The translations under genes and the position numbers were made by a program. From a bacterium ADurb.Bin243 (GTDB lineage Bacteria; Muiribacteriota; UBA9980), in contig MWBZ01000008.1 in the NCBI GenBank assembly GCA_002069765.1, forward strand, positions 1-64,000: a stretch of 64,000 bases of DNA, written 5' to 3'. Below are positions 1 through 64,000 of the stretch, piece after piece. The notes under the pieces are model-generated. The model saw only the letters and a list, made by a program, of their open reading frames with translations. It was not told where the DNA came from and ran no database searches. Each line of letters starts with the position of its first letter. Within the stretch, counting starts at the first letter, position 1.

Positions 1-1
1 G

Positions 2-2386
2 ACGGTTTCAAACACCGCCGGTACGGTGACTTTAACACGGGCCGGAAACATTACGAAAACCGGCATCGGCGCGCTCGCGCTTAATTTATCGGCCGGAAAC
101 GCAGGAACTATTTCCGTAACCGGCTCGCCGGCTATAAGCATTACAAACACCACGGCCGGAAACGCCACCGCAAGAACGGTCGGCGACATAACTCTGGCGA
201 CGGGAGCGTTAACGGTCACAGCCGGAGCCGGCACGAATAACATAACAATCGGAAATACGCTCGGGGCGACCGCCGGAACCGTAACTATAATCGGCGGCGC
301 GGCAAGCGTAGCTATAGGCAATCTCGCAACTACGGGAACTCTTGCCGTCACTAACGGAGCCGGCGCAATAACGGCCGGAAGCGCGGCGGGCAGCGTAACA
401 GTCACGGACGAAACGGGCGGCGGCGGAACGGTTAATCTTGGCGCCATAACCGGCGCGCTCGGCATAACGAGCGCCAACCAAGCGCCCATAACGGTCGCGC
501 TCGGCGCCAATAACGTAACGGGCCTGACCACTATCGCCGGTTCTACCGCCGCCGGAAATAAAGTCACTTTAACAGGAACCGGAACTGGAACCACCACCAT
601 AACCGGCGGACATGCCGACGTTTCGGGAAGGTCTAACAGCGCCGTCACGATAGCCGCCACGGCGTCAACTACGGTAGCCGCCGGAACGAAAGACCTGACT
701 ATTTCATCGCTCGCGGCTGCGTCTAACACAATAACTACTACGGGCTCATTAACCATAAGCGCGGATCTGGCCAACTCCTTTACTCTGGGCGCGGCGCCTT
801 CGGGCATCACCGCAAACGGTAGCGCGACCGCCGACGCTAACGCTAATCCGCTTACAGTATCGAACGTAGCAACAGGTAAAACTTTAACGCTATCCAACAG
901 CGGGGCCGCGGCAGCGCTTATTATTTCAGCGACGACCGGAACGGGCATCTTAAAACTCGCTAACGCCGTAACGGCGGTTACCGCAAACGGCTCTTCCACT
1001 CTCGATATAAATAATTTGAATACCGCAATAGCCGACGTCACGGCCGGAACACTGACGTTAACCAACTCAGGCGACGGAACAGCGGGCGCGGTAACGATAA
1101 ATAAAGCGGGAACTATAAACGGCGCCATAGCCACTATCGCCGATACTAAAACATTTTTAAGCGTAACTATAACGGCCGGAACGACGCTTACGGCATTTAC
1201 GACCGGCGCGGGAAGCACGGTTTCAACGCTTACGAACAACGGCACTATTACAACGCTCACCAATAACGGAACGATTACGACATTGAACGGCAGCGGCACT
1301 TACGCCACCCTGACTTTAGGAACGGCCGGCGCGGTATCTACCGCTCTTACGAATACGATGACCATATCAAACGTAGTTCAGACCGGCATAGCCGCGAATC
1401 GCAGCATAGACCTGGGATCGTACGCAAAAGCGGTAGCCGTAACAGGCCCTGACGCCGCAGGAGCCAATTCTTTAACGCTTACAAGCGGCGCGGGAGCGGC
1501 AACCATAAATGTAAAAGGCGGTTTTGTAAACCTCGGCGGAGTTTTAACGGGCGATACGCTAAATATAGACGCGGCGGCAAATACAAAAGTCAATGCTACC
1601 GGCAATACTCTAACATCGGTAAAAGGCCCGCATACCATCGAAATCGCAGGCGCGGCAAACGCCACGATCGACGCGGCTGTAAACACGCTTAATATCACCG
1701 GAGCTGTAACCGCGGCGCTTAATATAGGCAAAGCGGCTCAGGCGGCTGGCTTTACGGTGGGCGCACTGGACGTGCAGGCCGATGTGGCGGCGCTTAATAT
1801 AGAAGGCGCGGCCGGGCAAAAAACTACGGTTACAAATTTGCGCGTCGGCAAAGACGACCAGGCCGCAAACATAACCGTGGCCCTGCTTGACTTGAAAGCT
1901 TACAGCGCTATCGGCTCCGGCATATCGGTCATAGGCAATGCGGTTTACGACGTCAATAAAATCGCACAAATTACACTGCTGGACATGCAGGCGAACGCCG
2001 ATCCGATACCTTTATTGACGGTCGGCTCGACAGGCGGCGGAAAATTATTGCAAACCGGAGCGACACATACATTATCATTCACAGCCAACGCCGCGCCAGT
2101 GATAGTTTTAGGCGCAAAAGGCACATTCGGCACTTCAGGCACTCCGGGATTCGCCAAAATTCAAACAGCGAACGCCGCTTCGACTATAAGCGCCATGAAC
2201 GGCGCAGAAATCCACGCCACATTTATCGGCGTAAGCGCATTTACTATGACAAATCCTAACAACTTAACTAATACAGATACACTAAATGCTTCAACTTTAA
2301 CCGGAGCGGTTAACGCAAATACAAGCATATTGCCAGGCGCCGTAAACGCCACAAGCGCCGCAACCGGCACGGTAGCCAATCTATAA
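2..2386 (+). CDS. Repetitive adhesin-like surface protein, 3' part
   Basis: The frame is open to the left edge of the window, so the 5' end and any signal peptide are missing. The visible 794 residues are very rich in Ala, Thr, Gly, Asn, Ile and Val, with short repeated strand-turn patterns such as TNNGTITTL twice in succession near base 1230 and many GTLTVTNG-like stretches. This is typical of the beta-solenoid passenger of large exported adhesins (filamentous haemagglutinin or autotransporter style). There is almost no Cys, Trp or Tyr. The C-terminus simply ends; I see no LPXTG, PEP-CTERM signal or obvious autotransporter barrel, so the secretion route is unknown. A strong terminator follows. 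The family is inferred from composition, not from a recognised domain. Confidence 0.7.
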   Translation, partial: TVSNTAGTVTLTRAGNITKTGIGALALNLSAGNAGTISVTGSPAISITNTTAGNATARTVGDITLATGALTVTAGAGTNNITIGNTLGATAGTVTIIGGAASVAIGNLATTGTLAVTNGAGAITAGSAAGSVTVTDETGGGGTVNLGAITGALGITSANQAPITVALGANNVTGLTTIAGSTAAGNKVTLTGTGTGTTTITGGHADVSGRSNSAVTIAATASTTVAAGTKDLTISSLAAASNTITTTGSLTISADLANSFTLGAAPSGITANGSATADANANPLTVSNVATGKTLTLSNSGAAAALIISATTGTGILKLANAVTAVTANGSSTLDINNLNTAIADVTAGTLTLTNSGDGTAGAVTINKAGTINGAIATIADTKTFLSVTITAGTTLTAFTTGAGSTVSTLTNNGTITTLTNNGTITTLNGSGTYATLTLGTAGAVSTALTNTMTISNVVQTGIAANRSIDLGSYAKAVAVTGPDAAGANSLTLTSGAGAATINVKGGFVNLGGVLTGDTLNIDAAANTKVNATGNTLTSVKGPHTIEIAGAANATIDAAVNTLNITGAVTAALNIGKAAQAAGFTVGALDVQADVAALNIEGAAGQKTTVTNLRVGKDDQAANITVALLDLKAYSAIGSGISVIGNAVYDVNKIAQITLLDMQANADPIPLLTVGSTGGGKLLQTGATHTLSFTANAAPVIVLGAKGTFGTSGTPGFAKIQTANAASTISAMNGAEIHATFIGVSAFTMTNPNNLTNTDTLNASTLTGAVNANTSILPGAVNATSAATGTVANL

Positions 2387-2398
2387 TAAATAAATACG

Positions 2399-2439
2399 AA
2401 GAGCTTCTTCGCTTACACAAGCAAAAGAAGCTCTTTTTT
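2399..2439 (+). terminator. Rho-independent terminator
   Basis: A perfect 11-bp inverted repeat, AAGAGCTTCTT and AAGAAGCTCTT, is separated by a 15-base loop and followed by TTTT. It closes the transcript of the adhesin-like gene. Confidence 0.88.
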
Positions 2440-2497
2440 AATAATTTTAACTTTATTTTCAACAATAATTAACGAAAAATAAATTACCGCGAATAAT

Positions 2498-2526
2498 TTG
2501 ACAATATTATAAAATTATGATATAAG
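2498..2526 (+). promoter_or_regulatory. Sigma-70 promoter for the small exported protein
   Basis: TTGACA (2498-2503), a 17-base spacer and TATAAG (2521-2526). It lies 75 bases upstream of the next start codon. Confidence 0.75.
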
Positions 2527-2600
2527 TGCATAAAAATAAAAAATCATTATAAAAAGTTCGTTTTTCTGCCAATTAAAAATTTTATGGAGGGTAAAGTTCA

Positions 2601-3101
2601 ATGAAAAATTTCTCGAAAATCATGTTGCTGGCTGTAATCGCGGTAGTATTAACTTTCGGAGCGGCATTCGCTAAAGAGTACAACGACAAGGAAAGCGGAC
2701 TTTCGGTAAACATACCCGACGACTGGAAAGTATCTTCAGAAGGTAACGTTTTAGAAGCTTCGGCCGGCGAAGACATTAACTTAATTTTCGAAACTCTTAA
2801 AGCCGACGATGTAGAAGCCGCGCTGACCGAAGCCGAAAAAGCCCTCACCAAAGAGCTCGGCGAACTCAAAACCGAAAAAACCGCCGAAGTTGAAATCAAC
2901 GGCATGAAAGCTTACATCGAAGACTGCACCGCTAAAGAAGGAAAAATAAACGTATCGGTAATGCTTTTAGCCACCCCCGGCAAAAAAATGGTCCTTTTAT
3001 ATTACATAGGCACTCCTGAAGCCGAAAAGAAACATGAAGCCGAACTCACCGCCATCGTTCAGAGCTTAAAACCGGCCGCAGCGGAAGAAACTGAAAAATA
3101 A
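2601..3101 (+). CDS. Small exported protein, DcrB/PsbP-like
   Basis: A 166-residue protein with a clear signal peptide (MKNFSK, a hydrophobic stretch, cleavage near AAFA-KEY). The mature part has the pattern of the DcrB/PsbP-like fold found in many small exported proteins: YNDKESGLSVNIPDDW at the start, a central acidic helix, then beta strands ending in ELTAIVQSLKP. The tail is short and rich in Glu and Lys. A strong ribosome binding site (GGAGGG, 2587-2592) fixes the start. It has its own promoter and terminator, so it is a single-gene unit. The likely place is the periplasm or outer surface. The exact role is unknown; the fold call rests on pattern only. Confidence 0.72.
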   Translation: MKNFSKIMLLAVIAVVLTFGAAFAKEYNDKESGLSVNIPDDWKVSSEGNVLEASAGEDINLIFETLKADDVEAALTEAEKALTKELGELKTEKTAEVEINGMKAYIEDCTAKEGKINVSVMLLATPGKKMVLLYYIGTPEAEKKHEAELTAIVQSLKPAAAEETEK

Positions 3102-3135
3102 TAAGCAGGCCTGTCAAAATAATAAATATCTAATT

Positions 3136-3187
3136 AAAAATGCCCGCGGGTTTTTATTAAAAACCCCCCGGGCATTTTTATTATTTT
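3136..3187 (+). terminator. Rho-independent terminator
   Basis: AAAAATGCCCGCGGG and CCCGGGCATTTTT arms around an A/T-rich loop, followed by T-rich sequence. Because A- and T-runs flank both sides it could work in both directions, ending the small exported gene (+) and the DUF2442 gene (-). Confidence 0.85.
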
Positions 3188-3240
3188 TATTAACCGTCAA
3201 TAATGCTTTAAAATAAGGATTACACGATAACAAGTTAAAA

Positions 3241-3495
3241 TCAAGCGGCTTTATTGAATTTAGGGGTATGAACGATGCCGAGAAGCGCGTCGATGGAAAT
3301 ATCCTCGTCGATCAGAGGCCAGTGAATCCCATAGCCGGACGGAGATATAACAAAATTGAGACGCTGGCTTTCATCCGCTTTAAAGAGGCGTTCCGAAACG
3401 TCTATTATATTATAGTTTCTTTCGACTCCGTCTATGGTAATCGACATTTTTTCGCCGTTAAAGTGAATATCTTTAATTTCATGACGTTTATCCAT
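3241..3495 (-). CDS. DUF2442 family protein
   Basis: An 84-residue protein of the DUF2442 family: EIKDIHFNGEKMSITIDGV at the start, then LFKADESQRLNFVISPSGYGIHWPLIDEDISIDALLG, with the family's hallmark GxxIHWPxxDEDI near the end. The start is set by GGAGG eight bases upstream of the ATG at 3493-3495; an in-frame ATG 15 bases further up would put that GGAGG inside the gene. DUF2442 genes normally sit directly behind a DUF4160 gene and the pair is often listed with toxin-antitoxin-like modules, though the biochemical role is unproven. Here the upstream partner survives only as a wreck (3488-3588), so this is probably an orphan second gene. Confidence 0.85.
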   Translation of the reverse strand: MDKRHEIKDIHFNGEKMSITIDGVERNYNIIDVSERLFKADESQRLNFVISPSGYGIHWPLIDEDISIDALLGIVHTPKFNKAA

Positions 3496-3588
3496 TTTTG
3501 CGTCCTCCATGAAAAAGTTCCCATTGTTCTTCTATGAATTTGAAATAAAGAAAAGACGTCAGTCATAAATGACTAATATAGTAGGCAT
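3488..3588 (-). pseudogene. Remnant of a DUF4160 gene
   Basis: Reading the minus strand from the ATG at 3588 gives MPTILVIYD, a stop, RLFFISNS, another stop, then in a second frame EEQWELFHGGRKNG ending in TAA at 3488-3490. The first part matches the start of DUF4160 proteins (MPTxLxI.GYRFFFYSNE) and the last part looks like their C-terminus (..WxLx.G). The middle, normally about 60 residues with the PPHxHV motif, is gone. A ribosome binding site (AAGGTGG) and a promoter remain in front of it. Its end overlaps the DUF2442 start, as in intact pairs. I read this as an internal deletion plus nonsense changes. Confidence 0.65.
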
Positions 3589-3613
3589 TAATAATACCAC
3601 CTTCTTAATAATT

Positions 3614-3642
3614 ATTATACCATAAGTTTTTGTAAAAAACAA
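3614..3642 (-). promoter_or_regulatory. Promoter for the DUF4160 remnant/DUF2442 unit
   Basis: On the minus strand TTGTTT (3642-3637), a 17-base spacer and a perfect TATAAT (3619-3614). It precedes the remnant's ribosome binding site. Confidence 0.6.
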
Positions 3643-3687
3643 ATCTAATCTAAATTTTAAGGCAGAATATTCATTTTAAAGCATGCA

Positions 3688-3716
3688 TTGAAAAGCTAAA
3701 AAGTCTGTGATATAAT
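3688..3716 (+). promoter_or_regulatory. Sigma-70 promoter for the 5'-nucleotidase gene
   Basis: TTGAAA (3688-3693), 17 bases and TATAAT (3711-3716), 51 bases before the TTG start codon. Confidence 0.75.
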
Positions 3717-3767
3717 GAAAAATGTAATTCGTTCATAAAAAATTCAAAATAAATCAGGAGATGACAT

Positions 3768-5414
3768 TTGAAAAACAACTCGATATCTAAAAAAGATTTG
3801 CGCAAAAACAGGGGCGGAATATATTCAATTTTCTTTATACTTGCCGTAATTTTATCTTCGGTATCCTGCGTTTTTGACGACGGCGCGCAGATCGTTTCCG
3901 GGCCTTATAAAAATCTTTCCATATACCATATAAACGACGCCCATTCGCATTTAACCCAGGCCAAAGACGGCGCGACTAAAAAATATTACGGCGGGGCGTC
4001 GCGATTAAAAACGCTTTTAAATAAGACGCGCTCCAGTGAATCGATAGTCCTTGCGGCCGGCGATCTCGTGCAGGGAACGCTTTTTTATAATTTCTTCCAC
4101 GGCGCCGCCGATATAGAAACTTTCAACGCCGTAGGCTTAGACGCCTTCTGCTTAGGCAATCATGAATTCGACGGCGGCGTCGACTCTTTATTCAATTACT
4201 ACTCAAAATCTTCATTTCCAGTGCTTGCCGCTAACATAAATTTCAAAACCAATCCTTCAGCGGCCGCATTAGTCAAGCCTTATACCATCATCGAAAAAAA
4301 CGGCCTTAAAATAGCGGTGATCGGCATCGATACTCCGCAGATAACTTCGGACAACCCGAAATTATTAAACGATATAACGATAAGCGAACCGGCTCTGATT
4401 TTAAAACAGTACGCGGTCGAATTAAGAAGCGGAGTCGATTTAATAATAGCCCTGACGCATATCGGATATAACGAAGACCTTAAATTAGCATCTGAAATTG
4501 AAGAAGTCGATATTATAATAGGCGGACATTCGCATACCGAAGTGCCCGTGCCCGCCGCCGTTAAAAATAAGGGCGGAATTTGTATGGTGGCCCAGACCGG
4601 AGCTTATTTGAAATACCTCGGCAATTTAAACCTTAAAGTATGCCCTAAAGACCTGCGCTTAGCCGGCACACCCCGTTATATCTATGAAAGCGGCGGCCTG
4701 GATTATATCGGCGAAGACATAACCCCCGATCCGCTTGTCGAATCAATAGTAAGCGTTTACGAAAAACAGATCGGCGAAAACGTTAAAGTAAAATTCGCTT
4801 CAACGGCCAATGTTTTAAATGGCAATATGGCGGATAACCGCAAAAGCGAAACTAACCTTGCCAATCTTTTCGCCGACGCCATTAAAAACCTCACAAACGC
4901 CGATATAGCCTTAATCAACGGCGGCAATTTCAGGGAATCGATAACCGGCCCCGACATTACCTATGAAAACATCTATACGGCGGCGCCTTATGATAATCCC
5001 GTCGTTACCATAGAATTAAGCGGCGCCGAACTTATCGAAGATTTCAAAATGACCGCTTCGCGCTATGACGGCGACTGGGGCGGCTTCCTTCAATTTTCTA
5101 AAGGCATGAAAGTAATTTATGAAAACCACGCTTTCATTTCGGCCGCGCTCGACGGCGTTGCAATAGACGGCGCGCGCACATATAAAGTAGCTATGAGCGA
5201 ATATATAGCCTCGGGCGGTGACGGCCATTCAATATTCGCTTCTAAAAAACAGGATGCCGGCGCAATTATAAAAATAAGCGACGCGGTCATCGGCTATATA
5301 AAATCGCTGCCTCAGCCGATAGATTACCGCGCCGAGGGGCGAATCGTGATAAACGACCCGGTTTCAAACGCTTTTAAAACGCTTTTAATTCCTTATATGC
5401 CGCCGCGTCGCTAA
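3768..5414 (+). CDS. 5'-nucleotidase / UshA-family metallophosphatase
   Basis: A 548-residue exported enzyme that removes phosphate from nucleotides outside the inner membrane. The metallophosphatase domain (about 48-290) shows all metal motifs: NDAHSH (D57, H59), AAGDL (D99), GNHEFD (N131, H132), TH near 223 and GGHSHTE near 253. The C-terminal 5'-nucleotidase domain (about 330-525) has INGGNFRESI and the substrate-site region NIYTAAPYDNPV. The N-terminus is a signal sequence ending in SVSC; Cys34 may be lipidated, although the lipobox is imperfect. The start is TTG, chosen because AGGAGA lies just upstream and no ATG fits. It has its own promoter. It probably serves phosphate and nucleoside salvage with the alkaline phosphatase at 45370. 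Confidence 0.92.
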   Translation: MKNNSISKKDLRKNRGGIYSIFFILAVILSSVSCVFDDGAQIVSGPYKNLSIYHINDAHSHLTQAKDGATKKYYGGASRLKTLLNKTRSSESIVLAAGDLVQGTLFYNFFHGAADIETFNAVGLDAFCLGNHEFDGGVDSLFNYYSKSSFPVLAANINFKTNPSAAALVKPYTIIEKNGLKIAVIGIDTPQITSDNPKLLNDITISEPALILKQYAVELRSGVDLIIALTHIGYNEDLKLASEIEEVDIIIGGHSHTEVPVPAAVKNKGGICMVAQTGAYLKYLGNLNLKVCPKDLRLAGTPRYIYESGGLDYIGEDITPDPLVESIVSVYEKQIGENVKVKFASTANVLNGNMADNRKSETNLANLFADAIKNLTNADIALINGGNFRESITGPDITYENIYTAAPYDNPVVTIELSGAELIEDFKMTASRYDGDWGGFLQFSKGMKVIYENHAFISAALDGVAIDGARTYKVAMSEYIASGGDGHSIFASKKQDAGAIIKISDAVIGYIKSLPQPIDYRAEGRIVINDPVSNAFKTLLIPYMPPRR

Positions 5415-5504
5415 ACGCCGCCGGGAATAAAATTCAATCAGATATGCTTGAAAAAAACATATTAAAATAAATTATGGCAGAGCTAAAAGAATCGATTTAA
5501 AGCG

Positions 5505-8500
5505 TTAATACTCGTATGTGGCCTTTCCGTTCCAGGTAGGCGTCGTCCAGCCGGAAGTTCCGGCCTTGTAATAAAGTTTGTTGGCCAGGTAAACGGCGCC
5601 CTCTATCGCCGGGGCGTCGCCGGCGAAATACATTTCCGCAAGCGACGGGCAATTGTAAAAAGCCTGCGTCCCTATTTTGGCAAGGCTTTTGCCGAAAGTG
5701 ACGCTCGCCAGATTATTGCACGCGGTAAACGCGATCTCACGGACCTCGACGACGCCGTCGGGGATTTCGATCTTCTTAAGGCCGCTCTGGGTGAACGCGT
5801 AACCCGGAATCGCGGTAAGCCCCTTTGAAAGAACGGCCTGCTCGAGCCCGCGGGCCGAGGCGAACGCGGCCACTCCCATCGAAACGACCGTATCCGGCAT
5901 CGCGATCGACCTCAGGCCGCTGTACTGGAAAGAGTTGCGGCCTATGCTTTCCAGGGCGGGCGGCAGCGTTACGGAGCCGAGCGAAGAACAGTCCTGGAAA
6001 GCGTAATCGCCGATGACCGTCACGCTCGACGGAAGCGTTATAGAAGACAGGGTCTTGCATCCCCTGAACGCGCTCGCCGGTATGAGCGAAACGCCGTAAG
6101 ACATCGAAACGTCGGTCAGCGCGGCGCAGTCGGTAAAAGACAGGGTCTCGATGCTGCCCGGCAGAACGGCTTTTTTCAAGTGAGCGCTCCGGTACGCGGT
6201 AACGCTTTTAATGCCGTCCGACAATTTTATCGCTTCCACGGGGGCCGCTTCGGCCAGGCCGAACCCGACGACCTTTCTGCTTAAACCCTTCACCGTGCAC
6301 GACGCCGGAACGGTTACGGCCGAAGGCGGCGTGACATCCGCGGAATAATTCACGTAAGCGGTGTATTCGGAACACGAATCGTCGCAGTTGTAGGTGGCCC
6401 CTCCATGGACCGAGCAATGAAAATAAAAGGCCGAGTCGGGCGTCGACGGAAATAAAATATCGTTTATCGCGAACTCCACACTAGCCACGGCGGAAGTTAT
6501 GGCAGCGCTTTTATACGCCACGGCCTTTATCGTGGCGCTGCGCGAAAGCGTGAAGGGGCCTGAATATATATTTCCGCTCGAAGGCGAAGGAACGCTCCCG
6601 TCCGTAGTATATCGTATCGCGGCGCCCTGCGTCGCGCAGGTTATCTCGACCGTCTGGTCCGCGGTATAGCTCCCGCCGGCGGGCGTTATGACGGGCGTCG
6701 CCACAAAAAAGTCGATGGTTTTTTCGTAGATCTTCCAGCCGAACGAGAAAAGCTCCGCGTTGAACTCGGCGAGGTTCCATGAAAGCACCTCCACCACGAA
6801 GCTTACGCTCGCGCCGGCGCCGGCGGAAACACTAATATCGACTTTATCGAGCGAGGCCATTTCGGCCAGAAAGAGGAAATACGCCTCCAGATAAACTTTC
6901 GGACCGGCCACGGCCGCGAGCTTTATCGCGAACCCGATATTAAAGTAAGGCTTTATCTCCAGAGCACCCTTCAATTCATAACTGTTTTCAGAGCTAGAGG
7001 TTTTCGTTATCTGATTTATCTTCGTCCAGCTTCCAGTTTCGGCGTTGTACCGGGCGCCGACGCGCACGCCGTACTTCCACACGCCAGAAAAATTATAGCT
7101 GCCAGTGACGCTCACGCTCACGTCGACGCCGCAGTTGATGTCCCACTCGAACGAGAACGGCACGGGGCCGATCGAGAAAAAATGAGGGGTCGAATGAAAG
7201 ATCTCTATCTCGGATTTGATCGGAAGGTCGGCCTTCGCTTTGGCCTCCACGGCGAATTCGAGGCTCGCGGTAAGCTCTCCGCCCACCGCGAACAAAAACT
7301 TTTTCAACTTGAAAAATCCTATCTCGATATCGCACTCTATAACGGGATCAAAGCCGACGTCGGCTTTAGTCAGCGAAACGGTTATGCTGACGTTGTCCAT
7401 TATCTTTTTAAGGTTGTCCTTCGATATTATGCTCCTGTCAGGCGCAGGCGCGGGCATTACAGTTTTCGAGCGCAGGAATTTCGACACGGCGAAAGATTCT
7501 ACGCTTCCGGCCGCAGCGGAGCTCGAGGCGTGGAGAGTTGAAAGTTTGCCTTTATATGAATAGTCGAGAGTTTCGAAAGCATCTTCGAGGTTGGCTTTCG
7601 CGGTGGTAACAAATGCCTGCGAGCCATTGACCGATACGGCGGTGACCTTGCGCAGATAGCCGTCACCGTAATAGCCGATTATCACGTCACCCGATTTCGG
7701 CGCGTCCGTAACGCCGGAAATATTCAAAACCACCTGCGTCGTCGTAACGCCGGCGGTGACGACGGTCTCTTCGTTTATGACTTTAGCTGATGGCGCGAGC
7801 TTATAGGAGCATCTGTACGAAGTGGTCTTGACGGGAGTACCGCTCGAATTCGTAACGGCAAGACTGAAAAATCCTTCGCGCTTGACGCCGGAAGCGGTAT
7901 CGGTGTGTGAAACAGTAAAAATCGCCGTAGTCGTATATTTGGGCGCGGCATAAGTTTTGCCCGTTAACTTGCCTGTATCAGGCACGAAGGCGGCTCCCGC
8001 CGTAACCTCGACCGTGGAACCGTCGGAATAAACTGCATAAACTTTTACTTTATTAAGATCGTAAGTTCCGCCTGCCGCGACCGTATCAAAATCGGGATCT
8101 GTATAAAGACCGGAAAAGAATTTAGTGAGTTTGACGCCGTCGTCATAATTGATCTTCGTGTCTTCGGTTACGTTCACAAAATACGCTTCGCCCGGTTTCA
8201 GCGACGGATCGCTGCCGTCGAGCATCGTGACGTTTCCTTCGGAATCGCGCACTACCTGAATGAAGCTGCCGGCGGCCGAATTCCATTTATAAATTCCGGC
8301 TATGGCGGAACTTGAATTCATTAACCTGGAAAAGGCATTTATGGACGAAGAAGAAGATAATTTTGAAAAGCCTAAAAGATTGAAACCTTTTTTCAGCGTG
8401 ATGTCGCCGATCGTCGCGGCGGGCGGCCCGTTTATCGTGACACTCGTATCGGCCCTGGATTTAACTATATAGCCTTTGCCGACCGCGAGGCTGGCCAGCG

Positions 8501-8762
8501 TGCCTTCCGATACGCTTAAAAAACTTCCGGCGGCGGCGTTATACAAGTATATATCTTCTATATTAGAGTTTTTTGATATTAGTTCGGAAGGCTTCGCCGG
8601 CGGCGTCACCGTGAAGCTGACGAAGTTGAAGCCGGATCTGAGAGTTATGGCCTGGTCGGCCGAAGAAGTTTGGGCAGGAACGGACCCGGCGGAAAATAAG
8701 AGCGCCGCCGCGAGACAGACCACAAAAAGATGGATAAAAGTCGGTTTAAAACGGTCTAACAT
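5505..8762 (-). CDS. Giant secreted GFN-module protein with CHB_HEX-type and BspA-like repeats
   Basis: A 1085-residue exported protein. Order of parts: signal peptide (1-30); two copies of a roughly 85-residue module (about 38-210) that begins with LRSGFNFVSFTV or LKKGFNLLGF and ends in GKGYIVK or GEAYFVN; a Ca/Ig-like segment with VYSDGSTVEVT (about 230-310); a 330-residue middle domain of unknown family; a chitobiase C-terminal-like repeat near 720-790 (ATPVITPAGGSYTADQ, IRYTTDGSVPS); then six or more BspA-type leucine-rich repeats (LPSSVTVIGDYAFQDCSSL). These repeats are common in surface adhesins. Start ATG at 8762, with GGAG eight bases upstream. It is the downstream paralogue of the gene at 9172-12432 and has its own promoter. 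Probably cell-surface; binding target unknown. Confidence 0.85.
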   Translation of the reverse strand: MLDRFKPTFIHLFVVCLAAALLFSAGSVPAQTSSADQAITLRSGFNFVSFTVTPPAKPSELISKNSNIEDIYLYNAAAGSFLSVSEGTLASLAVGKGYIVKSRADTSVTINGPPAATIGDITLKKGFNLLGFSKLSSSSSINAFSRLMNSSSAIAGIYKWNSAAGSFIQVVRDSEGNVTMLDGSDPSLKPGEAYFVNVTEDTKINYDDGVKLTKFFSGLYTDPDFDTVAAGGTYDLNKVKVYAVYSDGSTVEVTAGAAFVPDTGKLTGKTYAAPKYTTTAIFTVSHTDTASGVKREGFFSLAVTNSSGTPVKTTSYRCSYKLAPSAKVINEETVVTAGVTTTQVVLNISGVTDAPKSGDVIIGYYGDGYLRKVTAVSVNGSQAFVTTAKANLEDAFETLDYSYKGKLSTLHASSSAAAGSVESFAVSKFLRSKTVMPAPAPDRSIISKDNLKKIMDNVSITVSLTKADVGFDPVIECDIEIGFFKLKKFLFAVGGELTASLEFAVEAKAKADLPIKSEIEIFHSTPHFFSIGPVPFSFEWDINCGVDVSVSVTGSYNFSGVWKYGVRVGARYNAETGSWTKINQITKTSSSENSYELKGALEIKPYFNIGFAIKLAAVAGPKVYLEAYFLFLAEMASLDKVDISVSAGAGASVSFVVEVLSWNLAEFNAELFSFGWKIYEKTIDFFVATPVITPAGGSYTADQTVEITCATQGAAIRYTTDGSVPSPSSGNIYSGPFTLSRSATIKAVAYKSAAITSAVASVEFAINDILFPSTPDSAFYFHCSVHGGATYNCDDSCSEYTAYVNYSADVTPPSAVTVPASCTVKGLSRKVVGFGLAEAAPVEAIKLSDGIKSVTAYRSAHLKKAVLPGSIETLSFTDCAALTDVSMSYGVSLIPASAFRGCKTLSSITLPSSVTVIGDYAFQDCSSLGSVTLPPALESIGRNSFQYSGLRSIAMPDTVVSMGVAAFASARGLEQAVLSKGLTAIPGYAFTQSGLKKIEIPDGVVEVREIAFTACNNLASVTFGKSLAKIGTQAFYNCPSLAEMYFAGDAPAIEGAVYLANKLYYKAGTSGWTTPTWNGKATYEY

Positions 8763-8838
8763 ATAACACGCTCCGGCATAAAAAATCTGTAAACAAAATT
8801 TCGGGGCTCGTTAAATTAAACTTGCAAAAATTATTTTG

Positions 8839-8867
8839 ATTATACTTATACTCGCCTTTTTTGTCAA
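8839..8867 (-). promoter_or_regulatory. Consensus promoter with upstream GTTAAA motif
   Basis: On the minus strand TTGACA (8867-8862), 17 bases and TATAAT (8844-8839). Directly upstream is AGTTAAACAG, close to the AGGTTAAAACAG in front of the promoter at 15272-15300. Confidence 0.85.
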
Positions 8868-8909
8868 CTGTTTAACTGGTATTTTTATCTCGTATTTTTC
8901 CTCGCGCGC

Positions 8910-8948
8910 AAAAAAATCGCGCGGGAAAACACCTTATTCCCGAGCGAT
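8910..8948 (-). terminator. Terminator of the 9172-12432 gene
   Basis: On the minus strand ATCGCTCGGGAA, a nine-base loop, TTCCCGCGCGAT (one mismatch), then seven T residues. Confidence 0.8.
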
Positions 8949-9008
8949 TTATAATTGACGACCCTACGGAAGGACGAAAGGCGGCAGCGTGACGCCACGG
9001 CCGAAAAA

Positions 9009-9171
9009 CTATCCGGCTTTTTTCATGGCTTTTATCAGGGACCCGGTGATGATCTCAGCGGCGTCATTTAGCGGATATTTTTTCCAAGGCCTCTTCCGGG
9101 CCTTTTCTGCCGCCTTTAACGACCGTTTTCGAAAGCCTTTCGGCCGTTGCCTTCCGCCGCTTCAGTTTTTC
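9009..9171 (-). pseudogene. Possible degenerate gene fragment
   Basis: Directly after the stop of the 9172-12432 gene the same frame continues as EKLKRRKATAERLSKTVV and on through ALEKISAK to a stop. A shift of frame there then gives DAAEIITGSLIKAMKKAG and a stop (TAG at 9011-9009). Both pieces have the codon style of genes in this window, but there is no start codon or ribosome binding site. It may be the broken tail of a small basic helical protein, or chance. The family is not recognised. Confidence 0.25.
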
Positions 9172-12100
9172 TTAATACGGCAAAAAGGATACTCTGTCAG
9201 GGTATTTCGCCTTATATTCATTTATAAACGCGCTCCATCCGGATGTGGAACTCTTATAATATACCGTAGTTAATTCGTTCAGCGCTTCGATCCCTTCACA
9301 GGTGGAGGGCGCAGGACCTGAAAAATAAAGGACTTTTGCCGTGCAGCTTCTAAAGGCGTCAGCGTGAATGGTTTTTAAATTAGGCCCGAATTTAATTTCA
9401 GACCAATTAAACACAGACCCAAAGGCATACGCGCCTATATCTTCAACTGCGTCCAGGTTGTTTATAATACCCAACGAATTACAGCTGGAAAATGTCGATC
9501 TCTGAAGAACCTTTACCGATTTGGACATCGTCACTTCGACTAATTTATTACAGTTGGAAAATGCCTCCTCACCGATTTCGGTAACTGAATCCGGGATAGT
9601 TATTTTAGTGAGAGCAGACCCTGAAAATGCTCCATTACCAATTTTTTTCAAACTTGAAGGCAGATCTATCGAAGATAAATTTGGATTACTTGATAAACCC
9701 GAATCATTTATTTCAGTAACTCCATAGGGAATTACTACTTCTACCAGACCTTTTGAGTGGCATTTTTGTATGGTCTTTAAGGTTGAAGGCAGAATAACTT
9801 TTTTTATACTGCCACTGGCATTAATATTAACGGTTTGAACACCTTCAGGAACTTTGACACTTTCGAAGTTATCTGTTCCTATGATCTTGCATTCATAAAC
9901 CGGTCTTGTTATAGTTCGTTTTTCGCCATCGATGGTAACCTCTTCGACGCAAACAGACGGCATTATAAGCGAATATATAGAAGACATGTTCAATCCCGAA
10001 TACGGAGAAGTTGATATAGGCCCCTGACAGCCGGATGCGGCGCAAAGATACGACAAGTCGTTATGCGTAAGGCATTTAAATCCAAAATTATTCGAGGGCG
10101 TCGGCTGCGGCACGGGAATATCGTTGATTATAATTTCAGCGGTAACCACTTTCGAGCAATTCGTTTCAAAAGTATATGCTATAGCTTTTATCAGGGTGCT
10201 TTCCGACACTTTTATGGGCGACGAATAAATCCATCCGCGCGAAGATGTCGGCTCGCTGCCGTCGTCAGTGTAGCGTATGGTCGCCCCCGCCGTCGAGCAG
10301 CTGATAGCCACATCCTGCGGACCTGTGTAATTTCCGCCGCCCGGTGAAATGATAGGATCGGCTATATTGAAATCCAGCGTTTTTTTATAAAACAGCCAGC
10401 TTTTTGACGCGAGCTCTTTTCTGAATTCCGCCACTTTCCACGAAAGCACTTCGAGTATGAAAGAGGCTCTGGCGGCGAACCCGCCGGTAACGGTTATATC
10501 GACTTTGTCGGTCGACGACATTTCGGCCAGATAAAGCAGGAACGCTTCGAGTATTATCTTAGGCCCGGCAACGCCGGCCACTTTAAGCGCGAAGCCTATG
10601 TTGAGGTTCGGCCGCATCCGAAGGCCGCCTTTAAGTTTGAAATCGTCTTTAGCTGAGGATTCCGCTATTCTGTCGTTGACCGTCTCCCACTCGCCGCCGC
10701 AATATATCGCGCCCATCCTGATATACTCGCTTAAATGTTTCGAATAACTGTAAGAGCCGGTAACGAATATCTGCGAGGCATTATCAAGATTTATATTCCA
10801 CTCGAACGAGCAGGGCACCGGACCCGCAAAAAATACCCAGGGCGCCGAATGATATAGCGGATATTCAAGTTTAAATTCGTTATCGCTGGCCACAAGAGCG
10901 TCGATTTTAAACTCGATGTCGACCGTCAAATCGCCGCCGACGATGAACCTGAAATAATGAAGCGTAAACCATTCGACTACCATATCCACTTCGACAACCG
11001 GATCGAATGTGATGTCGGCTTTTGTGAGAGTGATTATCAATCTGGCATGATTCAATATTTTAGTGAGCTTGTCTTTGGATATAATGCCTCTATTGGGCGC
11101 TGGAGCGGAAAACACGCGCTTCGAACGCAAAAATCTTTTTACGGCGCGGTCTTCGACGCTTCCGGGCGCCATACCGGGCGCGTCGGCGGCCTGAAGCGTG
11201 GAAAGTTTGCCTTTATATGAGTAATTAAGCGATTCGAAAGCGTCTTCGAGGTTGGCGGCGGCGGTCGTCACAACCGCCTGGCCGCTCTGTACCGTAACGG
11301 AGATCGCTTTTCTAAGATAGCCTTCGCCGTAATAGCCGATAAGAATGTCGCCGGCATTAGGCGCATCCGATTCGTTCGCGACTGACAGAACAACCTGCGC
11401 GTCGGCGACCGAAACTGTAACCACGGATTCTTCGTCGATGACTTTCGCTTTCGGCGCGAGTTTATAAGTGCATTTATAATTGGTGGTTTTAACGGGAGTA
11501 ACGCCGGAACTGGTGACGGCGAGCATAAAATATCCGTCTTTAGAAGCGTTTAATGCCGGATCGGTGTATGAAACCGTTATAACCGCCATAGCCGAATACT
11601 TCGGCGCGGTATAAACCGTTCCGGCAAGTTTGCCTATATTTGCGGCAAAAGTAGCGGAGGCAGTAACTTCTACGGTCGAGCCGTCCGAATAAACGGCATA
11701 AACTTTTAATTTACTGAGGTCGTAAGTTCCACCGGCGGCTACCGAGTCGGAGGTCGGATCGGTAATAACGCCCGCTAATAATTTCTGTAATTTAATATCG
11801 TCATCATAACTGATTTTAGTATCTTCAAGCGCTTTAACGAAATACGCTTCACCAGGCTTTAATGACGGGTCGCTGCCGTCGATCATAATCGGGCGGTCCT
11901 GCGTATCTCTAATTACCTGCAAAAATGCGCCGGCGGCGGGACTCCATTTATAAAGGCCGCCTATGGAAGAGCTCGCGTTGAGCAATTTCGTGAAACTGTT
12001 TACCGCCGAAGCAGATGACAGCTTTGATACGCCGAGTAAATTGAAGCCTTTTTTAAGCGTAATATCGCCAATCACAGAAGCCGGCGGCCCGTTAATGGTC

Positions 12101-12432
12101 ACGCTCGTATCGGCCTTCGATTTGATGATATAGCCTTTGCCGAGGGCGAGCGAGGTGAGAGTCCCTTCGCTCACGCTAAGGAAGCTTCCGGCCGCGGCAC
12201 TATACAGATAAATATCTTCTATATTCGAATTTTTCGATATTAACTCCGACGGCTTCGCAGGCGGCGTCACCGTGAAGCTCACGAAATTGAAGCCGGACTT
12301 GAGCGAGATCGCCTGGTCGGACGAAGAGGTTTGCGCGGAGACGACCGGCGCGAAAGGATTTGCAAACACCAATAAAACCAAAATCGAAGCAAGAATAAAG
12401 GCCGCTGAAAAATGATTTACTTTTCTTTTCAC
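9172..12432 (-). CDS. Giant secreted GFN-module protein, second paralogue
   Basis: A 1086-residue paralogue of the neighbour at 5505-8762, collinear along its whole length. Signal peptide (1-33); two GFN modules (SGFNFVSFTVTPPAKPS... and KKGFNLLGVSKLS...), each closing with a GKGYIIK/GEAYFVK turn; the VYSDGSTVEVT segment; the unassigned middle domain; one chitobiase-C-like repeat (DPIISPGGGNYTGPQ, IRYTDDGSEPTS); a Cys-rich linker (FKCLTHNDLSYLCAASGC); and BspA-like leucine-rich repeats (LPSSLKKIGNGAFSGSAL). The N-terminal modules are nearly identical to the neighbour, whereas the leucine-rich part has diverged strongly, which suggests a varying binding face. GTG start at 12432 with GGAGGA upstream. 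Own promoter at 12511-12539, terminator at 8910-8948. Confidence 0.85.
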   Translation of the reverse strand: MKRKVNHFSAAFILASILVLLVFANPFAPVVSAQTSSSDQAISLKSGFNFVSFTVTPPAKPSELISKNSNIEDIYLYSAAAGSFLSVSEGTLTSLALGKGYIIKSKADTSVTINGPPASVIGDITLKKGFNLLGVSKLSSASAVNSFTKLLNASSSIGGLYKWSPAAGAFLQVIRDTQDRPIMIDGSDPSLKPGEAYFVKALEDTKISYDDDIKLQKLLAGVITDPTSDSVAAGGTYDLSKLKVYAVYSDGSTVEVTASATFAANIGKLAGTVYTAPKYSAMAVITVSYTDPALNASKDGYFMLAVTSSGVTPVKTTNYKCTYKLAPKAKVIDEESVVTVSVADAQVVLSVANESDAPNAGDILIGYYGEGYLRKAISVTVQSGQAVVTTAAANLEDAFESLNYSYKGKLSTLQAADAPGMAPGSVEDRAVKRFLRSKRVFSAPAPNRGIISKDKLTKILNHARLIITLTKADITFDPVVEVDMVVEWFTLHYFRFIVGGDLTVDIEFKIDALVASDNEFKLEYPLYHSAPWVFFAGPVPCSFEWNINLDNASQIFVTGSYSYSKHLSEYIRMGAIYCGGEWETVNDRIAESSAKDDFKLKGGLRMRPNLNIGFALKVAGVAGPKIILEAFLLYLAEMSSTDKVDITVTGGFAARASFILEVLSWKVAEFRKELASKSWLFYKKTLDFNIADPIISPGGGNYTGPQDVAISCSTAGATIRYTDDGSEPTSSRGWIYSSPIKVSESTLIKAIAYTFETNCSKVVTAEIIINDIPVPQPTPSNNFGFKCLTHNDLSYLCAASGCQGPISTSPYSGLNMSSIYSLIMPSVCVEEVTIDGEKRTITRPVYECKIIGTDNFESVKVPEGVQTVNINASGSIKKVILPSTLKTIQKCHSKGLVEVVIPYGVTEINDSGLSSNPNLSSIDLPSSLKKIGNGAFSGSALTKITIPDSVTEIGEEAFSNCNKLVEVTMSKSVKVLQRSTFSSCNSLGIINNLDAVEDIGAYAFGSVFNWSEIKFGPNLKTIHADAFRSCTAKVLYFSGPAPSTCEGIEALNELTTVYYKSSTSGWSAFINEYKAKYPDRVSFLPY

Positions 12433-12510
12433 GGGAAAATTCCTCCGTTAATTTTTTTATTTGTTTTTTTTCAAATCAATTCAAACCTAAATATGCCGAC
12501 AGTTTAATCT

Positions 12511-12539
12511 ATTATCACATTACAGGAGCTTCCCGTCAA
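12511..12539 (-). promoter_or_regulatory. Promoter for the second GFN paralogue
   Basis: On the minus strand TTGACG (12539-12534), 17 bases and GATAAT (12516-12511). The -35 box overlaps the stop codon of the upstream gene. It lacks the GTTAAA motif seen at the three other GFN promoters. Confidence 0.55.
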
Positions 12540-15230
12540 GGCTTCGGCTGAATGCTCCATTGAAAATTCAGCATGGTATCCGTCTGGCCCGTAATTACTT
12601 CAACGCTCCTCGAATTGATCGTATAAAGCCCTTCGCCTGAATAAGTTATATTTTGAGTGTAAGCGTACGGATTGCCAGAGCTGGTCCTCGACGTGGAATA
12701 GCCTTTGATATAATAAGCCGGATTATTATTAGTTACGCTGAATCTTATTTTTTCACCTTTCTTTATATACACCGCGGACGGAAACTGGCTCTGATAATCA
12801 TATTCAAAGCTGCCTGGATCGAAATACACTCTGGTTCTGGGCGTCGCGGCCACAAAATCCCATATCGACGAGCAATAGACTTGAATGTAATTCGGATCGT
12901 CTTTGGCCACCGTAAAAAAAGAGCCGCCTATATACTGCGAAGATATTATCTTTCCGGCGGAATTTGTTTTAAAGGCGGCGGCTTTCAACTGCAAGACCTT
13001 GCCATCCGAAGGTATCAGGACTGGCGACGAATACGCCGGAGAAGACTCCGACGGATCGGAACCGTCGACGGTGTATCTGATGGTGACGCTTTCCGTACCG
13101 GCAGGCGCTATGGTTATTTTCTGGCCCTGCTCGTAGCCTCCCGGATAGGTCACGAATTCGGGCGGCGCCACATAATTATCTATCGTTTTTTTGTACAGGT
13201 CCCAGTTGAACGAAAACAGTTCCGCCGTGTAGGAAACGATTTCGATGGAAAACGCCTCGAGCGCGAAGGAGGCCGATGCTTCGGCGCCCGCGGCGGCGCT
13301 GATATTGGTCGTCATATTAGCGTCGAGCGACGCCAGAAGCAATAAAAACGCCTCGAACGAAATTTTCGGCCCGATAGCTCCGGCCGCCTTGAGAAGGAAC
13401 TCGGCGCTCAGGTAAGGCTTGATCCTGACCGAACCCGCAAGCTCGAAATCATCGGTCGAAGAAACCGTTTTTGAAATATCGTTGATTTTCTTCCATACTC
13501 CGCCCGAGTATTCGGCGCCGGCCCTGACTGAATAATTAAGGTCTCCCGAATATGAAAAGGTCCCGATAGCGCCCGCGAGCGCCTCGACGCCGCACTTGAT
13601 GCTCCAATCGAAAGAGCAGGGAACAGGGCCGACAGTAAACACGTAAGGCACCGATTGATAGACGGTGATCTCGGAAAACTTCGAGTTTGTTACCATGGCT
13701 GAAACCGACACGTCAAAAGCTAAGCCGGCGTTAAACTCGCCGCCGATCATAAATAAAAATCGTTTAAGGCTTCCAAGGCTTATCTCGATGTCGCAGTCGA
13801 TCACCGGGTCGAATGCGATCTCGGCTTTAGTCAGCTCGACGCTCATTTCAACGGCATCGATGATCTTTTTCAGTTTGTCGGAAGACACTATGCTTTTATC
13901 CGGCGCGGCCGGAGCCATCACGGCGCGCGAAGCGAGAAAACGATTCACGGCCGCAAATTCCGGCGACGACGGCGCGGCCGTATTCGAAGACGCCAGCGAC
14001 GAAAGCTTCCCTCTGTATTCGTAATCGAGCTCTTCGAATACCATGTCGAGCCTGGAAGCCGTCGTGGAGACCGTGACGTCCCCGCCGGCGGCCGTAAATG
14101 ACCTTGCGCATATACCCGCCGCCGTAATAGCCGACGACAACGTCGCCGGCGGCTACCGAGGAGGCGCCCGGTCCGCCAAGAACCAGGGTGGCGCCGTCGA
14201 ACGACCTGGTGATTATCGTCGTTTCATCGACGACCCTGACGTTGGGCGCGAGCTTATAATAGCATTTATAGCCGTGCGTCGAAACCTGGGCCGCCCCGCC
14301 CTGCGAGGCTTGCGGGAGCACGGTCAACGCGAGATAAGCCGTGAGCGTACTTCCGGCTCCCTGCGGAAGACAGGAGGCTTTCACCAGGACTGTTCCGGGG
14401 AATGCGGGCACGCTGATAACGCCGGCGGAAATGGTTCCGGCATCCGCGCTGTAATCTACCGTCGCGGATATTTCGCCGGTGGAGCCGTCGGAGTATATGC
14501 CGTAACTTTTAACTTTATTCAGCTCGTAAACGCCGCCGGCTGATACGCTGGCGGAAGAAGGCTCGAGCCCGATACCCGCGAGCGTTCTCGGCATCGAAAA
14601 TGCGCCGTCGTAATTGACGGAAATATCTTCCGCGCAAAGGACAAAATACGCCTCGCCCTGCTTCATCTCCGGATCGATCGAGTCGAGCTGGACGGGAATG
14701 CCGTTCGCGTCGCGGACTATCTGAATGAAACTGCCGGAGGACGCGCTCCATTTATATGAACCGGTTACGAGATAATTATACTTTAATAGCCGCGACATGG
14801 TAAGCGCGGCGGAACCGCCAGCGGACGGCTGCTTCGAAAACCCTAAAAGATTGAAGCCTTTTTTTAGCGATATGTCGCCGATCGTTCCGGCCGGAGGACC
14901 GTTTATCGTAACGCTCGTATCGGCCTTCGATTTAATTATATAGCCTTTACCGATGGAAAGTTTGGTCAGCGAGCCCTCGCTTGCGCTCAAAAAACTTCCG
15001 GCAGTAGCGCTATATAAATAGATATCTTCTAAATTCGAATTTTTCGATATTAGCTCCGCGGTCGTAGCAGGAGGCGTTACGGTAAAACTGACGAAATTAA
15101 AACCGGATTTAAGAGCTATGACCTGATCGTTCGAAGAAATCTGAGCAGGCAGCATTTCAACCGGAAGTAAAAAGCAGGCAAGCAAAAACAAGAAAAACAA
15201 TGACAATCTAAATTTACCTGACAATTTCAT
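12536..15230 (-). pseudogene. Third GFN-module giant protein gene, frameshifted
   Basis: The first reading frame (from 15230) gives a signal peptide, two GFN modules, a DGSTGEIS segment and YYGGGYMRKV, then turns into out-of-frame residues and stops at 13896. The expected continuation (FTAAGGDVTVSTTA..., FEELDYEYRGKLSSL) is in the next frame from about 14098 to 12536. The break is at 14098-14101, and against the paralogues about five bases seem to be missing. The rest holds the middle domain and one chitobiase-C-like repeat (IRYTVDGSDPSES), but ends in a different C-terminal domain (INSRSVEVITGQTD) instead of leucine-rich repeats. No other stop codons have built up, so the change is recent or a sequencing error. 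AGGAG is only one base from the ATG; a TTG two codons later fits the spacing better and could be the true start. Confidence 0.75.
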
Positions 15231-15271
15231 TCTCCTATAATTTAAAGCATTCTTAGTAAAAAATATTTTAA

Positions 15272-15300
15272 ATTATACTTAAACGAAATATTTTTGTCAA
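15272..15300 (-). promoter_or_regulatory. Consensus promoter with upstream GTTAAAAC motif
   Basis: On the minus strand TTGACA (15300-15295), 17 bases and TATAAT (15277-15272), preceded directly by GAGGTTAAAACAG. Confidence 0.87.
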
Positions 15301-15374
15301 CTGTTTTAACCTCAAATTTCAAATTAAAGTTAAAGCAACCTATTTCAATAATTTTTAATTTATCGGAGGCTTCT

Positions 15375-16604
15375 TTAATGCGACTGCTCTGATATTTGCC
15401 TTGCCGTGTATAGCCTTTCAGTTATTAATAACAAAACTCCTGTAAAAGAGAGCCCGGCCAGGGTAACAACCATTGGAAACACCGTGCCGTTATGTAAAAC
15501 GCTGACCGCGAAAGTGGCGAAGGTGCCGGAGGTCATTTGAATGAAGCCGAGTATCGAAGAACCGCTGCCGGCGGCTTTTCCGACAGGCTTCAACGCGAGC
15601 GCCACCGTATTGGGATTCAATATGCCGCATAAAGAAAGTATAATAAATATCAAAATATAAAACAGCGGACGGCAGGCGTTTATATTTGAAGCGGCGGCGA
15701 GAAGCATAAAATTCGCGGTCAATTGCAGGGCGGCCGCATATATAGTGATAGTCCGGCTGTTAAACCGCCTGAGCAGAAAATGATTCAACTGGCTTCCGGC
15801 TATAAGCCCGAAAGCGTTCACGGCGTAAAGCCAGCTGAATTGCTTTTCGCTCAAGCCGAATAATTTCATGAACACGAAAGGAGAACCGCTGATATAAGCC
15901 AGCAGGGATGCGCCAAGCGCGCCGCTGGCAAAGCCGTTGATCATGAATTCGCGGTTTTTGAGGACTTCGAAGTAATTTTTGAATATTCTGCCGGGCGCGA
16001 GCGATACGGCGGGATCGGGGCTTTTGCTTTCAGGAAGATAGCGCGTCACGGCGATGAACATAAGGCACCCGAAAACGGTTAATATAATAAAAATGCTGCG
16101 CCACCCGAAAGCCGGAATTACCGCGCCGCCCGCTATCGGAGCGATTATTGGCGCCGCGCCCATGACCAGCATCAGCGACGAAAAAAATTTCGCCACAAGC
16201 GAGGTGGGAAACAAATCGCGCACAATAGCCCTGCCGGAAACCATTCCCGCCGCTCCGCCCAGCGCCTGAAAAAGACGCATAGCGATAAGAGCGTGAATAT
16301 TATTAACCGACGCGCAAATAGCCGATGAAATCGTGTATATGGCAAGCCCCGCGAGCACGGGAAGCTTTCGGCCGTAACGGTCCGTCAGCGGGCCGTATAT
16401 AAGCTGGCCGAAGCATATCCCTATAAAGTAGGCCGTGAGCGAATAACCCACTTCCTGCATGCCGCAGTTTAGATCGCCGGCCATAGCGGCGAAGCCCGGA
16501 AGATACATATCTATCGAAAAAGGGCCGAGCGCCGCTAATCCGCCAAGAACTAACAGAAGCGTTCGAACCGTTTTTTTATTTAATTTATTTTTTTTAGTTT
16601 TCAT
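15375..16604 (-). CDS. MFS drug-resistance transporter, Bcr/CflA type
   Basis: A 409-residue inner-membrane protein with 12 predicted membrane segments. It belongs to the drug:H+ antiporters of the Bcr/CflA subfamily: SIDMYLPGFAAMAGDL in the first helix, the MFS motif A loop GPLTDRYGRKLPV between helices 2 and 3, and RALGG-like FQALGGAAGMVSGRAIVRD in helices 4-5, all typical of this group. It would pump small toxic compounds out using the proton gradient; the substrate cannot be told. The basic N-terminus (KTKKNKLNKK) is cytoplasmic. The ribosome binding site is weak (GGCGG). The 5' leader holds a small hairpin (TTGCCG and CGGCAA, 16625-16642). The gene stands alone, pointing away from the antiporter gene. 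Confidence 0.9.
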   Translation of the reverse strand: MKTKKNKLNKKTVRTLLLVLGGLAALGPFSIDMYLPGFAAMAGDLNCGMQEVGYSLTAYFIGICFGQLIYGPLTDRYGRKLPVLAGLAIYTISSAICASVNNIHALIAMRLFQALGGAAGMVSGRAIVRDLFPTSLVAKFFSSLMLVMGAAPIIAPIAGGAVIPAFGWRSIFIILTVFGCLMFIAVTRYLPESKSPDPAVSLAPGRIFKNYFEVLKNREFMINGFASGALGASLLAYISGSPFVFMKLFGLSEKQFSWLYAVNAFGLIAGSQLNHFLLRRFNSRTITIYAAALQLTANFMLLAAASNINACRPLFYILIFIILSLCGILNPNTVALALKPVGKAAGSGSSILGFIQMTSGTFATFAVSVLHNGTVFPMVVTLAGLSFTGVLLLITERLYTARQISEQSH

Positions 16605-17007
16605 AGGCCGCCGTAAATTTAAAATTGCCGTAAATCCGGCAATACACGGGTAATTGCCGCGCGTATCGAGTTCATTACGAGTTTATATCAAAAATTATTA
16701 AAATGAAATTATCAGCGAGCTTGAAAAATATGTGAAGTTAAAAAGAATTTTGCATGCAGGCTTATAATCGATTAATCAATGAGCATTATACATTAGCGGT
16801 TTTACGTTGTCAAGAATTTTTAATCGGTCTGCCGTCATATCCAGATTCCCATTGATTATAAAAAGCTTTTATGTTAAAATAACCGCGATCGGCATGGCCG
16901 GATAACTAAAACGCGGCCGCAGATTCAATTTATAGGGTTCTTTTTCATATCGTATGGATAAAATATTTAAATCAAGTTAAGAGTTCAGAGCGGAGAGTTA
17001 AGAACTA
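16605..17007 (+). other. Intergenic region between divergent transporter genes
   Basis: A 403-base gap. It holds a hairpin in the leader of the MFS gene (16625-16642) and one clear promoter for the antiporter (16852-16880). I see no gene. A convincing promoter for the MFS gene was not found. Confidence 0.6.
16852..16880 (+). promoter_or_regulatory. Promoter for the cation/proton antiporter gene
   Basis: TTGATT (16852-16857), 17 bases and TAAAAT (16875-16880). The leader to the start codon is about 120 bases. Confidence 0.6.
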
Positions 17008-18864
17008 ATGGATTATTTTAATTTCGCATACAACTTCATAGCGGCTAAGATAAATTACGCGTCTTATCAGGCGCACGCGGCGCTTACGGAACACCTTCTG
17101 CTCAACCTGACCATGATACTTTTCCTTGGCGCGCTCGCGCAGTGGCTTGCGTGGCGATACAGATTCCCTTCGATCGCTTTTCTTCTGCTGTTCGGATTCA
17201 TGGCCGGCCCCGTCGGGCGCTTTATCGATCCTGACAAACTTTTCGGCAAAACTTTCATACCGATAGTTTCGCTTTCCGTCGCGTTCATACTCTTCGAAGG
17301 CGCGCTCAGCCTGAAATTTTCGGAAGTCGCGTCCACGAGGAAGGTGGTGCGCAACCTCGTCACCCTCGGGGCCTTCATAACGCTAGTTATGGCCGCCGCC
17401 GCGTCTTATTTCGTGCTGAAACTCGATATCTGGCTTTCTTTGCTTTTCGCGGCCATACTCACCGTGACCGGGCCTACCGTTATTCTGCCGCTTTTAAGGC
17501 ACATTAAACCAGTAAGCAAAGTATCTTCCGTTTTAAAATGGGAAGGGATAGTCGTAGATCCTATAGGCGCCATACTTGCGGTCCTCGTCTATCAGGCCAT
17601 GATAACCGGCGAATTCGAAAGCTCTCATATTTTTATTATGAAGCATTTTTTAAAAATAGTTTCAGCCGGCATGGCGGTCGGGGCTTTAGGCGCGGCATTT
17701 TTTTATACGCTTCTAAAAAACTACCTGGTGCCGGAATTTTTGCAAAACCCCTTCACGCTCGCGCTTGTAGCGTGCGTTTTTACAGGTTCGAATATCCTTA
17801 TGGAAGAATCGGGCCTGCTGGCGATAACCGTCATGGGCATAATGCTCGCCAACCAGAAAAAAGTGGACGTAAAAAATATCCTCGTATTCAAAGAAAATCT
17901 TAGAGTTTTATTGATTTCGATACTTTTCATCCTTCTTTCTTCCAGGCTCAGAATAAGGGATTTTGAATATCTTAACGCCGATTCGCTTATATTTATGGTT
18001 CTGCTTATATTCGTGATACGGCCGGTCTGCGTTTTCGCCTCCGCCATAAAATCCGACATGAACTTCCGGGAAAAGTTATTCATATCCTTCATGGCGCCGC
18101 GCGGCATCATCGCGGCGTCGGTATCTTCGGTATTTGCGCTCAATCTCGTCGAGGCCGGCCATAAAAACGCCGCAATGCTTGTACCGCTGACCTTTATGGT
18201 CATAGTAGTAACAGTCCTCTTCTACAGCATAGTATCGCCGTGGCTCGCCCGCCGGCTGAGCATATCCAATACCGATCCGCAGGCGCTTATAATAATCGGA
18301 GCGCAGCCGCCTGTAATAAAAGTGGCGCTCGCGCTTAAAGACGCGGGGATACAAACTCTTCTGCTCGACAATAATCCGCGCCGAATCGACGACGCCGTTT
18401 CACTCGGCCTTACGGCTTACGCATCGAGCATAATGGCGGACAACATTATCGACGAAATAGAAATCAGCTCGTACTCAAAAGTGCTCGCCATGACATCTAA
18501 CGACAAAGTCAACTCGCTGGCCGTTATAAGGTTCGCGGAGCATTTCGAAAAGAACGAAATGTTTCAGATCGCGGCTAAACTCGACACGGCTATACCTCGC
18601 TCGCTCGCGGGCCGCCAGCTTTTTCGCGAAAATCTCAGTTATCTCGAGTTCGAGGATTACTTCAATAAAGGCGCAAAAGCGGTAAACATTCCCGTAACGC
18701 CGGAATTCACGAGGGCGGACTTCGAGGCGAAATACGGCAAGGACTCGCTTATATTATTCACTATCGATATTAAAAACAAGCTGGATGTTATAAACGCCGA
18801 ATACCCGAAAGCCTGGCCCCCGAAAATAAAATCGGTGGTCGCGCTGGTTACCGGCTCCATTTAA
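17008..18864 (+). CDS. Cation:proton antiporter (CPA1/NhaP type) with TrkA-N-like domain
   Basis: A 618-residue membrane protein. Residues 25-415 form about 12 helices of the Na+/H+ exchanger fold, with LLFGFMAGPVGRFIDP, the FILFEGALSLKF helix characteristic of NhaP proteins, and the TVTGPTVILPLLRHIKP core helix; VVDPIGAI matches the ion-binding Asp region. The C-terminal part (about 430-530) is a cytoplasmic Rossmann-like RCK/TrkA-N domain (ALIIIGAQPPVIKVALALKD), in which the usual GxGxxG loop is altered to GAQPPV, so nucleotide binding may differ. It would exchange Na+ or K+ for H+ to control pH and ion balance. The upstream GGAG is a little far from the ATG (12 bases). Confidence 0.88.
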   Translation: MDYFNFAYNFIAAKINYASYQAHAALTEHLLLNLTMILFLGALAQWLAWRYRFPSIAFLLLFGFMAGPVGRFIDPDKLFGKTFIPIVSLSVAFILFEGALSLKFSEVASTRKVVRNLVTLGAFITLVMAAAASYFVLKLDIWLSLLFAAILTVTGPTVILPLLRHIKPVSKVSSVLKWEGIVVDPIGAILAVLVYQAMITGEFESSHIFIMKHFLKIVSAGMAVGALGAAFFYTLLKNYLVPEFLQNPFTLALVACVFTGSNILMEESGLLAITVMGIMLANQKKVDVKNILVFKENLRVLLISILFILLSSRLRIRDFEYLNADSLIFMVLLIFVIRPVCVFASAIKSDMNFREKLFISFMAPRGIIAASVSSVFALNLVEAGHKNAAMLVPLTFMVIVVTVLFYSIVSPWLARRLSISNTDPQALIIIGAQPPVIKVALALKDAGIQTLLLDNNPRRIDDAVSLGLTAYASSIMADNIIDEIEISSYSKVLAMTSNDKVNSLAVIRFAEHFEKNEMFQIAAKLDTAIPRSLAGRQLFRENLSYLEFEDYFNKGAKAVNIPVTPEFTRADFEAKYGKDSLILFTIDIKNKLDVINAEYPKAWPPKIKSVVALVTGSI

Positions 18865-18887
18865 CTTATCCCCGCGGGCGGCTCAAT

Positions 18888-18916
18888 TTGACAAACCTCT
18901 CTTTTTTTTGTATAAT
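18888..18916 (+). promoter_or_regulatory. Perfect consensus promoter for the 29-residue-repeat protein
   Basis: TTGACA (18888-18893), 17 bases and TATAAT (18911-18916), 36 bases before the ATG. Both boxes match the sigma-70 consensus exactly, so strong expression is expected. Confidence 0.9.
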
Positions 18917-18951
18917 TTCATTACTTTTTAAATAATACATGAGGTGAAAAA

Positions 18952-19809
18952 ATGTTCAAAAAAATGGCGAAAACCACGCTTATCGTATCCGCTGGAATTA
19001 TAATAGGTTTAAACGCTGCAACTATATCGTCCGCGGCAGATGATTACGGCAAACAGGCCGTCGACGAAGCCATGAAAACGGCCAATCAGGCTATGCAGGC
19101 CGGAGCCAAAGCCGGAGAAGCCGGAATGAAAGCAGGTATGGAAGCAGTCAGCGCGGCCCAGCAGACCGCGGGCGAAGCCATAAAAACTTCGACGAAGCTC
19201 ACCATGGAAGGCATGAAAACGGCTCAGGACGCAATGGCCGGCGCCAACAAGGTAATAGAAGCCGCCATGAAAACGGCCAACCAGGCGGGAGCCGAAGGAA
19301 TAAAAGCCGCCCAGCAGGCGATATTAAACGCTAATACATTGATCGAATCCGCCATGAAAAGCGCCGACAAGATAAGCGGCGATCAGATAAAATCGGCCAT
19401 GGAAGCCATCGCCAACGCAAATAAACTCATAGACGCGGCCATGAAAAACGCCGACAAGCTTACCGCCGACGGAATGAAAACGGCTTCGGAAGCTATCGCT
19501 AACGCAAATAAGCTCATAGAGCAATCTACTAAAGAAGGCGAAATGATGCTTCAAAAGGGATTAAACGCAGGGCAGGAAGCCGTAAAGCAGGCTGAAAAAG
19601 CCGGAGAAATGGGCGACAAAGCCGCGCTCGACGCCGAAAAAATGGCTGAGCAAGCCGTACAGCAGGCCGACCAGGCCGCCAAATCCCTCAACATTCAAAC
19701 CAACGGCGACGGAAGCGTTCAATCGCTCGAAGGCCTCGACCAGCAAATAAACGATTCGGTAAATAACGCGGTCAACGACGCCATGAAAAACGTAAACACG
19801 GGCGAATAA
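18952..19809 (+). CDS. Exported Ala-rich helical repeat protein
   Basis: A 285-residue protein with a signal peptide (1-29, cleavage near SSAA-DDYG). The rest is almost all Ala, Lys, Met, Glu, Gln and Asn, with no Cys or Trp. The core (about 68-212) is five copies of a 29-residue repeat with the pattern NANKLIxAAMKxADKLTADGMKTA. A 29-residue period (11+11+7) suits a long, nearly straight amphipathic helix or coiled coil. The acidic tail ends in DAMKNVNTGE. I do not know the family; similar low-complexity helical proteins include periplasmic coiled-coil and stress-type proteins. A perfect promoter, a GAGGTG ribosome binding site and its own terminator suggest an abundant product. Likely periplasmic. 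Confidence 0.7.
   Translation: MFKKMAKTTLIVSAGIIIGLNAATISSAADDYGKQAVDEAMKTANQAMQAGAKAGEAGMKAGMEAVSAAQQTAGEAIKTSTKLTMEGMKTAQDAMAGANKVIEAAMKTANQAGAEGIKAAQQAILNANTLIESAMKSADKISGDQIKSAMEAIANANKLIDAAMKNADKLTADGMKTASEAIANANKLIEQSTKEGEMMLQKGLNAGQEAVKQAEKAGEMGDKAALDAEKMAEQAVQQADQAAKSLNIQTNGDGSVQSLEGLDQQINDSVNNAVNDAMKNVNTGE
19153..19587 (+). repeat. Five 87-base tandem repeats inside the helical protein gene
   Basis: Copies start at 19153, 19240, 19327, 19414 and 19501. Copies 3 and 4 are the most alike (NANTLIESAMKSADK against NANKLIDAAMKNADK). The first and last copies are more diverged. Confidence 0.8.
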
Positions 19810-19876
19810 TATAACGGTATGATAATATACTGATTTCTAATATAAAAATCTCTTTTAAATAAAGCGATTCAATAAA

Positions 19877-19914
19877 AAAACGCCGTGAAACTAATTATCC
19901 ACGGCGTTTCTTTT
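19877..19914 (+). terminator. Bidirectional terminator
   Basis: AACGCCGTG (19879-19887) and CACGGCGTT (19900-19908), flanked by an A-run on the left and a T-run on the right. It can end the helical-repeat gene on the plus strand and the GTPase operon on the minus strand. Confidence 0.82.
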
Positions 19915-19935
19915 ATTTATTTAAAAAGTCGTTTT

Positions 19936-20655
19936 TCACTCTTCGTTCGAGCCGGAAAATTTTTTATAGATAAAAACCGCCGCTACCGTTCCGATAAACA
20001 CGGCCAGGTATTTTAACGAAGAATATATAAAACCGAAAACGCTCCTTTTGCCCTTGCCCGAAACTCCCGCGCCTGAAAAGCTTTCGGAAACATAATACAG
20101 CGCGGAAAGCGCCGTCATAAAAACGCCCATGGCGGCCATTGCCGGAAATAAAATATCTTTTACGTCGTCGTCTTCATCGTCTTCCTCCGGGCCGCGGTTA
20201 AGTTCTATTTCCGCGTTGCGTCTCACTGCGTCGGATATTTTTGAAGATACGGCTATATCGAGCGAAGGTTTGAACTTAAGCCCTATTTTAACAAGATCGC
20301 CTACCATATCCGATTTTTTTATAAAATATACGTTTTCGCCGCCGAGACCGAGCTTTTCGCAAATATCGTCCTGCAGAATCTGACGATCTTCGCCGGTAAT
20401 AGATTCGGCCCTGTCGATAACGACGCAAACGCCTTCGAAGTTTTCTTTTACCGTGAAAAAAAGGTCTATCTCGGAACGCCTGAGCCCGATAAGCGCGTTC
20501 ACGTAAAACAATGCGTTTTTCTGGCGGTACTGCGTGGCTATGTTCGCCACGGAATTATCTTTTATATCCTCGCCTTCAATAACGCAAACCGCCACGTCGG
20601 TTTCTTTTCTCTGTTCGACCCCGCTTCCTTCGGCGCCTAAAAGTATATTTGCCAT
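19936..20655 (-). CDS. P-loop-less GTPase-like membrane protein
   Basis: A 239-residue protein, third of three GTPase-type genes in a row. Residues about 20-135 align by pattern with the later half of the G domains of its two neighbours: ALFYVNALIGL (compare LYFVNSSAGV), GVCVVIDRAES where the neighbours have the NKID/SKID guanine motif, then DDICEKLGLG. It has no GxxxxGKS loop and no DTPG motif, so it should not bind GTP normally. An acidic linker (PEEDDEDDDVKD) follows, then two hydrophobic helices (about 165-190 and 215-232) ending in a charged tail. It may be a membrane-bound partner of the two active GTPases. The gap to the upstream gene is 13 bases, so it is in the same operon. Confidence 0.7.
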   Translation of the reverse strand: MANILLGAEGSGVEQRKETDVAVCVIEGEDIKDNSVANIATQYRQKNALFYVNALIGLRRSEIDLFFTVKENFEGVCVVIDRAESITGEDRQILQDDICEKLGLGGENVYFIKKSDMVGDLVKIGLKFKPSLDIAVSSKISDAVRRNAEIELNRGPEEDDEDDDVKDILFPAMAAMGVFMTALSALYYVSESFSGAGVSGKGKRSVFGFIYSSLKYLAVFIGTVAAVFIYKKFSGSNEE

Positions 20656-20668
20656 AACTGATATTCTC

Positions 20669-21895
20669 CTACTGCCTTATTTTATTGTACGATTTATAAT
20701 ATTCGTTAGATTTCTGCTGGAATGATTTAACGAGTTCCTCCACCGAAGGCGGAACGCTCGCCATCAATATTTTTTTGAAAGTATGGCCCAGGCCGTAAGT
20801 TATTGACCCGGCCGTAACCGCCGCCACGGCCGAAACCACCGCCGGCCCAGGCGGGCCGAACATCCACGAAACGCCCTTTGAAACGGCCACGAATATTTTT
20901 TTGCCTATCGAGTTGATGCCGAGCTGAAGAAAAATGTTCTGGATAAACTCTTTATTGAGTTCTTTTTCGTATAATTTAGCCAGCTGGTATATCATTTTAA
21001 ACTGTATGCCCGAAATGGCTATCGCGTCGGAACCAGGTATGGGAAGCGCGCCCACGCCGAAAGATTCGCCCGCCGACCAGTTTATTATGCTGTTGGCCTG
21101 CTCTTCTTTATAACGGCAAAGACGGCCCCATAAAATGACCTTCGCCTCGTCGCCGAGCACGGCGGTGATTCGCGCCACAGCCTTTTCCAGACCTGCCGGC
21201 GGAGCGTTCTTCCTTGTTGAAACGCCTATAGCCGCGTGCTCTTCTTTTACGAGCCCCAATTTTTCGTTGCAATCGTCCAGCGCTATTTTATAGTCGTTTT
21301 CGTCGCCAAGCGTGTCTATTTTAGATAATATGACCACCACGGGCTTGTTCAGTTTTTTTATGTCGTTAAAGGCCTTTCTGACGTTAGCCGTAACGCCCGC
21401 GGAACTATTCACGAAATATAAAACAAGGTCGGCGTTATTTTCGATGAACCCGGTAGCTCTGGCCGATATGGAACTATTGACGTCTTCGAGCCCCGGAGTA
21501 TCGTATATGAAAACATTTTTACAGCCCGGGAACTCATAGCGGTTCACTTCGACGGTTTCTCCGGCTTTAGGCGATTCTTTTATATCTTCGCGGCCGGTTA
21601 TAGCCTTTATGAAAGACGACTTTCCGCAGTTGACAGTGCCCACTACGGGTATGTTGAGGACCGCCCTATCGAGATCGTCTTCTACATCGCGCTCCGCTTT
21701 TTTCCACGCGCCCTCGAACTCGCCTTCAAATTTCATATCCTGCCATTCCGAGTTGACGGTTTCTTCGGTATATGCGCGGCTTCGCGAATTAAATGCCCCG
21801 CCGCCGGACGGTTTTTCGGATTTCGATTTGCCGCCCGCGCAATACTGGTCTTTAAAGTGTTTTATCATAGAGTCGAGTTCTTTTTCTAAATTCAT
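20669..21895 (-). CDS. GTPase with DUF697-like membrane-associated tail
   Basis: A 408-residue protein. I start it at the ATG at 21895 because GGAG sits six bases upstream; an in-frame GTG 54 bases earlier would overlap the previous gene and add an odd Arg-rich leader. The N-terminal 80 residues are charged. The G domain has VGTVNCGKSSF (P-loop, about 84-94), DTPGLEDV (G3) and LSKIDTL (G4). It is followed by the ALPIPGSDAIAISGIQFKM segment typical of DUF697, and by Gly/Ala-rich hydrophobic helices that may sit in or on the membrane. Related GTPases (YeeP/YkfA, Era/dynamin-like) act at membranes, but no exact function is known. It lies between two related genes of the operon. Confidence 0.85.
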   Translation of the reverse strand: MNLEKELDSMIKHFKDQYCAGGKSKSEKPSGGGAFNSRSRAYTEETVNSEWQDMKFEGEFEGAWKKAERDVEDDLDRAVLNIPVVGTVNCGKSSFIKAITGREDIKESPKAGETVEVNRYEFPGCKNVFIYDTPGLEDVNSSISARATGFIENNADLVLYFVNSSAGVTANVRKAFNDIKKLNKPVVVILSKIDTLGDENDYKIALDDCNEKLGLVKEEHAAIGVSTRKNAPPAGLEKAVARITAVLGDEAKVILWGRLCRYKEEQANSIINWSAGESFGVGALPIPGSDAIAISGIQFKMIYQLAKLYEKELNKEFIQNIFLQLGINSIGKKIFVAVSKGVSWMFGPPGPAVVSAVAAVTAGSITYGLGHTFKKILMASVPPSVEELVKSFQQKSNEYYKSYNKIRQ

Positions 21896-21918
21896 AATCA
21901 TCTCCAGCGGACGGTTCT

Positions 21919-22980
21919 TCAGGCGCCGCCTTCGCCTCCGGACTCGCACGCCTCTTTAGAATACCGCGCGGCTTCGTTAGAGTATTCAATATATTTTATA
22001 TCGTTTTTAGTATCTATGTCAACATTTTCTTTTTTATATTCGCCCTTAAATTTTTCAAAAAGGGCCTTAAGCCTTTCAAGCGGAATGGTTTTGCCTGAAG
22101 CGATCCAGGCGGTCATGGCCATTCCAAGAGCGTAAGTAACGCTCACGGCCACTGCCGACTTGACGCCGTAAAAAAAAGTGGAAGCCAGCGAACTGCCTAC
22201 TACGGCCGCGCCCATAGAACCGAGCACCGCTTTCATATTTTTATAAGTGACTTCCTCTCCGTATATGCCGGCTATTTTGACTATCATATAATACTGGTTC
22301 AACATAAGAGGGACCGTTTCTGTGAACGGAACCGGCGACGCGCTTATTGCAAGGGCCCGCGCGGCAGCATATTTAACGTAAGAAAGCGACTCGGCGTAAA
22401 GCGCTTTTTCAATCTCCGGCCTGTTGAGACGCATAAATCTTGCCAGCTTGAGCATTTTCTGGCCGTCTTCGAGCATGGCGAGAATGCCGCCGCGCAGCTC
22501 CGAAAGCCCTTCGCCGGTGCTCGCGCATGTAAAATATACCCGGCCGCCGCCGCGTATGTGAGGCAATTTATCGTAAATATCGGTTTTAAGCAGCTCGAAT
22601 TGCCCGTTTTCGTTATAGGCGTCTATTTTATTGATTATGGTAACGACCGGGCGGCCTGTTTTGAAAAGCTCTACGGAACAGTTTTTCACGGTTTCGGTAA
22701 CGCCTTCGGCGGCGTTTACGACGTGGGCGAAAATATCGGTATCGCCCTTAAAATCAAGCGTCTTCCTGGATACCGCGGATTCTATATCGTCTAGCCCTGG
22801 AGTGTCGGCTAAAAAAGTGTCCCTGTAAACGGGCCGGAGCTCTATTTCTTTAGTCCAGCCCGCTACGGGAGATATCTTTGCCCGGCAGGGGTCTATATTT
22901 AAAAGCCTGAAAAAAAGCGTTGTTTTTCCGGCGTTAACCTTTCCTATAAGCGTTATTATAAGACTGTCGGTTTTTTTCAA
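21919..22980 (-). CDS. GTPase with DUF697-like tail
   Basis: A 353-residue protein, first of the three GTPase-type genes. The G domain starts almost at once: GKVNAGKT (12-19), the effector-loop region SPVAGWTKEIEL, DTPGLDDIE (about 60), NKIDAY (about 117) and the CASTGEG G5-like loop. After it comes a segment like the DUF697 of its neighbour (SASPVPFTETVPLMLNQY) and hydrophobic Gly/Ala helices, then a short charged tail. The start codon is TTG with GGAGG seven bases upstream; that ribosome binding site begins right behind the stop of the metalloprotease gene, a 20-base gap. All four genes therefore appear to be one operon under the promoter at 25012. Confidence 0.85.
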   Translation of the reverse strand: MKKTDSLIITLIGKVNAGKTTLFFRLLNIDPCRAKISPVAGWTKEIELRPVYRDTFLADTPGLDDIESAVSRKTLDFKGDTDIFAHVVNAAEGVTETVKNCSVELFKTGRPVVTIINKIDAYNENGQFELLKTDIYDKLPHIRGGGRVYFTCASTGEGLSELRGGILAMLEDGQKMLKLARFMRLNRPEIEKALYAESLSYVKYAAARALAISASPVPFTETVPLMLNQYYMIVKIAGIYGEEVTYKNMKAVLGSMGAAVVGSSLASTFFYGVKSAVAVSVTYALGMAMTAWIASGKTIPLERLKALFEKFKGEYKKENVDIDTKNDIKYIEYSNEAARYSKEACESGGEGGA

Positions 22981-23000
22981 TAGACCGCCTCCGGCGCCGG

Positions 23001-24929
23001 TTATTTATTGATTCTAATGAACCTGATATTAGAGCCCTGGCCGTTAGGAGTAAAGGAACTCAGGGCCGAATCCGAGGGATAAATATATACGTTTCCTCCA
23101 GGGGAGAGGCTTATATTTTCAACCGAAGTAGGAGCGTAAGCCGCCGCGCTGAAATTAAAAATGGAGTTTTCCGCGCCGTAGCCGTAAATGCCGCTGGAAG
23201 CGTTAACCAGATTGGCTATTCTGTAGGCCGCCATGATCGAAGCGAAGTCCTTGAACGCCGTATTATGGGCTTTCATAACGCTTTCTACCGCTCTGTAATC
23301 GCCGTAAGCATGAGCTATCAGTTCCTTGAACATGGCCTCCCTGATAGTACCCGACTGATTTTTGCAGTACTGCATAAAAGTATAGGCCATGGCGTAATTT
23401 TCGCCGCTGTTATTTATCCATACGCAAAGCGGCCAGCCGTTTCTTATAGCGTTGCTCGAATCACTTTTCATCGTGTTAATCCTGTTATCACCGGGAGTCC
23501 CGCCCACAAGCTGTTCGGCCGATTCGGCCATGCCTTCGTCCATCCAGCTGTCCATTCCGGCTATTTTCTTGATCATGACGCGCTGGCCGTAATTTATGAG
23601 ATGCTGGAATTCGTGTGAAAGCGTCCTGATCATTTCCGGATCTAACGGGTCCACAGTTGAACTTTCATCGGTAACTCCGAACTTGATATTCATATAAAAT
23701 ACTTCCATTTCGTTTCCGGTCGAGCCCAGATCGAGGTCGGTAGAGAGGAAGTAACCGTAAGTGGTCCTTTCGGCCACGCCCATATCGTAATATAAAATGA
23801 CTACCTTTTTGTTGCCGTCGATATCTGTCGGTTCACCGAAAGCGTTTATCATTTTGCCGTATATATTGTTGTCAAAATTCTTGCCTATGTTCTCCCAGTT
23901 ATAATTAGCCGTAACGGCGTCATCTAAAAATATAAGGCACTTGGAATCGGCGGTACCGTACACTTTAGTTGTGGCAAGATCGTTTACAGTGCCTGTGCTT
24001 TCGGAAGCCACCTTGAAAGTATAAGTCTGGCTGTTTTCGGTAATTACCGGGCGCGTCCTTACGCCGGTCTGGTACATGGGCGAACGGTCGGGACGGTTAC
24101 GGTCTTTGCGGCCTAATTTAGCCGTATCGAAGTTCATTATCATCTTCGCCGGGCCGTTTATGGATTCGGGCAGAACGCCGACCGCGTCGGTGCCGCCGTC
24201 GGTAGCCGTTCCGCTTACGTTAATCGCTAAAAGCGCTTTTTTATTAAAGCCCGGGATCGAAATATCGGTTAATGCCTGGGAAATATCCAGGGGCGGAACG
24301 ACAGGCGTTGAGCCGCCGGTTATCGCCACGGTAGAGCCGTCATAATTTAAAGTGACGTCTTCTTTTACGTCTAAGAAATATGATTTTCCTAATGAAAGCA
24401 CGGGGTCGGAGCCGTCGAGCTGCTCGATCGCTTTGGTTGAAGGGTTGAACACTACCGAAATAAAGCTGCCGGCGGCGGGGCTCCAGCTGTATATGCCTTC
24501 GATCGACGGATAGCGGGTCATAAACTGGCTGCAAGTTATAGTTTCGGGCATTTTTGAAAAACCGACAAGGTTGAAACCAGTTTTCAGCTTTATATCGCCG
24601 ATTGTCGCAAGGGCGGATCCGCTTATATTGACGCTGCCGTTATCTTTCATGTAAAATATATAACCCTTTCCCGCGCCTAAAGAAGTGAGGGTGCCTTCGC
24701 TGACGCTTAAAAACCCGCCGGCGGCGGCGCTGTATAGATAAATATCTTCAAGAAGCGTATTTTGAGTCTGCAGCTCCGATATAGTCATAGTCGGAACGAC
24801 GGTTAAGCTGACGAAATTAAATCCCGCTTTTAATGAAAGCGGCGTCGAAGCCTGGCAATAGGCCGAACCGGTCAAAGCCATAACGATAAAAACAGCCGTT
24901 AAAAACACCGATAAACTCTTTTTGAACAT
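23001..24929 (-). CDS. Secreted GFN-module zinc metalloprotease, M30 (hyicolysin)-like
   Basis: A 642-residue exported protein. Signal peptide (1-26), two GFN modules (about 30-210: LKAGFNFVSLTV..GKGYIFY and LKTGFNLVGFSK..GKSYFLD), a beta-rich linker, then a peptidase domain from about 330. The zinc site is SHEFQHLINY (HExxH near 435) with downstream MDSWMDEGMAESAEQL, whose Glu residue is a likely third ligand; this matches the M30 family of secreted neutral proteases. Upstream NKKVVILYYDMGV and GYFLSTDL also fit that family. The start ATG has GGAGG four bases upstream. It is the first gene of an operon with three GTPase-type genes, an unusual pairing of a secreted protease and cytoplasmic GTPases. 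Confidence 0.86.
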   Translation of the reverse strand: MFKKSLSVFLTAVFIVMALTGSAYCQASTPLSLKAGFNFVSLTVVPTMTISELQTQNTLLEDIYLYSAAAGGFLSVSEGTLTSLGAGKGYIFYMKDNGSVNISGSALATIGDIKLKTGFNLVGFSKMPETITCSQFMTRYPSIEGIYSWSPAAGSFISVVFNPSTKAIEQLDGSDPVLSLGKSYFLDVKEDVTLNYDGSTVAITGGSTPVVPPLDISQALTDISIPGFNKKALLAINVSGTATDGGTDAVGVLPESINGPAKMIMNFDTAKLGRKDRNRPDRSPMYQTGVRTRPVITENSQTYTFKVASESTGTVNDLATTKVYGTADSKCLIFLDDAVTANYNWENIGKNFDNNIYGKMINAFGEPTDIDGNKKVVILYYDMGVAERTTYGYFLSTDLDLGSTGNEMEVFYMNIKFGVTDESSTVDPLDPEMIRTLSHEFQHLINYGQRVMIKKIAGMDSWMDEGMAESAEQLVGGTPGDNRINTMKSDSSNAIRNGWPLCVWINNSGENYAMAYTFMQYCKNQSGTIREAMFKELIAHAYGDYRAVESVMKAHNTAFKDFASIMAAYRIANLVNASSGIYGYGAENSIFNFSAAAYAPTSVENISLSPGGNVYIYPSDSALSSFTPNGQGSNIRFIRINK

Positions 24930-25011
24930 AAACCCTCCAAATTTATTTGATTAAATAACCGACTTAGCCGCAAAGCGATTTACAATCTGAAACTTTATCG
25001 CCGGGAGTTTT

Positions 25012-25040
25012 ATTATACAGCTTTAAAACCGATAAGTCAA
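25012..25040 (-). promoter_or_regulatory. Promoter of the protease/GTPase operon
   Basis: On the minus strand TTGACT (25040-25035), 17 bases and TATAAT (25017-25012). GGTTAAAACG lies directly upstream, as at two other GFN genes. Confidence 0.85.
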
Positions 25041-25046
25041 TACGTT

Positions 25047-25065
25047 TTAACCGGTTAAGTTAACC
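25047..25065 (-). promoter_or_regulatory. Operator-like overlapping palindromes
   Basis: TTAACCGGTTAA (25047-25058) is a perfect palindrome, and GGTTAAGTTAACC (25053-25065) is a second one overlapping it. They sit just upstream of the -35 box of the protease/GTPase operon, where an activator would bind. Confidence 0.5.
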
Positions 25066-25074
25066 GATGAAATA

Positions 25075-25764
25075 TCAGCTGTAGAAAATTATATAGAGCA
25101 TGGCGAAAAGGACCGCCCAGAAAATAATTTCTCTCAAATAGCCCGAAATTATATATCTTTTATCCATCGTCGCCGCTTCGTCTAGCGAGTATTCGCGGGC
25201 GGCAAGGCCCTGCGGCGGCTCTTCGCGGGACGTGAGCATCTGTTCGCTTCTTAAAAAATACGTTTCGAAAAAATGAATATATTCGTGAAATATTGTTTTA
25301 AGCACCTGGTATGAAAACTGCTTTTCATCGGAAATGCCGAGCATATTGAACGAGCCTTCGAATAGCGCTATCGATTTTGATTCGTAAACCGTTTTATACT
25401 CAGACGCCGGATTTTCGATAAACGGCGAATTGGGCGCAAAGCCCGAAGACGAGTATCTTTCGACATGCGAAAAGTGGCCCAGGACTATGGATTCTTTAGG
25501 CCCGAACTGCGCTTCCCTGCAGATTCTTACAGGGCAAATCTTCTTTATGTTAAGAGATTTTTCAAGAAGCTCAGGCGTCACTTCGATTTTTTGCTTTAAA
25601 ATATCGAGTATCCTGTTGTTATCCAGGTCGTAAAGCATTTTCCTTACGAAATAATAGCCGCGCCCCTTGAAAAATAAATGGATATAGCGCGGCAGAAGCT
25701 CGTTAAAAAACAAGTCGGTCTGTACGCGCGTTATTTCGTTGAAATCGGTCATATCGGCCGCCAT
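25075..25764 (-). CDS. Membrane-anchored zincin-like metallopeptidase
   Basis: A 229-residue protein with HEYIHFFETYF near residue 160-170, a full HExxH zinc motif, and SLDEAATMD about 30 residues later, whose Glu could be the third ligand. A single hydrophobic helix (about 207-228) at the C-terminus would anchor it in the membrane with the catalytic part in the cytoplasm; there is no signal peptide. I do not recognise a named family. Possible roles are membrane-protein quality control or processing. GGAG is only two bases from the ATG, which is closer than usual, so the start is not certain; an ATG four codons in is possible. It lies upstream of the protease/GTPase operon on the same strand, but a promoter lies between them. 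Confidence 0.62.
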   Translation of the reverse strand: MAADMTDFNEITRVQTDLFFNELLPRYIHLFFKGRGYYFVRKMLYDLDNNRILDILKQKIEVTPELLEKSLNIKKICPVRICREAQFGPKESIVLGHFSHVERYSSSGFAPNSPFIENPASEYKTVYESKSIALFEGSFNMLGISDEKQFSYQVLKTIFHEYIHFFETYFLRSEQMLTSREEPPQGLAAREYSLDEAATMDKRYIISGYLREIIFWAVLFAMLYIIFYS

Positions 25765-25852
25765 AACTCCATAAAGATTATTTACAAAGCTCCGCGCGCC
25801 GGCGCGGATTTATCTCTGACGCGATTATAACAGAATAAAAAGTTATTTTCAA

Positions 25853-25881
25853 TTGATTTTTGCCTGAAAATGTGATAGATT
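25853..25881 (+). promoter_or_regulatory. Promoter for the LolA-like gene
   Basis: TTGATT (25853-25858), 17 bases and TAGATT (25876-25881), 28 bases before the ATG. Confidence 0.55.
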
Positions 25882-25909
25882 ATGAAAAACAAAATATCGG
25901 AGGATTTTT

Positions 25910-26674
25910 ATGAAAAAAAGAACGGCAATTATCACTTTTTTAACCATTATATCGTTTTTTATAACGGCCTCGTTCGCATTCGCCGAAGGCGACGCGAAGC
26001 TTAAATCGTTTCTCGACGAACTCGCAAAAATAGACGACAAAGCCGCCAATAACGCGTCTTACACTATAGAAAGCAAGGCGAAGAAAGACGGCAAAGAAGA
26101 AAATATCAAGATGCGCGCGCACTTTAAAAATATCAAAAATTTCGTGATGGATATGGAAACCGCCGGCCAGAAGATAAAAGTGGTCATAACCCCGGAAGAA
26201 TCATGGATGTACCTCGGCGACCATAACGTCATAATGCAGGTCCCCAAAGACGCCCGCGAACAGTTCGATATGGAAAAACAGCAGCAGAAACGCCGCGATG
26301 AAACCGGCGAAATCACCAAAGTTAAAGAAGGCGAAAATGAAGTTTACACGATAATAAGCAAAGACAAAAAAAAGAAGACGCTCGCCACCTACGATCCCAA
26401 ACAGGGCGTTTACACTAAAGTGGTCGAATACAACGAAAAAGGCGAAGTCACAACTGAAGCGGTTTTCAAAGATTATAAATTCGGCCCCGTAGACGAAGCA
26501 GAATTCAAAAAACCCGAAGGCGCGGAAACAATGAATATGCCCGAGCCGGAAGTTAAAGAAGATTCAAAACCGGAAGAGAAAGACGCTAAAGAATCAAAAG
26601 AAGAGCCAAAAGAAAATAAAGACGGCAAAGACAAAAAAGAAGACGCCGGTAAAAAAGAAAAAAGCGATAAATAA
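25910..26674 (+). CDS. LolA-like exported protein with charged tail
   Basis: A 254-residue protein. Signal peptide (1-25, cleavage near SFAFA-EGD). Residues 30-205 follow the LolA/outer-membrane lipoprotein-sorting pattern: YTIESKAKKDGKEENIKMRAHFKNIKNFVMD, PEESWMYLGDHNVIMQVPKD, KKKTLATYDPKQGVYTKVVE, FKDYKFGPVDEAEFKKP, a half-barrel that carries or senses lipids. The last 50 residues are almost only Lys, Glu, Asp and Pro. Other exported proteins here (34556, 2601) have similar tails, so the tail may be a habit of this organism. AGGA upstream fixes the ATG. It is a single-gene unit with a promoter and a terminator. The substrate is unknown. Confidence 0.7.
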   Translation: MKKRTAIITFLTIISFFITASFAFAEGDAKLKSFLDELAKIDDKAANNASYTIESKAKKDGKEENIKMRAHFKNIKNFVMDMETAGQKIKVVITPEESWMYLGDHNVIMQVPKDAREQFDMEKQQQKRRDETGEITKVKEGENEVYTIISKDKKKKTLATYDPKQGVYTKVVEYNEKGEVTTEAVFKDYKFGPVDEAEFKKPEGAETMNMPEPEVKEDSKPEEKDAKESKEEPKENKDGKDKKEDAGKKEKSDK

Positions 26675-26727
26675 ATCTCGAGTTTCATTTTAATTTTATA
26701 CAGGTATTTGACGGCGACAGCCACAAT

Positions 26728-26767
26728 AAAAGCCTTCAGAAACATAATTTCCGAAGGCTTTTTATTT
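26728..26767 (+). terminator. Rho-independent terminator
   Basis: AAAAGCCTTC (26728-26737) and GAAGGCTTTT (26753-26762) followed by further T residues. Confidence 0.85.
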
Positions 26768-26771
26768 TTTA

Positions 26772-26800
26772 TTGATAATAAGCTTTAATTTATGTATAAT
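26772..26800 (+). promoter_or_regulatory. Promoter of the DUF3857/transglutaminase operon
   Basis: TTGATA (26772-26777), 17 bases and TATAAT (26795-26800), 78 bases before the first start codon. Confidence 0.78.
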
Positions 26801-26877
26801 GTTAAGGTACCGGGCAGCCCGGGAAACCCGAATTGAAAAGCGGATTAAAATAAGTCATAAAAAAGGGAGTGGATGTT

Positions 26878-29007
26878 ATGAAAAACTCGAAGATTAAATA
26901 TCAATTATATTTGATATTGATCTTTCTGTGCTTCTTAGGAACCCAAAAGCAGGCGGAAGTTTCCGCCATGAGCGTCACGCTCGGCGACGGAAAAACATAC
27001 CCCGCAAGCTGCCCGAGCGGCGCGGAAAACAGGTTTACGGTCGAGAAAAACGGCAGTCTGGAAGTTTTAACTATATCGGATATCAAGAATATAGATTTTT
27101 CCGACGAAAAAAACGCTCCGGCGGAAACCGATAAAAAAGTCAAGCCGGGCGTATCGCCTGAAATACTCGAAATTTTAAGCAAAGTCCCTGATAAATCAAA
27201 ATTTCCCAACGCCGGCGGCTATATAATAAAAGACGAAGACGTCTATACGCTAAACGCCGACGGAACTTATAAAATCGTTTCTCATTATATCTTTAAAATA
27301 TTCGAAGACCGCGCTATAGACAACGGCATTACGGCCGGGTACGCCTTCGAGCGCGAATCGGCCCGCATACTCATGGGACGCACCATATCAGAAGACGGAA
27401 CCGTTTACGATCTTGACCTTTCAGATATTAAAACCGGCGATATGTTCCGCGGCGCGAAATTTTACTCGAACACCTATAAAATAATGTCGGCGACCCTGCC
27501 CAACGTTAAAAAAGGCTCTATCATAGAATATAAAATAGAGCGCAACGTGTTCAAACCCATTATAGAAGGCTATTTCACGCCCGCCATTTACTTCGGTTCA
27601 GTCGAACCGGCTTATGAAGTGCGGCTCGAAGTCCGCATGCCTAAAGGCAAAAAATTGCAGTGGATAGCCAAAAATTTCGACAGGATATACGATAAAAATT
27701 TCGAGGCCGTAAAAAGCGCTCAAAAACCTGAAATCATAGAAAAACCAGACTGCGACGCCTATATCTTCAGGGCCGTAAACGTGCCGGAAATAATCCAGGA
27801 GCCTTCGATGCCGCCTCTTAAAGACGTGGTCCCGCGCGTGCAGTGCTCCGCCTATGAAAACTGGGACAAGATATACGAGTGGGACATAAAAAACCTCGGC
27901 GAAAACATGGCGCGTATTTCAGACGAATTAAAAGCCAAAACGCTCGAACTCACCAAAAACTGCAAAACCAGCGATGAAAAAATAGCGGCGATTTACCATT
28001 ACGTCCAGCAGGAAATCCGCTATATTTCAATCAAAGGCGACGTGGTAGCGGGGCGCGCCGGCCATCCGGCTAAAGAAGTCTTTGAAAATAAATACGGCGA
28101 CTGCACCGATAAATCCATATTGATGGGCGCCATGCTCGGCGTGGTGGGCATCACGTGTTATCCGGCCGCAATACTGGCCGGAGGCGGCGACTGGGACCCC
28201 GAAGTGGCGCATATAGACTCGAACCATAAAATATCGTTCCTGTCGTACGACTCTAAAGAAATATTTCTGGACAGCACTTCTCAAAATACGAGGTTCCCGT
28301 TTTTCAGGGCTGACGACCACGGCCGCAACTGCCTGGTTTCGCAGGCGCGCCGCATGGTGCGTTCCGGCACGCCCGTCAGCAACGTAAAATCCAGCTGCGA
28401 AGTCGTCATAAAAGCCGATAAAAGCATAACTATAAGCGGCGTCCGCGAATTCGACGGCCACCTGGAGTCCTCGATACGCGGCCGCAATAAAAGCCTCAAG
28501 GAAAGCGAGATCAAAGACATATATAAAAGCTCGCTCAATCAAACGCTGCCCGGCGTCGAGCTTAAAAAATTGAACTACACCGATCTTATGGATTTGAATA
28601 AGCCGGTCGTAGAAACTTACGAATACAACGCGCCGGAAGCCGTTATAGCAGCCGGAGAACTGATGCTGTTTTCGGTGCCCGGATACGAAATGAAATTCAA
28701 CGAAACCAGCCTCAAACAGCGGAACTATCCCATAGATTACGCCTACCTCACCAATACCGAAAAAGTTTATAATTTCAAACTCCCCGAAGGTTATAAAGTT
28801 AAATACCTGCCCGGAAAACTTGAAATAGACAATAAATATATGCTTTACAGGGCCGAATTCGTAAAAGCCGGCGAAGACAGGGTCGTGTTCTCCGACAAGC
28901 TCGAAAGAAAGCTCAGGATGGTAGATCCCGCCGATTACGAAAGCTATAAGGCGGACTGCGAAAAAATAAAAAAATACTGCGGTGAAAAAGTAGTCATAAG
29001 CCGTTAA
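26878..29007 (+). CDS. DUF3857/transglutaminase-like exported protein 1
   Basis: A 709-residue protein. Signal sequence (1-31), a short SH3-like segment (MSVTLGDGKTYPA...IKNIDFSD), a DUF3857 beta domain (about 75-290, with GYAFERESARILMGRTI), a transglutaminase-like core (about 330-480) and a C-terminal beta domain. The catalytic triad is visible: Cys409 in KYGDCTDKS, the His in DSNHKISF, and the Asp in IFLDSTSQ. Such enzymes may cross-link or cut peptide chains outside the cell; the true substrate is unknown. The start is the ATG at 26878, eight bases after GGAG; an upstream in-frame GTG overlaps that site and is rejected. It is the first of three tandem paralogues, 14 bases before the next. 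Confidence 0.85.
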   Translation: MKNSKIKYQLYLILIFLCFLGTQKQAEVSAMSVTLGDGKTYPASCPSGAENRFTVEKNGSLEVLTISDIKNIDFSDEKNAPAETDKKVKPGVSPEILEILSKVPDKSKFPNAGGYIIKDEDVYTLNADGTYKIVSHYIFKIFEDRAIDNGITAGYAFERESARILMGRTISEDGTVYDLDLSDIKTGDMFRGAKFYSNTYKIMSATLPNVKKGSIIEYKIERNVFKPIIEGYFTPAIYFGSVEPAYEVRLEVRMPKGKKLQWIAKNFDRIYDKNFEAVKSAQKPEIIEKPDCDAYIFRAVNVPEIIQEPSMPPLKDVVPRVQCSAYENWDKIYEWDIKNLGENMARISDELKAKTLELTKNCKTSDEKIAAIYHYVQQEIRYISIKGDVVAGRAGHPAKEVFENKYGDCTDKSILMGAMLGVVGITCYPAAILAGGGDWDPEVAHIDSNHKISFLSYDSKEIFLDSTSQNTRFPFFRADDHGRNCLVSQARRMVRSGTPVSNVKSSCEVVIKADKSITISGVREFDGHLESSIRGRNKSLKESEIKDIYKSSLNQTLPGVELKKLNYTDLMDLNKPVVETYEYNAPEAVIAAGELMLFSVPGYEMKFNETSLKQRNYPIDYAYLTNTEKVYNFKLPEGYKVKYLPGKLEIDNKYMLYRAEFVKAGEDRVVFSDKLERKLRMVDPADYESYKADCEKIKKYCGEKVVISR

Positions 29008-29021
29008 TTTCAAGGAGAACC

Positions 29022-31190
29022 ATGAAAAAAAGCGAAACAATAAAACACTCCGGCCGGGGCTTTAAAGCGGCCTTCATAATTTTTCTGCCCGCGCTGATTT
29101 TATTCTCCGCTTTTATGAGCGGCGCGGCATATCCGATGAGCGTCACGCTCAAAGACGGAGCGGTATATAAAGCCGGGCCGGCCGGGCATGAAAACTTAAT
29201 ATCCGTAAAAAAAGACGGGACCGAAGAAATTATCGATATTACTCAAATCAAAACGATCGATTTTTCCGACGAAGCTTCCGGAACGGATAAAAACGCCTCC
29301 GAAACGGCGGCCGCGGAGCTTAAAATTCCGGCGGACGTAAAAGCCATACTCGACGCGGTTCCCGATAAAGGCAAATTCCCCAACGCCGGCGGATATATAA
29401 TAAAAGACGAAGACATATATACCCTCAATACCGACGGAACCTATAAAGTGCGCTCGCACTATATTTTTAAAATATTCGAAGACCGCGCGGCTGACGGCAA
29501 TATAATCATGGGCTACGCCTTCGAGCGCGAATCGGCAAGGATAATCATGGGCAGAACCATTCAGCCTGACGGAAGGGTTTCCAACCTCGACCCGAAAGAT
29601 ATAAAAGAAGGCGATATGTTCCGAGGCGCGCAGTTTTATTCTAACACTCAGAAGATAATATCGGCCACGCTGCCCGACGTTAAAAAAGGGTCCATAATCG
29701 AGTATATAATCGAAATGAACGTATTCAAACCTTTGATAGAAGGCTATTTCTGCCCGACTGTATATTTCGTGGCCAACGAGCCAAAAAAAATGTGCCGTGT
29801 GGAAATAAGAACGCCTAAGGGCAAAAAATTAAAGTGGGTATCTAAAAACTTCGACAGGATATACGATAAAAATTTCGATATTTTAGAAGCCGTAAAGGAG
29901 CCTAAAATCAGCGAAACCGCTAACGAAACCGTATATCTTTTCGAAATCGCGGACGTGCCGGAGTTCATATCGGAACCTTCGATGCCGGCGTATAAAGATT
30001 CGATGCCCTATATTCAATTTTCTTCATACGATAACTGGGATAAGATTTACGAATGGTTCAACGCCAACTTCGACAAACACGTAAACGCCATATCGCCTGA
30101 AATGAAAAGCAAAGCTGAGGAAATAACTAAAAACTGCAAAACCGCCGAAGAAAAAATAGCGGCTATATATCACTATATCCAGCAGCAGAACAGGTATATT
30201 TCAATAAAAGGCGACCTGGTGGCCGGCCTCACGGGCCACGACGCCGGGCGCACTTTCGCTAACGGCTACGGCGACTGCGTGGATAAAGCCATATTAATGT
30301 CGGCCATGCTCAAAGTAGCGGGAATAGAATCATATCCCACGCTCATAAACGCCGGAGGCCCGCAATGGGCCATAGAAGCAGCCCAACTCGAGCTGAACCA
30401 CTCCATTTCATTCGTCAGATACGACTCGCGCGAGATTTTTCTGGACGCCACTTCGCAGGACAGCAGGTTCCCGTTTTTCCGCACCGATGACCACGACCGC
30501 TACAACATGGTGCCTCAGCTTAAAAAGCATATAAAATCCGGCATGCCGCTTAGCGTTCAGAAAAGCTACAGGCAGGTCGTTATTAATGCAAACGGAGGCA
30601 TAAGCGTAAAGGGCAGGCGCGAATTCGACGGCGCTTTCGAGTACTGGACAAGGATGGCGAATAAAAGCCTCAAGGAAAGCGAGATAAAAGACAGCTTCAA
30701 GCAGCGCCTTAACGTCACGCTGCCGGGCGTCGTATTGAATAAAATCGAATACACGGATTTAATGGATTTAAACAAGCAGGTCGTTGAAACCGTAGAATAC
30801 GAAGCGCCCGACGCGGTTATAGTCGCGGGCGGACTCATACTGTTCGCCGTTCCGGGCTACAGCTTCGATTTCGACGAAGTGAGCCTCAAGGAAAGAAAAT
30901 ATCCCATAGATTACCAGTACCTCACCAGGACCGAAAACACCTTTGAATTCAAGATCCCCGAAGGCTACAAAGTGAAATACGTTCCTAAAAATTTTGCGGT
31001 GGAAGATAAATACATTAAATTCGGCGCTAAATACGAAATAAAGGACGGCTCCACTATAGTGTTCAGCGATTATTTCGAGCGCAGGCAAAGGACCGTCGAC
31101 GTCGACGATTACGCTTCTTACAAGAGCAATCTCGAAAGCATCGCCAGATACGCCGGAGAAAAAGCCGTGATAGAAAAAACCGGCAGGTGA
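29022..31190 (+). CDS. DUF3857/transglutaminase-like exported protein 2
   Basis: A 722-residue close paralogue of the gene before it, sharing whole blocks (FPNAGGYIIKDEDIYTLN, YAFERESARIIMGRTIQ, SLKESEIKDSF). Signal sequence (1-37), SH3-like strand segment, DUF3857 domain, transglutaminase-like core and C-terminal beta domain. The triad is intact: Cys419 in GYGDCVDKA, the His in ELNHSISF and the Asp in IFLDATSQ. AAGGAG stands ahead of the ATG. Membership of the operon is clear from the 14-base gap on its left. After it come 80 bases with a small GC hairpin and then the third paralogue. It probably acts in the periplasm together with copy 1. Confidence 0.85.
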   Translation: MKKSETIKHSGRGFKAAFIIFLPALILFSAFMSGAAYPMSVTLKDGAVYKAGPAGHENLISVKKDGTEEIIDITQIKTIDFSDEASGTDKNASETAAAELKIPADVKAILDAVPDKGKFPNAGGYIIKDEDIYTLNTDGTYKVRSHYIFKIFEDRAADGNIIMGYAFERESARIIMGRTIQPDGRVSNLDPKDIKEGDMFRGAQFYSNTQKIISATLPDVKKGSIIEYIIEMNVFKPLIEGYFCPTVYFVANEPKKMCRVEIRTPKGKKLKWVSKNFDRIYDKNFDILEAVKEPKISETANETVYLFEIADVPEFISEPSMPAYKDSMPYIQFSSYDNWDKIYEWFNANFDKHVNAISPEMKSKAEEITKNCKTAEEKIAAIYHYIQQQNRYISIKGDLVAGLTGHDAGRTFANGYGDCVDKAILMSAMLKVAGIESYPTLINAGGPQWAIEAAQLELNHSISFVRYDSREIFLDATSQDSRFPFFRTDDHDRYNMVPQLKKHIKSGMPLSVQKSYRQVVINANGGISVKGRREFDGAFEYWTRMANKSLKESEIKDSFKQRLNVTLPGVVLNKIEYTDLMDLNKQVVETVEYEAPDAVIVAGGLILFAVPGYSFDFDEVSLKERKYPIDYQYLTRTENTFEFKIPEGYKVKYVPKNFAVEDKYIKFGAKYEIKDGSTIVFSDYFERRQRTVDVDDYASYKSNLESIARYAGEKAVIEKTGR

Positions 31191-31203
31191 CGGCGGCCCC
31201 GGC

Positions 31204-31220
31204 TCGCGCCGCAGGCGCGA
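31204..31220 (+). other. Intercistronic hairpin
   Basis: TCGCGCC, GCA loop, GGCGCGA: a perfect seven-bp stem between copies 2 and 3 of the operon. There is no T-run after it, so it may protect or trim the mRNA rather than end transcription. Confidence 0.5.
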
Positions 31221-31270
31221 CTAAATAAAGAAAAATATATATCAATTTTTAAATAAACGGAGGAACTGAT

Positions 31271-33394
31271 ATGAAGAAAAAAAATACGGCGGGTAAATAT
31301 ATTAAAATCGTAATATACCTCCTCGCGATTTCGTCATTATTCGCTCTGGCTGGCAAATTCGCCGCGGCCGACGTCATACACCTTAAAAACGGCGACAAAA
31401 TCAGCGGCGTGGTATCTTTAAAAGACGGAATGGTGACGGTCAAGCCGCCATATACGGAAAAACTGCTGATAGGCTTCAAGGAAATACAGAAGATCGATAT
31501 AACCCGCGGCAAAGACACGGAAGAACTCGCCCTCATCAAAGACGAAGCGCTGCAGAAAGCCTGCGCCGAAAAGATAAACGAGGCAGATTACCCCAACGCC
31601 GGCCATGTGACCTTATACAAAGAAGAAAACTACGTTTACAACGAAGACCACACGGTGGTAACCGAATCGCGGTCGATAATCAAAGTGCTCAAGGAACGCA
31701 GCCTCGACGCCGCCAATTACGTGCGCTCGTTTAAAAAAGAAGAGGAGAGCATAGAAATAGTTCACGCGCGCTCGGTTTCGGCGGACGGCATAGTGTCGAA
31801 CCTCAGAAACGACGCGGTCAAGCACACCGATAAATACCTGGCCTATCCCATGTACGACAAAGTCAAAATCCTTCAGTTTTCAGTGCCCGAAGTCAAGATA
31901 GGAAGCATTATCGACGTTAAGATTATAACTAAATCCTATAAGGCGGACTGTCTCAATCCCCTCACCTACAGGCAGTATTTCATGTCTTACGAGCCGGTCA
32001 AATTCAGCAGGTTTACCATAAAATATCCCAAAAGCCTTAAAAACATCAAATACAAAAAATATTTCACGCCCGAAGAAAGCGTTAAAATCAACGAAACGGC
32101 CACCGGCGAAACGGTCATCGCGTCTTACGAAAAAAGCGATATCCCCGATTTCATAGACGAACCCATGATGCCGCCGTTTTCTTATTTTGCGCCGAACGTA
32201 AAATTCGTTCAGAAATTCAAATTAAACGATATCGCTGCGAACCTCAAGGAAAGGATCGCGCCTAAAACGGCTTTGAGCGATAAAATGAAAAGCGACCTCG
32301 CCGAAATGATAAAAGACTGTAAAACGGCGAAGGAAAAGGCCGCTAAAATATACGCCTACCTTTCCACGAATATAAAGAATGTCGAAGTAGAATCCACCAT
32401 AGACGATTTCAGGCCCAACGACGCGGCGAGGGTTTACAGCGAAAAATACGCTTCGCTTTTCGACCGTTCGGTTTTGCTTTATTCGTTTTTAAAAGAAGCC
32501 GGCCTGGAGTGCGATATTTACTTCGGCACGAACCAGAATTCATATAAATTCGACGAAGATATGATGAGCGTTTACGATTTCGACAATATCCTGGTCGGAT
32601 GCGGAAAAGACTTTCTATACGCGGATTCGGAATATTATCCGTACGGCGTGATTCCCGAAAGCTATAAGGACAATAAATATTTCAAAGTTTTCGGCGGCGG
32701 CGGGCTTTTCGAAATCGCGCGCGATAAATTCGAAAGAAGCTTCACCGACGATCTGCTCACGCTCGATATCTCGCCCGACGCAAGGACCGTTTTCCATCTT
32801 CAGGAATTCGCGCACGGCAGCTCCGACCCGTCTTTCCGCGCAGGCTATAAAAATTTGAAGCCTATAAAACGCAAACAGTCGTTCGAGCAGACGGCGTCGA
32901 GCATCGCCAACGGCGGGCAGCTCATAGGCTACACGCTCACCGACGTTGAAAACCATAACGAAAAGCAGGGCTGCACCATAGATTTCGAATCGCCTAACTA
33001 CGTGTCTAAATTAGGCGATATGTATATGCTCGTGCCGGTGCCGCTTTCGTCGATATACACGGGTTTCGTGTCCAAGGAAGACCGTAAATACGACCTTTTC
33101 TTCGACAATTTTAACCTCGACTCCGTAAGCGTATCCATAAAGCTGCCCGAAGGCTATAAAGTCAAATACCTGCCGCAGTCGATCGAAAAATCCAACGAAT
33201 ATTTCAGGATATCGCTCAAATTAAAATACGACGAGAAGAAGAACGAAGTCACCTTCACCAGAAATAATGAAACGCTTAAAAAGATAGTTCCGGTAGCGAA
33301 TTTCAAAAAACTGAAAGACCTCTTCGAATCGTCCGCCACGCTGAAAAAAGAAAGAATAATACTTGAAAAAGCCGCGGCGGAAAAGGGAAAATAA
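31271..33394 (+). CDS. DUF3857/transglutaminase-fold protein without catalytic residues
   Basis: A 707-residue diverged third member. Signal sequence (1-33), LKNGDKISGVVSLKDGMVTV segment (a short beta unit common at the start of exported proteins), DUF3857-like domain, transglutaminase fold and C-terminal beta domain ending in KLPEGYKVKYLPQS as in copies 1 and 2. At the place of the catalytic YGDC motif it has YASL (residues 393-396), and the NHxISF histidine is replaced by YDFDNILV; the Asp region reads YADSEYY. It therefore should not be an enzyme and may be a binding or scaffold partner. The GGAGG before the ATG is good. It is followed after seven bases by the flippase-like gene. Confidence 0.78.
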   Translation: MKKKNTAGKYIKIVIYLLAISSLFALAGKFAAADVIHLKNGDKISGVVSLKDGMVTVKPPYTEKLLIGFKEIQKIDITRGKDTEELALIKDEALQKACAEKINEADYPNAGHVTLYKEENYVYNEDHTVVTESRSIIKVLKERSLDAANYVRSFKKEEESIEIVHARSVSADGIVSNLRNDAVKHTDKYLAYPMYDKVKILQFSVPEVKIGSIIDVKIITKSYKADCLNPLTYRQYFMSYEPVKFSRFTIKYPKSLKNIKYKKYFTPEESVKINETATGETVIASYEKSDIPDFIDEPMMPPFSYFAPNVKFVQKFKLNDIAANLKERIAPKTALSDKMKSDLAEMIKDCKTAKEKAAKIYAYLSTNIKNVEVESTIDDFRPNDAARVYSEKYASLFDRSVLLYSFLKEAGLECDIYFGTNQNSYKFDEDMMSVYDFDNILVGCGKDFLYADSEYYPYGVIPESYKDNKYFKVFGGGGLFEIARDKFERSFTDDLLTLDISPDARTVFHLQEFAHGSSDPSFRAGYKNLKPIKRKQSFEQTASSIANGGQLIGYTLTDVENHNEKQGCTIDFESPNYVSKLGDMYMLVPVPLSSIYTGFVSKEDRKYDLFFDNFNLDSVSVSIKLPEGYKVKYLPQSIEKSNEYFRISLKLKYDEKKNEVTFTRNNETLKKIVPVANFKKLKDLFESSATLKKERIILEKAAAEKGK

Positions 33395-33401
33395 TAATTA
33401 A

Positions 33402-34454
33402 ATGCAAATGCAAAACCAGAAATCTATCGTAAAAAAAATAATAATAGGCTCGCTTCTGGGCGCGGCCGTCTTTATTATAATAGCCTTCATGGCGGATTAT
33501 AAGAAAGTGGCCGCCGCGCTCATGGATTTTCCGCTGAAGCTGTGGCCGTTCATTTTATTTCTCTCGCTGATGAATTACGCATTCCGCCTTATCAAATGGG
33601 ATTTTTACCTGGAAAAGCTCGATATTAAAATACCGCGCCTGTCGAGCGCGCTGATATTTTTTTCCGGGTTTATAATGGCGATAACGCCAGGCAAGATGGG
33701 CGAAGTGCTCAAATCGCTTCTCATGTACGAGCACCACGGTGTCGCGGTTACAAGGAGCGCTCCGGCGGTTTTTATGGAGCGCCTCACCGACGTTCTTGCG
33801 CTGCTGTTTATATGCGCTTCGGGCGTGGCCTTCGCGCTGGCGGGGAAAAGCGGCGGCGGGGCGGCGCCCGGGACCGGAGCGGGAGGGTTATCGTTCGAAA
33901 GCGGCCAGCTTTTATCGCTGGCGGCGGTGGCGGTAATAACTTTCGCGCTTATAGCGGCGCTTTCGAGCCGCAGGTTCGTTATGGGCGTTTTAAAATTCAT
34001 GGAGCGCTTCAGCTTCATAAAAAAGCATATAGTGCATATAGAATCGCTCTTTGAAGCGGCGCGCCTTATTTTAATGCCCTGGCCGCTTTTTTACGCCACA
34101 TTCCTTTCGATCCTCGCATGGGCGCTCGAATGTTATTCGCTTTATTATATAATAACGGTCATATCGCCCGGCCTTTCGGCGCCGCCTCTCGAGCTGCTCC
34201 TTTTCAGCTCGTTCGCCTACGCTTTTTCAACTATAATAGGCGCGCTCGCCATGCTTCCGGGCGGCCTGTTCGTTACCGAAGGCGGAATGGCGTTTTTACT
34301 GGTCGGCCTGGTGAAGCTTACGATGTCAAAGGCGGTGGCGGCTACTTTTATGGTGCGCGCCGCGACTTTATGGTTCGCGCTTTTAATAGGGATATTCGCG
34401 CTTCCCGCCTTTAACGCATATATCAAAAAGGCCGCGGCGGGGCGCGCAGCATAA
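33402..34454 (+). CDS. Flippase-like integral membrane protein (LPG synthase TM/UPF0104 family)
   Basis: A 350-residue protein with about eight membrane helices. It matches the LPG_synthase_TM (UPF0104/AglD-type) family: NYAFRLIKWDFYL in the first third, SGFIMAITPGKMGEVLKS (the conserved TPGkxGE motif), ERLTDVLAL, and the C-terminal LPGGLFVTEGGMA. Members help move or modify lipids, for example lysyl-phosphatidylglycerol or lipid-linked sugars. The region 143-165 is Gly/Ala-rich (SGGGAAPGTGAGG), likely an outside loop. The start has only a weak AAGGG upstream; a second ATG two codons in is possible. It lies seven bases after the third DUF3857 gene, so it is the last gene of that operon and may supply or flip its lipid-linked substrate. 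Confidence 0.85.
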   Translation: MQMQNQKSIVKKIIIGSLLGAAVFIIIAFMADYKKVAAALMDFPLKLWPFILFLSLMNYAFRLIKWDFYLEKLDIKIPRLSSALIFFSGFIMAITPGKMGEVLKSLLMYEHHGVAVTRSAPAVFMERLTDVLALLFICASGVAFALAGKSGGGAAPGTGAGGLSFESGQLLSLAAVAVITFALIAALSSRRFVMGVLKFMERFSFIKKHIVHIESLFEAARLILMPWPLFYATFLSILAWALECYSLYYIITVISPGLSAPPLELLLFSSFAYAFSTIIGALAMLPGGLFVTEGGMAFLLVGLVKLTMSKAVAATFMVRAATLWFALLIGIFALPAFNAYIKKAAAGRAA

Positions 34455-34479
34455 ACGAAATGAATTAAAACCGATAAGA

Positions 34480-34508
34480 TTGACTTTAAAATCATTTTGT
34501 TGTATAAT
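34480..34508 (+). promoter_or_regulatory. Promoter for the CxxC protein gene
   Basis: TTGACT (34480-34485), 17 bases and TATAAT (34503-34508), 47 bases before the ATG. Confidence 0.87.
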
Positions 34509-34555
34509 ACGCTATCATTTCATTTAAATTCAATATAAAAAAACAGGAGAGTCAC

Positions 34556-35248
34556 ATGAAAAAAGGTATATTAAAATCAATAGTTGCCCTCGGCGTCATC
34601 ATCGCAATATCGTTAACGGCCGCGGCCGCGTTCGCGCAGGACGACATGCAGGAAGCTAAAGCCTCGTTTTTAGGGGCGGGCGTTAAATTCAAAATGGACC
34701 GTCCGTCGATGAAAGCCAGAAACTTAGAAAGCGCCAACAGCGACCAGGTAAAACAGGCCGTCGAATATAAAAGCATGGACAACGGACTTTTAAGCGGCGC
34801 GTTCAACGGCGGTTCCGGCGAAGGCGTAAGAAGCCGTCCTATCAAAGACACGAAGATCGTCTGCGAAGTCTGCAAAGCGAAAGCCGTAGTTAACGCCAGC
34901 GAAAACTGCGAATTCTGCAAAGGTAAATCCTACGCCGATCTCTGCGACAAATGCATAGCATGGTCTATCTTAAATTCGTGCGACGAATGCAAAACCAAGA
35001 TCCGCGGCAAAGTGGCTAAAAAAGAAGAAGCGGCGGCCGTTAAAGAAGAAAAAGCCCCCGAAACAGCTTCGGACGAAGCCGTAAAAACAGCTCCCGCCGA
35101 ATCATTCGAAGAGATCACGGCCGACGAAACCTCGGCTGAAAAGGCTGTCGAAAAACCTAAAACTAAAAAGAAATCTTCAAAAAAAAGCAAAGCGAAAGCC
35201 GCTAAAAAAGTTGAAAAATCAAAAGAAGTTGAACCCGTAATTGAATAA
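34556..35248 (+). CDS. Exported four-CxxC (zinc-ribbon-like) protein with Lys/Glu tail
   Basis: A 230-residue protein. Signal peptide (1-25, cleavage near AAAFA-QDD). The middle (about 100-145) has four CxxC pairs: CEVC, CEFC, CDKC and CDEC, the usual layout of a double zinc ribbon or a redox cysteine cluster. The tail (from about 155) is built of Glu/Ala blocks and then a Lys-rich stretch (KPKTKKKSSKKSKAKAAKK). The basic tail could bind nucleic acid, phospholipid or cell-wall polymers. No family is recognised. An exported protein with eight cysteines implies metal binding or disulfides. GGAG fixes the ATG. A strong promoter and a terminator make it a single-gene unit. Confidence 0.68.
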   Translation: MKKGILKSIVALGVIIAISLTAAAAFAQDDMQEAKASFLGAGVKFKMDRPSMKARNLESANSDQVKQAVEYKSMDNGLLSGAFNGGSGEGVRSRPIKDTKIVCEVCKAKAVVNASENCEFCKGKSYADLCDKCIAWSILNSCDECKTKIRGKVAKKEEAAAVKEEKAPETASDEAVKTAPAESFEEITADETSAEKAVEKPKTKKKSSKKSKAKAAKKVEKSKEVEPVIE

Positions 35249-35275
35249 TCCGGCTTAATTGTAACGCATAAATAA

Positions 35276-35312
35276 TAAAAACCCTTCACGATTATCGCGG
35301 AGGGTTTTTATT
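35276..35312 (+). terminator. Rho-independent terminator
   Basis: AAAAACCCT and AGGGTTTTT arms around a 15-base loop, ending in a T-run. Confidence 0.8.
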
Positions 35313-35318
35313 TTATTT

Positions 35319-35347
35319 TTGACATTTTGAATTAATTGTATTATAAT
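35319..35347 (+). promoter_or_regulatory. Perfect consensus promoter for the STAS gene
   Basis: TTGACA (35319-35324), 17 bases and TATAAT (35342-35347). The leader is about 85 bases. Confidence 0.88.
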
Positions 35348-35437
35348 AGGATTCATTAAATCCAGTATGCGGCTGCGTTAAAAGTCCGCATGGCTGATAA
35401 TAAGCTTGTTTTAACGGCTTGAAAAGAGTTTTGAATT

Positions 35438-35803
35438 ATGAATATAACTAGATCTAACTATAACGGCGTTTTATTGCTCTGCATAGACGGATCGATAGAT
35501 TCGGTCTCGTCGGATGAGCTCAAAAACAATCTTTTAAAGCTGTTGTCTGAAGGCGAAAAATTTTTCATTCTCGATTTTTCCAGAGTCAACTACATATCCA
35601 GCTCCGGCCTTGGCAGCCTGGTCGTCGCCGCGAAAATGCTCACTATCCGAAAGGGCTTTCTGGCCGTATGTTCTTTAAACGACCATGTAAAAAAAGTATT
35701 CGATATAGTGAGGCTCGATAATTTCATCAACGTATATGAAACTTTACAGGAAGCCGGAAATGCCGTTACGCAAAAACTTCCAAAAGAACCCGGGGCAAAG
35801 TAA
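35438..35803 (+). CDS. STAS-domain anti-sigma factor antagonist
   Basis: A 121-residue cytoplasmic protein of the SpoIIAA/RsbV type. The STAS domain covers about 1-110, with the motif DFSRVNYISSSGLGSLV; one serine of the SSSG run is the expected phosphorylation site. In known systems the unphosphorylated form pulls an anti-sigma kinase off its sigma factor, and a PP2C phosphatase resets it. Neither a kinase (RsbW) nor a PP2C gene is next to it here, so its partners lie elsewhere. The tail (TQKLPKEPGAK) is extra. It has its own consensus promoter, is followed after 125 bases by the TonB receptor gene on the same strand, and may be co-transcribed with it. Confidence 0.9.
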   Translation: MNITRSNYNGVLLLCIDGSIDSVSSDELKNNLLKLLSEGEKFFILDFSRVNYISSSGLGSLVVAAKMLTIRKGFLAVCSLNDHVKKVFDIVRLDNFINVYETLQEAGNAVTQKLPKEPGAK

Positions 35804-35928
35804 TGTTATCACCGTTTTTCTTATCCTGCCTTGCGGCTATAGACGGTTCGAAAATATTTCTTTATACTTGATTATTAAACCGCTTTATGTTAATATTCAA
35901 TATAAAATCGTTTTCAGGGAGACCGAAT

Positions 35929-37953
35929 ATGGCGCTAAGCGCATTAAATAGTTCCTTTAAAAAAACGGGAATAGCTTTATTAACGGCCTTATTTTTCATA
36001 GCCGGCCCCTCCCCGGCATTAAACGGCGCCAGCTGCCAGGAAAAATCGCTCGACGAACTTATAAATCTCAACTTAAACGAACTGGCCGACGTAGTAGTGA
36101 CGACGCCTTCCAAAACTTCTCAAAAGCTAAACGACATCCCCGGCACGGTAAGAATTATAACGGCCGGGCAGATCGCCGACCGCGGATATTCTACCCTCGA
36201 CGAAGCGCTTTCCGACCTTCCCGGCATGCAATTTCGCAATATAAACGGCTTTAACAGCTATGTTTTCATGAGAGGCCTGCCGAGCCAGAATAATCTCATA
36301 CTGGTTTTGATAGACGGCGTGCAGATCAACGAGCTCAATTCAGGCGGATTTTACGGCGGCGCGCAGTACAATCTCGCCAACGTGGAACGGATCGAAGTAG
36401 TTTACGGCCCCACGTCTGCCATGTACGGCACTAATGCCGTATCCGGCGTAATCAATATAATCACGAAGAAGCCCGCGGACTCCAGAGGCATACGCATAAG
36501 TTCCATGGCGGGCGGTTTCGGCGCCAGGCAGTACGACCTGATTTACGGGCACTACGAAGAAAAAAACGATCTCGGCCTCAATATATCGGCCATGTTTAAA
36601 AGCTCTAAAAAAGCCGACCTTAAAGGCGGTCAGGGCGACGGCAACTGGTCGGATGCCATGGATAATTTCGAAGACGATTCGGCGATCGACGCGAAAGTTC
36701 AACATAAGCGTTTCACGTTCGGATTGAATTATCAGAACAAGAAGACCTCCTACGCTACAAAAGAAAAAACTGCAGGCACGCTTTTCAAGGACTTCGACAC
36801 CAGCTGGCACATAAGTTTTTTAAACGCTTACCTCAAATACGATTATCGTAAAAATAACCGCTGGTCATGGAATTCCACCCTCTATTACCGCGACTCGACC
36901 GTCGAAGACGACACGTTGCCCCTTATAAGCATGGCCTCGGCAGCCGGCCCCGGCTATCAGGAGCGCTGGTACAGACCCAACCATATGATAGGACTCGAAA
37001 ACAGGCTGAACCGCGATTTAAACCGCAGGCTGTCGCTCGTTATGGGAACGGTATCCGAACGGGAATCGCTCTCGTCCGGATTTTCAAAATCACGCAGCGG
37101 CGCAGAATTAGCCGCCGCCCCGGCCCCGCAGGAGCCGGCGATGCTCACTAAAGGCTTATCAAGCGTTTACGCCCAGCTGCAATTGCGCCTGAGCGATCCG
37201 GTCAGCCTTACGGCCGGCGCGCGATTCGACGACAGCGACACTTACGGCAAAGTCGCGACGCCCAGAATAGGCCTGGTTTTCAACAAAGACAGGTTCAACG
37301 CCAAACTTTCATACGCCGAAGCGTATCGCGCTCCGAAGCCCTGGGACTATAACGACGGCCTGGGCAACCCCGGACTCACTCCCGAAGAGATGAAAGCGGT
37401 GGAATTCGCGGCCGGTTATTCTTTTACTGAAAACCTGCACGGCGGATTTTCGATTTACCGCAATACGCTCGCCAACAGCCTCGTCAGGGAAAATATCGGC
37501 GCGAACTGGCACTGGTCTAATATAGGGCGCATTAAAGTTACGGGAATCGAAGGCAATCTCGAATATAAAAAAAATAAATTGAAATCCTACCTTAATTATA
37601 CTTACACCAATTCCGCCGATCAGGACGGTTCGGAAGTCGCGGAAATTTCACCGAATACGGCTAACGCGGGCTTTCAGTACGCTTTCACCGAACGGTTGAA
37701 CCTGGACCTGCGCGGGCAATATCTCGGCAAACGCAAAAACACTCATCCAATTGGAGTTTCAAACGATATGCACGTCGGCGGAGCTTTCGTCCTTAACGGA
37801 ACGCTTAATTTTTCGGTTCCGGGCGGCTATGAATTTCAGCTATCGGCCAGAAATATTTTCAACAAAGAATACTACCATACTTCCAATTCGTCGGTAAGCG
37901 CTTACAGGCAGCCGCAGTCTTATATAACGATCAAAGCAGCGAAACAGTTTTAA
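35929..37953 (+). CDS. TonB-dependent outer-membrane receptor
   Basis: A 674-residue outer-membrane transporter. Signal peptide (about 1-38), then a plug domain (about 55-170) with VVVTTPSKTSQKLNDIPGTV, DLPGMQFRNINGFNSYVFMRG, LVLIDGVQ and VERIEVVYGPTSAMYGTNA, all standard for this family, then a 22-strand barrel ending in LSARNIFNKEYYHTSNS and a terminal aromatic (KQF). The start is the ATG at 35929, seven bases after GGGAG; an in-frame ATG 42 bases earlier has no ribosome binding site. It would import a bound ligand (iron chelate, cobalamin or sugar) driven by TonB; no TonB/ExbBD or binding-protein gene is nearby, so the ligand is unknown. The YCII and flavodiiron genes follow closely. Confidence 0.92.
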   Translation: MALSALNSSFKKTGIALLTALFFIAGPSPALNGASCQEKSLDELINLNLNELADVVVTTPSKTSQKLNDIPGTVRIITAGQIADRGYSTLDEALSDLPGMQFRNINGFNSYVFMRGLPSQNNLILVLIDGVQINELNSGGFYGGAQYNLANVERIEVVYGPTSAMYGTNAVSGVINIITKKPADSRGIRISSMAGGFGARQYDLIYGHYEEKNDLGLNISAMFKSSKKADLKGGQGDGNWSDAMDNFEDDSAIDAKVQHKRFTFGLNYQNKKTSYATKEKTAGTLFKDFDTSWHISFLNAYLKYDYRKNNRWSWNSTLYYRDSTVEDDTLPLISMASAAGPGYQERWYRPNHMIGLENRLNRDLNRRLSLVMGTVSERESLSSGFSKSRSGAELAAAPAPQEPAMLTKGLSSVYAQLQLRLSDPVSLTAGARFDDSDTYGKVATPRIGLVFNKDRFNAKLSYAEAYRAPKPWDYNDGLGNPGLTPEEMKAVEFAAGYSFTENLHGGFSIYRNTLANSLVRENIGANWHWSNIGRIKVTGIEGNLEYKKNKLKSYLNYTYTNSADQDGSEVAEISPNTANAGFQYAFTERLNLDLRGQYLGKRKNTHPIGVSNDMHVGGAFVLNGTLNFSVPGGYEFQLSARNIFNKEYYHTSNSSVSAYRQPQSYITIKAAKQF

Positions 37954-37989
37954 TAAATGTGTTATATACTTAAAATTACCGGAGGAAAT

Positions 37990-38475
37990 ATGAAAAAAAA
38001 TCTTATTATCGCCGTTCTTTTTATTCTGATTTTTTCAATTCAGGCAGTTCAAGCTAAAGAAACCGATGCCTCTCTTTATGAAAAAGGCGCAAAACTCAAC
38101 GAAGAAAGAAAGTCCGACGAAGCTTTAAAATTGAATTCTAAAACGGCGAAAAAAAATAAAGGAAGTGATTCCGTGAACGAAAAAACTCAAAAATATTTAA
38201 GGTTCGTTTTGCTTCTTAAGAACGTTAAAAAACTCAATCCCGAATTGATTAACGAGCATGTAGCCTACATGAAATCGCTCAACGAAAAGGGCGTTCTCGA
38301 ATTATGCGGGCCGTTCGTCGACGATCAGCAGGGCGGAATGGTAGTCGTCAAAGCCGCTAATATGGAAGAAGCTAAAAAAATAGCCGAAAGCGATCCTTTT
38401 ATAAAGAAGGGCTTCGACACTTATGAAATCCGCCAGTGGCTTATCGGTTCAAAAGAAAACGATTTTTTACAATAG
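37990..38475 (+). CDS. Exported protein with YCII-like domain
   Basis: A 161-residue protein starting at the ATG at 37990, which has GGAGG just upstream; an in-frame ATG 33 bases earlier does not. Signal peptide (1-22, cleavage near VQA-KET), then a short TPR-like helix (LYEKGAKLNEERKSDEALKL), then a YCII domain (about 68-155): KYLRFVLLLKN, HVAYMKSLNEKGVLELCGPF, GGMVVVKAANMEEAKKIAESDPF, YEIRQWLIG. YCII proteins are normally cytoplasmic and lack signal peptides. A GTG at 38173 with GGAAG seven bases upstream would make a 100-residue plain YCII protein, so this may be a fusion of a truncated exported protein to a YCII gene. It is 16 bases from the flavodiiron gene. Confidence 0.75.
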   Translation: MKKNLIIAVLFILIFSIQAVQAKETDASLYEKGAKLNEERKSDEALKLNSKTAKKNKGSDSVNEKTQKYLRFVLLLKNVKKLNPELINEHVAYMKSLNEKGVLELCGPFVDDQQGGMVVVKAANMEEAKKIAESDPFIKKGFDTYEIRQWLIGSKENDFLQ

Positions 38476-38491
38476 AACAGGAGAAATATAC

Positions 38492-39679
38492 ATGAAAGTT
38501 AAAGTTAAAAACAATGTGGACTGGGTCGGAAAGATCGACTGGGAACTGAAAAAATTCCACGGCAACGAATATTCGACCCACAGGGGATCTTCCTATAATT
38601 CCTATCTTATAAGAGAAGGCAAAACCGTTCTCATCGATACGGTCTGGAAGCCGTTCGCTAAAGAGTACGTAGAAAATCTCAAAAAAGAGATCGATTTAAA
38701 TAAAATCGATTTAATCATAATAAACCATTCTGAAGTCGATCACAGCGGAAGCCTTCCCGAATTGATGCGCCTGATACCGAACGTTCCAATTTACTGCACC
38801 GAAAACGCCGTAAAATCGTTAAAAGGCCACTATCATGAAAACTGGAACTTCAAAACCGTAAAAACCGGAGATAAAATAGATATCGGCAACGGCAAAGAGC
38901 TTGTCTTCGTGGAAATGAAGATGCTCCACTGGCCCGACAGCATGGCCGTTTACATGACGGGCGACAACATACTTTTCAGCAACGACGCTTTCGGCCAGCA
39001 TTATGCCAGCGAATATATGTTCAACGACCTGGTCGATCAGTCCGAGCTTTTTTCGGAATGTATCAAATACTACGCCAACATTTTAAATCCGTTCAGCGCT
39101 CTGGTAGAGAAGAAGATAAATGAAATAATGGCGATGAATCTAACTATCGATATTATAGCGACGAGCCACGGCGTTATATGGCGCGACAACCCCGTTCAGA
39201 TAGTGGAAAAATATCTGGCGTGGTCTAAAAAGTACCAGGAAAACCAGATAACGATTCTTTTCGACACCATGTGGGACGGAACGAGGGTCATGGCTGAAAA
39301 TATCGCGGCGGGAATCAAGCAAAAAGACGCCGAAGTGAACATAAAGCTTTTCAACGTATCTAAAACAGACAAAAACGACATTATGACCGAAGTTTTCAAA
39401 TCAAAGACTATACTCGTCGGTTCGCCCACTATCAATAACGGGATTTCATCGGCCACCGCGGGCGTTCTCGAAGAAATAGAAGGCCTGAAGTTCAAAAACA
39501 AAAAGGCAGCCGCTTTCGGATGCTACGGCTGGAGCGGCGAATCGGTAGCGAGAATAAACGGCATGCTCGAAAAGTCGGGCTTTAAAGTAGTGAACCCGGG
39601 CCTTAAATGCATGTGGAACCCCGACGTGGAAAGCCTCGAAAAATGCAGGGCGTTCGGCGCCGAAGTATGCGCGAGTTAA
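38492..39679 (+). CDS. Flavodiiron protein (FprA family)
   Basis: A 395-residue enzyme that reduces O2 and/or NO to water or N2O in anaerobes. The start at 38492 has AGGAG before it; the frame is open further up but only overlaps the YCII gene. The N-terminal metallo-beta-lactamase domain (about 1-250) holds the diiron ligands: HSEVDHSG (H, E, D, H), LHWPDSM, NDAFGQH and SHGVIW. The C-terminal flavodoxin domain (about 253-395) starts with ILFDTMWDGTRVMA (FMN phosphate loop) and has SPTINNGISSATAG and FGCYGWSGESV. There is no fused rubredoxin domain, so an outside electron donor is needed. It probably protects the cell against oxygen or nitric oxide and is in one operon with the YCII gene. Confidence 0.94.
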   Translation: MKVKVKNNVDWVGKIDWELKKFHGNEYSTHRGSSYNSYLIREGKTVLIDTVWKPFAKEYVENLKKEIDLNKIDLIIINHSEVDHSGSLPELMRLIPNVPIYCTENAVKSLKGHYHENWNFKTVKTGDKIDIGNGKELVFVEMKMLHWPDSMAVYMTGDNILFSNDAFGQHYASEYMFNDLVDQSELFSECIKYYANILNPFSALVEKKINEIMAMNLTIDIIATSHGVIWRDNPVQIVEKYLAWSKKYQENQITILFDTMWDGTRVMAENIAAGIKQKDAEVNIKLFNVSKTDKNDIMTEVFKSKTILVGSPTINNGISSATAGVLEEIEGLKFKNKKAAAFGCYGWSGESVARINGMLEKSGFKVVNPGLKCMWNPDVESLEKCRAFGAEVCAS

Positions 39680-39697
39680 ATACGCCCCAAAAATTTT

Positions 39698-41530
39698 ATG
39701 CTAAGAATCAACTTTCTAACCTGGTTTAAAAGCGGCGATACCGACGGCGTCGACGATTCAAATTACCCGCAGGCGCCCGTTCCCTTACCCGAACCCGTTC
39801 CTCCGGCGCGCGACGTTAAAGCGCTTTTATGGGATGCGATCGGGCGTTCCGACGTTGCAGCCGCCGAAAAGCTGCTGGACGAAGTTCCCGCGCTCGTAAA
39901 TCTTTCTATAGACGACAAAAGGCTCATCGATTTCAAAAAATTTTTCGAAACAGGGCCGGTAGGTTTCGACGACCGCATCGACCGCAGCGATTACGAATCG
40001 GACGGCTGCCATTACGGATTTACGCCGCTCGCGGCGGCCTGCCTGAAAGGCGACGAAGCCATGGCCGACCTGTTTTTAGCGCGCGGCGCAGATATAGAAA
40101 CCGCCGACAGTTATGGATTTACGCCTATCATGTGCGCGCTGATGTCGCAAAACGAAAATCTGGTTAAATCTCTCATTAATTTCGGCGCCGAATTAAACCG
40201 TTTTTCGCTGAGCGGCGCGCAGTATGCGCTTAGCCCTGTAAGCCCGCTGACGCTGGCTGTCAAGCTGTGCGAATTAGAAACTATCGAATTAATGCTTAAA
40301 AAAGGCGCCGACGCGGATTTTTGCGCATACGAAGGCGGCAATCCGCTCAATATAGCTTTCGAGTATAACCGGCTCGACGCGGCCGTAATGCTGATAAAGT
40401 CCGGCGCAAGCATCGAAAAAGCTTTCAAGTATGACGGTTATTACGTAAGGCCCGACCAGGCTGCGTTTTATCTGGAAGCGGCTTTGAGGGTGTTCGGGCC
40501 CGATTCCGGCAACGCGCGTTTTTATGAAAAGGTATTTTTCAAATCGGACGACGCCAGTTTAAAATATCTTATATACTGCGCTGCGCGGGGGGATTACTCC
40601 GCCACGATGAAAATGCTGATAGCGCGGGGCGCCGATATAGAAGAAGACATAACCAAAGCGGACATCGTCAGTTTTTATCCTGAAAAAGTCGAAATAACGC
40701 CTCTGATAGCAGCGGCCGCCGGCGGATGTTATGAAACGGCCAGGGCGCTTGTAGAACTCGGCGCGGATATAAGCAAGTCCAACAACGCCGCGCTGCGTTA
40801 CGCCCTGGAAGGCCTTACCGTTTTTCGCGAGTATTACCGTATGAGCATATGCCGCATCGGCTCTATTCATGAAAACAAAAGGCGGCTGCTAAAGCTTTTG
40901 ATAGCATCCGGCTCGCGTTTCGTCCCCGGAAAATATTCTTACTTCGAAGAGCCGCTCGGCCTTCTGCTGGCATATACGCCCGACGACTCCGAGCTTATGG
41001 AGCTGGTTTTAAATAATATCGCCGACGATTATTTTAAAAGCGTTATAATGGACAAAAATCTTATAAAATCAGTCGCCGAAGCCGGGCATCTCGAAGCCGT
41101 CAAAACGCTTCTCACGCAAGGCGCAAGCGTTGACGCCAGGGACGCAAACGGTAACACCTGCCTTATAACGGCGGTCCGCAGGAAGAAAAACGCGGATTTG
41201 ATAAATTTGCTCATCGATAACGGCGCGGACGTAAACGCGCAAAATCCCGCCGGCGATTCAGCCCTCACATTAGCGGCCGCGGCCTGCGGCGCCGATATAA
41301 TAGACAAACTTGTCGCGCGCGGCGCGGATATGAATCACAGAGGCGCGGTCGGGCGCACTGCGTTAATGAACGCCATCGCGTATTTTAACGAAGCCGCAGC
41401 GCTCATTCTAATCAAAAAAGGCTGCCGCACAGATATTACCGACAACGACGGCCGCAACGCGCTCGCCATGGCCGAATCTAAAAGAATGACCGTGGTGGCG
41501 GAGGCTATAAAAAAGGCGGGACGGGGTTAA
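39698..41530 (+). CDS. Ankyrin-repeat protein
   Basis: A 610-residue protein without a signal peptide, so probably cytoplasmic. A Pro-rich lead (about 24-38: PQAPVPLPEPVPPARD) is followed by ankyrin repeats: DAIGRSDVAAAEKLLDEVPA, YGFTPLAAACLKGDEAMADL, FLARGADIETADSYGFTPIM, then a middle with less regular repeats (about 230-400) and a clear C-terminal block (about 445-600: AGHLEAVKTLLTQGASVDA, GNTCLITAVRRKKNADLI, LIDNGADVNAQN). Ankyrin arrays bind other proteins; the partner is unknown. It begins 18 bases after the flavodiiron gene but no good ribosome binding site is visible, so translation may depend on read-over or be weak. Confidence 0.88.
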   Translation: MLRINFLTWFKSGDTDGVDDSNYPQAPVPLPEPVPPARDVKALLWDAIGRSDVAAAEKLLDEVPALVNLSIDDKRLIDFKKFFETGPVGFDDRIDRSDYESDGCHYGFTPLAAACLKGDEAMADLFLARGADIETADSYGFTPIMCALMSQNENLVKSLINFGAELNRFSLSGAQYALSPVSPLTLAVKLCELETIELMLKKGADADFCAYEGGNPLNIAFEYNRLDAAVMLIKSGASIEKAFKYDGYYVRPDQAAFYLEAALRVFGPDSGNARFYEKVFFKSDDASLKYLIYCAARGDYSATMKMLIARGADIEEDITKADIVSFYPEKVEITPLIAAAAGGCYETARALVELGADISKSNNAALRYALEGLTVFREYYRMSICRIGSIHENKRRLLKLLIASGSRFVPGKYSYFEEPLGLLLAYTPDDSELMELVLNNIADDYFKSVIMDKNLIKSVAEAGHLEAVKTLLTQGASVDARDANGNTCLITAVRRKKNADLINLLIDNGADVNAQNPAGDSALTLAAAACGADIIDKLVARGADMNHRGAVGRTALMNAIAYFNEAAALILIKKGCRTDITDNDGRNALAMAESKRMTVVAEAIKKAGRG

Positions 41531-41624
41531 AGTTATCTGACTGTATGAAATGTGAGTATATGCAGTCAAGAAATTTGAGGCAATTCCCGAAAAGAGCATA
41601 AAAGTATAATTTTTCTAAATCCGC

Positions 41625-43319
41625 CTATATCTTCTTATGCCTCAAAATCTTTATCAGCAGCCAGAAACCCAGGACGCTCGCCACGCAGAACCCGGCGATT
41701 CCTATGACGGGAATTTCATTCCATAACGGCGGAATTTTCGAGTGAACTACTATTGAAGAGCCTATTATCAGCGCGGCGAGAACGACGGAAAACGAGAGTT
41801 TGTCGGCGGCGCGTTCGTGGGTTTCGAGCATGGGCTCAACGCCTTTGAGCTCGATGTCCATCTTAAGTTTTCCGTATTTGATCTTATCGAGTATTTCGCT
41901 GAGTTCCGAGGGAAGGTCGTGCAGCAAAACGGCCAGGTCGGCGGCGGAATTGAACAGGCCGCCGGCGAGTTTTAGCGGGCTCATCTGATCGCGCACCATT
42001 TTTTCAGCGAAAGGCCTTATATGTTCGGAGACGTTGAAGTTTTTATTCAGCTTTTCGCCGTTGGCCTGAAGGATTATAAGCGCCCTTATGAGCAGAAAAA
42101 AATCGGACGGCATTTTAAGGCGGTTTTCGATCATTATGGTGACTATGGAATTTAGCATGCCGGCCATGTCGGTATGGTTAAGCGACTGGTAAAAATGGCT
42201 TTCTATAAGTTCGCTCACCTGGGATTCTATGAGCGCGAAATTGAATTCGACATCGCTTTTGACGGATAGTTTAATCAGCGTTTTAGCTATTTTCGCCGCG
42301 TCATGGCTGGATACGCCGATTATCACCGACGACAGGCTTTCGCGCATCGTTTTAGTGAGAAGCCCCATCATTCCGTAGTCGAGAAAACAAATAACGTTGT
42401 TTTCGAGCGCCATTATATTTCCGGGATGGGGGTCGGCGTGAAAAAAACCGTGTTCGAATATCTGTTTTAAGATAAGGTCCGCGCCGCGGCTGGCAAGGAT
42501 TTCGGTTGACAGGCCGCGCTTTTTGAGCTCGTCTATTTCGGAGATATTGACTCCGTCGATAAATTCCATGGCAAGTATTTTTTTAGTCGAATATTCGCGA
42601 TAACATCTGGGCACGTAGATTTCTTCAGAGTTTTTGAAATTAAGCCCGAATTTTTCCATATTAGCGGCTTCGAAGGAAAAATCGAGCTCTTTAAGTATCG
42701 ATTTTTCGAATTCTTCGATAATGCCGGCGATATCCATGCGTTTTAATTCGGGTTCGTAATTTTCGAGAAGGGAAGCCAGGTCTTTCATTATTTCGAGATC
42801 GACTTCTATGACCCTTTTGATATCGGGCCTCTGCACTTTAACGACCACCGCGGCGCCTTCGTGCAGCACGGCTTTATGAACCTGAGCAATAGAAGCCGCC
42901 GCCAGAGGTTTTTCGCTGAAATCTTTAAATAATTCAGATATGGGTTTTTCCAATTCTTTTTCGATAATGCCGACGGCTTCCCGGCTTGGAAAGGGCTGGA
43001 CCGAGCTTTGCAGCTTTTCGAGCTCGTCGAGAAGTTCGGGCGGAACGAGGTTTGGACGGTTGCTGACGGTCTGGCCGAGTTTTATGAACGCGGGGCCGAG
43101 TTCTTCGAGTATCATCCTGATTCTCTGCCATACGGTTTTATCGGGTTCGGGGGCACCGGCTTTAAGCGCTTTATTTTTGCCTTTAAGTCCAAGGAAAGCG
43201 TCGATTTTCGTTCTGGATATGAAATCGCCGAAGCCGTGTTTGGCCAGAACGCTCAATATTTCTATATAGCGGTTGGCATGATGATACGCCTTTACTATCT
43301 TTCCTTTTTTGAATATCAT
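41625..43319 (-). CDS. AarF/UbiB (ABC1) family protein kinase-like protein
   Basis: A 564-residue protein of the UbiB/ADCK family. Seen motifs: the KxGQ region (LGPAFIKLGQTVSNRPNLVP, near 78-96), the Ala-rich loop AAASIAQVHKA, the Lys in VVVKVQRPDI, MEFIDGV, the catalytic HADPHPGNI (near 292-300) and LDYGMMG. Two hydrophobic helices at the C-terminus (about 505-560) anchor it in the inner membrane. In aerobes UbiB helps make ubiquinone; in anaerobes the role is less clear and may concern quinone or other isoprenoid lipid handling. The ribosome binding site is weak. No quinone synthesis genes are nearby. The membrane protein upstream (43374) is on the same strand 54 bases away. Confidence 0.92.
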   Translation of the reverse strand: MIFKKGKIVKAYHHANRYIEILSVLAKHGFGDFISRTKIDAFLGLKGKNKALKAGAPEPDKTVWQRIRMILEELGPAFIKLGQTVSNRPNLVPPELLDELEKLQSSVQPFPSREAVGIIEKELEKPISELFKDFSEKPLAAASIAQVHKAVLHEGAAVVVKVQRPDIKRVIEVDLEIMKDLASLLENYEPELKRMDIAGIIEEFEKSILKELDFSFEAANMEKFGLNFKNSEEIYVPRCYREYSTKKILAMEFIDGVNISEIDELKKRGLSTEILASRGADLILKQIFEHGFFHADPHPGNIMALENNVICFLDYGMMGLLTKTMRESLSSVIIGVSSHDAAKIAKTLIKLSVKSDVEFNFALIESQVSELIESHFYQSLNHTDMAGMLNSIVTIMIENRLKMPSDFFLLIRALIILQANGEKLNKNFNVSEHIRPFAEKMVRDQMSPLKLAGGLFNSAADLAVLLHDLPSELSEILDKIKYGKLKMDIELKGVEPMLETHERAADKLSFSVVLAALIIGSSIVVHSKIPPLWNEIPVIGIAGFCVASVLGFWLLIKILRHKKI

Positions 43320-43373
43320 ATTTACTTTATCCGTATATTAATAATATATGAACCATGCCTTATTTTTTTGCCG

Positions 43374-44060
43374 CTATTTAGAGCGCACGAAAGCCGTTAT
43401 ATCGTCGGCGGTTCTGGGTTTGGAATCGGGCCCTTTCGAATATATCTTTTTCATGATATTATCGAATTCGTAAGCATTGCCCCACGGGTCTTTTAAAGTT
43501 TCGAGGCCGGTTATATATTTTTCATTCAGATCGCCGAGCGATTCGATTTCACGCGATTCGGTTTCATAATACTTCTGGGCGGCATCGACGAGCCTGTCGC
43601 AGTCTTTTTGCGCTATGGCCCTTAATTTTTCGCCTTCGTTATAATAATTGAAATAAGCTATGCAGCCGCCGAGAGCGATAGCTATGACGGCCGCACCCAT
43701 GACGGTGACGAAGTTTTTTTCGGATGCTCCGTAAAAAAGCATGATGGAGCCAATGATCAATAAAGCCCAACCCCATTGAAGCTGCATCTGCGCGCCGCCG
43801 CTTATTTTAATTTGAAATCCTATAAGCGCGGATAATAAAAGCGATAGATTGGCGATACCAAGAAAAATGGCGCCTTTTTCGGCGGAAATAAATATGCATA
43901 TCAACGTAGCGGCGGCTATGCCGAGGGCGATAAGCACGTCTCCCTTTCCATCGCCGTAAAAATTAGAGGTTAGAGGGCCGGGACCGCTTATGACAGGGCA
44001 GAATATTCCGGCGACGACTATGATCAAACCGACAAGGGCTAAAATCTGATTTCCGTTCAT
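43374..44060 (-). CDS. Membrane protein with C-terminal pseudopilin (GspG-like) domain
   Basis: A 228-residue protein. Residues 1-145 hold about five hydrophobic segments (LALVGLIIVVAGIF at the start, ALIGIAAATLICIF-like, NLSLLLSALIGFQI, GWALLIIGSIMLFYG, VMGAAVIAIALGGCIAYF). The last 80 residues follow the C-terminal part of the major pseudopilin GspG: KDCDRLVDAAQKYYETES, DPWGNAYEFDNI, YSKGPDSKPRTADDI. In GspG this ending binds calcium. The normal pilin N-terminal helix with its prepilin cleavage site is absent; the membrane part replaces it. The start has AGGA seven bases upstream. No secretion-pilus genes are near. The domain likely faces the periplasm. Role unknown. Confidence 0.72.
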   Translation of the reverse strand: MNGNQILALVGLIIVVAGIFCPVISGPGPLTSNFYGDGKGDVLIALGIAAATLICIFISAEKGAIFLGIANLSLLLSALIGFQIKISGGAQMQLQWGWALLIIGSIMLFYGASEKNFVTVMGAAVIAIALGGCIAYFNYYNEGEKLRAIAQKDCDRLVDAAQKYYETESREIESLGDLNEKYITGLETLKDPWGNAYEFDNIMKKIYSKGPDSKPRTADDITAFVRSK

Positions 44061-44243
44061 GGCGCCATCCTTTACTTTTATTTAATTATAAATTCAACTA
44101 TCGATTTTTTATCATATCAGATATGGTTTTATAAGTCAATTCAAATTTTTACGGAGCTTGAATAGCGGCCTGTTATTAATGCAAAAAATGTGTTATAATA
44201 ATGAATGTAAAATCGATGTTTAAAATCATTAAAAAGGTGATAT

Positions 44244-44600
44244 ATGAATTACGGCTGGATAGAAGAATACTGCCTGTCGAAAAAAGGCGCTGTAAAGGAA
44301 TTCAAGATCGAATGGGAGGCTTCGCTGTACCGCGTCGGAGGCAAGATATTCGCTCTGGTAGGCGAAGACAATGTTAAGAAGACGATAATTTCTCTCAAAT
44401 GCGACCCTATGACCGCTCAGTTATTGAGATCGCAGTACGCCGATATAGTTCCCGGATATCATTTGAACAAGGAACACTGGAATTCGGTATTTTTAGAAGG
44501 CGCGACGCCCGATGAAATAATGAAGCAAATGATTGATATGTCCTATGAGCTGGTGCTTAACTCATTGACTAAAAAAGCGATTAAACAAATACAAGAGTAG
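44244..44600 (+). CDS. MmcQ/YjbR family protein
   Basis: A 118-residue protein of the MmcQ/YjbR family: WIEEYCLSKKGAVKEFKIEW at the start, KIFALVGEDN, ISLKCDPMTAQLLRSQYADIVPGYHLNKEHWNSVFL and PDEIMKQMIDMSYELVLNSL at the end. The fold is the same as the double-wing DNA-binding domain CyaY-like group, but the true ligand in bacteria is not established. Cytoplasmic, no signal. An AAAGG precedes the ATG. A TATAAT sits about 50 bases upstream but I could not find a matching -35 box. The macrodomain gene follows after about 100 bases and could be co-transcribed. Confidence 0.9.
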   Translation: MNYGWIEEYCLSKKGAVKEFKIEWEASLYRVGGKIFALVGEDNVKKTIISLKCDPMTAQLLRSQYADIVPGYHLNKEHWNSVFLEGATPDEIMKQMIDMSYELVLNSLTKKAIKQIQE

Positions 44601-44703
44601 CGGTTAAAGCTCTGCCCGCCACTGAAGTCACCCCCGAAGCCGGAAAACTTTTGCTTAAAAAAAAGGCGATATGAGCCGTAAAGAAATATTGCAAGGTGCA
44701 GCT

Positions 44704-45216
44704 ATGAGCGCGAAAATAGAATTGATAAAAGGCGATATAACCGAACTCGACGCCGGCGCGATAGTGAACGCCGCAAACAACAGGCTTTCAGGCGGAGGCG
44801 GAGTGGACGGCGCCATACACCGGGCGTCGGGACCCGAACTGCTGAACGAGTGCAGACTGCTTCACGGCTGCGACACCGGCGACGCTAAAATCACCGGCGG
44901 TTATAAATTAAAGGCTAAATTCGTGATACATACAGTAGGCCCCGTCTGGAACGGCGGCAGCTGGGACGAAGACAGGCTGCTGGCATCCTGCTATAAAAAA
45001 TGCCTGAAACTCGCCGTGGAAAACAATGTTAAAACCATAGCCTTTCCTTGCGTCAGCACCGGCGTTTATAATTTTCCCATAGACCGCGCGGCGGCGATAG
45101 CGTTAAGAGAAATCGGCGAATTCATAAAAACGGATAACTGCCTTGAAAAGATAATAATAGTATGCTTCGACGAGCATAACTACGGCGCTTATTCAAAACT
45201 AATGGCGGCTAATTGA
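44704..45216 (+). CDS. Macrodomain ADP-ribose hydrolase (YmdB-like)
   Basis: A 170-residue cytoplasmic protein that is one macrodomain. It removes ADP-ribose or O-acetyl-ADP-ribose from substrates. The active-site strings are all present: GDITELDAGAIVNAANN, the GGGGVDGAIHRASG loop, TGDAKITGGYKLKAKFVIHTVGP and the phosphate loop CVSTGVYNFP. I start at the ATG at 44704 because AAGG lies just upstream and homologues begin a few residues before GDIT; an ATG 33 bases earlier is also open. No ADP-ribosyltransferase or sirtuin gene is visible nearby to name a partner. Confidence 0.92.
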   Translation: MSAKIELIKGDITELDAGAIVNAANNRLSGGGGVDGAIHRASGPELLNECRLLHGCDTGDAKITGGYKLKAKFVIHTVGPVWNGGSWDEDRLLASCYKKCLKLAVENNVKTIAFPCVSTGVYNFPIDRAAAIALREIGEFIKTDNCLEKIIIVCFDEHNYGAYSKLMAAN

Positions 45217-45245
45217 TAAAAACGATTTTTATATTTCTTTTTTTC

Positions 45246-45274
45246 TTTAAATTTAACGAAAATTATTGTATAAT
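45246..45274 (+). promoter_or_regulatory. Likely promoter for the alkaline phosphatase gene
   Basis: TTTAAA (45246-45251), 17 bases and TATAAT (45269-45274). The -35 box is poor, which would fit activator control. I see no clear Pho box. Confidence 0.5.
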
Positions 45275-45369
45275 GTCCGGTTGCTAATCATGATTTAAAA
45301 ACTCTTGAAGCTTTTAAATTTGACGCCACTGATTATAAGCATATAAAAATAAATATAGCAGGAGAAGTT

Positions 45370-46761
45370 ATGAGAAAAAGATCCGGTCTTATTTTATCCA
45401 TCATTTTATTATCGGTTATTTTGTTTGCGCCGCAGGGCGATATTTTCGCGAAGAGCGGGGTAAATTCAAAACTAGCTAAAAACGTTATTTTACTTATAGG
45501 CGACGGCATGGGGCCCGGCCATTTCTGGGCCGCTCAGCTATACAGCAAAAACGTCCTCAAAAAAGACCTCAATATGATCGATATGCTTAAAGACGCCAGG
45601 GTAGCTTATCTTACAAATGAAACGGCCGACTCGCTCGTTACGGAATCGGCAGCCGCGGCGGGGCAGATAGCCACAGGCAAAAAAATGACGGCAAAGTGCG
45701 TAAGCATGGAAGCCGACGGCAAAACGCCTGCTAAATCAATCACCGAAATAGCAAAAGAAAGAAATATGGCGGTAGGCCTCGCTACCACTTCGGGCATAAC
45801 CGACGCTACCCCGGCTGCATTCTCGGCGCACGAATCGAGCCGTTATGACGAAGAAAGCATCGCCGCGCAGCAGATCGTTTCAGGCGTGGACGTGCTTATG
45901 GGCGGGCGCAAGCAGTATTTTTTGCCCGAAACTAAAGGCGGCAAGCGCAAAGACGGCCGCAACCTTCTGGAAGAAGCCGCAAAAGAAGGTTACATGGTAG
46001 TCGAAACTTCGAGAGGGTTAAAAATGGCGCCGATCGGCAAAAAAATACTCGGCCTTTTTAACATGCACAATATGACATGGGATTATAACCGCTCAAAAAC
46101 CATGGAACCGTCTCTCGCCGAAATGGCCGACAAAACGCTACAGGCGCTTTCCAAAAACAAGAACGGGTTTATAGCCATGATCGAAGGCGGCCGCATAGAC
46201 CACGCCTCGCACAGCAACGACGCGGCCTGCATGTTAAACGAAATGCTGGCTTTCGACGAAGCGGTAGGTGTGGCGCTGCGTTTTGCAAAAAGCAATCCCG
46301 GAACGTTAGTCATAGTCACCGCCGATCATGAAACCGGCGGATTCGCCATGGTAGGAAAAGACAAAGAAAGCAAAGAATATATAGGCATGAATTTCGACGC
46401 GCTCGAAAAAATGAAGGTGCCTTTTGAAACTATATTCAATAAAATAAAAAAAGACCCTTCGCCGCAAAAAGTAAAAGCGATCGTTAAAGAATGCCTGGCG
46501 ATCGAACTGACCGACGAAGAAGCGGCGATAGTCGCTACCGACGCGGTAAAAAAAATGGAGCCACACAATTATATTTACGATTACTCGCACTCTCTCGCTT
46601 TAGTTCTTCGCCCTTATTTGAGAACGGCATTCGCGAGCCAGACGCATACTGCGATGCCGGTGCAGATATTCGGCATAGGCCCGGGCTCGGAAATGATAAA
46701 AGGTCTTATGCACAACACAGAAATTTTCAATATAGTTAAAACCGCTCTCGATTTAAAGTAA
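45370..46761 (+). CDS. Alkaline phosphatase
   Basis: A 463-residue exported enzyme of the PhoA family that frees phosphate from many esters. Signal peptide (1-27, near IFA-KSG). Catalytic strings: NVILLIGDGMGPGHF (metal Asp), VTESAAAAGQIATGKK with the nucleophile Ser, GITDATPAAFSAHESSR (metal Thr region), EGGRIDHASHSND (metal Asp and His), VTADHETGGF (Asp, His) and QTHTAMPVQIFG (metal His). It lacks the large insert and disulfides of E. coli PhoA and is closer to the shorter bacterial type. AGGAG fixes the ATG. A small exported protein gene follows in the same direction. With the 5'-nucleotidase at 3768 it points to phosphate scavenging. Confidence 0.95.
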   Translation: MRKRSGLILSIILLSVILFAPQGDIFAKSGVNSKLAKNVILLIGDGMGPGHFWAAQLYSKNVLKKDLNMIDMLKDARVAYLTNETADSLVTESAAAAGQIATGKKMTAKCVSMEADGKTPAKSITEIAKERNMAVGLATTSGITDATPAAFSAHESSRYDEESIAAQQIVSGVDVLMGGRKQYFLPETKGGKRKDGRNLLEEAAKEGYMVVETSRGLKMAPIGKKILGLFNMHNMTWDYNRSKTMEPSLAEMADKTLQALSKNKNGFIAMIEGGRIDHASHSNDAACMLNEMLAFDEAVGVALRFAKSNPGTLVIVTADHETGGFAMVGKDKESKEYIGMNFDALEKMKVPFETIFNKIKKDPSPQKVKAIVKECLAIELTDEEAAIVATDAVKKMEPHNYIYDYSHSLALVLRPYLRTAFASQTHTAMPVQIFGIGPGSEMIKGLMHNTEIFNIVKTALDLK

Positions 46762-46802
46762 AAAATCCCGCAATCCATAATAAAATGAAAGGATATTTTA
46801 TA

Positions 46803-47270
46803 ATGAAAAAATATTTAATACTCGTATTTTGCTTTGCTATGGCTTCAAATTTTATAATTCATGCGGCCGCTTTCGCCCAGGACAAATCCACTCAGGCGGT
46901 CGAAATCAAAGCGGGCGCGCCTGAAAGCCTCGAAGTATCGGTCAGCAACGGCACGGAGCTCAAAATCATGGACCTGCAGGCTAAAATGGAAAGCGGCGAA
47001 TGCGTGATCACCTGGAAAACCAATATAATGCCGTCCGCCAAAGCTAAATTCGTCTTCTGGAGCGGCAGCCAGCCGAACCTTCTGGATAAGTCTTTCATAG
47101 AAAAAGAGCCTTTGAAAGGGTTTTTACATAAATTCGCTATAAAAGCTTCGGAAGTGCCTGAAGATTTCGTTAAAATAAGGCTTTCGTATGTAATTTCCGA
47201 GGAAGCGGGAGCGTATTCTGACCTTTCAGCCGCCGATATAACCGGGTTGAAAAAAAATAACGGTAAATAA
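46803..47270 (+). CDS. Small exported protein, possible beta-sandwich domain
   Basis: A 155-residue protein with a signal peptide (1-25, cleavage near AAAFA-QDK). The mature part has the string MESGECVITWKTNIMPSAKAKFVFW, which recalls the fibronectin-like lead domain of purple acid phosphatases and related surface proteins (V.W.T....s.V.yg), but the catalytic part is absent. The start is the ATG at 46803; AGGA nine bases upstream supports it over an ATG 18 bases earlier. It lies 41 bases after the alkaline phosphatase gene and ends at a shared terminator, so it is probably the second gene of that unit and may assist it. Function not established. Confidence 0.65.
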   Translation: MKKYLILVFCFAMASNFIIHAAAFAQDKSTQAVEIKAGAPESLEVSVSNGTELKIMDLQAKMESGECVITWKTNIMPSAKAKFVFWSGSQPNLLDKSFIEKEPLKGFLHKFAIKASEVPEDFVKIRLSYVISEEAGAYSDLSAADITGLKKNNGK

Positions 47271-47313
47271 CAAAATCGTAATATATAAAATTAGTATATT
47301 AGAATTAAAATAT

Positions 47314-47352
47314 AAAACGGCGGTGCGCCTAATAGCGTATCCGCCGTTTTAG
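47314..47352 (+). terminator. Bidirectional terminator between convergent genes
   Basis: AAAACGGCGG (47314-47323) and CCGCCGTTTT (47341-47350) form a perfect ten-bp stem with A and T runs on its ends. Confidence 0.85.
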
Positions 47353-47375
47353 TTATATTAAGGCCTGGTTAATTT

Positions 47376-49454
47376 TTATCTGGCCGTAACTTTAAATACG
47401 TCGCCGGGCTCGCCCGCTAAGAATATAAAACCTTTTTCAGGAACGTAAACTTCGTCTTTATCGACGACGCTGTCGTAAATGGCTTTTTCTTCGTCAAGAA
47501 CTATCACTCTGCCTTTCAGGGGTTTTTCGAACTTGACTATCGCGCCTTTTTCGACTTTGAGCCATTCGTTGAAGCCTTCGGACTTGATTATAACTCTGTT
47601 AACGCCGATCGCGAGCTTTCTGGCGCTATCGGCGGGCGAGCACAGGCCGTAGTTGCTTTTAATCCACGTTTCGCCGTTCATATCTACCAGGCGCATTTCC
47701 GACTGATCGCGGAAAATCTTTCCGGTTATGCTGGCATAATCAGGCGTTTCGATCTTTTTAATGCCTGAAAAATCTGCGTAGCCGGGGAGCTCTTTGTAAA
47801 ATTCTACTTTTGCTGTATTGATACTGCCGGCCAGTATATAAGGCTTTTCATTTCTTACCAGCCATATTTTGTCGATCATATCAATTTTAAAAGACACCGG
47901 ATTTTTTAATTCATCTAATTTTTGCATTTGTATATAATCGACCCCGTATGTTTTAACTTTATGCGCCACTATATACTGGCGGCCGTCGATTTCGGTAAAA
48001 TAACATTTTTCGTCTTTTTCAAAATTATGAAAAACTCCGCCGTTGTAAGTGAAAGCGATAGCGCCTTCGGCGGGCGTTTTATCGTCTTTATCGTCTTTTT
48101 TATTTTTATCGGAATCGGCCGGCTTGCCGTCGGGGGTTTTTTCGCTTTTAACCGGCTGGAGCGGAATCATTTCCAACCCGTCGTTATTTTTATTGAAAAC
48201 CACTTTGAACGGCCCCATATCTTTAGCGTAAATTCCGGCGAACTTCAAAAGTTCTTCGGGCACTTTCTGAGCTTCTACGGGTTTTTTAGCGGCATCCTTC
48301 GGCGCGTCCATTAAATTTTTATCTTTCAATAAAGCGTCGAGTACGGGACGGGTGAGCAATTCGCCTGAAATATGGCCGTTAATCAAAACGCCTATCGATA
48401 TTCCATGGTCCGGCGCTATCTGAAGATTGGCCGAATAGCACATGGTATTGCCGCCTTTACCGAGCGCCTGGATTCCTTTAGCCTCTAATTCGTCGATGTT
48501 CGAATATTCCCAGCCGAATTCGCTCATCATAGGCCTGTGCCTGAGTTTATCGTAAAATAGATATGGCTGGTTTCTACGTATTTCGCCAAGCGAAGCCGCG
48601 GATAATATTTTGCGGCCGCTTTTCGGATTGAAGCTGTTTCCGAATTTGCAAAGATCTTCCGCGGTGGATGAAATGCCGCCGCAGGCATATATTTCAACTA
48701 ATTCCGGCGGGTATTTTTTGCCTGTTTTAACATCGTAATATTCGGCGATGTTTTCAAGGCCGCATTCGCCGACGCTCACGCCTGTGTTTTTCATGCCGAG
48801 CGGTTTAAAAACGCGTTCAGCAAGGAAATCCATGAATTTTTTGCCGCTGACTTTTTCCACTATTATCTCGGCGAGGGTGAAACCGTCGTTGCAGTACATG
48901 GACATCTCGCCGGGCGCGTGTTTTAGGCTCGCGTCTTTCAGCGTATCGAGCAATAATTTATGCATCTGGTTGTATTTTGCATAACCGAAAAAGAAAGAGG
49001 AGCCGGGAAGGCCGGATGAATGGTTGAAAATCATCCTGACGGTTATGTCTTTATATCTTTCGTCTTTCATTTGGAATTCGGGTATATATTTAACTATTTT
49101 TTCATCGAGCGATACTTTGCCTTCATCGACGAGAAGTAAAATAGCGACGGCGCCGAACATTTTACTGGTGGAGCCTATATTGAACCTGGTGTTTTTATCT
49201 ACGGGCCGGTTGGCTGCGCGGTCCGCCGCTCCGAAACATTCCGAATAAACGAGCCTGCCTTCGTCCATAACCGCCACTGAAGCGCAGCTGCCGTGGCCGT
49301 CGGTTATCGCCTTCCATATAGTTTCGCGGGCCGCGGTTATGGTGTTTTTATAATAGTCGAGGTCTTTCGCCCGCGAATTTTTCGCGTCGCAAACATTTGC
49401 CATAAACGATATCAAAAACAAAGCCGCCAGGGCCAGTGTCAATTTTTTTAACAT
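47376..49454 (-). CDS. Exported serine hydrolase, class C beta-lactamase family
   Basis: A 692-residue protein. Signal peptide (1-24, MANVCDA-KNS), a beta-lactamase/transpeptidase-like domain (about 40-380) with the SxxK nucleophile motif STSK in FNIGSTSKMFGAVA, FNHSSGLPGS, and the YxN-type motif YCNDGFTLAEIIVEK. A 300-residue C-terminal part is beta-rich, with a Lys/Asp-rich insert (KPADSDKNKKDDKDDK). Enzymes of this group cut D-amino peptides or esters rather than making drug resistance. AGGAGT fixes the ATG. A paralogue lies at 51384-53408 and a smaller relative at 54190. Place: periplasm or surface. Substrate unknown. Confidence 0.88.
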   Translation of the reverse strand: MLKKLTLALAALFLISFMANVCDAKNSRAKDLDYYKNTITAARETIWKAITDGHGSCASVAVMDEGRLVYSECFGAADRAANRPVDKNTRFNIGSTSKMFGAVAILLLVDEGKVSLDEKIVKYIPEFQMKDERYKDITVRMIFNHSSGLPGSSFFFGYAKYNQMHKLLLDTLKDASLKHAPGEMSMYCNDGFTLAEIIVEKVSGKKFMDFLAERVFKPLGMKNTGVSVGECGLENIAEYYDVKTGKKYPPELVEIYACGGISSTAEDLCKFGNSFNPKSGRKILSAASLGEIRRNQPYLFYDKLRHRPMMSEFGWEYSNIDELEAKGIQALGKGGNTMCYSANLQIAPDHGISIGVLINGHISGELLTRPVLDALLKDKNLMDAPKDAAKKPVEAQKVPEELLKFAGIYAKDMGPFKVVFNKNNDGLEMIPLQPVKSEKTPDGKPADSDKNKKDDKDDKTPAEGAIAFTYNGGVFHNFEKDEKCYFTEIDGRQYIVAHKVKTYGVDYIQMQKLDELKNPVSFKIDMIDKIWLVRNEKPYILAGSINTAKVEFYKELPGYADFSGIKKIETPDYASITGKIFRDQSEMRLVDMNGETWIKSNYGLCSPADSARKLAIGVNRVIIKSEGFNEWLKVEKGAIVKFEKPLKGRVIVLDEEKAIYDSVVDKDEVYVPEKGFIFLAGEPGDVFKVTAR

Positions 49455-49603
49455 AGATCACTCCTATCGTATAATAAAAGATAGATATTACGGCGGCCAT
49501 AGCGTCTTTTACCGCAAAAAATTATAGCTAAAAGCCCTTACCGCACAATAACATTATATATAAACGTTTCGCTTATTTCAATATAATTTTCAGTTAATTT
49601 TTT

Positions 49604-49676
49604 ATTGACAAATACTTTTTTATAAAGTAGTATTAAAACTTCGTAATATATTATTATTTTAATATACTTTAACGCT
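49604..49676 (+). promoter_or_regulatory. Promoter, copy A of a duplicated 73-base element
   Basis: TTGACA (49605-49610), 17 bases and TAGTAT (49628-49633), inside a stretch about 90% identical to 54069-54141. It stands before the AT-rich membrane protein gene at 49720. Confidence 0.8.
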
Positions 49677-49719
49677 ATCAAACAATTTTAAACAGAAGCT
49701 AACGAATGAGGTAACTATA

Positions 49720-51357
49720 ATGAAAAAATCACATATTGTTAATTGCATATTGAGTTTATTTTTGTTTTCGTTATTTCTTTATTTATTTTTAAACTCAATA
49801 GATAATTATGAAATCACTGCGTTTTTCAATGGCGACACCATGTATCTTCCATCTTTGTATAAAGATATTTTTATCGACGGATTCAGCTTTTCAGGTTGGC
49901 GGCTCCAGCCCGCTCCTGCATTTTTTCCGGATATGCCGCTTTACTTTTTTTTTATGTTCATAACCGGCGACTTAACCATATCGGCTTATCTTTTTGCTAT
50001 TATCCAGCCGGTTTTACTATTACTATCCTTTTTTATGCTGTTAAAACTTTTTTTCCCGGAAGCTATTATTCAAATTTTGAGCGCTATATGCATAATTTTT
50101 GTTATTATCTTTTTTCTTTCGATTAACTTCACCTCCATGTTTAATCTTTTCGTATATATGTTCATACCAAATTACCATTTCAGTGTATTCATAATGTCCA
50201 TTTTTTCATTGATATTGCTAATAAATTATCTTCAAACACATAAGCTTAAATTTTTAGTTTTAATATTTTTCATCACATTATTAACTGCGTCTTCGGATTT
50301 ATTATTTCTTGAAATGTACGTTATGCCGTCGATACTTACATTGTTTATTTTATATTATATGAAATTGGTCGATATCGATGACTGCTCATACTTTGTTTTG
50401 AGCGTTTTTTCAGCCGGTATATCTTCATTAATGTTTTATTATGTTCTAAAAAAAGTCGATATGCTGAGCTTGATTCAATTTCCTTATGATAATAAAATCG
50501 ATATATTCGAAAGAATTACTGTTTTTGTAAATGAAATAAAAAATAACGTTAGCTTTATGATTATGCTCGCATCATTAGCTATAATTATTATTTTTACCGT
50601 TTTATTTTTTAAAAAAACTTTCCCCGATTTAAACAAATCAGAAAATATAATTCCTTTATATGTTTATAAAATTTTTTCCAGCATAGTTGCCTTATCAGTA
50701 GTATTTTTTCCAGCTATCCTTCTCGATAGAGAAGCAATGGTTACGCTCAGATATTCATGCTTTGTACCTATTATTTTATTTTTAAATATGGCGATCTATT
50801 ATTTATTATATTTAAAAACCGGCAAATTCGAAAAATTGCAATATATGAAAACCGTAATATTATGTTTGCTGTTTATTTTTGCCTTATTTCAGCTTGCATC
50901 GCCTGTTGATCACATAGGCATTGCCGGTTACTATCCGCCAATAACTAAATTTCTCGACGATAATTGCGAAAAATTTAATTTAAAATTCGGGCTTTCGAAT
51001 TATTCAAATGCTAAATTAAATACGGTTTTTTCAAAAAAAGGAATAAGAGTTTATCAAGTCATGATTTCAGATCATACAGTCAGTCCTTACTGCCATATTA
51101 ATAACCAAAAATGGTATATAGACGAAAAAAGCAGCAAATATCCTGAAAGCTATTATAACTTTATCCTTAGCGAAGGCATGTCCAAAAATGGAATAATAAA
51201 ATTTTTAGGAACACCCACGGACATAGTAGAAGCGCCAGGAATGAAGCTTCTTGTTTTTAACAATCCGGATTTTAACAAAAAAGTTAAAAATATTTTTGCA
51301 ATCGCTTATATAGGATATCTCAACAGCATAAAAAACGCATTACCCTCGCGCAAATAA
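49720..51357 (+). CDS. AT-rich multi-membrane protein, possible GT-C glycosyltransferase
   Basis: A 545-residue integral membrane protein with about 10-12 hydrophobic segments and a soluble C-terminal domain (about 400-545). The first outside loop has NGDTMYLPSLYKDIFIDG and WRLQPAPAFFPDMPLYFFF; an acidic residue early in the first loop is typical of GT-C glycosyltransferases that use lipid-linked sugars, so that is my best guess, without a firm family. Codons are strongly AT-ending (ATT, TTA, TTT, AAA), unlike all neighbours, which suggests horizontal transfer. It lies between two serine hydrolase paralogues that point the other way, and its promoter is a copy of one at 54070. GAGG stands before the ATG. 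Confidence 0.6.
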   Translation: MKKSHIVNCILSLFLFSLFLYLFLNSIDNYEITAFFNGDTMYLPSLYKDIFIDGFSFSGWRLQPAPAFFPDMPLYFFFMFITGDLTISAYLFAIIQPVLLLLSFFMLLKLFFPEAIIQILSAICIIFVIIFFLSINFTSMFNLFVYMFIPNYHFSVFIMSIFSLILLINYLQTHKLKFLVLIFFITLLTASSDLLFLEMYVMPSILTLFILYYMKLVDIDDCSYFVLSVFSAGISSLMFYYVLKKVDMLSLIQFPYDNKIDIFERITVFVNEIKNNVSFMIMLASLAIIIIFTVLFFKKTFPDLNKSENIIPLYVYKIFSSIVALSVVFFPAILLDREAMVTLRYSCFVPIILFLNMAIYYLLYLKTGKFEKLQYMKTVILCLLFIFALFQLASPVDHIGIAGYYPPITKFLDDNCEKFNLKFGLSNYSNAKLNTVFSKKGIRVYQVMISDHTVSPYCHINNQKWYIDEKSSKYPESYYNFILSEGMSKNGIIKFLGTPTDIVEAPGMKLLVFNNPDFNKKVKNIFAIAYIGYLNSIKNALPSRK

Positions 51358-51383
51358 AACAATAGGTCGCGATATGACTTTTT

Positions 51384-51569
51384 TTATTCAGCCGAAGCCT
51401 TGAACATATCGCCTGCGCTTCCCGCAAAGAATATAAAACTGCCAGCAGGAATGTACAGTTTTTCGTCGTCGACGATGCTGTCGTAAATGACGCCGGATTC
51501 GGCGTAAACTATAATCCTGGCTCCAGCAGGCGGTTTTTCAAATCTAACTATCGCGCCTTTTTCGATTTT
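51384..51569 (-). pseudogene. C-terminal tail of the serine hydrolase cut off by TGA
   Basis: Past the TGA at 51570-51572 the same frame stays open for 61 codons to a TAA at 51384-51386. It encodes KIEKGAIVRFEKPPAG, then DSIVDDEKLYIPAGSFIF, matching the end of the paralogue at 47376 (KVEKGAIVKFEKPLKG and EVYVPEKGFIFLAG). The TGA stands exactly where the paralogue has Leu after FNEW, a one-base change from TTA. Confidence 0.8.
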
Positions 51570-53408
51570 TCACCATTCGTTAAATCCTTCGGATTTTATA
51601 ACGACGCGGTTAACGCCGTCGATCAAATTTCTGGCTTTATCGGCCGGCGAATAAAGAAACGCGCCGGTTCTTACCCATGTTTCGCCTTTTGCATCGATAA
51701 GTTCCAGCGCGGCCTGATCACGTATAGTGGTAGCGGCTATGCTCGCATATACCGGGCTTTCTATCTTTTTAATCCCCTGAAAATCGACGTATCCCGGAAG
51801 TTCGGGATATGTCCTGGAATCGGCTATATTAATATCGCAATCGGTAACGACGTGGCTGGCCATATTTTTCACCAGCCACTTTTTGCCTCCGATCTCGACG
51901 GCTAATTTTTTTGGATTCTCGAGCGCGCTTATTTTCTGGTATCTCAGCCCGTCGGTGCCGCTGCGCGGAATTTTATGCTGAGCTATAAAATTTTCACCGC
52001 CGGCCGAAACGAAGTACAGCTTCATATTTTTTTCGTTACAGACTAAGTATCCCGAATTATATACCAGCGATAAAAGCGGAGGGGCGTCTTTGCCCTTTTC
52101 GACACCGAGCGGCACCAGATCGCATTTTTTATTTTCCCTGTCAAAACGGACTTTTATCACAACGCTTCCGTTGGTGTAAAATCCTTCGTTCGCTGACAGT
52201 TCGTCAGGGATAGGCTGCGCTTCGGCGGGTTTTAAGATCGGTTCCGGCTCCGGCACGGCGATTTTTTTGCAGCGCAGGACCGAGTCTAAGATAGGGCGCG
52301 ATAAAGCCTCCAGATTCGGCACCAGGCCGGAAAGCGAATAAACGACGGTAACGCCGTACTGCGGCGCTGTTTGAATATAAGTGTTATAGCATGAACTGCC
52401 GCCGCTTTTGGCGAGCACCTGAATGCCCAGCGCTTCGTATTGCCTGTGGCTGGAATAATCCCATCCGAAAGCGCTCGCGAGCAGCGGGCCCCTTAATTTA
52501 TCGGAAGGGAACATAGTGGGCTGCGCGCCAAGCAATTCCCTGGTGGAGGATTCAGATAATATCTTAACCCTGCCGTACGGGGAAAAGCTGTTTACGAACC
52601 TGCACATATCGGACGCGGTTGAAGAAAATCCGCCCGCCCCGTACACCATAATAACCTCGCGCGGATATTTCTTTCCGTTTGAAATGCCGTAATGTTCGGC
52701 GGTGTTTTTAACATCGGCTTCGCCGAGGGAAACGCCCGTGTTTTTCATGCCGAGCGGTTTGAAAACGCGTTTAGCGAGAAAATCGACGAATTTTTCACCT
52801 GAAACTTTTTCGACAACGATCTCCGCGAGAGTAAAACCGTCGTTGCAATAAATCGGCATCGCGCCAGGAGCGTGTTTCAAATAAGCTCCGGCCAGGGTAT
52901 CGAGCAGGTATTTATGCATTTTACCGTCTGTTTCGTATCCGAAATAAAAAGTGGAGCCGGGAAGGCCCGACGAATGATTGAAAAGCATTCTGACGGTTAT
53001 ATCTTTATAACGCGGGTCTTTCATTTTGAACTCGGGAATATATTTGGCCACGCTTTCGTCGAGGGTTATCTTTTTGTCGTCGACGAGCATAAGGATAGCG
53101 ACGGCGGCGAACATTTTACTGGTCGAGCCCACGTTAAAACGGGTGTTTATATCTACGGGCCTGTTCCGAGCGCGGTCTGCGACGCCTATTCCTTCAGCGT
53201 AAATTATTTCGCCTTCATCGGCGACGGCGACCGTGGCGCCGCTGCAAAAACCGCCGGCGACGGTTTTGCACATAGTTTCACGGGCGGTCTCTATAGCGGT
53301 TTTATAAAAATCGATATCGCGGGCGCGCCTGGATTTTGCTTCGCAAAGCTCAACCGTGGAAACGCATATAAACAGGACCATAAGAAATACAGCCAGTCTT
53401 TTCAACAT
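51570..53408 (-). CDS. Exported serine hydrolase paralogue with premature stop
   Basis: A 612-residue product as far as the TGA, the second of the large serine hydrolases. The start is the ATG at 53408 (GGAG seven bases upstream; MLKRLAVFL as in the paralogue), not a GTG 30 bases earlier. Signal peptide (1-24, near CEA-KSR), STSK in FNVGSTSKMFAAVA (nucleophile), FNHSSGLPGS and YCNDGFTLAEIVVEK, so the catalytic domain is complete. The beta-rich C-terminal part is cut short: the last 61 residues known from the paralogue are encoded behind an in-frame TGA. The truncated form probably still has an active domain. It follows the DUF188 gene by 56 bases on the same strand. Confidence 0.82.
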   Translation of the reverse strand: MLKRLAVFLMVLFICVSTVELCEAKSRRARDIDFYKTAIETARETMCKTVAGGFCSGATVAVADEGEIIYAEGIGVADRARNRPVDINTRFNVGSTSKMFAAVAILMLVDDKKITLDESVAKYIPEFKMKDPRYKDITVRMLFNHSSGLPGSTFYFGYETDGKMHKYLLDTLAGAYLKHAPGAMPIYCNDGFTLAEIVVEKVSGEKFVDFLAKRVFKPLGMKNTGVSLGEADVKNTAEHYGISNGKKYPREVIMVYGAGGFSSTASDMCRFVNSFSPYGRVKILSESSTRELLGAQPTMFPSDKLRGPLLASAFGWDYSSHRQYEALGIQVLAKSGGSSCYNTYIQTAPQYGVTVVYSLSGLVPNLEALSRPILDSVLRCKKIAVPEPEPILKPAEAQPIPDELSANEGFYTNGSVVIKVRFDRENKKCDLVPLGVEKGKDAPPLLSLVYNSGYLVCNEKNMKLYFVSAGGENFIAQHKIPRSGTDGLRYQKISALENPKKLAVEIGGKKWLVKNMASHVVTDCDINIADSRTYPELPGYVDFQGIKKIESPVYASIAATTIRDQAALELIDAKGETWVRTGAFLYSPADKARNLIDGVNRVVIKSEGFNEW

Positions 53409-53464
53409 AAAACCACTCCTTAAATAAAATATGCTCACTTTTTTTGCTTAATTATAATGTTTCT

Positions 53465-53902
53465 TTATTTCGCTTTTTCTATCAATTCTATGAGCGCTTT
53501 TTCGAATTTTTCATCGTCTTCCGCGGCGCGTTTTTTCGGGCCCGGAGTCCTGCCGCCCGACCGCCTTTTCTTAGATGATTCATGCCTTAAATTCAAAAGC
53601 GAATCTATATTCGAAGAATCATATATAAATCCGTTGGGGTTTATAACGAAATTATCGGCGGACATTACCAGCGCCGCAAGGCCGTGGTCCTGCGTGACTA
53701 TTATATCGTTTCGTTTTATGCTGTTAGCTATAGCGTAATCGACCGAGTCCGAATGGCAATCGACGGTGACGACGGCTGAGTAGCCGTCATTTATGATATG
53801 GCTGGTATCGGCGAACATGATAACCGGAATCGAGCTGCGCCTGGCGGTCATAACGATTATTTCTTTTACCGGGCAAGCGTCGGCGTCGACCAATATTCTC
53901 AT
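53465..53902 (-). CDS. YaiI/YqxD family protein (DUF188)
   Basis: A 145-residue cytoplasmic protein of the DUF188 family, which has a PIN-like nuclease fold. Family strings: RILVDADACPVKEII at the start, NDIIVTQDHGLAALVMSA (acidic residues of the putative active site) and the RRSGGRTPGPKKRAAEDDEKF tail, which is characteristic. The ATG at 53902 is chosen because AAAGG lies seven bases upstream; an ATG 15 bases earlier overlaps that site. Whether it cuts RNA is unproven. It is next to the serine hydrolase on the same strand and could share its mRNA. Confidence 0.92.
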   Translation of the reverse strand: MRILVDADACPVKEIIVMTARRSSIPVIMFADTSHIINDGYSAVVTVDCHSDSVDYAIANSIKRNDIIVTQDHGLAALVMSADNFVINPNGFIYDSSNIDSLLNLRHESSKKRRSGGRTPGPKKRAAEDDEKFEKALIELIEKAK

Positions 53903-53977
53903 AATTCGGCCTTTCATATAATTAATTCAAAATTTAAGCCCTTAAACTCTTTTGCATAAGTTTTAACGGGCGCGAAA

Positions 53978-53995
53978 GGATGAAATTTTTCATCC
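53978..53995. promoter_or_regulatory. Perfect 18-base palindrome between divergent genes
   Basis: GGATGAAA, TT, TTTCATCC (53978-53995) in the gap between the DUF188 gene (-) and the hydrolase gene at 54190 (+). It could be an operator or an mRNA hairpin. Confidence 0.4.
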
Positions 53996-54068
53996 GGCAG
54001 CGACATCTTATCACACAGGCTAAATCATGTCAATATTTTTTTATTTCCATATATTTTACGTCAAATTT

Positions 54069-54141
54069 ATTGACAAATACTTTTTTATAAAGTAATATTG
54101 AAACTCATTAATACATTATTATTTTGATATACTTTAACGCG
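54069..54141 (+). promoter_or_regulatory. Promoter, copy B of a duplicated 73-base element
   Basis: TTGACA (54070-54075), 17 bases and TAATAT (54093-54098). The stretch matches 49604-49676 with about seven differences. It drives the serine hydrolase gene at 54190 with a leader of about 85 bases. Confidence 0.8.
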
Positions 54142-54189
54142 CTCGACAGCTTTTACAAAATATTCATAAATCATAAAGGAAGTGTTTTT

Positions 54190-55311
54190 ATGTTTACCCG
54201 TGATTTCAGAACAAAAAAAGAAGCGGCTTTTTATCTTGTTATATGCTTATTTTTGCTTATCTCTAACTCGGGATGCTTTTTAAGCGACGACACCGCGCCT
54301 TCTTACAACGCAAAAAAATACGACACGGCGACGCTCGACGCGGTTAACGGCATAATAGACTCAAGCGTTGCGGCGGGGAACTCATGCACGCTGGCAGGGA
54401 TCTGGAACGAAGGGTATGAAACTCTTTTAATAGCTAAAGGCGCATCAGATATCGCAACCGGGCGCGCCGGCAAAATTACCGACCGCTTCAGGATAGCCAG
54501 CAACACTAAAATGTTCACTGCAGTAGCTGTTTTAATGCTGGCCGATCGCAAAAAGATCGCACTGGACGATAAGCTTTCAAAATATCTGCCGGAAATCCCG
54601 CACTCCGATAGAGTGACCATAAGGCAGGTAGCCAACCACACAGCCGGCTATTTCAATTATTCCAATTCTTCCGAATTCGGACAGGCGGTATTGGCGGATA
54701 AGTCAAAAGCATGGACGCCTCAAGAAATCATGGCCACTATCAAAGATAAGCCGTTAGATTTCGAACCCGGCACTAAATATAAATACTCTAATACCGGCTA
54801 TATTATACTGGGCCTTTTAATAGAAAAAACTTCAGGCATAAAATGGGAAACCTTCATTACCGAAAAAATATTAAGCCCGCTGGGCATGTCGGATACATAC
54901 TGCTCAAACGACATAGATATAACGGGCGATCACATAAACGGCTATGGATACGAAGGAACGGCGCCCGTGGAGATAAAATTAAACCCCTCTACGGCATGGG
55001 CTGCGGGCTGCCTTGTTTCAACTATTTCAGACCTTAAAAAGTGGCTCGACGCGATCCGGCAGGGCGCTCTGCTATCGCCTGAAATGCAGGCCGAGCATAA
55101 AAAATGGGTAGCCGCCGAATCAGGAAACAAGTACGGATTCGGGCTGGAATTTGTGCTTTCTAATTATATGGGCCACACCGGTTCTTACCCCGGATACTAC
55201 TCTTTCGTATTCATAAGCCTCGACGGCAAAAAATCCGTAATAATAGTTCACAATATCGACGCCGACCCGTCGGCCACCGCAGGAAAAATAATCAAATACC
55301 TCGGAATGTAA
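54190..55311 (+). CDS. Class C beta-lactamase-like serine hydrolase
   Basis: A 373-residue exported protein. Signal sequence ending in SNSGC (Cys 31), which might be lipidated, though the lipobox is imperfect. The catalytic domain has the full set of motifs: SNTK in RIASNTKMFTAVAV (nucleophile Ser and Lys), YSN in KYSNTGYIILG, and HTG in YMGHTGSYPGY (in place of KTG). This matches D-alanyl-D-alanine carboxypeptidase or esterase-type members of the family. The start at 54190 has GGAAG seven bases upstream; the frame is open from 54124 but without a usable start. It is smaller than the two large paralogues and lacks their C-terminal extension. Likely role: cell-wall peptide trimming or ester cleavage. 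Confidence 0.9.
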   Translation: MFTRDFRTKKEAAFYLVICLFLLISNSGCFLSDDTAPSYNAKKYDTATLDAVNGIIDSSVAAGNSCTLAGIWNEGYETLLIAKGASDIATGRAGKITDRFRIASNTKMFTAVAVLMLADRKKIALDDKLSKYLPEIPHSDRVTIRQVANHTAGYFNYSNSSEFGQAVLADKSKAWTPQEIMATIKDKPLDFEPGTKYKYSNTGYIILGLLIEKTSGIKWETFITEKILSPLGMSDTYCSNDIDITGDHINGYGYEGTAPVEIKLNPSTAWAAGCLVSTISDLKKWLDAIRQGALLSPEMQAEHKKWVAAESGNKYGFGLEFVLSNYMGHTGSYPGYYSFVFISLDGKKSVIIVHNIDADPSATAGKIIKYLGM

Positions 55312-55345
55312 TAATCGGCGAAAAATTTAAAAGAACCGATTGACT

Positions 55346-57253
55346 ATGAAAATCTTGCAAGCGTACAAAAAACTATATATCGGGCTTTATTTATGCTTTA
55401 TATTATCGATAGCGGCCGCAGACATGCCTCTCCAGCTTTTCGAATCGTATTCGCTTATAGATTCGAAAAGCATAAAATCGATAATAGATCAAATAGCGCT
55501 CAAGCAAAAGGAAAAAATCGATAAAAGCGGCGCGCGAACATTCGGAATGATAATAAACGAACGGGTAAGATACGAACTTCCGATTCCGTCCGGAGGCGAA
55601 ATTCAAAAAACGGCGGCCACGGCCGAAACGCAGTTAAAGCCCGTTGAAAGCGGCGGAGTGCGAATTACAGGCAATCCGCTTATAGATTCAAATAATTACG
55701 CGTTTAAATTGTCCACTTCCAGAGGCCTTGTTGACGTACTCATAAGCGGACGCGAAAACGGCAGTTTTTCAATTTCGTTCGTCAGAAACTTTGAAAAAGT
55801 AGCCGTCGAAAAGAACCCGTTTTTATTATTTTTCGGCAGGCGTTTCGTCACTTTACTGCTTTGCGTCATACTGGCGCTGCATCTTTTGCCGCTATATAAA
55901 TATAATTTTTCAGGACGCGCCGCGGACGAAAAATATATCGAAAAAAAGATAATCGGGCTGCCGCTCTTTATTCTCGGGCTGGTTTGGACCGACGGCCTGA
56001 TAAAATTCGCGCTCAACCTGACGGGCTGCTATAGCGTTCTGGGCGAAATTCCGGCGACTGTATTCACGCTTTTTCTGGTTTCGCTTATAATGTTCGCCGC
56101 TCTAACGAGCCTTCTGACGATGGGATTCACTCAGGAATATATCAATAAATACATAGCCGCGCCGTTTTTTGAAAAAAACGGGCCTTACGATATCAGGAAC
56201 GGAAGCTCTATAAACCTTTCCGCACGGTTCTTCATTATAATCTTCTCCATAGGAATAGCGCCGACCGCCATAGGACTGTATCTTCCACTATCGTTCAACA
56301 CCGGGTTGCTGTCGGGAATGTCCTCGGTTTACGACGTTTTAAATAATTTCGATATGCTCGTGCCCACCCTTATAACCGCATTCTTTGCGATGTATTTTTT
56401 CACCATGCAGATAGCTTCGATGTTTTCGTTCAGAAAAAATATTATAATCCCGGTCAACAAGCTCATAGAAAGAATGAAACTGGTCGCCAGAGGCGATTTT
56501 AAATGCAAGTCCTCGGTGCTTTACGTGGACGAAATAGGCCAGTTGAAAGGCCATTTCAACTCGATGCTCGACGGGCTCGCGGAACGCGAAAAGATCAAAG
56601 ACACTTTCGGCAGGTTCATATCTATAGAAATAGCGGAAAAATTGCTCAAAGAAAAAAAGGTCGATCTTATGGGTGAAGAAATAGAAGCCACCATATTGTT
56701 TTCGGATATAAGAGACTTCACGCCGCTGAGCGAAAAGCTGAGCGCGCCCGAACTGATCGACTTTTTAAACCTTTATTTTTCGCACATAGTAAAACCTATA
56801 CACTCGCACGGTGGCGTGGTGAATAAATTTATAGGCGACGCGGTGATGGCCGTTTTCGCTCCGGCATTCGGCAATCTCAAACATGAAGAAGCGGCCGTGG
56901 CGGCAGCTATCGATATAAAAAACGCGCTCGTGGAATTTAACGCGCTGGGTAAATATCCTCCGGTGAAATCAGGCGTCGGAATACATCGTGGAAAGCTTGT
57001 GGCCGGAAATGTGGGAACCGAAGAGCGCATGGAATATACGTTCATCGGCGATAACGTAAATATAGCCTCAAGAATCGAAAGCGAAACTAAAAATTTTCAA
57101 ACGGATATTTTAATGAGCGAAGACGTCGTAAATAAGCTCGAAAATGGTAAATTCAAAGATATAGAAATTTTTAAAGTCGGGCCCGTAATGATGAAAGGAA
57201 AGTCCGTTCCGCTTTCCCTTTACGGAATTAAAAAAATTAAAGGCTATTTTTAA
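55346..57253 (+). CDS. Membrane-bound class III adenylate/guanylate cyclase with HAMP
   Basis: A 635-residue protein. One membrane helix (about 8-25), a sensor part outside (to about 160), then five or six hydrophobic segments (about 165-375), a HAMP linker (KLIERMKLVARGDFKCKS..., about 375-425) and a class III cyclase domain (about 445-630). Catalytic residues: FSDIRDFT with the metal Asp, GGVVNKFIGDAVMAVF with the second Asp, and NIASRIESE with the transition-state Asn and Arg. The substrate (ATP or GTP) cannot be told for sure. I prefer the ATG at 55346 over a TTG six bases upstream. It is followed 27 bases later by the hybrid kinase gene, so a joint signalling unit is likely. Confidence 0.9.
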   Translation: MKILQAYKKLYIGLYLCFILSIAAADMPLQLFESYSLIDSKSIKSIIDQIALKQKEKIDKSGARTFGMIINERVRYELPIPSGGEIQKTAATAETQLKPVESGGVRITGNPLIDSNNYAFKLSTSRGLVDVLISGRENGSFSISFVRNFEKVAVEKNPFLLFFGRRFVTLLLCVILALHLLPLYKYNFSGRAADEKYIEKKIIGLPLFILGLVWTDGLIKFALNLTGCYSVLGEIPATVFTLFLVSLIMFAALTSLLTMGFTQEYINKYIAAPFFEKNGPYDIRNGSSINLSARFFIIIFSIGIAPTAIGLYLPLSFNTGLLSGMSSVYDVLNNFDMLVPTLITAFFAMYFFTMQIASMFSFRKNIIIPVNKLIERMKLVARGDFKCKSSVLYVDEIGQLKGHFNSMLDGLAEREKIKDTFGRFISIEIAEKLLKEKKVDLMGEEIEATILFSDIRDFTPLSEKLSAPELIDFLNLYFSHIVKPIHSHGGVVNKFIGDAVMAVFAPAFGNLKHEEAAVAAAIDIKNALVEFNALGKYPPVKSGVGIHRGKLVAGNVGTEERMEYTFIGDNVNIASRIESETKNFQTDILMSEDVVNKLENGKFKDIEIFKVGPVMMKGKSVPLSLYGIKKIKGYF

Positions 57254-57280
57254 ATATTTTTAAGGAAAAAGAATTGTATT

Positions 57281-60200
57281 ATGAACAACGAGCATTATAA
57301 AAATATAATTAAAAACGCTCCCATCGGGTACGCCTTCTTCAAACTGGTTCTCGACGAGAGAGGCGCTCCGTGCGATTTCGAATTCCTCGAAGTGAACAGG
57401 GCTTATGAAGAATTAACGGGCTTAAAAGCCGAAAACATAATTAATAAAAGAATAACGCAGGTATTGCCTACGATAAATAAAGGCAATTTAGATTGGCTTT
57501 CCCTTTACAGCGAAGTGGCCATAAACGGCGGCAAAAAAGAATTCGAGCGGTATTCGGATATATTCGGCGCATGGTATAAAGTGCAGGTATATTCATATGA
57601 AAAAGGGTTTTTTACGGCTATTTTCATAGATATCACCTCGGAAAAGAAAAAAACCATGGAGCTCGAAGGATTTTTCAACGTAAATCTGGACCTTTTATGC
57701 ATAGCGGACACTGAAGGCAATTTTATCAAATTAAACCGGGAATGGGAATCGGTTCTGGGATATTGCGTCGAAGACCTGCAGAAAAGAAAATTTCTCGACT
57801 TCATCCACCCTCAAGATCTTCCGGCAACGCTTGAAGCTATTTCAAAATTGAGCGCGCAGGAGCAGGTTCTGAATTTCGTCAACAGGTACAGATGCAAAGA
57901 CGGGTCTTATAAATTTATCGAATGGCGTTCGCACCCTCGCGGCAATCTTATTTATGCTGCGGCACGGGATATTACGGACAGGAAATCCACCGAAGCTGAG
58001 CTTCGCAACATCAAAGAGCAATACGAACTCGCGATCGCAGGAACGAACGACGGAATATGGGACTGGGACATCCGCACGAATTACCTTTTCCTTTCTAAAC
58101 GATGGAAAGAAATGCTCGGCTATGAAGATCATGAGTTAAAAAACGAATTCAATACGTTTATATCTCTCGTTTACGAAGAAGATCTGGAGCGCCTTAACGA
58201 TTACGTGCAAAAGTATTTGAGCGGTAAAATAGAAAAATATACAATCGAATTCAGAATGAAGCATAAAGACGGTTCGATAAGATGGATTATGGCTAAAGGC
58301 GAAGCCATGAGGGACGCCGGCGGCAAACCATGGCGCATGGCAGGCTCCCATAGCGATATCACACAGCGCAAATCTTACGAAGACGCTTTGATCGTAGCTA
58401 AAGAAACGGCGGAAATCGCGAGCCGCGCAAAATCGGAGTTTTTAGCTAATATGAGCCATGAAATCCGCACGCCGCTTAACGGTGTCATAGGGTTCACCGA
58501 GCTTCTCATGCAAACGCCGCTTAACGAGATACAGATGCAATACGCCGGCAACGCCAATGTGTCCGGTCAGGCTTTGCTTGGAATAATCAACGATATCCTT
58601 GATTTTTCAAAGATCGAAGCGGGCCGGCTGGAGCTCGAAATAATTAAAACTAATATTATTGAATTGGCCGAACAGGCCGCCGATATAATTAAATTTCACG
58701 CGGCGGAAAAAGGGCTCGAGCTTCTGCTCGATATAGACCCTGATATGCCTGAAACGGCGGAGGTTGATCCCGTAAGATTAAAGCAGATACTGGTAAATCT
58801 TTTAAACAACGCCGTTAAATTTACTGAAAATGGCGAGGTAGAGCTTAAAGTGCGGTTCGAGGCGGCCGCCGAAAAAAATGCCGGAATATATCATTTTTCC
58901 GTAAGGGATACCGGAATAGGCATAAGCGAAGAGCAGCGGCTTAAATTGTTTAAAGCTTTTTCGCAGGCCGACAGCTCCACCACGCGTAAATTTGGAGGAA
59001 CCGGCCTCGGGCTGATCATTTCAAACCTGCTGGCGAATAAAATGGGCGGAAAAATTGAAATTGACAGCGAATACGGCAGGGGATCGGCTTTTCATTTTTC
59101 CATAGAAACAAAGTGTGAAAAAACGGAGCGGGCGGACGGGAAAATCCGGACGGCGGTAAAGCGGGCGCTGGTACTCGACGATAACGAGCGCAACCGGACG
59201 ATATTGCAAAAGAACGTCGAGAGTTTCGCGATAAAATGCGCAGTTTGCGGCGACGGGCTTTCGGCTTTAAAAATGATCGAGGACTCTTCGTTCGATCTTT
59301 TGATAGCCGATTGCCGGATGCCTTATTTAAGCGGACTCGAAACGGTAACTATGCTGAGAGAAAAGTTGAATATCGCTCCTGAAAAAATGCCGGTTATCAT
59401 GCTGCACGACTCGTTCGACGATAAAACGGTTCTGCAGGAGTGCAAAAAAGCCGGAGTAAAGTTCAACCTGATAAAACCCGTCAAGGCAAATCAGCTGATT
59501 GACGCCTTAAATAACATTCATAAAAAAGAAATACCGGAAAGCGAATCAAAAAAAATCGAAAACGAAAGCGGCAAAACGCTTATTACCGGCCGGCCCAAAA
59601 CGGTGCTCATAGCCGAAGACGTAAAAATGAACATGCTTCTAATTAAAACTATAATCAAACAGATGGTTCCGGGCTGTCATATAGTCGAAGCCGTAAACGG
59701 AAAAGAAACGGTGGAGCTGGCTGAAAATAAAAAGCCGGACCTTATTTTAATGGACATTCAAATGCCTGAGCTGGACGGAATCGAAGCCGCCGGATTAATA
59801 AGGGAATCAGAAAACGGATCCGGGCGGCGTGTTCCCATACTCGCCCTGACGGCTAGCGCCACAAAGGACGAAAAGGAAAAATGCCTGGCGGCCGGCATGG
59901 ACGATTTTATAACAAAACCTATAGAGCCGCATTCGCTGCGCGAGAAGCTCGAAAAATATCTCGATTGCAAAAGCGGGCCGGCCGAATCGCGAGAAAAATA
60001 CGTAAGCGAAAGCGTTCCGCGCTTCGACAAAGAAAGCCTCATGGCCAAGTCGGGAAACGATATAACCTTATTTAAAGAATTCGTCAGGGTAAGCTTTTCG
60101 GATACTGTAAATTTTGTAAAAGCTCTCGGCAAGTTCATAGACGAAAAAAACGAAGCGGAAATGAAAAAAACGGTCCATTCGCTCAAAGGCCTGGCGCTTA

Positions 60201-60343
60201 CATTCGGCTATAACCGCATTGCGCAGCTTACCGTAGAAGTCGAAAAAAACATAGACGCCGGTTTCGATATAATTTTAAAAATTTACGAAGAGATGAAGTT
60301 AGAATTAAATGCATTAGAAGAGATTTTGAAAAATGAAAAGTAA
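57281..60343 (+). CDS. Hybrid sensor histidine kinase: PAS x3, HisKA, HATPase, REC x2, HPt
   Basis: A 1020-residue cytoplasmic protein without membrane helices. Order: PAS (about 5-125), PAS (130-235), PAS with PAC (245-365), HisKA with phospho-His in [15 protein letters not shown] (about 392), HATPase (about 500-615: [21 protein letters not shown]), a first receiver (about 627-745, Asp in [10 protein letters not shown]), a second receiver (about 767-885, Asp in [13 protein letters not shown], with Lys in FITKPIEP) and an HPt domain with His in [12 protein letters not shown] (about 965). All phospho-sites are present, so it holds a complete phosphorelay in one chain. No response regulator with an output domain is next to it; the cyclase and the phosphatase may be the outputs. 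Its end overlaps the phosphatase gene. Confidence 0.94.
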
Positions 60344-60905
60344 AGATATCGATATCGACGAAATAACCGAAACGCCGTTTGACCGCTCTTACTGGGCCGA
60401 TCATGAGCACCTTCTCGCGGGATGCTATCCGGGCGACGCCAACCCCGAAACCGCCCGAAAAAAAATCGCTTATCTTCTGAGATACGGCATAAGGCACATT
60501 ATAAATCTAATGGAAGAAGGCGAACGCGATAAATTTTACGGCGAATACGCACCCTATGAGGATATTTTAAAAGAAACGGCGAAATCACTGAACGTCGAAG
60601 TAACGTTAAGCCGCTTTCCTATCAAAGATTTCGGCATAGCGCCGCGCGAAAAAATAGCGGCCGTTCTAAACGAAATCGATTCGAAGATAAGCGAAGGCAA
60701 AAGAGTCTATGTACACTGCTGGGGCGGAATAGGGCGGACCGGAATGATCGTCGGCTGTTACCTGGCAAGGCACGGTTACGCCGAAGGCGAAACCGTAATA
60801 GATAAAATAAAAGAGCTCAGGGCCAATATCAGCAACGGTTTCATAGCTTCTCCCGAATCAGCGATGCAAAAAGAGGTCGTTAAAACCTGGAAATTCGGCG
60901 AGTAA
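60333..60905 (+). CDS. Dual-specificity/tyrosine protein phosphatase
   Basis: A 190-residue cytoplasmic protein. The cysteine phosphatase signature VYVHCWGGIGRTGMIVGCYL (HCx5R) is complete, and FPIKDFGIAP supplies the general-acid Asp loop in the right place upstream. The fold is that of small dual-specificity phosphatases; it could act on phospho-Tyr/Ser/Thr proteins or on phosphoinositide-type or nucleotide substrates. Its ATG overlaps the last 11 bases of the hybrid kinase gene, which means translational coupling and a likely joint role. No Tyr or Ser/Thr kinase gene is nearby. No terminator was seen after it. Confidence 0.9.
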   Translation: MKSKDIDIDEITETPFDRSYWADHEHLLAGCYPGDANPETARKKIAYLLRYGIRHIINLMEEGERDKFYGEYAPYEDILKETAKSLNVEVTLSRFPIKDFGIAPREKIAAVLNEIDSKISEGKRVYVHCWGGIGRTGMIVGCYLARHGYAEGETVIDKIKELRANISNGFIASPESAMQKEVVKTWKFGE

Positions 60906-61229
60906 ACCGCCATCCATAACATCTTTTAATTACTCTGACGATATGAAATCGATATGCAAATGGCCGTTATCGTTATTTTTATCTACCGCGGCATTTTTCT
61001 TTCATTCGAAATTATATACGATCGATAATTCAATTTCAAGCTGCAATTTTGATTATTAAAAAATAATTAATCATGCTATACTTCGTCTGAAAAGGCGGCT
61101 GTTTATATTCGATTCTGTATATTAATTTATGCATATAAAAAAGAAGGGGCTTCCATCCGGAATGCCCCTTTAATTAAATTCAGGCGCGGCCCCTGCCGCG
61201 CCGTTATTCACCTTGGGTGGGGTGTCTTA
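60906..61229. other. Intergenic region between convergent genes
   Basis: A 324-base AT-rich gap. It holds the terminator of the ammonium transporter gene (61137-61170) and a GC-rich hairpin (GGCGCGG and CCGCGCC, near 61183-61202). A 38-codon open frame at 60942-61058 has no ribosome binding site. I see no gene. Confidence 0.6.
61137..61170 (-). terminator. Terminator of the ammonium transporter gene
   Basis: On the minus strand AAGGGGC, a loop, GCCCCTT, then TCTTTTTT. Confidence 0.82.
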
Positions 61230-62504
61230 TTAAAACGTATGTGTCTCATACGCGGTTTCGCCGTGCAGAGCTTCATCGAGTCCTAACTCTTCTTCGTCAT
61301 TACCGACCCTGACGGGCGTTATCATATTTATTACGGCGAGCATGAAATAAGTGAACGCGAAAGCGTATATGGATGTAAGTATTATCGCCGCAAGCTGCGT
61401 CATGAAAAATGTCATCCCTTCGGCGCCGCCCAGAAGAAGGCCGTTGACGCCGGCCGCGTTTACGGATTTATCTGCGAATATTCCAAGCATGATTATGCCG
61501 ATCATTCCGCCGACGCCATGAACGCCCCATACGTCGAGCGCGTCGTCCCAGCCGAGGGCGTTTTTAAGCATCACTGCGCCGTAGCATATCACGCCGGCGA
61601 CGCAGCCTATTATAGCGGCGCTTCCTATCGTCACATATCCCGCCGCGGGTGTTATCGTGGCGAGCCCGGCCACCGCGCCGGTGAGAAGACCCAGGAATTT
61701 CGGCTTTTTCTCGAATATCCAGGCTATGATAAGCCATACCACCGCGGCGAACGATGCCGCCGTATCGGTGTTTATGAACGCCAGGGCGGTCACCGAATCA
61801 ACCGCGAACTCGCTGCCGGCGTTAAAGCCGTACCAGCCGAACCACAAAAGCCCCGTTCCGAGAGCTACAAGAGGTATGCTGTGCGGCACGTTCGAAAGTT
61901 CCTTTCTTTTTCCGACGTATAAAACGGAAGCCAGGGCGGCCATTCCCGCGATATTATGAACGACTATGCCGCCAGCGAAATCCAGGACGCCCCATTTAGC
62001 CATTATACCGCCGCCCCATATCATGTGAACCATAGGGAAATAAACGAAAACGAGCCAGCCCACCAGAAATATTATATACGACTTGAAACTCACCCTGTTG
62101 GCGAAAGCGCCGGTTATGAGAGCGGGCGTTATTATCGCGAACATCATCTGATAAGCTATGAAAACGAATAAAGGTATCGTCGGGTTGAGCGGAGTGGGAG
62201 TATTTACCGTGATTCCGCTGAAGCATGCCTGATTGAAATTTCCTATTATTCCAAAAAAATCCGTTCCGCTTTTAAGATCGCCGCTGAAACACATCGAGTA
62301 TCCGAAAAGAAACCATATAACCGAAGTTATACCCATGGATATGAAACTTTGAAGCATTATGGTAAGAACGTTCTTTCTTCCTACAAGGCCGCCGTAAAAG
62401 AAAGCGAGCCCCGGAGTCATGAGCATTACAAGGCTCGTGGCGATGAGCATAAAACCGGTGTTGCCCGTGTCTAATTTTAAAAGAATTTCCGTCGTACCTG
62501 GCAT
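61230..62504 (-). CDS. amt: Ammonium transporter (Amt family)
   Basis: A 424-residue inner-membrane channel with 11 membrane helices that brings in ammonium. It has the family signature region (GGGIMAKWGVLDFAGGIVVHNIAGMAAL), the twin His of the pore (one in VVHNIAG, one in VWGVHGVGG), and LWFGWYGFNAGS. There is no signal peptide; the N-terminus starts directly before the first helix. The ribosome binding site is very strong (GGGGGAG, five bases before the ATG). Most bacteria place a PII gene (glnB/glnK) next to amt; none is seen here within the window. Instead an outer-membrane-like protein gene lies upstream on the same strand, 81 bases away, with a hairpin between them. Confidence 0.96.
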   Translation of the reverse strand: MPGTTEILLKLDTGNTGFMLIATSLVMLMTPGLAFFYGGLVGRKNVLTIMLQSFISMGITSVIWFLFGYSMCFSGDLKSGTDFFGIIGNFNQACFSGITVNTPTPLNPTIPLFVFIAYQMMFAIITPALITGAFANRVSFKSYIIFLVGWLVFVYFPMVHMIWGGGIMAKWGVLDFAGGIVVHNIAGMAALASVLYVGKRKELSNVPHSIPLVALGTGLLWFGWYGFNAGSEFAVDSVTALAFINTDTAASFAAVVWLIIAWIFEKKPKFLGLLTGAVAGLATITPAAGYVTIGSAAIIGCVAGVICYGAVMLKNALGWDDALDVWGVHGVGGMIGIIMLGIFADKSVNAAGVNGLLLGGAEGMTFFMTQLAAIILTSIYAFAFTYFMLAVINMITPVRVGNDEEELGLDEALHGETAYETHTF

Positions 62505-62533
62505 TTTTACTCCCCCTGATTTTACTTTTATTT

Positions 62534-62557
62534 GTGGCCCGCGATCTTGCGGGCCAC
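62534..62557 (-). other. Hairpin between the outer-membrane gene and amt
   Basis: GTGGCCCGC, a six-base loop and GCGGGCCAC form a perfect nine-bp stem. On the minus strand it is not followed by a T-run, so it is more likely an mRNA stabiliser or a partial attenuator than a full terminator. Confidence 0.6.
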
Positions 62558-62585
62558 ATTTTAATGCATATTTTAATGAGAAAGA

Positions 62586-63377
62586 TTATTTCAAAGGCAT
62601 CGAATAAGTGACGCCGACCCAGTGCTGCTTTGGAAATTCTGCCTGCGAAACCGGAAGCGGATTATTCAATGGCTTATAAAAGCAATAGAACCAGCTGATC
62701 TTAGGGCTGAGCGGCTGGGAAACGCCTATTCCGACTGATGACAGCGGGCCGCCCGTATAGTCTACCATCATAGTGAGCGGATGCCTGGGATGTTTCCAGA
62801 CGACGCCGTCTATGGCCGCGATCAATCCCCGGCTTTTCTTGTTATCGGCATCGGCCTGCTTGAAACCGAGAATATTATCCTGATATCCGAGGTGAAGCCT
62901 TACGTCTTTGAACGCTTTTGAAAAAACGATATAAGGCGAAGGAAAATAATACTGGCCGCCCGCGTATTTTTTCGCGCCTAAAAACATCGCGCCTACAGCC
63001 ATGGATATTTCATCCGAGCCCTGGGTCAGTATCCTCCATTTGAAGTTCCAGTCGGTGCGCCCTGGATAATTGCCCCCGTCGACGAAAGATCCGCTTCCGA
63101 CAAAGTCGGCGCCGATCTCGAGTTTTTTAAACCCGTACTCGAGACTCGTGATCATGGTCTGCGTATCGACGGCCTGAGGCGTCTTGTAAGCGTACTTGTA
63201 ATAGTTGAGCATCATGACCAGAGTTCCGTCGGCCGTCGTATCGGTAGAGGGCACGTTGCAGAAAATAGTCGGCAGCGCGTAAGAAGCCTGAACCGAAAAA
63301 AGAACGAATATGAACGCCGCTGAAACGATAATCGAGGAAGTGAATAAAACCTGTTTGACCTTGATAAGCGATAACAA
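62586..63377 (-). CDS. Probable outer-membrane beta-barrel protein
   Basis: A 263-residue protein with an N-terminal signal (about 1-35, cleavage near YA-LPT). The remainder has alternating hydrophobic and polar residues and many aromatic turns (YGFKKLEIGADFVGSG, LHLGYQDN, GIGVSQPLSPKISWFYCFYKP), ending in VGVTYSMPLK, as in small outer-membrane barrels. The start is TTG, since AAAGG lies nine bases upstream and no other Met fits. I do not recognise a family. It comes before amt on the same strand and has a clear promoter with palindromic sites, so it may be an outer-membrane path linked to ammonium or nitrogen uptake; that is inference from position only. Confidence 0.65.
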   Translation of the reverse strand: MLSLIKVKQVLFTSSIIVSAAFIFVLFSVQASYALPTIFCNVPSTDTTADGTLVMMLNYYKYAYKTPQAVDTQTMITSLEYGFKKLEIGADFVGSGSFVDGGNYPGRTDWNFKWRILTQGSDEISMAVGAMFLGAKKYAGGQYYFPSPYIVFSKAFKDVRLHLGYQDNILGFKQADADNKKSRGLIAAIDGVVWKHPRHPLTMMVDYTGGPLSSVGIGVSQPLSPKISWFYCFYKPLNNPLPVSQAEFPKQHWVGVTYSMPLK

Positions 63378-63424
63378 AATGAAACACCTTTCCTTTCGAT
63401 AATTAATGCGATGGCTTTAATTTA

Positions 63425-63453
63425 ATTTTAACATCACGAATGCCAATAATCAA
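63425..63453 (-). promoter_or_regulatory. Promoter of the outer-membrane protein/amt unit
   Basis: On the minus strand TTGATT (63453-63448), 17 bases and TAAAAT (63430-63425). Confidence 0.65.
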
Positions 63454-63462
63454 CATGGATTT

Positions 63463-63503
63463 AATGCGTATAATATACGTATAAAAAATACGTATTATGC
63501 ATT
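63463..63503 (-). promoter_or_regulatory. Operator-like paired palindromes ATACGTAT
   Basis: ATACGTAT occurs at 63475-63482 and again at 63488-63495 (13 bases centre to centre), enclosed by AATGC...ATAAT and ATTATGCATT as a wider imperfect inverted repeat. It lies about ten bases upstream of the -35 box at 63453, the place of an activator site. Confidence 0.55.
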
Positions 63504-63550
63504 TAAAACATATATTTAATAAATAATTTGAAGATTATTATGATTATGAA

Positions 63551-64000
63551 TTACAGTGAAAAGTAATTTTGAAGATATGTGACCAGATTTACCCCGGCGC
63601 GGGCGATGCCGAGTTTTTTCCTGATATTGTTGCGGTGCGTTTCAGCGGTTCTGAGCGATATTTTGAGCATTTCAGAAATTTCCTTGCTGTTCATGCCGTT
63701 TTTGATCATATTGCATATTCTGATCTCTTTAGGGGTGAGTTTCAGCGATTTAACGGAGATCCTGCTTCCGAAGGCGGAAGTCAGATCGCCTACATTCTTT
63801 TTAATGAGTTCGATGTTGTTTTTCTCGCGGCCGTTCGAAGCGGAAGCCAGATCGTTCAATATCGGCAGCAGAACGTTTTCGACGTTCAGCATAACGTTGT
63901 CCTGAACTTCTTTCTTTTCGAGTTCGATCCTTCCGAGGACCTCTTTCAAGGCGATATTTTTGCGCTCCAGCTCGAGGTTCTGCTCTATAAGTTTTTTCCG
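63551..64000 (-). CDS. LuxR-type transcription regulator, 3' part
   Basis: The frame is open to the right edge of the window, so the N-terminal part is missing. The visible 149 residues start with RKKLIEQNLELERKNIALKEV, a charged helix, continue with a helical linker of the kind found between a PAS sensor domain and the output domain (DNVMLNVENVLLPILNDL), and end in a LuxR helix-turn-helix (about the last 60 residues: LTPKEIRICNMIKNGMNSKE, ISLRTAETHRNNIRKKLG). Such PAS-LuxR proteins sense a small signal and bind DNA. It lies just upstream of the outer-membrane gene and the ATACGTAT sites, so it may control them. The PAS part itself lies outside the window. Confidence 0.88.
   Translation of the reverse strand, partial: RKKLIEQNLELERKNIALKEVLGRIELEKKEVQDNVMLNVENVLLPILNDLASASNGREKNNIELIKKNVGDLTSAFGSRISVKSLKLTPKEIRICNMIKNGMNSKEISEMLKISLRTAETHRNNIRKKLGIARAGVNLVTYLQNYFSL

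Follow-up and report, generated by a model that had tools for sequence, protein, structure and literature searches.

The locus described here, from the genome of bacterium ADurb.Bin243 (GCA_002069765.1), probably encodes an exported heterodimer composed of a transglutaminase-like enzyme and a catalytically inactive paralogue. It lies in a window of 64,000 nt (contig MWBZ01000008.1, positions 1-64,000, forward strand), and the basis of this reading is the observed domain content, residue loss and selection, together with pairing and co-duplication across lineages. Proteins with DUF3857 occur widely and are, to our knowledge, essentially unstudied. The searchable literature, outside which subscription papers and preprints largely fall, names DUF3857 in a single paper and only incidentally; a description of active-dead DUF3857 pairing was not found there, nor was any match to a transglutaminase-like pseudoenzyme in the periplasm.

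Table 1. Features of the DUF3857 locus in the window.
Feature	Coordinates	Strand	Description	Basis
Promoter-like site	26772..26800	+	Sigma-70-like, TTGATA-17-TATAAT, upstream of copy 1	Consensus match 11/12, sequence match alone
Copy 1 (A')	26878..29007	+	DUF3857 and transglutaminase-core protein, predicted export, Cys-His-Asp kept, extra active-type copy	ORF, Pfam, alignment
Copy 2 (A)	29022..31190	+	Ancestral active-type member of the pair, triad kept	ORF, Pfam, alignment
Copy 3 (B)	31271..33394	+	Inactive partner, Cys to Leu, His to Asn/Asp, Asp to Tyr, domain layout as in copies 1 and 2	ORF, Pfam, alignment
Membrane gene	33402..34454	+	LPG_synthase_TM / TIGR00374 flippase-like membrane protein, genus-specific fourth gene	ORF, profile matches

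The layout described in the first-pass annotation, namely three predicted exported paralogues with an LPG_synthase_TM-type gene 7 bp further on, is recovered by open reading frames and Pfam. DUF3857 is present in copies 1, 2 and 3 (E 1e-17, 1e-21 and 9e-16, respectively), with scores of 59-78 bits against a Pfam cut-off of 24.6. Transglut_core clears its 23-bit cut-off in copies 1 and 2, whereas copy 3 stays slightly under it at 22.0 bits; the N-terminal domain of copy 3 additionally gives a weak match to NF047433. Copy 1 shares 58% identity with copy 2 and 25% with copy 3. We infer the export of all three copies from their N-terminal sequences. The start of copy 1 is the ATG at 26878, with an alternative GTG at 26869. 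The fourth gene exceeds the cut-offs of both flippase-like profiles (LPG_synthase_TM, E 2.5e-35, 122.8 bits against 33.4; TIGR00374, 53.5 bits against 43.2), and its translocation function is putative.

Copies 1 and 2 are separated by 14 bp and copies 2 and 3 by 80 bp. The next strong plus-strand promoter-like site, by consensus match only, is found past the membrane gene at 34480-34508. A promoter-like site before copy 1 and the next one only after the membrane gene are consistent with a four-gene transcription unit, and the arrangement fits a single transcript under one promoter-like site, although such matches are not proof. The site at 34480-34508 precedes the gene of a predicted exported protein with CxxC motifs (34556-35248), which in the genus is encoded after the flippase. 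On the other side of the locus, a minus-strand gene (25075-25764) encodes a protein with a HEYIH motif that matches the MYPU_1760 HExxH metalloprotease model weakly, below its cut-off.

In an alignment of phylum proteins, the three catalytic columns read YGDC, SNH or LNH, and FLD in copies 1 and 2, as the first-pass annotation had claimed for their Cys-His-Asp triad. The YASL and YDFDN that it reported for copy 3 also hold, and the third residue is lost as well (FLY), so that the columns read Leu, Asn and Tyr and the triad is complete in copies 1 and 2 only. A shifted triad in copy 3 had been set beforehand as the check on the claim that this copy is dead. Among 38 copy-3-type proteins of the phylum no alternative conserved Cys or His was found and no such column exceeds 72%, whereas in 40 copy-1/2-type proteins both Cys and His reach 100%; a shifted triad is therefore rejected, and the claim stands.

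DUF3857-family genes were searched in 40 genomes of the window's phylum, the named relatives being Candidatus Wallbacteria GWC2_49_35 and a UBP16 genome. The matches occur as adjacent same-strand pairs. Of these, 36 could be read at the active site, counting that of the window, and every one has the intact member first and the degenerate member second. In most phylum pairs the two genes overlap by 4 bp; the gap found instead between copies 2 and 3 weighs against a complex. At one locus (L043) two adjacent frames of 485 and 213 aa together make up the active gene, owing to an assembly error or a frameshift.

Within the genus, an orthologue of copy 2 is present in 4/4 genomes, while an orthologue of copy 1 was found in only one of three congeners and the locus of the other two lacks this copy. 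The flippase gene adjoins the pair in 4/4 genus genomes and was not seen beside it elsewhere in the phylum. The four-gene order proposed for conservation is thus not kept in relatives, and the four-gene set is rejected as a conserved module. What is conserved is the pair formed by copies 2 and 3, one active-type and one inactive protein; the flippase is a local addition, as is copy 1, a lineage-specific second active-type copy, and the triple arrangement is a lineage event. What survives of the earlier unit of two active proteins, one dead protein and a flippase is the association of active and inactive members, which is broader than had been claimed.

The pairing extends beyond the phylum. 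In a wider sample that includes two named Bacteroidota records, 22/22 readable pairs have exactly one intact member, which is encoded first in 19 and second in three, bringing the readable pairs with one intact and one degenerate member to 58/58. A second sample, drawn from the phylum of genome G101 (13 clusters) and one genome of the phylum of G175, gave 14 further clusters, each again with exactly one intact member. Active and inactive paralogues are encoded together across lineages, and since the pairs share phylogeny these counts are read as consistency and not as independent events. Three of the 14 clusters (L137, L141, L143) are triples in which a single intact member stands with two degenerate ones, opposite to the window, where two copies are intact and one is degenerate. 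Stand-alone members are mostly intact (33/37 readable); the few single dead members that exist weigh against a complex. In one genome, window-like intact and degenerate members stand alone on separate contigs (L120 and L123), possibly as an unlinked pair. The recurrence of this live-plus-dead pairing in many bacterial groups suggests a two-part complex as the working form of the family.

Three loci, L066 in the phylum and L112 and L119 outside it, fuse the active and dead halves in a single open reading frame, and the second half of these fusions has no signal sequence; such natural fusions point indirectly to a physical heterodimer. Distances among active and degenerate members are correlated (Mantel r 0.976, reached by 0/5000 permutations), partly through plain vertical descent. 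Five genomes carry two pair types, in which every active type is matched by a degenerate type of its own: distances are 0.44 within types and 0.72 between types for the active proteins, and 0.51-0.54 and 0.78 for the degenerate ones. Judged from these sequence distances, the second paralogous pair type was duplicated jointly with its own partner.

The same observations bear on what the dead member does. It may not bind the active one at all, acting instead on its own as a protein that binds the same substrate or polymer and is co-transcribed because both serve one pathway. In favour of this, the dead member retains the beta-rich accessory domains DUF3857 and DUF3858, and the order of the two genes is not constant in other groups, where the dead gene sometimes comes first. 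The natural fusions in three lineages and the tight one-to-one pairing, co-duplication included, argue against it, and we regard this explanation as unlikely. Alternatively, the dead member could be an inhibitor or safety partner that holds the enzyme off until its substrate or membrane partner is present. The pairing evidence that supports the heterodimer also serves this explanation, and a fusion is compatible with an inhibitory domain; however, the active gene usually comes first, where an inhibitor-first order might be expected, and the three active-dead fusions are maintained, so that an inhibitory role appears improbable.

Whether the dead members could still be enzymes through other residues turns on what replaced the triad. 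In 18 of the 58 dead members the Cys is replaced by Ser or Thr, which would suit a substitute nucleophile, but 16 different residues occur there (Thr, Leu, Ser, Asn, Pro, Arg and others) and 14 at the His position. Such diversity at the lost Cys is as expected of loss and not of a new nucleophile and, with the 72% ceiling on Cys and His columns noted above, leaves this alternative very improbable. One partner (L087) has kept the Cys and lost the His.

Copy 3 is not decaying: its dN/dS across four genomes of the genus is 0.07-0.10, about equal to that of copy 2 and of the flippase, with copy 1 at 0.074, and although synonymous sites approach saturation in most of the comparisons, the closest pair (dS 0.37) gives 0.074. 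The notion that copy 3 is a functionless decaying duplicate, to which the loss of all three catalytic residues might point, is rejected by this dN/dS and sits poorly with its full-length open frame and the phylum-wide arrangement, which makes it a negligible prospect. From these substitution patterns, copy 3 is catalytically degenerate yet maintained under strong purifying selection.

In the tree, degenerate members fall into several clades. A single origin of all dead members is rejected only mildly (p-AU 0.016 for one clade, on 39 rows and with a long-branch caveat), so that dead members likely, though not certainly, arose more than once.

In its fold and catalytic triad, the DUF3857 family matches Cys amidases and transamidases. 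In the heterodimer that we favour, the active-type member (copy 2, plus copy 1 here) would use the Cys-His-Asp site of its papain/transglutaminase fold to cleave or exchange an amide bond via a Cys thioester. Copy 3 most likely binds the active member as an obligate partner that would shape, gate or target the active site. The complex is probably periplasmic and may have as its target a component that serves the assembly of surface glycans or lipid-linked polymers.

Neighbouring genes bear on this last point. In the window's genus the pair is accompanied by the flippase-like protein; in 13 genomes of another family an O-antigen-ligase-like (Wzy_C) protein with TPR repeats follows the dead gene, which it usually overlaps or nearly abuts. 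These neighbours, different as they are between families, weakly suggest that the pair acts in surface-glycan assembly; many pair loci in other groups have unrelated neighbours, so a glycan role is a lead and not a finding. The envelope-polymer role put forward in the first-pass annotation is plausible on account of the flippase-like gene here and the O-antigen-ligase-like gene in the 13 relatives, while the flippase itself does not hold as part of the unit. In one phylum family (L044, L045, L052, L053, L061-L064) the pair is followed by genes for a TPR protein of ~1240 aa and a protein of ~310 aa, the latter without a Pfam match at these loci; at several of them both genes lie downstream of the O-antigen-ligase-like gene.

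A functional lead comes from HvyA of Caulobacter, an exported transglutaminase-like protein of 272 residues that blocks capsule formation and needs its Cys-His-Asp triad (PMC4241560). It resembles the active members of our locus in export, fold class and triad, but it belongs to another family, and neither a DUF3857 domain nor a dead partner is reported for it. Its capsule effect shows that such enzymes can act on a surface-glycan system and says nothing direct about the DUF3857 family. A more ambitious reading, in which the family across many phyla forms an obligate enzyme-pseudoenzyme heterodimer of more than one origin that works with O-antigen-ligase-like or flippase-like membrane proteins in the modification or attachment of a surface glycopolymer, is possible but doubtful.

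The DUF3857 pair may be compared in its logic with bacterial M16B metalloproteases, which occur as heterodimers (TTHA1264/TTHA1265, SPH2681/SPH2682, AlbF/AlbE) or as single chains (FusC and PqqL) (PMC12731061). There too an active subunit is combined with a motif-less partner, encoded by paired genes or within one fused chain (PMC12731061). The likeness ends at fold and chemistry: M16B enzymes are zinc clam-shell proteases, whereas the proteins here have a papain/transglutaminase fold and would form a putative complex.

Low-confidence AlphaFold2 models were obtained for copies 3 and 2 (pLDDT 55 and 62, from shallow alignments of 11 and 9 sequences), for which reason only the identity of their top match was used. 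For both models the best Foldseek match is PDB 3KD4 (BDI_1141, Parabacteroides distasonis, 'putative protease'), whose domain order is like that of the window copies. The sequence of 3KD4 is nearly letter-for-letter that of the second gene of a Parabacteroides pair, and it has YGTP where the active family has YGDC, as in a dead partner. The intact partner (GVC) is encoded 13 bp upstream, and no PDB sequence match to it was found. By its sequence, the only solved structure of the family that we found thus matches the inactive half. If the family is an active-inactive pair, this structure shows only that half, the expression of single proteins would be the wrong experiment, and pairing offers a direct, testable route to function.

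The next Foldseek matches of both models are to ribophorin I / Ost1 of the oligosaccharyltransferase complex (E about 1e-5). At TM 0.13-0.21 on poor models, and as Pfam gave no supporting match even at E up to 10, this likeness was set aside; it is possibly a generic beta-sandwich effect. At L129 the active-dead pair of Parabacteroides distasonis lies on a plasmid-labelled record, NZ_OY725779.1, directly downstream of menaquinone biosynthesis genes, and this record may be a mislabelled chromosomal contig.
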